Program-made: the position numbers and the translations under genes | Notes under the pieces: model-generated | Told to the model about the DNA's origin: nothing | Database searches by the model: none | What the model saw: only the letters and a program-made list of their open reading frames with translations | In this document: positions 1 through 33,826 of the stretch, in pieces | Position numbering within the stretch: position 1 is the first letter of the stretch | Layout: each line of letters starts with the position of its first letter | Assembly: GCA_021801645.1 (NCBI GenBank) | Contig: JAJYXT010000081.1 | Location: 1-33,826, forward strand | Direction: 5' to 3' | Length of the DNA: 33,826 nt | From: a bacterium | GTDB lineage: Bacteria > Chloroflexota > Dormibacteria > Aeolococcales > Bog-877

Positions 1-98
1 GCCTCTTCGATCTCGGTTAGGGTGATGCTGCGCTCCGGGTGACCCCGACCAAGGTGGTCACGGTTGGCCGCGTCCCAAACGACCGCCGCACTTTCCAC
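1..98 (-). CDS. BrnT/DUF4258-like toxin, N-terminal part (runs off left edge)
   Basis: About 33 codons are visible from a GTG at 98 to the window edge. The peptide begins VESAAVVWDAANRDHLGR and continues GHPERSITLTEIEE. A short beta strand ending in 'WD', then 'ANRDHL' and a run ending 'EIEE', resembles the start of BrnT/DUF4258-type small RNase toxins (FEWDxxNxxH...), which act on RNA in the cytoplasm and usually pair with a following antitoxin gene. The C-terminal half and any antitoxin lie outside the window, so catalytic residues cannot be checked. A TATACT box lies exactly 6 nt before the GTG, implying a leaderless transcript. The family call rests on a short match; a different small accessory protein remains possible. 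Confidence 0.4.
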   Translation of the reverse strand, partial: MESAAVVWDAANRDHLGRGHPERSITLTEIEE

Positions 99-104
99 AC
101 GCGC

Positions 105-110
105 AGTATA
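105..110 (-). promoter_or_regulatory. -10 box (TATACT) of the left-edge gene
   Basis: Read on the minus strand, TATACT is followed by GCGCGT and then the GTG start codon at 98. The 6-nt gap places the G of GTG at the expected transcription start, so the message would have no leader. No good -35 sits at 17 nt; a TTGCTG lies about 20 nt upstream. Confidence 0.45.
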
Positions 111-438
111 TATCAGAAGTGTAGTCGTATCAGCAACGCAGATTGCGTTTGGCACCTTGCGGGCCACCTCACGGTCGGGTAGCACCGGGCGCGATTGGAC
201 GAGTTCTCGCACCGTGTCCGACCCATGGGATCATCTCGTGGCAGTTCTGGCAGTCTGCCAGGGCGGGTCACGAGGTCCCGAAGGGGAGATCTCCATGGCC
301 GAGACGCGACGCCCTGGCTCCCCGGGCCGGGCCGTGGTGTGAACCCGTCCCCCGGTCCACGATTTCGGTGGACGACTGGTTGGCATGATGGGCGGGTTAA
401 CCAGGAGGAGGCCAAATGACCGAGAGACGGCGGCAGAG
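111..438. other. Gene-poor stretch in accessory region
   Basis: No recognisable protein in either orientation. A small inverted repeat, GTCCAC (355-360) and GTGGAC (368-373) with a 7-nt loop, lies downstream of the putative anti-sigma gene on its strand and could be a weak terminator. A strong Shine-Dalgarno (AGGAGGAGG, about 403-411) precedes an ATG at 416 on the plus strand, but that frame closes after 14 codons. Confidence 0.4.
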
Positions 439-460
439 TCAGGCGGAAGGCGAGGAATGA
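416..460 (+). CDS. 14-codon ORF behind a perfect ribosome binding site; possible leader peptide or gene remnant
   Basis: ATG at 416 sits a few bases after AGGAGGAGGCC, one of the strongest Shine-Dalgarno matches in the window. The frame reads MTERRRQSQAEGEE and then TGA. It overlaps the 3' end of the oppositely oriented gene at 439. No homology is recognisable. It could be the surviving start of a decayed gene, a leader peptide, or chance. Confidence 0.15.
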   Translation: MTERRRQSQAEGEE

Positions 461-1053
461 CCAGGCGAGGGGTTGGACTCCAGCAGCTGGAGGGCCATTA
501 CCCGCCGGCTCGCGGCATTGATTACGGCTGAGCCCACGACAGATTCCCACCCACCTTGAGGCGGCCCCGAGAGGAGGACGACCCACAGGTTCTGGGGGCC
601 AGTCGACGAGTACGCCGAGGTGCCATCGATCTTCACAGTTCTCGCGCCGGCCACGTAGAACCCACCCGTTACCTGAAGGCCGCGAACCGGCGGTTGGCCA
701 TCGCCAGGTCGCCAATTGGCCCGCAGAGCCAACTCGGCGACCCAGTTCGGCAACGTCTCACTCGTCAGGATTCCGTCGGTCGCGGAGGTGGCTTGGATCC
801 GGACACCACCCAGTGCGACCACCGAGCTGCTGGTCAGCCGCACCGGTTGGAGCCGGGCCACGACGCCAATGGCGACGAGCGCTGCCAACACCACGGCCAT
901 CGATACACCGAGCCGAGCGTGCCACCTCGCCTTGCGCCGCGCCAGCACCCGCGGTCGGTTGGACGTGGAACTGGCTCGCACCAGGGCCGCATCCATTCGA
1001 TTTGCGAGGAAGGAACCAAGCCTGATCTTGAACTCATCGTCGCTGCTCTTCAC
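439..1053 (-). CDS. One-TM protein coupled to an ECF sigma factor (putative anti-sigma factor)
   Basis: 204 aa from a GTG whose GTGA overlaps the stop of the upstream sigma factor gene, a sign of translational coupling; this decides the start over an in-frame codon further upstream. The first 45 residues are charged and cytoplasmic, with a basic patch (RRKARWHAR) just before a single membrane helix at about 48-67. A roughly 135-residue exported, Ser/Gly/Val-rich domain follows, with no motif I can name. Gene order and topology match anti-sigma factors that hold an ECF sigma at the membrane, but no ZAS (HxxxCxxC) zinc motif is visible, so the role is inferred from context only. Confidence 0.6.
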   Translation of the reverse strand: MKSSDDEFKIRLGSFLANRMDAALVRASSTSNRPRVLARRKARWHARLGVSMAVVLAALVAIGVVARLQPVRLTSSSVVALGGVRIQATSATDGILTSETLPNWVAELALRANWRPGDGQPPVRGLQVTGGFYVAGARTVKIDGTSAYSSTGPQNLWVVLLSGPPQGGWESVVGSAVINAASRRVMALQLLESNPSPGHSSPSA

Positions 1054-1556
1054 GACATGTTCCTCCTCATAGTGCCAAGGGCGCGTGCCAGATGACTGCG
1101 AGCCGTCCCCGGTCGGCACCCCAAGATCTGTGCGCATTCATCCAACGTGTACCCATGGAAGAAGTGGAGCACCACGACCGCTCGCTGGCGCCGAGAGCAG
1201 CGGGCAAACCCCATCGCCAGGTCGTGATCCCCTGAGTCATCGCCCAACCCGACCTCTTCATCCGGGTAACGCGGACCGAGGAGCCTACGCCGAACTTGGA
1301 GCCTCCGCCAGCTTAGAGCCCTCCGCACACAGATTTGGAGAAGCCACGGCTCACGCCTACTGGGATCGCGGAGTGTGGGCCAGTTCTTCCAGGCTGCTTC
1401 AAGGCTCTCCTGCGCCACATCCTCAGCGATCCCCCAGTCCCCGACAATGGCAAAAGCTGTGGCGACGAGGCGAGGCCAGTTGGCTGCCACAACGCCGTCG
1501 AAGTCGCCGTACCCCGCATCGGATTTGGGTGGAACTGTTGGAAGCGACTCGTCCAT
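1050..1556 (-). CDS. ECF-family RNA polymerase sigma factor
   Basis: 168 aa from the ATG at 1556 (MDESLP...). Region 2 is seen around residues 20-75 (NWPRLVATAFAIVGD, then AEDVAQESLEAAW with the WLLQICVRRAL segment). After a short charged linker comes region 4 at about 120-160, with the helix-turn-helix HGYTLDECAQILGCRPGTA and RSHLARAL. Length and two-domain build are those of an ECF sigma, closest in feel to actinobacterial SigE-family members, directing core RNA polymerase to alternative promoters. Its stop overlaps the next start (GTGA), so it is made together with the one-TM protein that probably controls it. It lies in the accessory section left of the tRNA fragment, so it may serve or sense the island. 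A longer in-frame start exists but adds no conserved sequence. Confidence 0.8.
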   Translation of the reverse strand: MDESLPTVPPKSDAGYGDFDGVVAANWPRLVATAFAIVGDWGIAEDVAQESLEAAWKNWPTLRDPSRREPWLLQICVRRALSWRRLQVRRRLLGPRYPDEEVGLGDDSGDHDLAMGFARCSRRQRAVVVLHFFHGYTLDECAQILGCRPGTARSHLARALGTMRRNMS

Positions 1557-1614
1557 GCCCTTGAGACGCCGCGAAATCCTCGATGGTTTACCCGAACCGA
1601 CCAAGCCTGAATTT

Positions 1615-2334
1615 TCAGCCGGCAACCGCCACCTCGAGGCCCAGCAGCTCGCACGCCACTTGGAAGTCAGGGTCGTCAACCTCGATCGGCTCGGTGGCCG
1701 CTACCGCGATCGGGCTGTCGAGGGCAGGTGGCGTCGGCTCGAGGACCGCCAACTCGGTCAAGTCGTCGCCGAGTCTGGAGAGGCATGCGATGCCGGAGAA
1801 TTGCGGTCGGCCATCTCCCCTCGACAACTCGTACACGTGACGTGAGCTTCGCTGGGTGATCTGTCTGGGCACGGCTGGGCGGATCGCGGCAGTATCAAGC
1901 TCCGTCACCCCTGCCGCGGCCAGCGCTGGAGCGACCTCGTGGGCCAACTCCGTGTTGAGGTGAACCAGGGACTCGTGGTGCCCCACATCCGCGTACTCGC
2001 CGACCAGGAGGGCCCGTGAAACCATCCGCCCTCGGCACCAGCGCGCCGGCACCTTCCCCGGCGGGAGCGCGTCTATCTCACCGTTGATGGCAGCCAGCTC
2101 GCGGACCACTTGAGGCGCCGCGCGGAACCGGGCCAGCGTCTCCAGGAACGCGCCAAGCTTCTGGGAGGACGCTCACAGGACGCGGTACCGACCCAAAGGA
2201 TCGTCCCAGCGGTTGCCATAGGTACCCCCTGGGCCCGCATGGCGCCAATCCGGCCACGCCCAGGGATCTGGTCGGCGGCCGATTCGGAACACTGGTTGCT
2301 CCGGTCGGGCCCCGACCAACGCCAACCTGATCAG
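1615..2334 (-). pseudogene. RES-domain toxin (NAD+-phosphorylase type), broken by in-frame TGA
   Basis: Reading from about 2334, the frame gives RRPDPWAWPDWRHAGPGG, TYGNRWDDPLGRYRVL, then TGA (2173-2175), then ASSQKLGAFLETLARF and on through ELAAINGE, ADVGHHESL, AIRPAVPRQITQ, FSGIACLSRLGDD and DDPDFQVACELLGL. These are the landmarks of full-length RES toxins (MbcT/ParT type), which destroy or transfer NAD+ in the cytoplasm. The stop replaces the residue just before 'ASS', normally Tyr in this family (recalled), 11 residues before the Glu of FLETL. The start is also damaged: the expected overlap with the antitoxin stop reads CTGA rather than ATGA or GTGA. A GTG at 2109 could restart only the last 164 codons, without the N-terminal active-site half. 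Most likely inactive. Confidence 0.8.
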
Positions 2335-2726
2335 CCCCCGAGCAGAAAGGCACGCGCGGCCTCGAGCAACGTCGGCCCCACCTCACTCACCTCACCCTCG
2401 CGAAGCAGCTACGCCGGGACTCGGTCGTCCAACTGCGGGTTCACCCCCTGGAACCAGGCCTGCACCACGTCGGGTGGGTCTCCCCAATCGCTGAGCATCT
2501 CCGCCAGCTGCAGGCCCAGCCGGAGCCGGGGCCGAACCCGGGGATCACGGATAGCCCTCTCCCCGGTCCCCCACTCTCGCACTGCTCGGGCCTCAGGCAC
2601 TCCGCCGATGTACGCCACTAAACGTTCCCCCAGGACCGCGCTCAGCCGGGCTACCACCCGCTCAAGCGACGACCGGACCGCCTTCTCGTGTGCCGCCAGG
2701 TCGGAACGCGCTCTGGCTACGTTCAC
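2331..2726 (-). pseudogene. MbcA/ParS/Xre-type antitoxin (DUF2384-like), interrupted by in-frame TAG
   Basis: Starts at GTG 2726 behind a good GGAGGG Shine-Dalgarno 7 nt upstream. The frame gives VARLSAVLGERLVAYIGGV, RPRLRLGLQLAEML and WFQGVNPQLDDRVPA, then TAG at 2409-2411, then LLREGEVSEVGPTLLEAARA, closing at 2331. The second half is the toxin-binding C-terminal domain of MbcA/ParS antitoxins, whose hallmark 'NPxLxxRxPAxLLR' is split by the TAG. Without readthrough the protein ends at 105 of 131 residues and loses the last helices that normally cover the toxin active site. The following RES gene is also broken, so the loss is tolerable. A sequencing error is less likely because two different stops disrupt two adjacent genes. 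Confidence 0.8.
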
Positions 2727-3145
2727 GGCAGGCCCTCCATGGGTAGCTCTTCCGCTTCGGCCTGGCCCCGACCAATCCCTTGTCAAAGCCAAGGCTGCGC
2801 CCATTCTTCCCGAAGGTACAGCGGGACCAGTGCCGATGAAGCACCGTCGTGGGACCATCGCGGCTCCTCTCAGCGGCCGGGCTCCGGGCAACCAGACCAC
2901 TCAGCTCGTCCGCTGGCGCCCCCGCCTGCGGCTGTCCACATGTCCCGCTCGCTCTGCTCAGGGCCAACTCGCAGCCATCACCCCCAACCTACGAAGCGTG
3001 TCCCAACTTGGCGGACTGACAGCAACTCTGACAGCAACGGGTGCGTACTCGCCCGGTCCCCGGCGGACCCGCCTACCACCTGACCGCCACTCGTTGAAGT
3101 CAGAGGTGAACCGTACCGGTCTCCGGCGGACGTCAGCTGCGCGGT
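2727..3145. other. Non-coding flank between antitoxin remnant and tRNA fragment
   Basis: No convincing gene on either strand; open frames here lack recognisable motifs. The stretch holds a 12-nt-period tandem direct repeat (3016-3038) about 107 nt from the tRNA fragment. Immediately upstream of 2726 on the minus strand lies the ribosome binding site of the antitoxin remnant. Confidence 0.4.
3016..3038. repeat. Tandem direct repeat CTGACAGCAAC(T) x2
   Basis: CTGACAGCAACT (3016-3027) is followed directly by CTGACAGCAAC (3028-3038). Its position beside a probable attachment site would suit recombinase arm-type or excisionase sites, but two copies of a short repeat can also be chance or slippage. 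Confidence 0.4.
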
Positions 3146-3190
3146 CTCTTAATCCCAAGGTTCCAGGTTCGAGTCCTGGTGCGGGCACCA
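3146..3190 (+). other. 3' half of tRNA-Lys(CTT): probable integrative-element attachment site
   Basis: Exact tRNA geometry from the anticodon loop onward: loop CTCTTAA with anticodon CTT (3148-3150), 3' anticodon stem TCCCA (3153-3157), 5-nt variable loop AGGTT, T-arm CCAGG-TTCGAGT-CCTGG (3163-3179, perfect stem), 3' acceptor strand TGCGGGC (3180-3186), discriminator A and encoded CCA (3188-3190). The 5' half is absent: the bases just before the loop (GCGGT) do not pair with TCCCA, and no GCCCGCA acceptor strand or D-arm lies upstream. This is the segment usually duplicated when a tyrosine-recombinase element integrates into a tRNA gene. The orientation puts the intact tRNA to the left, beyond position 1, with the island between. 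Confidence 0.75.
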
Positions 3191-3304
3191 AATCCTGACA
3201 TCCGGCTCCGGCCACCTACGGAGTCAAATTCATTCGTCTGCGGATGGCGGGACGGTTCGCCCCGTCGACCTGCAGAGCGTGGTGGGCCCAAGCGCTTGGT
3301 CTCG

Positions 3305-3829
3305 TTATCCGGCGGCCTTCCCGGCTCCGGGGGGCAGATTGTCCTTCACCGTCCGCCTGGGCCTCCTCGCGGCGAGGTATTCGGGAGGCATGCCGGGCCC
3401 GGGCCGGACCTGCACGTCCTCCACGGGGATCTCTCCGCAGCTCGCACACACCAGCGCCTGAGCTATGGGACCGCCGCACTCCGTGTGTTGGTAAAGGATG
3501 GGAGGGCCGTCGGGACTGGCCCAGCGGTCGCCCCAGGCTGTGAGCGCGATGAGGGCCGGGGCCAGGTCGCGTCCCTTCTCGGTGAGCAAGTAGTCGCTCC
3601 TGTCCTTTGACCCCGAGGGGTGGCGCTCCATGAGGCCGGCGGCGACCAGTGAGTCGAGCCGGATCTTCAGAACGTTGGTGGCGAGTCCGAGGTTGTGCTG
3701 GAAGTCGTTGAAGCGGGTCACGTGCGCGAAGAGCGCGTCGCGGACGATGAGTAGGGTCCACCTCTCGCCAACCACCTCCAGGGCGCGGGCGATGGAGCAG
3801 ACCTGTCGGTCGTAGGTCCTTCCCAGCAT
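3305..3829 (-). CDS. HxlR-family transcriptional regulator
   Basis: 174 aa; ATG at 3829 follows GGGAGG 6 nt upstream. The N-terminal winged helix (about residues 5-105) has the HxlR signature: conserved Cys11 in 'QVCSIARALEVVGERWTLL', 'FNDFQHNLGLATNVLKIRL', 'LVAAGLMERHP' and 'YLLTEKGRDLAPAL'. A C-terminal extension at about 120-150 contains HTECGGPI and ALVCASCGE, a Cys/His pair set that could bind metal or act as a thiol switch, seen in some HxlR proteins. HxlR dimers often sense reactive electrophiles, redox state or quinones. It is divergent from the SRPBCC gene, and the shared 89-bp gap carries an inverted repeat over the -35 of that gene, so it probably represses that neighbour and perhaps the FMN reductase beyond. 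Confidence 0.88.
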   Translation of the reverse strand: MLGRTYDRQVCSIARALEVVGERWTLLIVRDALFAHVTRFNDFQHNLGLATNVLKIRLDSLVAAGLMERHPSGSKDRSDYLLTEKGRDLAPALIALTAWGDRWASPDGPPILYQHTECGGPIAQALVCASCGEIPVEDVQVRPGPGMPPEYLAARRPRRTVKDNLPPGAGKAAG

Positions 3830-3848
3830 GGGGCCTCCCGGTTAGGCA

Positions 3849-3878
3849 CTTGCATGACGCAAGCCATCAGCGTAGTAT
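3849..3878 (+). promoter_or_regulatory. SRPBCC-gene promoter with overlapping inverted repeat (candidate HxlR operator)
   Basis: TTGCAT (3850-3855) and TAGTAT (3873-3878) are separated by exactly 17 nt, a good housekeeping-type promoter firing toward 3919. The inverted repeat CTTGC-ATGAC-GCAAG (3849-3863) covers the -35, and a third CTTGC half-site follows at 3881. This layout suits steric repression by the divergently encoded HxlR protein. Confidence 0.6.
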
Positions 3879-3918
3879 CGCTTGCACCATACAACCTCGA
3901 GCCAGGAGGGACACGATC

Positions 3919-4365
3919 ATGAGCAGTCGCGACTTCACCGTCAGCATCACCGTGGACCAGCGTCCGGAAGCCGTCTTTGCGGCGATCAACGATGTGCGCG
4001 GCTGGTGGTCAGGGGACGTCGCCGGAGAGACAGGGAAGGTGGGGTCCACCTTTACCTATCGGTACGGTGACGTCCATTACTCAAAGCAGACCATCTCCGA
4101 GCTGGTGCCCGGCCGGCGCGTGGTCTGGCGGATTGAGGAAGCCCACCTCAACTTCACCAAGGACCCGGACGAGTGGGTCGGCACAGAGATCCACTTCGAG
4201 ATCGAGCCGAGGGAAGGCGCGACTCAACTGCGCTTCACCCACAAGGGGCTGACGGAGAGCCTGGAGTGCTACGAGGCCTGTTGCGGGGCGTGGAACTTTT
4301 ACGTCACCGAGTCCCTCCGAGACCTGATCACGAGCGGGGTTGCGCAGCCGAACCATCCGGTTTGA
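3919..4365 (+). CDS. SRPBCC/AHSA1-like (START superfamily) protein
   Basis: 148 aa; ATG at 3919 follows AGGAGGG 8 nt upstream, which rules out the longer in-frame start at 3850 that would overlap the promoter. The opening 'FTVSITVDQRPEAVFAAIND' followed by 'VRGWWSG' is the typical first strand and helix of Bet v 1-like SRPBCC folds. Later strands include GSTFTYRYGD, VPGRRVVWRIEE and TQLRFTHKGL, and the C-terminal helix carries CYEACCGAWNFYVTESLRDL. The Cys cluster at the start of that helix is unusual and may link to thiol or electrophile sensing by the neighbouring HxlR regulator. Such proteins bind small hydrophobic ligands in the cytoplasm; the ligand is unknown. Confidence 0.85.
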   Translation: MSSRDFTVSITVDQRPEAVFAAINDVRGWWSGDVAGETGKVGSTFTYRYGDVHYSKQTISELVPGRRVVWRIEEAHLNFTKDPDEWVGTEIHFEIEPREGATQLRFTHKGLTESLECYEACCGAWNFYVTESLRDLITSGVAQPNHPV

Positions 4366-4439
4366 GCGGCCCGGCCCGCCGCCCGCGACGGGGAGCGGCT
4401 GGCCGTCCCGCCTCCTGCCGGAATGGCAGCCGGGTCGAG

Positions 4440-4657
4440 CTGCTCTCGGCTGGCGTGCACGAGGCGTCCCGCGGGAGGTGGGCCAGCAGAAGCGGGCCGT
4501 CAGCCAACCGGAGTGACCCGTGCAGTACCCCGACGCGGTCTATGAGTGCGGCCGGGCCCATTCCCCTGGCACCGCGACCGTTCCGGGGCGACGTTCCATT
4601 GACCTCGATATCCGGTAGGCGCCTCGCCGGCCCGGAGAGGCGGCCGGCGACCGCCAC
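4440..4657 (-). pseudogene. Remnant of a sensor histidine kinase ATPase domain (C-terminal end)
   Basis: The minus-strand frame reads VAVAGRLSGPARRLPDIEV, NGTSPRNGRGARGMG, then PAALIDRVGVLHGSLRLADG and PLLLAHLPRDA. This matches the end of HATPase_c domains of the NarX/DesK type ('GxGLxGMxDRVxxLGGxL...GGGTxVxAxLP'). The second glycine box is seen as RGMG, but the last (GGGT-like) box is missing between 'ADGP' and 'LLLAHLP'. Everything N-terminal (dimerisation helices, His box, N box) is absent upstream, where the FMN reductase starts. It is therefore a fragment, unlikely to be expressed. The call is pattern-based and the stretch is short. Confidence 0.45.
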
Positions 4658-4740
4658 GGGGCCAGCGCGGCCTCCTACCCTAGGATGAGAGAGCAGTCTT
4701 GACGCCCTCGGATGGGGGCGAGGTTATCCCTGGAGGCGAT

Positions 4741-5328
4741 ATGTCAGCACCACTACTTGAGGTCGTCATCGGCAGCACCCGCCCGGGCCGAGTCGGGAAG
4801 CCGGTGGCCGACTGGTTTCTTGGCGAGGCCCGGCGTCATGGGTGGTTCCGCTTGGAGCTGGTGGACCTCGCCAAGATCAACCTCCCGATTTTCGACGAGC
4901 CTCGGCATCCGCGCCTGGGGCAGTACCAGCACGAGCACACGCGGGCTTGGAGCGAGACCGTCTCGCGAGCCGACGCCCTCGTCTTCGTCGTGCCGGAGTA
5001 CAACTACGGCTTCAACGCGGCGACCAAGAACGCCATCGACTACCTGCACCGGGAGTGGGCCTACAAGCCGGTGGGATTCGTCAGCTACGGGGGAGTCGCC
5101 GCCGGCACCCGGGCAGTGCAGATGCTGAAGCAGGTGCTGACCACCCTCCGGATGACGCCGGTGTTCGAGGCGGTGAACATCCCCTTCGTCAGCCAGTTCG
5201 TGGGACCGGACGGCCAGTTCCGCTCCACTGAGGTGATGAACCAAGCGGCGGAGGAGATGCTGGAAGAGCTGGCCCGCTTAGAGGAGGCCCTCAGGCCTCT
5301 GCGCCGGTCAGCGGACGTAGCCGCCTGA
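4741..5328 (+). CDS. NADPH-dependent FMN reductase family protein
   Basis: 195 aa from the ATG at 4741, preceded by TGGAGG. The flavodoxin-like fold is plain: 'LEVVIGSTRPGRVGKPVADW' is the first strand with the FMN-phosphate loop (GSTRxGR), followed by LVDLAKINLPIFDE, 'ALVFVVPEYNYGFNAATKNA' (the PEYNxGxxxxxKNAID flavin-ring motif) and GFVSYGGVAAGTRAVQ. Length is normal for the NAD(P)H:FMN/quinone reductase family (ChrR/YieF/SsuE-like). It probably reduces flavin, quinones or other electrophiles in the cytoplasm with two electrons, which fits an upstream HxlR regulator, a family often tied to quinone and electrophile response. The physiological substrate cannot be read from sequence. Confidence 0.88.
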   Translation: MSAPLLEVVIGSTRPGRVGKPVADWFLGEARRHGWFRLELVDLAKINLPIFDEPRHPRLGQYQHEHTRAWSETVSRADALVFVVPEYNYGFNAATKNAIDYLHREWAYKPVGFVSYGGVAAGTRAVQMLKQVLTTLRMTPVFEAVNIPFVSQFVGPDGQFRSTEVMNQAAEEMLEELARLEEALRPLRRSADVAA

Positions 5329-5351
5329 CCTCGCCGTGAGGGGTCCGGGCA

Positions 5352-5384
5352 CGGTCCGCACCCTCGCTGAGAGGGTGCGGACCG
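5352..5384. terminator. Bidirectional hairpin terminator between convergent genes
   Basis: A perfect 14-bp stem, CGGTCCGCACCCTC (5352-5365) and GAGGGTGCGGACCG (5371-5384), with a GCTGA loop. It sits in the 62-bp gap between the plus-strand FMN reductase (ends 5328) and the minus-strand membrane protein gene (ends 5391). There is no T-run, common for high-GC terminators. Confidence 0.8.
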
Positions 5385-5390
5385 CCCGCG

Positions 5391-6908
5391 TCAGGCAGCG
5401 CTCGCCCGGGTCGCCGGCGCCTCGAGGGCAGCTCCCGACTCGCTCCGGTTGAGCAGCGGGGCGAACAGGGAGACGATGGCCCCGATCAGCATCAGCACCT
5501 GTCCGGCGACGTAGAGGAGCTCTCCCCCGCTGCCGATGGACCAGGTGCTCAGGTGTCCAGGGGTCGAGAACACCCAGATGCCCATGCCCACGAGCGTCAC
5601 CACCATGCCCGCCATAACCAGGCGGGCCATCCACTTCTTCACCGTGAGCCCGGCGGCCGAGACGTTGCCCACCAGCTCAGTGGCCAGCAGGAAGACAGCC
5701 ACGATGGGCAGCGCCCCGAAGACGAACAGCAGGTGGCTGCGGGTGAAGATCTGGTCGTCGATCACCCGCGAGGCGGAGCCGGTGCTGGCGAACCCGAACT
5801 GGGTCTCGTTCATCTCGATGTAGTAGCCGTAGAAGTACATGTCGGCGGTCGCCATCACGTAGGTGAGGTAGACCCCGACCCTTACCGGGTTCAGCCGCCG
5901 AAGCGCCCGCCCGGTGCCCCCCGCCACCCGGAGGAAGGCCCCGCGGAGCTCAGGGAGCATCGCTCCCGCCAGGATGAGTGAGCCCACGCCCACGAGCCCC
6001 GTCATGGTGTCGTCCATGGCGATGCCGTTGGCACCGCCGGCTCCGTGCGGGAACCAGGCGGGGATCACGAAGGTGCCCAGCCCGGAGACGGTGTAGATGC
6101 CGGAGTAAAGGGCGATGCCCGCCAGCATGAGACCGGCTCCCGACCGAGCCAGCTGCTTGCGCGCGCCGGTGAGCCGGGAGTAGCCGAAGGCCTCCGCCGC
6201 CAAAAGCACGATCGCTCCCATGAAAGTGGGCAGCATCCCGTGGGAATGCGAGGTCACGATGTTGCCCATCAACGCTGAGGCGGACTCATGCTGAGCTCCC
6301 GCCCAGAAACTCCAGCTGATGCCCACCTCGGAGGCCGCCGCCAGCAACCCAAACACCACCCAGGTGAGGACTGAGACCCCGGCGAAGAAGAACACCCAGG
6401 TGATCTCCGCCTTCTGCGGCGTCATCGCCTCACCCTTGGGAGGAACCAGGGCACACCAGGCGAGGTCCACCACGAACAGCACTGTCACCCCGAAGAGCTC
6501 CAGGGTGGCGGGCATGATGACCCAGAAGCCGAAGTCGACCAGCGACGAGACGTTGTGCAGTGTCCCGTAGCCGAGGATCAGGAAGCCGGCACCCTCGAAG
6601 AGCGCCACCAGGGCGCTGTGGGTCACCAGGTAGCGCACCCAGGAGTGCAGCGTGAACACCCTGGTGCAGATGATCAGGAAGAGGAGGGCGGCCGGGAGCA
6701 TGAGTGCGTGGTAGAACCAGACCAGGGTTGGAGTTAGGTCCCCGCTGTTGCCCGGGGCCAGCCAGGGGGCGGTGATGAAGCTCAGCACCGCCACGATCAC
6801 GATCCAGGCCATGAGGACCCTAACCATCACGGCGGTGAAGTCCAGCCCGGAACCCTTCGAGATCGGAAGCGATCCCGGGCTGCCCGTGGTGTCGACTGCT
6901 GTTGCCAT
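5391..6908 (-). CDS. 12-TM His-rich membrane protein, heme-copper oxidase subunit I-like but non-canonical
   Basis: 505 aa; ATG at 6908 follows an AGGAGGGG-rich leader. I count about 12 hydrophobic segments (near 29-50, 62-83, 93-113, 123-150, 168-192, 211-240, 256-283, 300-320, 343-365, 390-412, 425-447, 463-485), as in heme-copper oxidase subunit I and NorB. Histidines lie in or beside helices: H67 (WFYHALM), H88, H97 (VTHSALV), H221/H223 (SHSHGMLPTF), H392 (TRSHLLF). The HxH pair recalls the heme-ligand pair of helix X, but here it sits in the sixth segment, and I see neither HPEVY-like nor HH copper motifs. The adjacent CtaB-like gene, 46 bp upstream on the same strand, supports a heme link. 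It could be a divergent oxidase or NO-reductase relative, a heme-binding quinol-interacting protein, or an unrelated polytopic protein. Confidence 0.55.
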   Translation of the reverse strand: MATAVDTTGSPGSLPISKGSGLDFTAVMVRVLMAWIVIVAVLSFITAPWLAPGNSGDLTPTLVWFYHALMLPAALLFLIICTRVFTLHSWVRYLVTHSALVALFEGAGFLILGYGTLHNVSSLVDFGFWVIMPATLELFGVTVLFVVDLAWCALVPPKGEAMTPQKAEITWVFFFAGVSVLTWVVFGLLAAASEVGISWSFWAGAQHESASALMGNIVTSHSHGMLPTFMGAIVLLAAEAFGYSRLTGARKQLARSGAGLMLAGIALYSGIYTVSGLGTFVIPAWFPHGAGGANGIAMDDTMTGLVGVGSLILAGAMLPELRGAFLRVAGGTGRALRRLNPVRVGVYLTYVMATADMYFYGYYIEMNETQFGFASTGSASRVIDDQIFTRSHLLFVFGALPIVAVFLLATELVGNVSAAGLTVKKWMARLVMAGMVVTLVGMGIWVFSTPGHLSTWSIGSGGELLYVAGQVLMLIGAIVSLFAPLLNRSESGAALEAPATRASAA

Positions 6909-6954
6909 CGTCCCCTCCTCTCCTCTCGGCCCTCTCAGGCGGCCGGCCTCGCGC

Positions 6955-7917
6955 TCACAGAGCGCAGGCCACAGCTGCCCCCAGGACCACCAACAAATAG
7001 ACCGTGATGAGGTGAATCAGCGGACCCGCCAGCCGGGGCCTGGTGGGCGCCACGCCGGCGCCCACCAGGATGGCTGCGGAGCAGGCCGCGGTCAGAGCCG
7101 CAACGGCGGGCGCTGCTGGCCCGCCCAGGCTGAGCAGGGAGCCAACCGCGAGCGCGCCCATCCCCGCAGCGGACACCAATAGGCCTGCGCGGAGCCAGCC
7201 GGGGCTCCAGACCAGCGGCGCCATGGGGACGGCGCCGGCAGCGTAGTCGTCCCGATAGCGCAGAGCGATCACCCAGATGTGGACGAAGATCCAGACGCCC
7301 ACCGTGCCACCGAGCATCCACGCCGCCGCGGGCAGGGGCTCACGAACAGCCGCCGCGCCGGCCCAGAGCGGAAGCGCCCCCACCACCGAGCCCAGAACGA
7401 TGCTCCAAGGGGTGGCGCGCTTGGTGAGCAGGCTGTAGACCACCACGTTGCTGAGAAGGGCGAAGGTGAGGAAGGTCAGGGCGACCGGGCCGAGCAGCGC
7501 GGCCAGCGCCAGCCCCGTCCCGGTGAGGACCACGGCGAGAAGCAGTGCCTCGGGCAGTGAGATCCGGCCGCTCACCAGGGGCCGCCCCTGGGTCCTGGGC
7601 ATCAGGGCGTCGAGATCGCGATCTCGGATGTTGGTCCAGCACTCGGCCCCGGAGCTGAGCAGGGCAACGGAGCCCGCCAGCACAAGGACCCGGAAGAGCG
7701 GGAAGGGGCCGGACCAATGCCAGCTGACGACCGCCCCCGCGACCGCAACGGCCACGAAGGTCACATCAATGTGAGGCTTGACAAAGGTCAGGAAGTCGGC
7801 CGCCCGGGCCCAGCCCGAGCTCCTCGCCGGCATCGCTGCGCCGGAGGCCAATCCCACCACCTCGCCCTCCAAGACCGGGCCGCGCCGACGGCCCGGAGAG
7901 GAAATTCCATCTCCCAT
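6955..7917 (-). CDS. UbiA-family prenyltransferase, CtaB-like (heme O synthase / protoheme IX farnesyltransferase)
   Basis: 320 aa from the ATG at 7917; an internal ATG at 7833 would give 292 aa, nearer the conserved start 'FLTFVKPHIDVT'. The first Asp-rich motif is NIRDRDLDALM followed by RTQGRPLVSG, close to CtaB 'NxxxDRDxDxxMxRTxxRPLxxG'. Then come KRATPWSIVLGSVVGALPLW (CtaB KRxTPxNIxxGxxxGAxPP) and the second motif region VHIWVIALRYRDDYAAGAVP (CtaB HFWxLALxxxxDYxxAGVPM). About eight to nine helices follow the UbiA pattern. It would farnesylate heme B at the membrane to give heme O for a heme-copper-type oxidase. The downstream oxidase-like gene is the obvious partner. Variation around the second motif (VHIW instead of PPHFW) leaves some doubt about substrate. 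Confidence 0.78.
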   Translation of the reverse strand: MGDGISSPGRRRGPVLEGEVVGLASGAAMPARSSGWARAADFLTFVKPHIDVTFVAVAVAGAVVSWHWSGPFPLFRVLVLAGSVALLSSGAECWTNIRDRDLDALMPRTQGRPLVSGRISLPEALLLAVVLTGTGLALAALLGPVALTFLTFALLSNVVVYSLLTKRATPWSIVLGSVVGALPLWAGAAAVREPLPAAAWMLGGTVGVWIFVHIWVIALRYRDDYAAGAVPMAPLVWSPGWLRAGLLVSAAGMGALAVGSLLSLGGPAAPAVAALTAACSAAILVGAGVAPTRPRLAGPLIHLITVYLLVVLGAAVACAL

Positions 7918-8188
7918 GGTCGAAGGAGGGGCGGGCCCAGATCAGCGCGGAATCACCTGCCCTCGCTGGGTGGATGCCGGGGAGACGGGCCGTGGTAGCC
8001 ACGGATCGCGTCTTCCTCACCGACACCGGTGGATCCGGCGGGCCCGGTACCTGGAACGAGGAAGGAATCGTTCGCCGGGCGGACCTGCCGGAGACGGCCG
8101 GACGCGGCTTCGGGGTGCAAACAATCGGGAGAGGCCCCGCCCAATGGGCGGGACCCCTCCTTTCCGGGTCTGGTCAGAGCTTTGGGGC
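7918..8188. other. Intergenic region upstream of the CtaB-like gene
   Basis: No convincing gene in 271 bp. It contains the hairpin at 8131-8160 and presumably the promoter of the CtaB-like gene; I see no clear -35/-10 pair. Confidence 0.4.
8131..8160 (-). terminator. Hairpin terminator downstream of the 182-aa membrane protein gene
   Basis: Inverted repeat CCCGCCC (8136-8142), loop AAT, GGGCGGG (8146-8152), with outer GAGG/CCTC pairing. On the minus strand it is followed by a moderately T-rich TTGTTTGC. It lies about 30 nt after the stop of the gene at 8189, separating it from the CtaB-like gene. Confidence 0.55.
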
Positions 8189-8737
8189 TCAGATCTCAGC
8201 GGTGGGTGAGACCTTCCGCCAGTGGGCGACCCCCAGCACCGTCAGCAGGAAGAAGACCACCGCCAGGGAGAAGGCCACCAGCGAGGAGATCCAGGCGATG
8301 GTTCCGAAGACGGAGAACCCGTAGGCCTCCAGCAGCTCGCTGCGCAGCGTGGTGCCCTGGAAAACCGTGCTCTCGAGGGCCGCGTACTTGGCGTTGGTGG
8401 GGTTGGAGCGAGCCAGCGTGCTGGCCTGGTCGTAGGTGAGCCCAATCTCGTGCAGGTGGACAGCGATGAAGTGGTCGGCCCAGACCTCGGCCTGAGCTCC
8501 GGTGGTCATGAGCTGGCCCGCGTACTGCTTCATCAGCGTGGCGTCCGCCTTGGGAAGCGCCTTGATCTCAGAGCTGTTGGCCGCTGGGAAGTAGATCTTC
8601 TGGGAGGCCAGCTGGTTGTGGACCTCGGTGTTGGTGTAGTTGGCGCCCCAGAGCAGGAGCGAGCCCGCCCCCACCAGGATCACCGTAATCAGCGCTCCCA
8701 GCACTGTCAGGATTCCGTCGAAGGTCTTCCGTCGCAT
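8189..8737 (-). CDS. Two-TM membrane protein with exported helical domain, unknown function
   Basis: 182 aa; ATG at 8737 has an excellent GGGAGGTG Shine-Dalgarno 7 nt upstream. One helix lies near residues 9-30 (TVLGALITVILVGAGSLLLW), then a 100-residue extracytoplasmic section, then a second helix near 143-168, with both ends inside. The exported part has recognisable phrases: 'QKIYFPAANSSEIKALP', 'YAGQLMTTGAQAEVWADHFI' followed by AVHLHEIG, and YDQASTLARSNPTN with YAALESTVFQGTTLR. I believe similar unnamed proteins are common in high-GC Gram-positive genomes, but no function is known to me. Its place between an HtrA protease and the oxidase/CtaB genes suggests an envelope role. Hairpins on both sides indicate a separate transcript. 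Confidence 0.75.
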   Translation of the reverse strand: MRRKTFDGILTVLGALITVILVGAGSLLLWGANYTNTEVHNQLASQKIYFPAANSSEIKALPKADATLMKQYAGQLMTTGAQAEVWADHFIAVHLHEIGLTYDQASTLARSNPTNAKYAALESTVFQGTTLRSELLEAYGFSVFGTIAWISSLVAFSLAVVFFLLTVLGVAHWRKVSPTAEI

Positions 8738-8789
8738 CGTGGCACCTCCCGGGCCTTGGGGCCCAGACCCTTAATACCTCTCCCCATCA

Positions 8790-8806
8790 CCCCGGCCTCG
8801 CCGGGG
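8790..8806 (-). terminator. Small GC hairpin after htrA-like gene
   Basis: CCCCGG (8790-8795), loop CCTCG, CCGGGG (8801-8806). It lies between the htrA-like stop (8953) and the next minus-strand start (8737), 147 nt past the stop. It is short and lacks a T-run, so its function is uncertain. On the same strand it is followed by GGTATTAAG, which could belong to the promoter of the 182-aa gene. Confidence 0.3.
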
Positions 8807-8952
8807 CTTCCGGTGGATTCCACTTACAGAGTCTGGAGTTCGCGGCCCGCAGTTCTAAGGGTGATTGCACCGATTTCCCGGGGCGTGACTCCACCCCCAC
8901 AGCCACCAGGGTTTCCCCCCAGGTGAGCGGAAATCGAGATGGGGAACGCGCG

Positions 8953-10242
8953 TCAGGCGGGTGGCCCGGCTCCGAGGTTGACCGTGGCGGCCGCGGGGTT
9001 CCCGGAGGGATCCACCCAGCAAACCTCGACCTCGCTGCCTGGATGCAGCCCCTCGAGGGCCGTTCGCAGCGACCCCAGGGAGTCGACCCGGACGGCAGCC
9101 AGGCGGACGATCACGTCCCCCGCCCTCATCCCGGCCAGGGCGGCCGGGGAGCCGCTCACCACCTGCAGGACCAGGGCACCTGAGGACGGGTGCGACGGCT
9201 GGTCGCTGAGGAGGGCCAGAACCGGTGGCGGCCCCGCCTCCATCTCGGGGGTGTAGGTCTCGGCCTCGACGCCGAGGAACGCCGGGGCGCCGAGGACGAT
9301 TCCTGGTCCGCCTTTCCCGTCCTCGATCTGGTCAGCCACGCCGAGCGCCGCCGCGATGGGGATGGCGTAGGCGGCGTCCGCGGGGACCAGCCCATCCGCT
9401 ATCTCCTCGCCAGCAGTGGTCATCCCCACCACCTGCTCCGATGCAGCCAGGACGGGGCCACCGGAGTCTCCCGGCTGAACCGGCACGTTCATCTGGATCA
9501 TTCCCGTGAGGTCCTCGGGCGCCTCGGTCACGGGGTCGGTGGCCGCCAGCCGCACGTCCAGCCCCACGACGTCGCCAGCGCTCGCCGAGGGCGCGCCGAC
9601 GCCCTGGTTCCCCACCACCACCACGGCAGAGCCTGGGTGGAGCTCCTCGGACCCGGCCATGGCCAGGGGCTGGAGGTTTTCGGCTCCCGCAACCGCAAGG
9701 ACCGCGATGTCCCGGCTTGGGGCGGCCCCCACCACCGTGGCCCGGTACGACCGGCCCAATCCTCCGATCTGAACCACGATCGAGGTCGCCCCCTCGACGA
9801 CGTGGTTGTTGGTCAGCACCTCCCCTTCCCGGTCCAAGATGATGCCGGTGGCGCTGAGGCGGTCCTCGCCGTAGGCGTCCACGGCAGAGACGGTCACCAC
9901 CCCGGAGTCCGCCAGGCGGGCGATGTGCTCCAGGTTGATGGCCGCCCCCGCCGTTTCAGCCCGCGTGGATGGGCTGGCCTTGCCGGTAGACCCGGGTAGC
10001 AGTGCGGACAACGCCACACTACCCAGGACCAGCGCCGCTGCCAGGGCGAGCGCCCGACCGCGGCGCCGGTGGCCTCCCCGCGGGCCGTCCCGATGAGGGC
10101 AACCGGCGGCGCCGACTGAGGAGCCACGGGGCGGGGCCCCGGCCGGGGTGGAGGTGGGGTCGAACCCTGCCGGTCCAGCCTTTGGAGCTGCTCCCGCTCC
10201 GCCCCCGCCTCTCTCGGGAGCGCGCGCCGCCGGCCTGTCCAT
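8953..10242 (-). CDS. HtrA/DegP-like membrane-anchored serine protease with PDZ domain
   Basis: 429 aa; ATG at 10242 sits behind AAGGAGGTGGACGCC, the textbook ribosome binding site that fixes the start over longer open frame. A Pro/Gly/Arg-rich cytoplasmic tail (1-62) leads to one membrane helix (about 63-83). The trypsin-like domain has the full triad: His147 (TNNHVVEG), Asp178 (SRDIAVL) and Ser260 (QPGDSGGPVL). A PDZ domain occupies about 335-425 (LQVVSGSPAALAGMRAGDVI). This is the layout of actinobacterial HtrA proteins, which act outside the membrane in quality control and stress. A 300-bp leader region with a strong hairpin isolates it from fabF, so it is probably monocistronic. Confidence 0.9.
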   Translation of the reverse strand: MDRPAARAPERGGGGAGAAPKAGPAGFDPTSTPAGAPPRGSSVGAAGCPHRDGPRGGHRRRGRALALAAALVLGSVALSALLPGSTGKASPSTRAETAGAAINLEHIARLADSGVVTVSAVDAYGEDRLSATGIILDREGEVLTNNHVVEGATSIVVQIGGLGRSYRATVVGAAPSRDIAVLAVAGAENLQPLAMAGSEELHPGSAVVVVGNQGVGAPSASAGDVVGLDVRLAATDPVTEAPEDLTGMIQMNVPVQPGDSGGPVLAASEQVVGMTTAGEEIADGLVPADAAYAIPIAAALGVADQIEDGKGGPGIVLGAPAFLGVEAETYTPEMEAGPPPVLALLSDQPSHPSSGALVLQVVSGSPAALAGMRAGDVIVRLAAVRVDSLGSLRTALEGLHPGSEVEVCWVDPSGNPAAATVNLGAGPPA

Positions 10243-10379
10243 GGCGTCCACCTCCTTCCGGGCCGCCGTCCGGGACGATCCGAGGATTCCACCAGGAACG
10301 GCCCTACCCAAGGGGGTATCCCTTCGGCGCCCCCCGGAGTTGCCACCCGGGTGGCGCGGCCATCCAGAGGGCCGGCAAG

Positions 10380-10408
10380 GCTGGGGGCTGCCTACGGCAG
10401 CCCCCAGC
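10380..10408 (-). terminator. Perfect 13-bp hairpin between fabF and htrA-like gene
   Basis: GCTGGGGGCTGCC (10380-10392), loop TAC, GGCAGCCCCCAGC (10396-10408) with no mismatch. It lies 137 nt after the fabF stop and 138 nt before the htrA-like start, both on the minus strand. It most likely ends the fabH-fabF transcript; there is no T-run. An RNA element in the htrA leader is an alternative. Confidence 0.7.
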
Positions 10409-10544
10409 ACGGGAGGGTCCGGCAAAGAGGTGCCTTGGATCACGCCAAGATCGAAGGCGGAGTGGCCCGTGGCCGGGGCGACCCCTCGAAGGGAGTGTGG
10501 CGCCGCGGGAGCTAAGCCGGGGCTATCGGGGGACTAAGGTCTGG

Positions 10545-11807
10545 TTAAGACTCACGCTCGATGGCCCGGAAGGCGAGGCAGGCGTTGTGCCCCCCAAAGC
10601 CGAACGAGTTGTTCAGCACCAGCCGGGGTCGCACCAGGCGGGCTCCCTCAGGAACGTAGTCGAGGTCGCACTCCGGGTCCGGGTCCCGGTAGTTGATGGT
10701 CGGCGGCACCCGGCCGTCCACGATGGCCATCACCGAGAACACTGACTCCATCGCTCCGGCGGCCCCCAGGGCATGTCCGGTCATGGACTTGGTGGAGGAC
10801 ACCGGGATCCGGTGGGCCCGCTCGCCCAGAACCTGCTTGAGGGCCGAGGTCTCGGCAGAGTCATTCATCGGGGTGGAGGTACCGTGGGCGTTCACGTAGT
10901 CCACCTCCTCCGGTCCCGCGCCGGCCTTCTCCAGCGCCCGGACCATCGCCCGCTTGGCCCCCCTCCCGCTGGGCTCTGGGGCGGTCAGGTGATAGGCGTC
11001 GGCGCTGGCTCCGTACCCGGCGACCTCCGCCAGGATGGGGGCCGAGCGCCTTTGGGCGTGCTCGTACTCCTCCAGGATGAGGATGGCGCAGGCCTCGGCC
11101 ACCACAAACCCGTCCCTACCCGCGTCGAAGGGCCGGCTGGCGTGCTCCGGATCGTCGTTGCGCTGTGAGAGAGCCCGCATGGAGCTGAACGCGCCCACCG
11201 CCAGAGGTGTGATCGAGGCCTCGCTTCCACCAGCGATGCAGGCCACGGCGTCCCCCCTCCGGATGATCTCGGCCGCCTCCCCGATGGCGTGCGCTCCCGT
11301 GGCGCACGCGGAGACCAGGGCGAAGTTGGGACCGCTGGCCCCGAAGCGCATGGCGACCTCCCCAGCGGCGATGTCCGCCAGGATCATGGGCACCGTGAAG
11401 GGACTCAGCCTCCTCGGTCCCCGCTCGGCCAGGGTGTGGGTGGCCTCCTCGGTGACCTTGAGCCCCCCTATGCCTGAGCCTACGATCACCCCCACGAGGT
11501 CGCGGTTGGAGTCATCTATGGGCAGGCCGGACTGGTCCATGGCCTCCTGGGTGGCCGCCAGGGCGAACTGGGTGAAGCGAGCGGTGCGGCTGACCTGCTT
11601 GCGGTCCACGTAGTCGGTGGGCTCGAAGTCCAGCACCTCGCCGGCCATCTGCGACCCGTAAGGCTCGGGGTCGAAACCCTGGATCCGGTGAATCCCGTTG
11701 CGGCCCGCGCACACAGCCTCCCAGGCCGCCTTGACCCCGATGCCGACCGGGGTCACAGCCCCCATCCCCGTGACCACGATCCTGGTTCCGTTCCGCGCCT
11801 GCGTCAC
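10545..11807 (-). CDS. fabF: Beta-ketoacyl-ACP synthase II
   Basis: 420 aa. GTG at 11807 overlaps the fabH stop (GTGA), so the two are translationally coupled. The thiolase-fold condensing enzyme carries the Cys-His-His triad: Cys168 (VSACATGAHAIG), His308 (VNAHGTSTPMND) and His345 (STKSMTGHALGAAG), plus the gating loop NNSFGFGGHN near the C-terminus. It elongates acyl-ACP with malonyl-ACP in the cytoplasmic type II fatty acid pathway. One oddity is that the segment usually reading 'GFVxGxGAG' is GFVVAEACAILILEE here (about 233-247), with two glycines replaced by Ala and an extra Cys; this may only reflect the lineage. A strong hairpin about 140 nt downstream ends the unit. No acpP, fabD or fabG lies nearby. 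Confidence 0.93.
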   Translation of the reverse strand: MTQARNGTRIVVTGMGAVTPVGIGVKAAWEAVCAGRNGIHRIQGFDPEPYGSQMAGEVLDFEPTDYVDRKQVSRTARFTQFALAATQEAMDQSGLPIDDSNRDLVGVIVGSGIGGLKVTEEATHTLAERGPRRLSPFTVPMILADIAAGEVAMRFGASGPNFALVSACATGAHAIGEAAEIIRRGDAVACIAGGSEASITPLAVGAFSSMRALSQRNDDPEHASRPFDAGRDGFVVAEACAILILEEYEHAQRRSAPILAEVAGYGASADAYHLTAPEPSGRGAKRAMVRALEKAGAGPEEVDYVNAHGTSTPMNDSAETSALKQVLGERAHRIPVSSTKSMTGHALGAAGAMESVFSVMAIVDGRVPPTINYRDPDPECDLDYVPEGARLVRPRLVLNNSFGFGGHNACLAFRAIERES

Positions 11808-12931
11808 TCCACTGCCTCCTGTCGTCCCCGATCGGATACCAGCTCCCCCCCGGGGTCGTCAACCAGCGCCGGGGTGTCCCCCCATCTGAGGAAGGCTCCC
11901 CCCCAGGTGAGACCTGCCCCGAACGCCACCATGCAGACCCCGGCCCCGGGAGCGATGCGGCCAGCGGCGGCAGCCTCCGCCAGAGCCAGCGGAACCGAGG
12001 CGGACGAGGTGTTGCCCATCCGGTCGACGTTGATGGCAAAGCGCTCCATCGGCATGCCGAGCCTCCCAGCGGCGGTGGCCAGGATCCGGGAGTTGGCCTG
12101 ATGGGGGACCACCAGGGTGATCTCCTCGGGGGTCACCCCGGCTGCACCGGCGAGCCGGACTATCAGCTGCTCCAGGATGCGGGTGGAGAAGCGGAAGACC
12201 TCGCGGCCGTTCATGAAGACGACCCGGTTGAGGGACCGCTCCGCCCGGGCGTAGGCCGGGATCGCCGCGGGGAGCGCCGAGTCCGAGGCGGGCGAGGTGC
12301 CGAGGGAGGCCGCCCCCGTCCCGTCCGCCCCCAGGTCGATGGCGACGATCTCGCTGCCGGGTTCCCCGGGCCCCCCGACCAGCATCGCCCCGGCACCGTC
12401 CCCGAAGAGGACCGCGGTGGACCGGTCCGACCAGTCGACCAGTCGGCTGAACAGCTCCGCCGCCACGACCAGCACCCGGCGGCTGAGCCCGGTCTGGATC
12501 AGCGACTGGGCCAGCGCCAGCCCATAGATGGCCCCGGAGCAGGCGGCCTGGATGTCGAAGGCCGCCCCGTGGGGACAGCCCAGTTCGGCCTGCAGCCGGC
12601 ACGCCAGCGAGGGGAACGTCTCATCCGGCGAGCTGCTAGAGCAGATGATCGTGTCCACGTCAGCCGCCGTCCATCCCCCGGCGTCCATGGCCGCTCGGGC
12701 GGCTCGGGCAGCGATTTCCACCAGAGTGACCTCGGGATCCGCGATTCGGCGCTCCCGAATCCCGGTGCGACTGCTGATCCACTCGTCCGAGGTGTCGATG
12801 AAGGTCTCCACCTCGGAGTTGGTGAGGCGGCGCTCGGGAAGTGCGCTGCCCACCGCCACCAGCCGGCAGCCCGGGGGCGAGCCGCCATCGCCCGCCCGCC
12901 ACGGATTGCCCACGTGCTCTGCAAGGCTCAT
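11804..12931 (-). CDS. fabH: Beta-ketoacyl-ACP synthase III
   Basis: 375 aa from the ATG at 12931 (MSLAEHVGNP), with a modest GCGGGGA ribosome binding site. The catalytic triad is present: Cys131 (QAACSGAIYGLALAQS), His277 (VPHQANSRI) and Asn307 (NVDRMGNTSSASVPLAL), with 'DEWISSRTGIRERR' near residues 49-62 and FGDGAGAMLVG typical of FabH. It begins fatty acid synthesis by condensing an acyl-CoA primer with malonyl-ACP. The gene is about 40-50 residues longer than E. coli FabH, through an N-terminal extension and a short acidic C-terminal tail. It is divergent from accD-accA across a 140-bp gap, so malonyl-CoA supply and initiation can be co-regulated. Primer specificity (acetyl or branched) cannot be read from sequence. 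Confidence 0.93.
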   Translation of the reverse strand: MSLAEHVGNPWRAGDGGSPPGCRLVAVGSALPERRLTNSEVETFIDTSDEWISSRTGIRERRIADPEVTLVEIAARAARAAMDAGGWTAADVDTIICSSSSPDETFPSLACRLQAELGCPHGAAFDIQAACSGAIYGLALAQSLIQTGLSRRVLVVAAELFSRLVDWSDRSTAVLFGDGAGAMLVGGPGEPGSEIVAIDLGADGTGAASLGTSPASDSALPAAIPAYARAERSLNRVVFMNGREVFRFSTRILEQLIVRLAGAAGVTPEEITLVVPHQANSRILATAAGRLGMPMERFAINVDRMGNTSSASVPLALAEAAAAGRIAPGAGVCMVAFGAGLTWGGAFLRWGDTPALVDDPGGELVSDRGRQEAVE

Positions 12932-13071
12932 AGTCCCCGCTAGGTTACGGGCTCGGGGTGGAGTCCAACTGGAGCGTAACCTTTGCCGGTCTCCGGGACT
13001 CAACCTTCAGTGAGACCTGGGGCCAGAATGGTGGTCGAGATTGGGCTGCGGGCCCGCGAGGGAGGACCCAG
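12932..13071. promoter_or_regulatory. Divergent promoter region fabH / accD
   Basis: 140 bp shared by two divergent lipid-synthesis operons. Toward fabH, TAACCT lies 10 nt upstream of the ATG (minus strand); a second TAACCT lies on the plus strand around 12976-12981, pointing to accD. No clear -35 elements or palindrome were found, so a specific operator cannot be named. Confidence 0.35.
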
Positions 13072-13917
13072 ATGGCGATAAGCCCTGCCTATGCGCGTCC
13101 CCGAACGGTGGACTCCGGCTTCACCTGTGGCGCCTGCCAGCGGACCTTCCCCATGGCGCAGGCCGCTGGCAGCCTTTACGTCTGCCCCACCTGCGGGCAC
13201 CACTCCCGGATCAGCGCCCACGAGAGGGTGCGCCAGCTGGCCGACAAGGGCACCTTCCAGGAGTGGGATGCGAATCTGGCCGGCCGGGACCGGCTGGGCT
13301 TCGTGGACACCAAGGCCTACGTGGACCGCCTGGCGGAGGCCCGCCAGAGGCAGCAGCTCCCCGATGCGATCCTCACCGGGGCGGCCTCGATCTCCGGTCA
13401 TCCGGTCGGGCTGGCCTCCTTCGACTTCGGCTTCCTGGGCGGCAGCCTCTCCACCGCCGTGGGCGAGCGGCTGGCCCGGGCCATCGAGAGGAGCGCCACC
13501 GAGCTGCGTCCCTTCGTCTGCGTCACCTCCTCCGGGGGTGCCCGGATGCAGGAGGGCGTCTTCTCCCTGATGCAGATGGCCAAGAGCGTGGCCGCCCTGC
13601 ACCAGCTCGCGGAGGCCCACGTTCCGTTCATCTCCATCTTGGCCGACCCCACCATGGGGGGAAGCATCGCCAGCTTCGCGGCCCTTGGCGACGTCATCCT
13701 GGCGGAGCCCAAGGCGATGATCGGGTTCACCGGGGCCCGGGTCATCACCCAGGCCACCTATGAGCAGCTCCCCGCCGGCTTTCAGACCAGCGAGTTCCAC
13801 CATGCCCGAGGCCTGATCGACCAGGTGGTCGACCGCCGCCAGCTGCGCGAGGTGCTGGGGCGGCTGCTGGCGGTGCTCGGCCCCTCCGCCGCGGAGGACG
13901 CCCGGCGCCCGGCGTGA
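13072..13917 (+). CDS. accD: Acetyl-CoA carboxylase carboxyltransferase subunit beta
   Basis: 281 aa from the ATG at 13072, behind GGGAGGA. The N-terminal zinc ribbon is intact: Cys19, Cys22 (FTCGACQRTF), Cys38 and Cys41 (YVCPTCGHHS). The crotonase-like carboxyltransferase domain follows with 'DFGFLGGSLSTAVGERLARA', 'VTSSGGARMQEGVFSLMQMA', 'ILADPTMGGSIASFAALGD' and AMIGFTGARV. It pairs with AccA to transfer CO2 from carboxybiotin to acetyl-CoA, making malonyl-CoA in the cytoplasm. Its stop overlaps the accA start (GTGA). Biotin carboxylase and carrier genes are not in the window. Separate beta and alpha subunits, rather than the fused AccD type of many actinomycetes, are useful for placing the organism. 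Confidence 0.95.
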   Translation: MAISPAYARPRTVDSGFTCGACQRTFPMAQAAGSLYVCPTCGHHSRISAHERVRQLADKGTFQEWDANLAGRDRLGFVDTKAYVDRLAEARQRQQLPDAILTGAASISGHPVGLASFDFGFLGGSLSTAVGERLARAIERSATELRPFVCVTSSGGARMQEGVFSLMQMAKSVAALHQLAEAHVPFISILADPTMGGSIASFAALGDVILAEPKAMIGFTGARVITQATYEQLPAGFQTSEFHHARGLIDQVVDRRQLREVLGRLLAVLGPSAAEDARRPA

Positions 13918-14750
13918 GCTCCACGGACCTCGACGGCGCCGCCGCCGGGGAGGCCGCCCAGGCCGCCTGGGCCCACGTCGAGGTCTCTCGCCACCCGGAC
14001 CGCCCCTACTCCCTGGACCTGGTCCAACGCTGCCTGGACGACTTCATAGAGCTCCACGGCGACCGCCAGGGTGGGGATGACGCGGCGGTGGTCATCGGGC
14101 TGGCACGGCTGGGTGGCCAGCCGCTGGCGGTGGTCGCCAACCAGAAGGGACGGACCCTGGAGGAGCGGGGCAAGCGCAACTTCGGCATGGCCCACCCGGA
14201 GGGCTACCGCAAGGCCCAGCGGCTCTTCACCCTGGCTGGACGGCTCAAGCTGCCGGTGGTCAGCTTCATCGACACTCCGGGCGCGTACCCTGGGGTGGCC
14301 GCCGAGGAGCGGGGCCAGGCCTGGGCCATCGCCCAGACTCTCGAGGCTCAGCTGGCCCTACCCACACCGTACCTGGCGGTGGTGATCGGGGAGGGGGGAA
14401 GCGGCGGGGCGCTGGCCACGCTCCTGGCCGACTCGGTCCTGGTGCTAGAGCACGCGTTCCTCTCCGTGGCCTCGCCGGAGGCGGCCGCCGCCATCCTCTT
14501 CCGGGACGCCGGGCGCAAGCAGCAGGCCGCGGCCGCGCTCAGGTTGGAGGCGGCCAACCTCCTGGAGTGGGGGATTGCGGACGAGATCGTGCCAGAGCCT
14601 CCGGGCGGCGCCCACACCGACTGGGACGAGACCGCCCGGCTACTCCGCCCGCGGCTGGAGGCCCGGCTCTTGGAGCTCACCTCCCGAGGGTTCGACCCCG
14701 CCCGCCGGCGGGAGCGCTACCGGCGCCTGGACGGGCTCTTCTCCGCCTGA
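13914..14750 (+). CDS. accA: Acetyl-CoA carboxylase carboxyltransferase subunit alpha
   Basis: 278 aa; GTG at 13914 overlaps the accD stop (GTGA), so AccD and AccA are made in balance. Landmarks: RPYSLDLVQRCLDDFIELHG, GDDAAVVIGLARLGG, 'NFGMAHPEGYRKAQRLFTLA', 'PVVSFIDTPGAYPGVAAEER' and VVIGEGGSGGAL, plus SVASPEAAAAILFRDAG, all standard for AccA. It is about 40 residues shorter than the E. coli protein, lacking most of the N-terminal helical extension. It completes the carboxyltransferase for malonyl-CoA synthesis. The last 34 nt overlap the 3' end of the convergent exporter gene, leaving no room for an intergenic terminator. Confidence 0.94.
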   Translation: MSSTDLDGAAAGEAAQAAWAHVEVSRHPDRPYSLDLVQRCLDDFIELHGDRQGGDDAAVVIGLARLGGQPLAVVANQKGRTLEERGKRNFGMAHPEGYRKAQRLFTLAGRLKLPVVSFIDTPGAYPGVAAEERGQAWAIAQTLEAQLALPTPYLAVVIGEGGSGGALATLLADSVLVLEHAFLSVASPEAAAAILFRDAGRKQQAAAALRLEAANLLEWGIADEIVPEPPGGAHTDWDETARLLRPRLEARLLELTSRGFDPARRRERYRRLDGLFSA

Positions 14751-16504
14751 GGCAGGCGGCCCCCGGCGGCGGGCCGTGGCGAGGTGCCGGGAGTCCGGTG
14801 GCTGGAGGCGGCGAAGGCCGCCTCACTCTCCTCGTAGTGGAACTTGCCCCCACGCAACCACGAGGCCACTCCGGCCACCAGGCAAGCCACCACCGCGAAG
14901 TCGAAAGCCACGTGAAGCCCACCCATGAAGGGGGTGGAGATCAGGGACGAGAAGAAGGTGCGGCCGGTGAGGTAGGCGACCTTGGCGGGCGACATGTGGG
15001 CGAGCAGAGGCCCGAGCAGAGAGTGGACCGGGTTGTACCCCAGGAAGGCGGCGAAGAGCGCCCCGGTGGGGGGGAGATGGGAGATCCGGGCCGCGGCCGC
15101 CGCCGGAATCCCCTGAGCCGTGAGGCCGTGGTAGAGCGCCCCCGGGAGCTGGGCCGCCAGCCCGGTGATGATGAGGGTGAAGAAGATTCCGATCGAGAGG
15201 ACCTGGGCCGAGTTCTGGAAGGTCGCGGTCATGCCGGAGCCGGCGCCGCGCTGGGTGGCGGGGAGGCTGTTCATGATCCCCGCTCGGTTGGGGGATGCGA
15301 AGAGCCCCATGGCGAGGCCGTTCAGGAGGAGCAGCGCGGCAAATACCGGGTAGCTGAAATCGGCGGGCAGCAGTTCGAGCAGCCCGAAGCTGAGCGCGGC
15401 CAGCAGCATCCCCCCGGTGGCGAACGGCCGGGCTCCATAGTGGTCGGACAGGTACCCGGATATCGGCCCGGCGACCAGAAAGCCCACAGTGAGCGGGAGC
15501 ATGTAGATCCCCGCCCAGAGAGGGGTGCTGGCGAAGCTGTAGCCGTGCTCCGGGAGCCAGATCCCCTGCAGCCAGATGATGAGGATGAACATGATCCCGC
15601 CCCGGCCGAGGGAGGCCAGCAGGCTGGCCACGTTGCCGGCGGCGAAGGCCCGGATCCGGAAGAGGGGGAGACGGAACATCGGGTTGGGCACCCGGGTCTC
15701 CAGGTAGAGGAAGAGCCCCAGCAGCACCAGCCCCAAGCCGATCTCGGTCAGCACCGATGGACTGGTCCAGCCCATGGTCGAGTTGCCATACGGCTCGATC
15801 CCGTAGGTGATGCCGACCAGCAGCGAGATCAGCCCGGCGGCAAAGGTCACGTTGCCCCACCAGTCGATCGAAGAGCGAACGCGCACTCCCCGCTCCTCGA
15901 GCTTGAAGTAGGCCCAGATCGTGCCGAAGATGCCGAAGGGCACCGAGACCAGGAAGACCAGGTGCCAGTCCACCGGTCCCAGCAGCCCGCCGAGGATCAG
16001 TCCGATGAAGGACCCACCGATCGCCGCCACCTGGTTCACCCCGAGGGCCAGACCCCGCTGGTCCGGGGGGAAGGCGTCGGTGAGGATGGCCGAGGAATTG
16101 GCGAAGAGAAGCGCGCCGCCCACTCCCTGCATGACGCGCATGGCGATCAACCAGAGGGCGCCCGCCTGGCCGTCCAGCCAGGTGATGGAGAGCAACACCG
16201 AAAAGGCGGAGAAGACAGCGAACCCGAGGTTGTACATGCGCACCCGCCCGTACATGTCCCCGAGCCGCCCGAAGCTCACCACCAACACCGCGGTCACCAC
16301 CATGTAGCCCATCAGCAGCCAGAGGAAGTAGCCGGTGTTCCCCGGGGTGAGGGGGTTCAGGTGGATGCCCCGGAAGATGTCGGGGAGGGCGATCAGAGTG
16401 ATCGAGGAGTTGATCACCACCATGAGCATCCCCAGGGTGGTGTTGGAGAGTGCGACCCACTTTCCCCGATAGCGGTCGGTGGTGGTCGGTGGGGATGCGG
16501 CGGG
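14717..16504 (-). CDS. MFS exporter, DHA2 (14-TM) family
   Basis: 595 aa if started at the TTG at 16504, which has GGGAGG 5 nt upstream; a TTG at 16525 adds seven residues but lacks a ribosome binding site. About 14 membrane helices are present. Helix 1 carries 'LSNTTLGMLMVVINSSITLI', the loop between helices 2 and 3 has GRLGDMYGRVRMYNLGF (MFS motif A), and motif C-like 'LGVNQVAAIGGSFIGLILGG' follows. The protein is a proton-driven efflux pump of the EmrB/QacA class; the substrate is unknown. The final 70 residues are a Ser/Pro/Arg-rich cytoplasmic tail. A perfect palindrome about 50-65 nt upstream suggests TetR-type repression. The 3' end overlaps accA by 34 nt, tail to tail. Confidence 0.9.
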   Translation of the reverse strand, partial: PAASPPTTTDRYRGKWVALSNTTLGMLMVVINSSITLIALPDIFRGIHLNPLTPGNTGYFLWLLMGYMVVTAVLVVSFGRLGDMYGRVRMYNLGFAVFSAFSVLLSITWLDGQAGALWLIAMRVMQGVGGALLFANSSAILTDAFPPDQRGLALGVNQVAAIGGSFIGLILGGLLGPVDWHLVFLVSVPFGIFGTIWAYFKLEERGVRVRSSIDWWGNVTFAAGLISLLVGITYGIEPYGNSTMGWTSPSVLTEIGLGLVLLGLFLYLETRVPNPMFRLPLFRIRAFAAGNVASLLASLGRGGIMFILIIWLQGIWLPEHGYSFASTPLWAGIYMLPLTVGFLVAGPISGYLSDHYGARPFATGGMLLAALSFGLLELLPADFSYPVFAALLLLNGLAMGLFASPNRAGIMNSLPATQRGAGSGMTATFQNSAQVLSIGIFFTLIITGLAAQLPGALYHGLTAQGIPAAAAARISHLPPTGALFAAFLGYNPVHSLLGPLLAHMSPAKVAYLTGRTFFSSLISTPFMGGLHVAFDFAVVACLVAGVASWLRGGKFHYEESEAAFAASSHRTPGTSPRPAAGGRLPQAEKSPSRRR

Positions 16505-16550
16505 CAAGGGATCCTCCCAGCTCAACTGTCTCGGCTGAGGATACTCCCTA

Positions 16551-16568
16551 CTTTACGTTGACGTAAAG
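16551..16568. promoter_or_regulatory. Perfect palindrome CTTTACGT-TG-ACGTAAAG, candidate TetR-family operator of the exporter
   Basis: Two 8-bp arms with a 2-nt centre lie between the exporter start (16504) and the stop of the decarboxylase gene (16588). Size and symmetry are typical for a TetR-family dimer. The sequence is AT-richer than its surroundings. No TetR gene occurs anywhere in the window, so the regulator must be encoded elsewhere. Confidence 0.65.
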
Positions 16569-16587
16569 CGCGAAGAGGCCGAACGGG

Positions 16588-18066
16588 TCAGGCGGCCTGG
16601 GAGGCCGCCAGCTGCAGCGCAGCGAAGAGGCGATCCACATCCACCTGTGTGGTCCGCAGCCCCCCCACGGTGGCCCGCAGAAGAAAGCGCCCGTCGGGGG
16701 CGGCGTGGGAGATGAACGCCTCGCCGGATTCGTTGACCAGCCGCATCACCTCCCGGTTGTGGGCCTCCAGCCCCCCCTCGTCGTCGGAACCCTTGGGATG
16801 GTGGCGGAAACAGACGGTGGCCAGCGGAACCGGGGCCATCACCTCCCAGCCTCCACCGGACTCCAGCTGGCGGCGCAGCCAGTCGGCCATCTGCAGATGG
16901 GAGCGCAGCAACTTTTGCAGCCCAGAACGGCCGAAGTAGCGCATCACCATCCAGAGCTTGAGGGCCCGCTGGCGACGTCCCAGGGCGATGCCGAGGTCCA
17001 TGAGATTGCGCGAGCCCATTCCGGAGTCGCGGTCCGCCTCCGGAGTCTCGAGGTAGGCCGGGACCAGCGAGAAGGCCTGCCGGATGGCCCCTGGGTGGGC
17101 GGTGAAGAGGACTGAGCAGTCCATCGGGGTGAAGAGCCACTTGTGAGGGTTGACGACCAGGGAGTCCGCCCGGTCAGCCCCCTCCAGAACCCAGCGGCGC
17201 TCAGGCAGAATGGCCGCCACGCCACCGTGCGCCGCGTCCACGTGGAGCCAGAGGTGATGCCGGGAGGCAACCTCGGCGATGGCCGGGATGGGGTCAACGC
17301 TGGTGGTGGCGGTGGTGCCGGCGGTGGCGACCACCGCGCAGGGGATCACGCCGGCCTCGAGGTCCTCGGCGATGGCCCGCTCGAGCTCATCGGGGAGCAT
17401 CCGGAACTCGGGGTCGCAGGCCACCGGGCGGTACCCTCGGCGGCCCATCCCCAGGGCCACCACCGCCTTCTCCACCGAGGAATGAGCCTGTGTCGAACCG
17501 TACACCCGGAGGGGGGCCAGTCCGCTGAGCCCCTGCTCCCGGGACTCTGGTGCCACCCGGTGGCGAGCCGCGCCCAGGGCCACCATGGTGGAGGTGGAGG
17601 CGGTGTCGTTGATGTGGCCGTCGAAGCTCCCCGGTAGCCCGAGCAGCTCCGCCAGCCAGCCGCAGGTGAGGTACTCCAGCTCGGTGGCCGCCGGACCGGT
17701 CCGCCAGAGCATGGCGTTGGCGTTGACCGAGGCGGCGATCAGCTCCCCCAGGATCCCTGCCGCCGCTGAGGTGCTGTTGAAGTAGGCGAAGAAGCGGGGG
17801 TGGTTCCAGTGGGTCGAGGCGGGGAGCAGGATCCTCTCGATGTCCCCCAGGATGGTGTCCAGCTCCTCCCCCTCCTCGGGGGGTGAGGGCGCCAGCGCCG
17901 CCAGCACCTCGCCGGGGTTCACCTGCGGGAGGGGTGAGATCCCGTCCAGCCCCTCCAGGTACCGGGCCACCAAGTCCACCACCTCCTGTCCGTACCGCCG
18001 GAACTCGGTGGGCGCCATCTCCCCACCGTGGCCACCTGGCCCCGACCCGCCGGACGGAGTATTCAC
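16588..18066 (-). CDS. Group II PLP-dependent decarboxylase (aromatic-L-amino-acid decarboxylase family)
   Basis: 492 aa from the GTG at 18066, which overlaps the upstream MetF-like stop (GTGA); an ATG at 18018 is the alternative. Family landmarks: THWNHPRFFAYFNST (about 85-99), DTASTSTMVALGAAR, the cofactor-stacking His195 (STQAHSSVEKA), Asp277 (HVDAAHGGVAA) and the PLP-binding Lys309 (VVNPHKWLFTPMD). The mobile catalytic loop reads MRYFGRSGLQ, with Phe378 where animal and plant decarboxylases have the catalytic Tyr. That change is known to turn some plant relatives into aldehyde synthases, though bacterial members may carry it ordinarily. Likely substrates are aromatic amino acids, unconfirmed. 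The coupling to a MetF-like gene is unusual. Confidence 0.88.
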   Translation of the reverse strand: MNTPSGGSGPGGHGGEMAPTEFRRYGQEVVDLVARYLEGLDGISPLPQVNPGEVLAALAPSPPEEGEELDTILGDIERILLPASTHWNHPRFFAYFNSTSAAAGILGELIAASVNANAMLWRTGPAATELEYLTCGWLAELLGLPGSFDGHINDTASTSTMVALGAARHRVAPESREQGLSGLAPLRVYGSTQAHSSVEKAVVALGMGRRGYRPVACDPEFRMLPDELERAIAEDLEAGVIPCAVVATAGTTATTSVDPIPAIAEVASRHHLWLHVDAAHGGVAAILPERRWVLEGADRADSLVVNPHKWLFTPMDCSVLFTAHPGAIRQAFSLVPAYLETPEADRDSGMGSRNLMDLGIALGRRQRALKLWMVMRYFGRSGLQKLLRSHLQMADWLRRQLESGGGWEVMAPVPLATVCFRHHPKGSDDEGGLEAHNREVMRLVNESGEAFISHAAPDGRFLLRATVGGLRTTQVDVDRLFAALQLAASQAA

Positions 18067-18875
18067 CCGGCGGCCGCCACCAGCCGGCGCGATCGGAACT
18101 CGGCGCAGATCCGCGCCGCATGTCGCTCCGCACCAAGGGGGATGACGTGCAGGCGGAGATCGGGGCGCGATCCCAGCTCGCCGGCGATCTCCACGGCCAC
18201 CTCCGCACCTTCCCCCGCAGTGATCCGGGCGGTGTAGAACTCGGGCACCGGGCAGTCGGGAAGAGCCCGGCGGACGAACTGGAGACTGCGGGCGGAGCGG
18301 ATCACTCCCACGCTGGCGAACACCTTGACCGTGGGGGCCAGGACTCCGGCCAGGTCCTGGAGGAAGTCGTCGAAGGCGGCCAGGTCGAAGACCATCTGTG
18401 TCTGGACGAAGTCGATCCCGGCGGCCGCCTTTCGCTCCAGGAGCCGCAGCTCGCGCCGGCGGTCGGCGAAGGGGTTCACCACCGATCCGCGCAGCAGCTG
18501 CTGGGGTGCGACCCAGCTGGGGATCGCCGCCAGCGCCTCTGCCACGGTGGGCGACCCCGCCGCCCGCTCCGCCCCAGGGTCGCCCCGGACCACCAGGACC
18601 CCCACCGCCCCGAGGGCCGCCGCACCCAAGACCTGTTGCTGGAGTCCGAGCCGGGTGCGGTCGCGAAGCGAGAGGTGGACCACCGCGGCCAGCCCGCGCT
18701 CCCGGCACGGCGCCACTGCCGCCAGCGGAGAGAGTCGGGGCCGGGCGGTGTGGTTGTCGGTGAGTCCCACCATCGTGACGCAGCCGGCCAGCTGGTCCGC
18801 GGCCCGCTGCACCCTAGCGAGGTCGGCTCGCCGGGGCATGGCCAGCTCGGCCGAACACAAAGCGACGGAGAGCAC
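18063..18875 (-). CDS. Methylenetetrahydrofolate reductase-like (MetF superfamily) protein
   Basis: 270 aa from a GTG at 18875; a TATAGT box ends 9 nt before it, implying a very short leader. The TIM-barrel FAD enzyme signature is recognisable: AVVHLSLRDRTRLGLQQQVL (MetF HLTCRDRNRxxLxxxLxGA), ALGAVGVLVVRGDPG, then 'AAGIDFVQTQMVFDLAAFDD' (MetF AGADFxITQxFFD) and 'VFASVGVIRSARSLQFVRRA'. The usual N-terminal 'FEFFPPK' catalytic-Glu motif is replaced by 'LSVALCSAELAMP', so activity on methylene-THF is uncertain. Homologues of this short form occur next to one-carbon and corrinoid genes in several phyla (recalled). Its stop overlaps the decarboxylase start, so the two are expressed together. Confidence 0.72.
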   Translation of the reverse strand: MLSVALCSAELAMPRRADLARVQRAADQLAGCVTMVGLTDNHTARPRLSPLAAVAPCRERGLAAVVHLSLRDRTRLGLQQQVLGAAALGAVGVLVVRGDPGAERAAGSPTVAEALAAIPSWVAPQQLLRGSVVNPFADRRRELRLLERKAAAGIDFVQTQMVFDLAAFDDFLQDLAGVLAPTVKVFASVGVIRSARSLQFVRRALPDCPVPEFYTARITAGEGAEVAVEIAGELGSRPDLRLHVIPLGAERHAARICAEFRSRRLVAAAG

Positions 18876-19019
18876 AACTGCTCAACTATATTTGGCCGAG
18901 CATGGCGGAAATTTTCATCCTTTTGGGCGATGGCGGCCGCCACCCCGTCGCCCCACACTGGACCACGGCCGAGGTGCCCCCTCCGGACCCCTCCTCCGGC
19001 ATCCTCCCCCTGGTCCTCA
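18876..19019. promoter_or_regulatory. Divergent promoter region, MetF-like / ABC exporter
   Basis: 144 bp. A minus-strand TATAGT (18885-18890) serves the MetF-like gene. An inverted repeat GAGCA-CAAC-TGCTC (18870-18883) spans the start codon and could bind a regulator. AT-rich 'gaaattttcatcctttt' near 18908-18924 is the least GC-rich patch and may contain the exporter promoter. No clear ribosome binding site precedes the ATG at 19020. Confidence 0.35.
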
Positions 19020-19784
19020 ATGTCTGACTTCGCCACCGCCTCCTCCCCCATCCGGGCGGACGGATCCGCCCCCGCGGTAGGCGAGGTCCCGGTCCTGGAG
19101 GTGAGGCACCTCGGCCGGTCGCTGCGCCTCGGCTCCGAGGAGCTGGAGATCCTGCGGGACATCACCTTCTCCATCCCCCCGGGTGAGTTCGTCACCCTCA
19201 TGGGCCCATCCGGAAGTGGCAAGAGCACCCTGCTGGGGTGCATCACCGGGCTGGACAACCCCAGCCAGGGCCAGGTGCTGCTCAACGGGGTGGACGTGTC
19301 CAAGATGCGCGAGTCGCAGCTGGCGGGAATCCGCAACCGCACCGTAGGGATGGTGTTCCAGGCCTTCAATCTCATCCCCACCCTGACCGCTCGGGAGAAC
19401 GTCGAGGTGCCGCTCTACGCCGGCCGCTGGCGGGGCTCGCCGTCAGCCAGGGCGATCGAGCTGCTGGGGCTGGTGGGGCTCTCGCACCGGCTGGAGCACC
19501 GCCCGAGCCAGCTCTCCGGGGGCGAGCAGCAACGGGTGGCCATCGCGCGGGCGCTGGCCACCGAGCCGCCCCTGGTGGTGGCCGACGAGCCCACGGGCAA
19601 CCTCGCCGCGGCCCAGGGGAAGGAGATCCTGGAGCTGCTCTGGGACCTGCGCCAGCGGATGGGCACAACCTTCGTCATCGCCACCCATGACTCCACCATC
19701 GCGGGCTATGCCACGCGGATGCTGCAGATCTCGGACGGGCAGCTGGTGGGAGACCACCCGGGGCCCCGCGCGGGCGCTCGGTGA
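19020..19784 (+). CDS. ABC transporter ATP-binding protein (MacB/LolD type)
   Basis: 254 aa from the ATG at 19020; the frame is open much further upstream, but the conserved domain begins at about residue 25. Walker A is GPSGSGKST (62-70), Q-loop Gln114 (VGMVFQAFNLIPTLT, typical of the MacB/LolD/FtsE group), signature LSGGEQQRVAIARAL (165-179), Walker B LVVADEPTGNL (185-195, D-loop altered to AAAQG) and switch His223 (ATHDSTIAG). It powers the permease encoded next, whose GTG overlaps its stop (GTGA). Together they form a mechanotransmission-type exporter acting on a peptide, antibiotic or lipid substrate. The D-loop normally reads SALD; 'AAAQG' here is a visible deviation. Confidence 0.93.
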   Translation: MSDFATASSPIRADGSAPAVGEVPVLEVRHLGRSLRLGSEELEILRDITFSIPPGEFVTLMGPSGSGKSTLLGCITGLDNPSQGQVLLNGVDVSKMRESQLAGIRNRTVGMVFQAFNLIPTLTARENVEVPLYAGRWRGSPSARAIELLGLVGLSHRLEHRPSQLSGGEQQRVAIARALATEPPLVVADEPTGNLAAAQGKEILELLWDLRQRMGTTFVIATHDSTIAGYATRMLQISDGQLVGDHPGPRAGAR

Positions 19785-22519
19785 AGGCCGGGCTCTATCT
19801 CCGCTACACCACCCGCTCGCTGACCCGCGGGGGCCGCCGGACGGTTCTGGCGGCCTTCTGCGTGGGGGTCGGGGTCATGGCCATCGTGGGGCTGCAGATG
19901 GCCGCATCGATGGTCAACAGCTCGCTGACTGCCAACGTCCGCCAGGCCAACGGCGGTGACGTGTCGGTGGTCTCGGTGGCGGTCCCCTTCCCCCAGTCTG
20001 AGCTCCGGACGTTCCAGCAGCTACAGAGCTCGGGGAGGATCACGGCGTTCACCGCGGTACGGGAGTACTCCTCGACGATCATCCGCCCGAGCGGCCAGGG
20101 GGTGTCCGCGACGGTGAACTCCGTGTCCCCGTCCACCTTCCCCCTGGTGGGGACGGTGGCCCTGCGTCCGGGCGCCGAGGGCACCTTCCGGCAGCTGATC
20201 TCGCGCCCGGGGACGATGGTGCTCTCCTCGACCATCGAGAGCCTGCTGGGGGCCAAGGTTGGTAGCAGGGTCCGAGTCAACCTCGCGCGGGCCAAGGGAC
20301 CGGTGTACTGGCGGGTGGGGGGCATCGCCCAGGGCTCCCTCCCGGCGGGGATGGACCAGGACGTCGTGGTCTCCAACGCCACGCTGAACGCCGCCGTCTC
20401 GAGCTCGGCGCTCGTCGACTACGGTGAGGTCTACCTGACCACCGCCAGCTCCAAGGCCGCCTCCCAGGTGGCCCGCCAGCTGACCGACCAGCTGCCTCTG
20501 GCTACCGTCTCCACCGTCCAGCAGGCGCTCAACTCCGACAAGACGGCCAGCTCGCAACTGACCCAGTTCCTCTCCATCGCCGGGCTGGCGGCGCTTCTCA
20601 TCGGGGGGATCGGGATCGTCAACACTATGCAGGTGAGCCTGGCCCGGAGGCGGCTGGAGATCGCCATGCTCAAGACCACCGGGTACCGCCGGCGGGACCT
20701 CTACCTGCTCTTCGGCCTCGAGGCGGTGATGCTGGGGCTGGTTGGCGGGGTGGGCGGAGCGGCGGTGGGGATCGGCCTCTCCGACGCGGTCCGCTCACTG
20801 CTTGAGGGGGTGGCCAACGTGGTCATCAACTTCGCCATCAGCTGGGAGATCGTCCTCGCCGGGGTCGCCATCGGGGTGGCCACCACCTGCATCTTCGCCC
20901 TCCTTCCGATCGTGAGGCTGAGCCGCGTCCGGCCGGCCGCCGTCCTCCGGGACACCCCGGCGGAGGTCACCGCGGGCGTTCTGGGCTCCAGCGCCCTACT
21001 CCTGGCGGTGGTGGCGGTCTTGTTCTGGCTCCTGGCCTCGGCGATCCTGGGTTCGGCCGGCCTCGCCCTCATCCTGGTGATCGGAACCGGGGTGGCCCTG
21101 GCCATCCTCACCCTCATCTTCAGCCAGGCGCTCCGCCTGATCGGCCACCTTCCCGTGCCGGAGCGCTTCACCCCGGCGCACGTCCTGCTGGTCACCCTTG
21201 CTCTCCTGGTCTCGGTGGCGATCACCACGGTCGCCAGCCTTAGGGCGGTGGGCGCGCTGCTCATCCTGGCATCCCTTCTGGGATACGTGGTGGTGGTGCT
21301 GCCCCGGCCGGCCAAGGCGGTGGTGAGGATGGCGCTGCGCAACTCCGAGCGCACCAGGACCCGCACCGCGGCCACCTCGGTGGCGCTCTTCGTGGGCGTC
21401 TTCGCGGTGGGCCTCATCCTCATCCTGGGCACCGACATCCGCAGCGACCTCGACAGCATCATCACCCAGTCCACCACCTACAACGTCATCGCCGTGGCCC
21501 CGGGGCAGAGCGCCGCCCGCCTGGTGCAGGCGGCCAAGGGGCTGGGAAGCACCGCCGAGCTGTCCACCTCCGCGGCCATCTCCGCGCCGGTGGCGATCAA
21601 CGGCCGGCCGCTAACTCAGGTGGTGGCTCCGCTGAGCCACGGCGACCGCTCCGAGCTGGCCTTCCTCACCAGCGGCATCCAGGGCTTCTCGGTTACCTCG
21701 GGCACGCTTCCGGATGTGACCATCAAGCAGGGCCGCCAGCTGCGACCCGCGGACGCCTCCACCAACGGGGTCCTGGTCAGCACCGCCCTCTCCCGCTCGC
21801 CGTTCAACCTCAAGGTGGGGGACACGATCACCTCCATCGACCCCCTGGCGCCCCACGCAGCTCCAGTGACCCTCCAGGTGGTCGGCCTCTACTCGGCCAC
21901 CTCCGCCGGCAGCAAGAAGGGCATATCCATAACCACCACCGTGGCCCCCATCCTGGCCACCCAGCAGACCGCCACCGCGGTGGCCGGGAGCAACCTCCAG
22001 CAGGTCCTGGAGCTGAAGTTCCCGCCCAAGCGCGCTGACACAGCTGCCACCCAGCTGCGGAGCGCCGACCCCGGGGCTCAGGTGGTCAGCCTCGCCGACT
22101 TCACCCTGATCATCGACCAGTTCCTCAACAACGCCATCCTCTTTCTCACCGCCATCGCCTCCCTGGCCCTGCTGGCAGGGATCGTGATCATCGCCAACTC
22201 CGTGGCCCTGGCCCTGCTGGAGCGGCGGCGCGAGATCGGCATCCTGAAGGCGGTGGGGCAGGGCCGGGGGGCGGTCCTGGGCGAGGTCCTCACCGAGACC
22301 GCCGCGGTGGCCGGGCTGGGGGCCGCCGGGGGGATGGTGGCGATCGCCCTGGTGCTGCTGCCGCTGCAGAAGCTGGTGATCAAGATCAACCTCGGCATCC
22401 CCACCCCCCTGGCGCTGGCGCTGGTGGTGGGGGCGATCCTGGTGGCGGTGGTGACCGCCGCTCTGGTGGCCTGGGGCCCGGTCCGGGTGCGCCCGCTAGA
22501 GGTTCTGCGCTACGAGTGA
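19781..22519 (+). CDS. ABC transporter permease with two FtsX domains (MacB-like fused permease)
   Basis: 912 aa; GTG start at 19781 inside the GTGA overlap with the ATPase gene. The layout is two FtsX halves: helix 1 (about 20-42), a large exported MacB_PCD domain to about residue 250, then three helices with 'IGGIGIVNTMQVSLARRRLE', where 'RRRLEIAMLKTTGYRRRDL' is the coupling motif. A central set of hydrophobic helices (about 390-510) follows, then a second exported domain and a final three-helix block ending with LLERRREIGILKAVGQGRG and VRVRPLEVLRYE. The fused double permease is typical of Gram-positive type VII ABC exporters. The last codons overlap the next gene (GTGA at 22516-22519). Confidence 0.93.
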   Translation: MKAGLYLRYTTRSLTRGGRRTVLAAFCVGVGVMAIVGLQMAASMVNSSLTANVRQANGGDVSVVSVAVPFPQSELRTFQQLQSSGRITAFTAVREYSSTIIRPSGQGVSATVNSVSPSTFPLVGTVALRPGAEGTFRQLISRPGTMVLSSTIESLLGAKVGSRVRVNLARAKGPVYWRVGGIAQGSLPAGMDQDVVVSNATLNAAVSSSALVDYGEVYLTTASSKAASQVARQLTDQLPLATVSTVQQALNSDKTASSQLTQFLSIAGLAALLIGGIGIVNTMQVSLARRRLEIAMLKTTGYRRRDLYLLFGLEAVMLGLVGGVGGAAVGIGLSDAVRSLLEGVANVVINFAISWEIVLAGVAIGVATTCIFALLPIVRLSRVRPAAVLRDTPAEVTAGVLGSSALLLAVVAVLFWLLASAILGSAGLALILVIGTGVALAILTLIFSQALRLIGHLPVPERFTPAHVLLVTLALLVSVAITTVASLRAVGALLILASLLGYVVVVLPRPAKAVVRMALRNSERTRTRTAATSVALFVGVFAVGLILILGTDIRSDLDSIITQSTTYNVIAVAPGQSAARLVQAAKGLGSTAELSTSAAISAPVAINGRPLTQVVAPLSHGDRSELAFLTSGIQGFSVTSGTLPDVTIKQGRQLRPADASTNGVLVSTALSRSPFNLKVGDTITSIDPLAPHAAPVTLQVVGLYSATSAGSKKGISITTTVAPILATQQTATAVAGSNLQQVLELKFPPKRADTAATQLRSADPGAQVVSLADFTLIIDQFLNNAILFLTAIASLALLAGIVIIANSVALALLERRREIGILKAVGQGRGAVLGEVLTETAAVAGLGAAGGMVAIALVLLPLQKLVIKINLGIPTPLALALVVGAILVAVVTAALVAWGPVRVRPLEVLRYE

Positions 22520-23177
22520 GGGGATCGCCCCCCCAACGGCCCAGGCAGCCCTGCGGGGGGCGTATGGGCGGCTGGCGGAGCTCCTCCCATCCTCCGACCC
22601 CCTGGCTCCCACCGGGTGCCGGGGCTGGAGCGCAGGTGACCTCTGGTTCCACCTCTTCCTGGACGCCCAGCGGGCCCTGATCGCCCTGGCGACTCCGACG
22701 GATTCTCCCGACCGGGACTACGTCACCTACTGGAGGGGGTGGTCGTCGTCCGAACCGGATGCCGTGGAGCATGCGGACTTCGTCCGGCGCATGACAGCTG
22801 CTCTCGGAGGTCGGGAGGCGGGGCGCTGGTGGAAGGAAACCAGTGAGGCGGTGCTCAGGGCCGCAGTCGCCACACCAGCTGGGGCGGTGCTGGCCACCCA
22901 GGGCCACCGGCTGCGACTGCCCGACCTCCTGGGCACCCTGGCGGTCGAGGCGACGGTGCACCATCTCGACCTTTTGCTGGGAGTCCAGGGTCCGAGTCCG
23001 GCGCCCCTGGCGCTGACGGTCTCCCGTGTGACCCTGGATGGCCTCCTGGGCGCTTCCTGCCCCTGCGACTGGGACGACGCGACCTACCTCAAGAAGGGGA
23101 CCGGGCGGGAGGAGCTCACGGCGGAGGAGATGAGCCGGCTGGGCGCCCTGGGAGCACGGTTCCCCCTCTTCAGCTGA
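22516..23177 (+). CDS. DinB / mycothiol-dependent maleylpyruvate isomerase-like protein, apparent -1 frameshift in a C7 run
   Basis: The protein frame (ending 23177) reads ALRGAYGRLAELLPSSDPLA, CRGWSAGDLWFHLFLDAQRA, DYVTYWRGWSSSEPDAVEHA and, further on, 'AVEATVHHLDLLLG'. This is the metal-binding four-helix DinB/TIGR03083 pattern, with His in WFHLF and VHHLD. In that frame there is no ATG, GTG or TTG before residue ~80 (GTG 22764). The expected start is GTG 22516, in a GTGA overlap with the permease stop, but it is in another frame. Adding one C to the C7 run at 22528-22534 joins the two frames exactly. So this is an assembly error, a recent mutation, or slippage. Function would be thiol-dependent detoxification or ring-metabolite isomerisation, next to an exporter. 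Confidence 0.72.
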
Positions 23178-23211
23178 ACCCGGGCCGGAGTGGCGCCGGG
23201 TCCGCGATGGC

Positions 23212-23228
23212 GGCCGCCTTCGGCGGCC
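23212..23228. terminator. GC hairpin between convergent genes
   Basis: GGCCGCC (23212-23218), loop TTC, GGCGGCC (23222-23228), in the 81-bp gap between the isomerase-like gene (plus, ends 23177) and the acetyltransferase gene (minus, ends 23259). No T-run. Confidence 0.6.
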
Positions 23229-23258
23229 CTCCCGGGCGAACTCCCGGGTACCTCGACC

Positions 23259-23846
23259 TCAGCCGGATCCGGAGGTCACCGTCCCTGCACCACCCGGGGG
23301 TCGGCGCATGATCCGGAAGTGGGGCGCTCCGGGCCTCCGCACCTCGTCCACGACCTCAAAGCCGCGGCGCTGGTAGAAGGCGACGTCCTCGGCGGTGACG
23401 GTGTCCAGGGTGGCGGGAAGCCGCTCTTGGTCGCAGCGGCGGAGGACCGGCTGGAGCACCGCGGTGCCCAGCCCCCGACCCTGGAGATCCGGCTCGGTCC
23501 CCAGCGCCGCCAGGTACCAGGTGGGCTCCCGCGGGTGGCGGCGGTGGACCTCAAGGTTGACCGATAGCGCCGCGACGAGCCGGCTGCGCAGAGCAACTCC
23601 GATCCTCAGGTTGAGGCCGAGCTGGCGCCAGAGGTGGGGCCTGGCTCCCCGCCGGGGAACCCCCATGGGCAACCACAGCGCCGCTGCTGAGAGGTCGTCG
23701 GTGACCCATCCCTCCCCCGCGTCCTGGAGCGCCATCACGTTGAGGCGGTACCAGCGCTCCAGCCGCCGCCCCCGGCCGCGCGTTGAGGGAAACAGCCACT
23801 GCGTGGTGGGGTCCGTGGCGAAGGCCCGCGCCAGCATGGCGCCCAC
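23259..23846 (-). CDS. GNAT-family N-acetyltransferase
   Basis: 195 aa from the GTG at 23846. The acetyl-CoA loop is clear: 'WYLAALGTEPDLQGRGLGTA' followed by VLQPVLRRCD (motif A, Q/RxxGxG/A), then 'LDTVTAEDVAFYQRRGFEVV' (motif B). The first helix is LARAFATDPTTQWLF. The residues just upstream in the same frame (PRVRELRDGDVPQVGAML) look like the normal first strand and helix of the fold, so the gene probably begins before 23846. However, no ATG, GTG or TTG occurs in that frame back to the preceding gene; an ATC at 23909 is the only near match. Either a rare start is used or one base is missing. Substrate unknown; cytoplasmic. Confidence 0.82.
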   Translation of the reverse strand: MGAMLARAFATDPTTQWLFPSTRGRGRRLERWYRLNVMALQDAGEGWVTDDLSAAALWLPMGVPRRGARPHLWRQLGLNLRIGVALRSRLVAALSVNLEVHRRHPREPTWYLAALGTEPDLQGRGLGTAVLQPVLRRCDQERLPATLDTVTAEDVAFYQRRGFEVVDEVRRPGAPHFRIMRRPPGGAGTVTSGSG

Positions 23847-23940
23847 CTGGGGGACGTCACCGTCGCGCAGCTCCCGGACCCGTGGGTACCCCGGGCCGGT
23901 GGCGGTGATCGCTGATGTGGGGCCGTCGGACCAGGAGCTG

Positions 23941-24390
23941 TCAGCTGTCGTCGTCGCGCCGGCCCACCAGCCGCTCGGCGGCGGCGTTCAGCACCACCGG
24001 TGCCGCCATCCGGCCCAGGCGGAGCCCGGCCTTCTGCCAGAGCGGCTGGCTCCGGTGCCCCCGCTCCGCCCCGGCGGCGGAGCTCAACCCGCCCTTGCTG
24101 GCGGCCTCCGCGAGCAGCTCCTCGAGCCGCCGACGCCACTCCTCGGGCATGGCCGCGATCCAGTCCTGCTCGGGCTCGTCCGAGTGGTGCCGCCGCCGAC
24201 GCGCCCACACCGCCACCCCCACCACCAGCAGCGCCGCCCCGGCCGCCGCGATCCGCGGCCCATCCCGGCGCAGGCGGTAGCGGGGGTCGAGGTCGCGGCG
24301 GAGCCGCTCCTCCAGCCGGTCCAGGGTGCCCTCCAGCCGCTGGCGGGTGGCGACTACCTGTGCGTGCGCCTGGTCTGTAGCCGCGCCCAC
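23941..24390 (-). CDS. DUF3618-like small membrane protein
   Basis: 149 aa from a GTG at 24390, overlapping the upstream Holin-X-like gene by 37 nt. The first 40 residues form an amphipathic helix, AQVVATRQRLEGTLDRLEER, matching the 'R..L..Tl..Le.rl' pattern of DUF3618. One membrane helix lies near 47-63 (IAAAGAALLVVGVAVWA), bounded by a basic cluster (RRRRHH). The C-terminal part is soluble, with helices EEWRRRLEELLAEAASK and RMAAPVVLNAAAERLVG. DUF3618 proteins commonly follow Holin-X-type genes in Gram-positive genomes and are thought to be envelope-associated; no biochemical role is known to me. Confidence 0.7.
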   Translation of the reverse strand: MGAATDQAHAQVVATRQRLEGTLDRLEERLRRDLDPRYRLRRDGPRIAAAGAALLVVGVAVWARRRRHHSDEPEQDWIAAMPEEWRRRLEELLAEAASKGGLSSAAGAERGHRSQPLWQKAGLRLGRMAAPVVLNAAAERLVGRRDDDS

Positions 24391-24746
24391 TCGAGGTCCT
24401 CCTGCACCGTCTTGCGAGTCAGCACCAGCGGGATGAGCCGGCGGTTGGCGAAGACCACCGCCCCTCCCGCTCCCACCATCAGCAGCCCGACCGCGGCGAT
24501 CAGCCCGGCCACCAGGGTGTGGTTGGGGATCCACTCCACCAGGGTGACCAGGGCGAAGGGCACCATGAGGCTGAGTCCCAGAATCGCCAGCGCGAGCCCG
24601 ATCAGCGCCCGGAGGCCGCGCCTCAGGGTGTCCTTGGCCTCGGACTTGGCCAGCTGCAACTCGTCCGTCACCAGCTGGCGCAGATCCCGGGTGAGCGACT
24701 CGACCAGCTCGGAGACGCTCTCCTCAGCCGAAGGTGAAGATGCCAC
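24354..24746 (-). CDS. Actinobacterial Holin-X (phage holin superfamily III)-like membrane protein
   Basis: 130 aa from a GTG at 24746. The N-terminal amphipathic helix (SVSELVESLTRDLRQLVTDE, then LQLAKSEAKD) is the hallmark of the family, followed by two hydrophobic hairpin helices (about 45-73 and 79-103) and a basic C-terminus. Despite the family name, chromosomal members are ordinary envelope proteins and not evidence of a prophage. It is paired with the overlapping DUF3618-like gene. A TAACCT box ends exactly 6 nt before the GTG, so the message probably starts at the start codon. It is divergent from otsB over a 63-bp gap. Confidence 0.78.
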   Translation of the reverse strand: MASSPSAEESVSELVESLTRDLRQLVTDELQLAKSEAKDTLRRGLRALIGLALAILGLSLMVPFALVTLVEWIPNHTLVAGLIAAVGLLMVGAGGAVVFANRRLIPLVLTRKTVQEDLEWARLQTRRTHR

Positions 24747-24752
24747 CTCTGC

Positions 24753-24803
24753 AGGTTAGCGGATGACACCGCTCCCGGCATCGGGGCCCGGCCCATCTAT
24801 GAT
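24753..24803. promoter_or_regulatory. Back-to-back leaderless promoters for Holin-X-like gene and otsB
   Basis: Minus strand: TAACCT (24753-24758 on the map) lies 6 nt before the GTG at 24746. Plus strand: TATGAT (24798-24803) lies 6 nt (CGGAAA) before the GTG at 24810. Neither gene has a Shine-Dalgarno at normal spacing. The identical 6-nt spacing in both directions is what leaderless initiation predicts. -35 hexamers are weak on both sides. Confidence 0.55.
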
Positions 24804-24809
24804 CGGAAA

Positions 24810-25649
24810 GTGGCAGCGGCAGCGACCTCGGGGATCGCCGCGCTGGCGGCCCCCCTGATCCGGCTGGCAAGACGTGGCAGCCTGCTGGTGGCCACCGACT
24901 TCGACGGCACCCTGGCGCCGGTGGTCCGGGACCCGGACCGCGCGGCCCCTCTCCCGGAGGCCCGCCTGGCGCTGGAGAAGCTGGCCTCCCACACCCCGGT
25001 GGCGGTCATCAGCGCCCGGGACCTGGCCAATCTCGCCTCGCGCTGCCGAATCACCGGGGCGCTCCTGCTGGGCAGCTACGGCCAGGAGCCGTGGCTCCAG
25101 CTGAGCTCCGGCGAGCCGCCGCCAGCTCCCCCTCGCCCCCGCCCAGAGCTCCTCCAGCTCGCCCAGGAGCTATCCGCCTACACCGCCGGGATGCCCGGGG
25201 TCGGGGTGGAGGTCAAAGCGCTTGGTGTGGCGGTCCACTATCGGAACTCCCCGGAGTCTCGTCGGGTCGGCCCGATGATCCGCCGTCAGGTCGAGGAGCT
25301 CTGCCGGAGCCACCAGCTGCAGGTGGTCCGGGGACGCCAGGTGGTGGAGGCCCGACCATTCCGGAGCGGCAACAAGGGGACGGCCCTTCGCCTGCTCCTG
25401 GACCGCCTCGGGCCGCGCGGCTGCGTCTATGCCGGGGACGACCTGGGAGACCTCCCGGCGATGCGGGAGCTGCATGCAGAGCGTGGCCAGCTGGAGCTGG
25501 CCGCCGCGGTGGGGGTGGCGAGCTCGGAGGTGAACCCCGAACTGGTGGCTGAGGCGGACCTTCTCCTGGACGGTCCCAGGGAGTGGGCCAGGCTCCTGGC
25601 GGAGGTCGCCATGGGGCTAGACCGACCTACTGGGCCAGCAGGTCATTGA
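24810..25649 (+). CDS. otsB: Trehalose-6-phosphate phosphatase
   Basis: 279 aa from a GTG at 24810. HAD-family motif I with catalytic Asp30 and Asp32 (LVATDFDGTLAPVV), motif II in 'TPVAVISARDL' (about 62-72), motif III Lys in FRSGNKGTAL and motif IV YAGDDLGDLPAM are all present. A cap domain sits between, with GVGVEVKALGVAVHYRN (OtsB 'VExKxxxxxxHYR'). It removes phosphate from trehalose-6-phosphate to give trehalose in the cytoplasm. It is convergent with otsA and their coding ends overlap by 23 nt (25627-25649), an unusual arrangement since otsA and otsB are often co-directional. Confidence 0.92.
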   Translation: MAAAATSGIAALAAPLIRLARRGSLLVATDFDGTLAPVVRDPDRAAPLPEARLALEKLASHTPVAVISARDLANLASRCRITGALLLGSYGQEPWLQLSSGEPPPAPPRPRPELLQLAQELSAYTAGMPGVGVEVKALGVAVHYRNSPESRRVGPMIRRQVEELCRSHQLQVVRGRQVVEARPFRSGNKGTALRLLLDRLGPRGCVYAGDDLGDLPAMRELHAERGQLELAAAVGVASSEVNPELVAEADLLLDGPREWARLLAEVAMGLDRPTGPAGH

Positions 25650-27126
25650 GGTCCTGCAGCTGGTTGCTGATCCAGCGGGTGATGTCGTTGCGCCGCACCT
25701 CCTGGCGTAGCTGGCGGGCCCGGCTGGCGCGGTACCGACGAGGCATGGTGAGGGCCGTGTGCAGCGCCTCGGCGGTCTGGTCGATGTCGAAGGGGTTGAT
25801 GCCCAGGGAGTTCGCCCCCAGCTCCTCGAAGCTGCCGGCGTTCTCGCTCAGCACCAGGACGCCGTCACGCCCATTGCACAGTACCCCCTCCTTGGCCACC
25901 AGGTTCATCCCGTCGTATATGGGGTTGACCAGCAGGGCGTCGTAGCTCTTGTAGGCGGCCACCGCCTTGTGAATGTTCTCCTCCACCTCGAGGCGGATGG
26001 GCAGCCAGTCCGCGGTCTGGAAGCGCCGGTTGACCCGGGCCGCCGCGGAAACCACCGCCCCCAGGTAGGCGCGGTAGGCGTCCAGGTCCTGGCGGCTGCG
26101 CTGCAGAAACGCCCAGAAGACCACTCGGGAGCGCAGCTCGGGATGGGTCTCCAGGAGGCGCTCGTAGGCCAGGAAGCCGCGCACGATGTTCTTGCTGAGG
26201 TCGGTGCGGTCCACCCGGAGGATGAGCAGCTCCGGCCTCCAGGAGTCGATCAGGCGCTCCTGCTCCGCCACCCCCTCGCTGGCCACCAGCTGCTCCATGG
26301 CGCTGATGTCGATGGAGATGGGATAGGCCCGGACCCAGACCGAGCGCCCCTCGTAGAAGACGATGCGCTGGCGGTGGTCCACCCCCAGGCCCAGATTCTC
26401 CTCACAGGTCATGAGGAAGTTGCGCACGTCGAGGCTGGTCTGGAGGCCCACCACGTCGTTGCCCAAAAGCCCGGTCAGGATCCCGTCCCGCATCCCCCGG
26501 GGGATCACCTTCCAGTACTGCGGGGTGGGCCAGGGCACATGGATGAAGTGCTGGAGGCGGGCCTCGGGCAGCCGCTCGCGCACCATCGCCGGCGCCAGAT
26601 AGAGGTGGTAGTCCTGGGTCATCACCAGCGGCCGGGTGCGGCTGCTGCCCGCCACCTCCGCCACCCGGTCGGCGAACAGGCGGTTCACCTCGACATACCC
26701 GTCCCGCCAGGCGCGCCAGGTCCGGCCGTCCAGGATGGGCTCCCGTCCCAGATCCCAGAGGTAGTGCTGGACGAACCAGAGCAGGGGATTGCTGATCTGG
26801 TTGTAGTAGAGGTCGTAGGCCTCGCGGTCGGGGGTGACGAAGGCCACCCGGAAGAAGTCCCCGGTCTCCGAGGTGACCTCGGCCACCCCGTCCGCGCCGG
26901 ACACCAGCTCCAGGTCGGATGGCCCGCGGGCGCAGGCCACCCAGACCGACTCGCTCGCCTGGGCCAGGGCGGACATGGCGGTCACCAGCCCCCCGCCGCC
27001 CCGGGTGATCCGCGAGGGACCGGAGCGCTCGGGGTGGACATCGATAGGGGGCCGGTTGGCGACCACGATGGGCTGCCAGCCGGCGAGCATCCGTCGCAGG
27101 TACGACTGGATCCCGGGCATCGGCAT
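25627..27126 (-). CDS. otsA: Trehalose-6-phosphate synthase (GT20 family)
   Basis: 499 aa from the ATG at 27126; another ATG follows two codons later. GT20 landmarks: VANRPPID near the N-terminus, GGGGLVTAMSAL (43-54), Asp172/His174 in 'QDYHLYLAPAMVRERLP', LLGNDVVGLQT, the donor-site segment RVDRTDLSKNI (304-314, Arg and Lys for the UDP-glucose phosphates), and YDGMNLVAKEGVLC (404-417, Asp and Glu). Several canonical strings differ (NRPP for NRLP, PWPTPQYWK for PFPSSEIFR, TDLSKN for LDYTKG), so the acceptor or nucleotide preference may differ from E. coli OtsA. With OtsB it makes trehalose, a desiccation and osmotic protectant. It is convergent with otsB. Confidence 0.88.
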   Translation of the reverse strand: MPMPGIQSYLRRMLAGWQPIVVANRPPIDVHPERSGPSRITRGGGGLVTAMSALAQASESVWVACARGPSDLELVSGADGVAEVTSETGDFFRVAFVTPDREAYDLYYNQISNPLLWFVQHYLWDLGREPILDGRTWRAWRDGYVEVNRLFADRVAEVAGSSRTRPLVMTQDYHLYLAPAMVRERLPEARLQHFIHVPWPTPQYWKVIPRGMRDGILTGLLGNDVVGLQTSLDVRNFLMTCEENLGLGVDHRQRIVFYEGRSVWVRAYPISIDISAMEQLVASEGVAEQERLIDSWRPELLILRVDRTDLSKNIVRGFLAYERLLETHPELRSRVVFWAFLQRSRQDLDAYRAYLGAVVSAAARVNRRFQTADWLPIRLEVEENIHKAVAAYKSYDALLVNPIYDGMNLVAKEGVLCNGRDGVLVLSENAGSFEELGANSLGINPFDIDQTAEALHTALTMPRRYRASRARQLRQEVRRNDITRWISNQLQDLNDLLAQ

Positions 27127-27372
27127 AGGATGACGGAAGCTAGCCCTCCCAGGGGCCCCGTCAGTTCGGGGTCGGGGAGTGGGCGGCGCCGGGGAGGCCG
27201 GGGGGGGGAACGCTGCGCCCTGAGCTTGCCGGTGGGAGGAGGGGCCCAAGTCCGGTGGCGACGTCGCACCCCGAAGCGGACGGCTCCGGCCGAGCCCTTG
27301 CCTCCGAATCCGGATCCCACAGTCCCTGACGCTCCTGCGCGTGCGGCGCTGGCACCCTCTGGCTGGAGCGAC
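27127..27372. other. Intergenic region between thiolase gene and otsA
   Basis: 246 bp without a recognisable gene. It contains the otsA leader; a TAGCTT hexamer lies 9 nt before the ATG at 27126 on the minus strand. A G9 tract occurs near 27201-27209. No strong hairpin was identified. Confidence 0.35.
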
Positions 27373-28563
27373 CTACAGCAGCTCCAGGATGGTGGCGTTG
27401 GCCATGCCACCTCCCTCACACATCGCCTGCAAGCCCCACCTCGACCCGCGCCGGACCAAGGAGTGGACCAGGGTGGTCATCAGCCGAGCTCCGCTGGCGC
27501 CCACGGGATGGCCGAGGGCGATCGCCCCGCCGCTCACGTTGACCCTTTCCAGGTCGGCACCGGTCTCACGCTGCCAGGCGAGTACCACGCTGGCGAAAGC
27601 CTCGTTGATCTCGAAGAGGTCGATGTCGGCCAGGGAGAGATCGGCTGAACTCAGAACCTTCTGCGTGGCCGGGATGACCGCGGTCAGCATCAGGACGGGG
27701 TCGGCGGCGGCCACGGCCATGGCGTGAACGCGGGCCAGGGGGCGAAGGCCCAGGTCCCGCGCTCGCTCGCCGCTCATCAGCAGGATGGCCGCGGCCCCAT
27801 CGCTTATCTGGCTGGAGTTGCCGGCGGTGACCTTCCAGTCGATCTGGGGAAACCTGGCAGCCAGCCCGGGGTCGGCAAACGCCGGGGCGAGGCGGGCCAG
27901 GATCTCCGGAGTCGTCTCGGTGCGGATTCCCTCGTCGGCCACCGTGGCGCCGGGCGAGACCGTGACATCCGGGAGGGGCAGCAACTCAGCGGCGAAGGCC
28001 CCCTCCCGGTGGGCGCTGGCCGCTCTCTGATGGCTCACCGCGGAGAACGCGTCGAGCTCGGCGCGGGACAGCCCCCACCTGGCGGCGATGAGCTCGGCGC
28101 TGATTCCCTGATGCACCATCCCCTGCGGGTAGCGGAGGGCCATCCCGCGGCCCAGGGGATCGACGCCTTCGGGGACGTTGGAGCCCAAGGGGACCCGGCT
28201 CATGCTCTCGACGCCGCAGGCGATGACGGCGTCGTAGATGCCGGCCATGATCCCCTGGGCGGCAAAATGAACCGCCTGCTGGGAGGAGCCACACTGGCGG
28301 TCGATGGTGGCGGCGGGCACGGTCTCCGGGAGGCCGGCCGCCAGAGTGGCCCATCGGGCGATGTTGAGTGCCTGCTCGCCCACCTGGTCGACGCACCCGG
28401 CGATCACGTCGTCGATCACCTCGGGGGGCACCCCGGTGCGTCCCACAAGAGCCGCGATCGTGCCGGCGAGGAGGTCCACCGGATGCACACCGGAGAGAAG
28501 ACCCCCGGGGCGCCCGCGGCCGATGGGGGTGCGGACGGCCTCCACGATCACCGCCTCCCGCAC
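27373..28563 (-). CDS. Acetyl-CoA acetyltransferase / thiolase
   Basis: 396 aa; GTG at 28563 lies 6 nt after GGAGGGA, and the mature fold begins directly with [17 protein letters not shown]. Catalytic residues: Cys91 ([19 protein letters not shown]), a His in '[18 protein letters not shown]' (about 346) and a second Cys in [13 protein letters not shown] (about 382). The NEAFA motif ([12 protein letters not shown]) is present. It belongs to thiolase family II, which either condenses two acetyl-CoA or cleaves 3-ketoacyl-CoA; length and motifs do not decide between biosynthetic and beta-oxidation roles. Genes for hydroxyacyl-CoA dehydrogenase or enoyl-CoA hydratase are not adjacent, so it stands alone. 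Confidence 0.92.
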
Positions 28564-28698
28564 TGACTCCCTCCAACCCGCGAATCCGGCCGCCAGCATC
28601 AGGAGGATAGCCGGGGAGCGCCGCTGCGGATCCGGCCGCACTTGCACCCATCGTCTGAAGGTGGCGCGGAGAGAGGCCAGCCAAGGCGGATGGCGTTC

Positions 28699-29283
28699 TC
28701 AGGTGCGGCGGCGGACCCGCTCCAGGTGGATGGCAACGAGGATGGGAGCCACGATCAAGATGAAGAGGATTGCCAGCCCCAGCGGTTCGGGCAGGCCCCC
28801 GGTGCAATGGGTGGTCATCGGGCCTCCCGCGGCACCGTAGCTGGTGCAGACGGTATTCGCCAGACTTGCCGACAGAAAGATCGACACCCCCGCTAGCCCG
28901 AAGGGGAAGATCAAGGTCCCAAGCAGCTTGTCCCGCAGCCGCCAGACCGGTGAGGCCCAGAGGATGGCCACTCCCACTATCCATCCGACCGAGAGCAGGA
29001 ACCCACCGAGCGGGAGGAGGAGCGGGACCAGCGCCTCGTACCAGGTTCGGCGACCGGGATCGGCGCCCGCCTCCCGGGCGATCTCCATGGGGTCACCGAT
29101 CCTGTCCAGGAGCTGGCGCAGCCCGGCCTCGTCTCTCGCCCCCTGCTCTCCTCGTGCCTCTCGAATGTGGGCCTCCACCTCCTCTCGGATCTGCCGCCGC
29201 CGGGCCGGGGGCAGCCGGGCGAGGCCCCTGTCCAGCTCGCCCAGATAGCGGCCCACCATCCGATCCAGTCGTCTCTGGTCCAT
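28699..29283 (-). CDS. HAAS/DUF1700-like membrane protein paired with PadR
   Basis: 194 aa; ATG at 29283 shares a base with the PadR stop (TAATG). The N-terminal helical module MVGRYLGELDRGLARLPPA, RRRQIREEVEAHIREA and 'LLDRIGDPMEIAREA' is the HAAS/DUF1700 pattern. Four hydrophobic helices follow (about 83-110, 120-142, 165-186, with one short). The exported loop carries CTSYGAAGGPMTTHCTGG, two Cys that could form a disulfide. PadR-plus-HAAS pairs are widespread in Gram-positive bacteria and linked to envelope stress responses; the PadR protein probably controls both genes. Confidence 0.78.
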   Translation of the reverse strand: MDQRRLDRMVGRYLGELDRGLARLPPARRRQIREEVEAHIREARGEQGARDEAGLRQLLDRIGDPMEIAREAGADPGRRTWYEALVPLLLPLGGFLLSVGWIVGVAILWASPVWRLRDKLLGTLIFPFGLAGVSIFLSASLANTVCTSYGAAGGPMTTHCTGGLPEPLGLAILFILIVAPILVAIHLERVRRRT

Positions 29284-29627
29284 TAGCCGCCCTCCTCAAG
29301 GGCCCGGTCCACCGCGATTCGGAACTGGATCCACCCCCGCTCGAAGGCCTCAAGCGCCTGGGCGCCCTGTTCCGTGAGGCGGTAGTAGCGGCGCGGCGGC
29401 CCGTCCCCCGACTCCCTCCAGGTGGTCTCCACCCAGCGCCGCTGGCGCAGCCTGGCCAGGAGCGGATAGACCGTCCCCTCTCCCATCAGCAGCCCTCCCG
29501 GCGCTCCCAGTGACCGAGCGAGCTCGAAGCCGTATCTCTCCCGCGAGCGCAGGGCCGCCAGGACGCAGTACTCCACGACCCCCCGGCGGAGCTGCGACTC
29601 CCAGTTGCTGTCCGCGCCAGGTATCAT
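29283..29627 (-). CDS. PadR-family transcriptional regulator
   Basis: 114 aa from the ATG at 29627, 7 nt after a TACACT -10 box; an upstream in-frame start at 29663 would lie inside the promoter. The winged helix is plain: 'LRRGVVEYCVLAALRSRERY', GFELARSL, the recognition helix and turn 'LMGEGTVYPLLARLRQRRWV', and the wing GPPRRYYRLTEQGAQALE. The short C-terminal helix (AFERGWIQFRIAVDRALE) is for dimerisation, as in PadR subfamily 2. It probably represses its own promoter and the HAAS gene coupled to it by a TAATG overlap. No ligand can be inferred. Confidence 0.9.
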   Translation of the reverse strand: MIPGADSNWESQLRRGVVEYCVLAALRSRERYGFELARSLGAPGGLLMGEGTVYPLLARLRQRRWVETTWRESGDGPPRRYYRLTEQGAQALEAFERGWIQFRIAVDRALEEGG

Positions 29628-29634
29628 GCGGCGC

Positions 29635-29663
29635 AGTGTACTGAGCGTCGCATCCAACGTCAA
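29635..29663 (-). promoter_or_regulatory. padR promoter, near-consensus (TTGACG-N17-TACACT)
   Basis: On the minus strand, TTGACG (29658-29663), exactly 17 nt, TACACT (29635-29640), then 7 nt to the ATG at 29627. It is the best sigma-70-type promoter in the window and gives an almost leaderless mRNA. The PadR protein would be expected to bind over it. Confidence 0.75.
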
Positions 29664-29703
29664 GGCTTCAGGGTGGTCCGATCCCCGGGGAGGTTGGGGG
29701 CGG

Positions 29704-30759
29704 TTAGCGCAGCCTGGCCTGGAACTTGGCCAGTTCGGCGGAGCCCGGGCAGAGCCGCTGGAACGGGAGGTCCCAGAGCCGCTCCTCAGTGGTGGCGCTC
29801 ACCTGGTGCATGTCCGGGGTGGTCTCGTCCAGGTAGAGGAGTCCCGTGGCGATCTCACCCTGGCGAGCGCTCTCCACCAGGTAGGAGCCTACCCGGACCC
29901 GGTCCCTCGGGTCGTAGCCCTCGGGGACGGCGCGGAAGAGCACCCGGCTGCCGTCGTGCAGCTCGACCTCGGTGGCCGCCCCTGGGGTCTGCTCAGAGTG
30001 GATCTGGCCCCGCACCGGGATGATGTCGGCGTCTATGTCCTGGAGCTCATGCTCCCGGACGTAGCGGAAGCTCTTGGTCGAGCCCTCGTGGTCGTTGAAC
30101 TGCACGCAGGGGGAGATGACATCGACCAGGGCGAAGCCGCCGTGGGAGAGTCCCGCCTTCAGGAGGGGCACCAGCTGGGCCTTGTCCCCGGAGAAGCCCC
30201 GGGCCAGGAAGGTGGCCCCCAGGCTCAGCCCCACCAGCATCGGGTCCACCGGCGGCATGAGGTTGGGCTCCCCCTTGCGTGAGCGGGAGCCGATGTCCGC
30301 CGACGCCGAGAACTGCCCCTTGGTCAGCCCGTACACCCCGTTGTTGGCGATCACGTAGAGCATCCGGACGTTGCGCCGGATGGCGTGGGCGAGGTTGCCC
30401 AGCCCGATCGAGAGGGAGTCGCCGTCGCCCGAGACCCCGACCACCACCAGTCCGCGGTTGGCGGCCGCGGCGCCGCTGGCCACCGCCGCCATCCGGCCGT
30501 GGACCGAGTTGAAGCCAACCGCCGCCGAGTCGAAGTACTGCGGGGTCTTGGACGAGCAGCCGATTCCGCTCAGCTTGGCCACCTGGTAGGGCGGGACGGA
30601 GAGCCCCCAGAGCGCCTCCTGGATGGCGGCGGTGACCGAGTCGTGGCCACAGCCGGCGCAGAGGGTGGACATGCTCCCGGAGTAGTCGCGGATGGTGAGC
30701 CCCAGCTCGTTGCGCTCGAGGGGCAGGAGGGGGATCTGGGGCTTGGCTATCGAGGTCAC
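29704..30759 (-). CDS. korB: 2-oxoacid:ferredoxin oxidoreductase, beta subunit (KorB-like)
   Basis: 351 aa; GTG at 30759 overlaps the korA stop (GTGA). The TPP and cluster subunit shows STLCAGCGHDS (Cys34, Cys37), SGIGCSSKTPQYF (Cys68) and VISPCVQFND (Cys218), the four ligands of its [4Fe-4S] cluster. The TPP motif is 'GDGDSLSIGLGNLAHAIRRN' followed by NNGVYGLTKGQFSAS, diagnostic of KorB. With KorA it oxidises a 2-oxoacid (2-oxoglutarate most likely) and CoA to acyl-CoA and CO2, reducing ferredoxin, or runs in reverse for CO2 fixation. It is last in an operon with a GltD-like, ferredoxin-containing FAD protein. The residues LTKGQ and SRSRKGEPN favour an aerobe-type Kor, but substrate is inferred. 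Confidence 0.92.
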   Translation of the reverse strand: MTSIAKPQIPLLPLERNELGLTIRDYSGSMSTLCAGCGHDSVTAAIQEALWGLSVPPYQVAKLSGIGCSSKTPQYFDSAAVGFNSVHGRMAAVASGAAAANRGLVVVGVSGDGDSLSIGLGNLAHAIRRNVRMLYVIANNGVYGLTKGQFSASADIGSRSRKGEPNLMPPVDPMLVGLSLGATFLARGFSGDKAQLVPLLKAGLSHGGFALVDVISPCVQFNDHEGSTKSFRYVREHELQDIDADIIPVRGQIHSEQTPGAATEVELHDGSRVLFRAVPEGYDPRDRVRVGSYLVESARQGEIATGLLYLDETTPDMHQVSATTEERLWDLPFQRLCPGSAELAKFQARLR

Positions 30760-32585
30760 TTGGGGCTCTCCTGCTCCAGGATCCGATCCTGGATGAACGA
30801 CGCGGTGATGGGAAGGCCCCCGTAGGAGAGGACCGGGCGCAGCCGCTCCCCGCCAACCCCGGTCTCGATCAGCAGGAGGGAGCGGAGCTGACCATCCCGG
30901 TTCTGCTCCACCACGTAGCAATGTGGGTGGGCCTCGATGAACTCCGCCACCGCTGGCGGGAAGGGGTAGCCGGTGATCCGCAGGTAGCTGGGGGTGGGGC
31001 CGGGGAGCTGCTCCAGCGCCTCGCGCGCCGCCAAATCGCAGCTGCCCATGGTTATGACCCCGAAGGGGGCTCCCTCCCGCAGCTCGACCACCGGTGGGGG
31101 GAGGTGCTCGGCCGCGGCCCGGTGCTTGCGCAGCAGCCGGTCCACCACCTCCTGGTACTCGTCCGGGCGCTCGGTGTAGACGGCCCGGAAGTCGTGGCCG
31201 GATCCCCGCACCAGGTGGCCGGCCTGGGGAGTCTCGCCGGGGACCGCCCGGGGCGTGGTCCACTCGGGGTCGGGGTCCCCGTAGCGCCAGAAGTGCTCCA
31301 GCCGCTCCAGCTCCTCCGGTCTCAGCAGCCGGCCGCGGTCCGGGCGGTACGAGTCGTCCCAGGTGAGCTCCGGAACCTCCCAGTCGTTCATCCCGATGTC
31401 CAGGTCGCTCATGACCAGGACCGGGGTCTGGAAGCGCTCGGCGAGGTCGAAGGCTTGGACGGTGTGCCGGAAGCACTCACTGGGATCTGAGGGGAAGAGG
31501 AGGATGTGGCGGGTGTCACCATGGGACGCGAAGGCGGCGGAGAGCAGGTCGGCCTGCTGCACCCTGGTCGGCATCCCCGTGGACGGGCCGGCCCGCTGGA
31601 CGTCCACCAGCACCGCCGGGACCTCGGTGTAGTAGGCGAGGCCCAGCAACTCCTGCATCAGCGAGAGGCCGGGGCCGGAGGTGGAGGTGAAGGCTCGGGC
31701 GCCGGCCCAGCTCGCTCCGACCACGATCCCCAGCGCCGCCAGCTCGTCCTCCGCCTGGAGGATGAGGTAGTCGTTGACCTCCCGCCCATCGGGGCCGGGA
31801 TGGCGGCGGTACTGGGCGCAGAGCCGAATGAAGTTCTCCATCACCGAGGTGGCTGGGGTGATGGGGTACCAGGCGCCCACGGTCGCCCCGGCGAAGACCG
31901 CCCCCAGCGCCACCGCGGTGTTGCCATCGATGAGGATGCGGCCGTCGGGGGCGCCCATCCGCTCCACGTGGAAGGGCAGGGGGCAGGAGAAATTTTCCAG
32001 GGCGTACTGGTAGCCGAGCTGCAGCGCCGCCTGGTTGTCCTCCAGCAGCTGGGGACGTCGAGAGTAGGCCGCCACCAGCTGCTTGGACAGCTCATCCACC
32101 GGCAGGGCGAGGAGCGCCGCCACCAGCCCGGCGGTGGCCACGTTCTTCATCAGGATCCGCTCCTTGACGGTGGCGAAGCGCTGGGCGCAGAGCTGGGCCA
32201 GAGGCGCCCCCAGGAAGGTGATGTCGGGGCGGCGCATCTCCTGGTCCAGAGGCCAGCTGTCGTCGTAGACCAGGTAGCCTCCCGAGGCCACCTCCGCTAT
32301 GTCCTGCTGGTAGGTCTGGCCGTTCATGGCCACCATGAGGTCAAAGCTGGAGGTCCGGGCGGTGTGGCCTGACTGGCTGACCCGCACCTCATACCAGGTG
32401 GGGAGCCCCTGGATGTTGGACGGGAAGAGGTTCTTCCCCGAGACCGGCACCCCCATGCGGAAGATGGTCTGCATCAGGAGGTTGTTGGTGCTGGCCGAGC
32501 CGGTGCCGTTGACGTTGGCCAGCTTGATGGCGAACTCATTCACCCGGGCCCGGCTGGGAGCCTCCGGAAGCTGGACCTTGGCCAT
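30756..32585 (-). CDS. korA: 2-oxoacid:ferredoxin oxidoreductase, fused gamma-alpha subunit (KorA-like)
   Basis: 609 aa from the ATG at 32585, which overlaps the preceding stop by one base (TGATG). The N-terminal gamma domain (about 18-190) has 'NVNGTGSASTNNLLMQTIFR', FPSNIQGLPTWYEVRVS and GHTARTSSFDLMVAMN. The alpha domain starts near 216 and carries the hallmark YPITPATSVME (240-250), DELAALGIVVGASWAGARAF, 'TSTSGPGLSLMQELLGLAYY' and VQRAGPSTGMPTRVQQADL. The gamma-alpha fusion is the form found in KorA of Actinobacteria, Deinococcus-Thermus, Thermoplasmata and others. It binds the 2-oxoacid and CoA together with KorB. Confidence 0.92.
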   Translation of the reverse strand: MAKVQLPEAPSRARVNEFAIKLANVNGTGSASTNNLLMQTIFRMGVPVSGKNLFPSNIQGLPTWYEVRVSQSGHTARTSSFDLMVAMNGQTYQQDIAEVASGGYLVYDDSWPLDQEMRRPDITFLGAPLAQLCAQRFATVKERILMKNVATAGLVAALLALPVDELSKQLVAAYSRRPQLLEDNQAALQLGYQYALENFSCPLPFHVERMGAPDGRILIDGNTAVALGAVFAGATVGAWYPITPATSVMENFIRLCAQYRRHPGPDGREVNDYLILQAEDELAALGIVVGASWAGARAFTSTSGPGLSLMQELLGLAYYTEVPAVLVDVQRAGPSTGMPTRVQQADLLSAAFASHGDTRHILLFPSDPSECFRHTVQAFDLAERFQTPVLVMSDLDIGMNDWEVPELTWDDSYRPDRGRLLRPEELERLEHFWRYGDPDPEWTTPRAVPGETPQAGHLVRGSGHDFRAVYTERPDEYQEVVDRLLRKHRAAAEHLPPPVVELREGAPFGVITMGSCDLAAREALEQLPGPTPSYLRITGYPFPPAVAEFIEAHPHCYVVEQNRDGQLRSLLLIETGVGGERLRPVLSYGGLPITASFIQDRILEQESPK

Positions 32586-33826
32586 CAGCCCACCTCCGCC
32601 GGACGGCCGGCGTAGGGGATGCCCAGTTCGAAGCGGGCCATGTCCCAGGCCGCCGTCGGGCAGCGCTCGGCGCAGAGGCCGCAGTGGACGCAGAGGTTCT
32701 CGTCCTTGACCATCACCCTCCCGGTCTGGGGCAGCGCCTCGGAGACGAAGATCGCCTGGCTCCGGTTCTCGGCCGGAGCGTTGAGCCGGGTGCGGAGCTC
32801 ATCCTCGTCGGCCCAGTCGGGGCGGACGAACGTGAGGCAGCGCACCGGGCAGACGTCGATGCAGGCGTCGCACTCGATGCAGAGCGGGGCCTGGAAGTCG
32901 GTCTGGATGTCGCAGTTGAGGCAGCGCTGCACCTCCCTGGCGGTCTCCTCTGCGCCGAAGCCCAGCTCCACCTCCAGGTTGAGGCGCTCAAAGCGCCGCT
33001 TGAGGTCGACCCGGGCCATCTCCTGTCGGCCGTGGGGGTTGTAGTCGTTGTGGTAGCTCCACTGGGTTATGCCCATCTTGCGGCTGGAGAGCCGCATGGT
33101 CTGGGCCGGCCGCTCCTCCACCGGCACCCCCTGGCAGTGGTTGTGGATGGAGATCGCCGCCTGGTGCCCGTGCTCCACCGCCCAGATGATGTTCTTGGCG
33201 CCGAAGGCGGCGTCCCCCCCGAAGAAGACCCCGGGGATGGTGGCCTGCATGGTCAGCTCGTCGACCGCCGCCAGCTGGGGGGAGGTGAACTCCAGGGGCA
33301 GGTCGCGCTCGATCCAGGGGAAGGCGTTCTCCTGGCCGATGGCCAGGATGACGTCGTCGCAGTCGATGCGCACCGTGCCCACCGTCCTGGAGTGGACCGC
33401 GCCCTCGTCCCACTCCACCTGGTCGAACTCCATGCCCACCAGCCGCCCGTCCTCGACGATGAAGCGGCGGGGGGCGTGGTTGACCACGATCTGCACACCC
33501 TCCTCCTCGGCGTCCTCCAGCTCCCAGGGCGAGGCCTTGAAGTACTCCCGGGGCCGGCGGGCCATCACCCGGATGTCCTCCCCGCCCAGGCGCCGGGAGG
33601 AGCGGCAGCAATCCATGGCCGTGTTGCCCACCCCGATGATGAGCACCCGGCGCCCCACCTTGTTGACGTGGCCGAAGGCGATCGACTCCAGCCAGTCGAT
33701 GCCGATGTGGATGTGGGTCTCCCCCACCTCGTCGTGGCGCCCGGGCAGCTCCAGCTCCTTGCCCCGGGGGGCGCCGCTGCCCACGAACACGGCGTCGTAT
33801 CCCATCTGGAGCAGCTCGCGCATGCT
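32585..33826 (-). CDS. GltD-like FAD/NAD(P) oxidoreductase fused to a 2[4Fe-4S] ferredoxin domain, N-terminus off right edge
   Basis: 413 codons seen; the frame is open at the window end, so the N-terminal FAD part is missing. The visible part holds GYDAVFVGSGAPRGKELELP (GltD family), then the NAD(P)H-binding loop RVLIIGVGNTAMDCCRSSRR and 'RRPREYFKASPWELEDAEEE'. The C-terminal FAD motif is IPGVFFGGDAAFGAKNIIWA. After a linker with CLNCDIQT come two clusters, CIECDACIDVCPV and CVHCGLCAERCPT, the classic CxxCxxCxxxCP pair. It probably passes electrons between NAD(P)H and the ferredoxin used by KorAB, whose gene starts on its stop (TGATG). Fusion to this enzyme hints at NADPH-ferredoxin coupling within one complex. 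Confidence 0.88.
   Translation of the reverse strand, partial: SMRELLQMGYDAVFVGSGAPRGKELELPGRHDEVGETHIHIGIDWLESIAFGHVNKVGRRVLIIGVGNTAMDCCRSSRRLGGEDIRVMARRPREYFKASPWELEDAEEEGVQIVVNHAPRRFIVEDGRLVGMEFDQVEWDEGAVHSRTVGTVRIDCDDVILAIGQENAFPWIERDLPLEFTSPQLAAVDELTMQATIPGVFFGGDAAFGAKNIIWAVEHGHQAAISIHNHCQGVPVEERPAQTMRLSSRKMGITQWSYHNDYNPHGRQEMARVDLKRRFERLNLEVELGFGAEETAREVQRCLNCDIQTDFQAPLCIECDACIDVCPVRCLTFVRPDWADEDELRTRLNAPAENRSQAIFVSEALPQTGRVMVKDENLCVHCGLCAERCPTAAWDMARFELGIPYAGRPAEVG

Follow-up and report, generated by a model that had tools for sequence, protein, structure and literature searches.

A predicted heme-copper oxidase-fold membrane protein with rearranged candidate heme ligands and no copper-site motifs, encoded beside a divergent heme O synthase gene in an uncultivated bacterium of the Chloroflexota

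The stretch of 33,826 nucleotides analysed here (the window; contig JAJYXT010000081.1 of assembly GCA_021801645.1, Dormibacteria) encodes a 505-aa protein which, judging from its predicted structure and conserved histidines, is probably a copper-free heme protein with the fold of heme-copper oxidases (HCO). In the window's clade its cofactor fairly likely includes heme O supplied by the product of the adjacent gene, ctaB2. We give an even chance to the overall explanation, a membrane heme protein of the HCO/NOR fold with no CuB/FeB site and an NnrS- or NOR-like role. The features of the locus are listed below; the coordinates of the histidine codons were computed from the start of the ORF.

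5391–6908, reverse strand: ORF of the 505-aa, 12-helix candidate HCO-fold heme protein (ORF, AlphaFold2 and Foldseek)
6708–6710, reverse strand: codon of H67, helix II, invariant in 25/25 members, candidate heme ligand
6240–6248, reverse strand: codons of H221-S222-H223 (HSH), helix VI, 25/25, candidate ligands of two hemes
6009–6029, reverse strand: codons of N294-G295-I-A-M-D299-D300 (NGIAxDD), start of helix VIII, with N, G, A, D and D conserved
5805–5816, reverse strand: codons of E365-M-N-E368 (IExNE), end of helix IX, E365 25/25 and E368 23/25
5733–5735, reverse strand: codon of H392, helix X, His in 23/25 and Gln in 2/25, candidate heme ligand
6909–6954, reverse strand: intergenic gap of 46 bp within a same-strand pair, presumed operon
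6955–7917, reverse strand: CtaB2, divergent heme O synthase paralogue of the UbiA superfamily (PF01040, TIGR01473, tree)
8189–8737, reverse strand: upstream of the pair, 182-aa protein without a family match and with apparently two TM segments

The ORF of the 505-aa protein starts with ATG. Its AlphaFold model contained 12 long helices (residues 24–46, 60–84, 89–115, 123–154, 164–194, 210–240, 248–279, 291–316, 341–366, 387–413, 418–447, and 461–481), in agreement with the helix count of oxidase subunit I that the earlier note had read from the sequence. Searches of Pfam, NCBIfam, PHROG, and PDB sequences with the single sequence and with profiles returned no match. None of the nine family members scanned matched PF00115 (COX1) at E ≤ 1 or PF05940 (NnrS). 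No NnrS match was obtained in the window's own genome, a 2.1-Mb draft with 85% completeness, but control searches there were likewise silent. At the sequence level, the protein is thus not assigned to any curated family. A gene for subunit II or cytochrome c, which the earlier note had likewise not seen nearby, was not found among the window genes scanned, which were a part of the ORFs.

Both AlphaFold2 models were built from close homologues only. Model 1, with an alignment of 11 of them, reached pTM 0.70 and pLDDT 63, and model 2, with a trimmed alignment, reached pTM 0.79 and pLDDT 71. For both models, nearly all top Foldseek matches in the PDB were HCO/NOR chains, namely subunit I of ba3, cbb3, bo3, and aa3 oxidases, cNOR, and qNOR (probability 0.9–1.0, top 1.00; TM about 0.4–0.56), and non-HCO folds remained at TM <0.3. 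The rmsd to the HCO/NOR chains was 7–10 Å, a modest similarity like the TM of about 0.5, and the E-values exceeded 1e-3 (best 1.7e-3 and 4.5e-3 for the two models). The comparison with oxidase folds proposed in the earlier note therefore led to HCO/NOR structures and not to an unrelated transporter family. The protein is predicted to adopt the 12-helix subunit I fold of HCO/NOR.

To probe for circular permutation, the four-helix units of the family were also aligned by hhalign, singly and in permuted orders, with COX1, B-type, and NOR alignments. The best of the six unit orders against the HCO profile was the non-cyclic BAC (global P=1e-6). Among the three cyclic orders B-C-A was the best (global P=5e-4), yet it stayed below BAC, and the units of HCO are similar to each other. 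The forward controls gave best P values of 0.34 (UbiA) and 0.027 (Nramp), and the reversed Nramp control gave 0.004. Profiles of single subfamilies were weaker against HCO than the combined family profile, and the profile of subfamily 1 alone gave no signal. The family profiles resemble HCO at the limit of detection, and the HCO units are too alike for hhalign to separate the orders decisively. Two COX1-like motifs are striking in the window's clade: DDQIFTRSH..LP, resembling the COX1 helix I–II motif (DDQIYN..TAH..MP), and WFYH, resembling WFYSHP of helix VI, which is present in L050. Both were dropped as proof of relationship since subfamily 1 does not keep them.

Conservation was counted over 25 divergent family members, down to about 23–29% identity. 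Residues H67, H221, H223, N294, G295, D299, D300, E365, and D385 were invariant in all of them. Both replacements of H392 by Gln occurred in subfamily 2, the third member of which, L120, appears to carry His. The histidines listed in the earlier note therefore held in homologues, except for H97, which was kept in only 7 of the 25 members and was rejected as a heme ligand. A conservation of this depth is not chance.

The four conserved histidines of the family form the layout H (helix II), HxH (helix VI), and H (helix X). The helix limits of the AlphaFold model placed the H221/H223 pair in the sixth helix and not in the tenth, as the earlier note had described. Neither HPEVY nor HH, which carry the CuB ligands, is present, and the protein does not have the six-histidine ligand set of HCO. 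In HCO, the layout is one His in helix II, one in VI, HH close to VII, and HxH in X. Within that HxH, the first His is turned toward the preceding unit, on the side of the high-spin heme and CuB, and the second toward the following unit, where it holds the low-spin heme together with the His of helix II. Assuming the same fold handedness as in HCO, H221 would point toward unit 1 (H67) and H223 toward unit 3 (H392). The cofactor set would then be rotated by one unit relative to HCO, and with HxH in helix VI a simple loss of copper is insufficient as an explanation. The 505-aa protein is not filed as an HCO because it lacks features that define HCO. A published HCO classifier demands all six His ligands (PMC3084760) and thus by design rejects relatives whose ligands are arranged differently.

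The family is new and patchy in its distribution. It was detected in 10 of 110 genomes of the window's class by single-sequence search, in 13 of 400 genomes across the phylum by profile search, and in 12 of 177 genomes in the class of G316; the genomes with the family are incomplete MAGs throughout. Members of the window's clade share 56–98% identity. One relative at 83% identity is labelled Candidatus Dormiibacterota, and others at 56–70% are labelled Actinobacteria MAGs. Subfamily 1 (23–29% identity) occurs in G016, G117, G232, G233, G247, G316, G410, G496–G500, and G503, and subfamily 2 comprises L044:6106–7560, L119:5593–7068, and L120; a tree was computed for the family. The HCO-like proteins linked to CtaB2 occupy one side of a tree branch with support of 94/90. 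Genome G316 holds four family members. Two of its genes at locus L044 (3122–4693 and 6106–7560) lie side by side and belong to different subfamilies, one of them adjoining CtaB2. With HCO/NOR structures as Foldseek matches and no Pfam or NCBIfam match, the suggestion of an undescribed branch was borne out for a relative with the predicted HCO fold outside the described families. We consider the family a probably genuine HCO-fold branch that lacks the copper site, has rearranged ligands, and is apparently undescribed. The literature searched, in which few subscription journals were represented, yielded no report of an HCO branch of this type, whether permuted or lacking CuB.

The CtaB2 ORF, the first gene of the pair, encodes 320 aa from an ATG start and lies 46 bp upstream of the 505-aa gene on the same strand; both ORFs are exactly as described in the earlier note. 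The protein belongs to the UbiA family (129 bits with PF01040), and its best NCBIfam match is TIGR01473 with 166 bits, under the equivalog cut-off of 210. Linked copies in G316 (221) and G490 (215) exceed this cut-off. The active-site motifs NxxDRDxDxxMxRT..RP and DDY were retained in the motif alignment. CtaB2 lies directly upstream of the family gene in all 12 close loci where upstream sequence exists (window, L002, L003, and L005–L013; five are near-copies, and about eight are independent) and directly downstream in two of the three subfamily 2 loci, L119 (4-bp overlap) and L044. Around the subfamily 1 loci, no gene resembling CtaB2 was detected. The linked copies formed one clade (94/98), and the canonical CtaB of these genomes fell outside it. 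The linkage proposed earlier is thus conserved, and CtaB2 forms a paralogue clade of its own that is inherited together with the HCO-like family. Open frames of 669–708 aa with both CtaA and CtaB matches were observed at L128, L129, and L130 and suggest CtaA–CtaB fusions.

The window's genome carries canonical CtaB (299 bits), COX1, and CtaA elsewhere. In draft genomes G490 (90% complete) and G025 (87%), the linked CtaB2 was the sole heme O synthase found. COX1 was not found in these two drafts, and neither was CtaA above the cut-off, with one weak sub-threshold match in G025; both genomes carry cytochrome bd. COX1 was also not found in G153, which belongs to the genus of G490 and is 95% complete. 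Since G490 and G025 yielded neither COX1 nor a second confident CtaB, the HCO-like protein would be the natural client of the CtaB2 product in them. Four genomes with subfamily 1 (G016, G117, G503, and G410) have no confident CtaB, so heme O is not family-wide.

Hemerythrin-like genes were found near subfamily 1 members at L122, L123, L042, L044, and L039. The neighbours at L122 also include an Rrf2 regulator and a NiFe hydrogenase with its cytochrome b, and those at L039 include HypD/HypF and an ABC exporter that we read as being of the CydDC type. This evidence comes mostly from one genus plus G016. Proteobacterial NO-response regulons are common to NsrR, DnrN, and NnrS (PMC1274295). These regulons, together with the neighbours of the distant subfamily 1, tentatively suggest an NO/O2-related role for the 505-aa protein. 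The 182-aa protein upstream of ctaB2 was seen there only in the window's genus and is at most a candidate member of the system. Farther along the window, positions 10545–14750 contain a fatty-acid/polyketide-type cluster with a ketoacyl synthase, a KAS III-like protein, and two divergently arranged acetyl-CoA carboxylase carboxyltransferase subunits.

In the mechanism that we propose, hemes would be held by the HxH of helix VI and by one His each from helices II and X. To judge from the fold's handedness, H223 and H392 would most likely surround one heme, and the other would be bound by H221 with H67 on its distal side. Heme O from the adjacent CtaB2 would be part of the cofactor for members of the window's clade and of one distant subfamily. 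The likeliest role, though a tentative one, would be to bind or turn over NO (or O2) with electrons of the quinol pool, and the protein may protect against reactive gases in the manner of NnrS or NOR. A standard proton-pumping O2 reductase is unlikely because there is no binuclear copper site. We also regard as rather doubtful a further-reaching version, in which the ligand set was rotated by one four-helix unit, through circular permutation or independent evolution of ligands on an ancient three-fold scaffold, to give a copper-free di-heme O NO/O2 reductase in HCO-less bacteria.

An active O2 or NO reductase could alternatively contain non-heme iron or another second metal held by D299, D300, E365, and D385 with H67. 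These carboxylates are as invariant as the histidines, NOR provides a precedent with its non-heme iron in the HCO fold, and the linked heme O synthase likens the protein to true oxidases. However, the carboxylates lie at helix ends, predicted to be on one face of the membrane, and not where CuB/FeB are bound in helices VI–VII. The genes scanned nearby include no partner of the subunit II or cytochrome c kind, and the genomes carry cytochrome bd or COX1; we hold such a reductase to be rather unlikely. The pairing with a heme O synthase, and the presence of conventional COX1, CtaA, and CtaB elsewhere in the window's genome, would also suit a chaperone or insertase that loads a conventional oxidase with the product of CtaB2, comparable to CtaM, which is encoded beside ctaB in Staphylococcus and has a proposed role of the heme O delivery type (PMC4958251). 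The pair is nevertheless present in G490 and G025, where COX1 was not found; with G153 also lacking a COX1 match, these genomes offer no known oxidase to receive the heme, and this function is unlikely.

A conventional HCO that degenerated by loss of CuB, its helix registers misread by us, would have the same predicted fold and the same histidine-bearing helices II, VI, and X. Such an origin is quite improbable given that all 25 members have HxH in helix VI and only one His (or Gln) in X, that the nine members scanned show no Pfam COX1 signal, and that conservation is strong throughout a deep family. Finally, the absence of a significant family match at the level of sequence would be expected of a membrane protein unrelated to HCO, such as a transporter with coincidentally conserved histidines, but the top Foldseek matches of two models fell in the HCO superfamily, other folds stayed below TM 0.3, and a heme O synthase is co-inherited, so that we consider this very unlikely. 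The copper-free HCO-fold heme protein remains our preferred reading. Such a family would bear on the origin of the three-fold HCO scaffold, on whether copper came after heme, and on the use of heme O outside oxidases. Among the proteins encoded by little-known uncultivated bacteria, it would be a further unassigned one with a respiratory or stress role.

Other HCO-like proteins were observed. Two PF00115 proteins of 717–722 aa with three similar internal units, L086:6670–8835 (forward strand) and L100:1–2151 (reverse strand), resemble the window family in having the layout H / HxH / H over three units of four helices each and neither HPEVY nor HH. They differ from it in that they match PF00115 clearly (105 bits) and have strong internal repeats; each of their three units matches the helix IX–XII unit of HCO, and a direct match in sequence between them and the window family was not found. 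HCO-like proteins of about 390–490 aa are encoded at L098:285–1706 (forward), L099:324–1799 (reverse), and L103:1–1161 (forward). The L098 protein has HxH in its middle third, no HPEVY, and a score just under the PF00115 cut-off, and the profile of this group matches HCO strongly.

NnrS is a membrane protein with 12 TM segments that contains heme and is not one of the classical oxidases. In this respect and in a possible NO-stress context the window family may resemble it, but none of the nine members scanned matches PF05940. NnrS has been described as containing heme and copper (PMC1274295). With subunit I of HCO/NOR (PF00115), the window family shares the predicted 12-helix fold, the three histidine-bearing helices (II, VI, and X), the presence of an HxH pair, and linkage to a heme O synthase. 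In contrast to HCO, it has HxH in helix VI instead of X, a single His in X, and no HPEVY, HH, CuB/FeB ligands, or PF00115 match, and its pair in the window has no subunit II or cytochrome c gene nearby among the genes scanned. CtaB2 resembles CtaB/CyoE (TIGR01473) as a UbiA-family protein with the NxxDRDxDxxMxRT..RP and DDY motifs and with this family as its best NCBIfam match, but it falls under the cut-off (166 vs. 210 bits) and belongs to a clade tied to the HCO-like gene.
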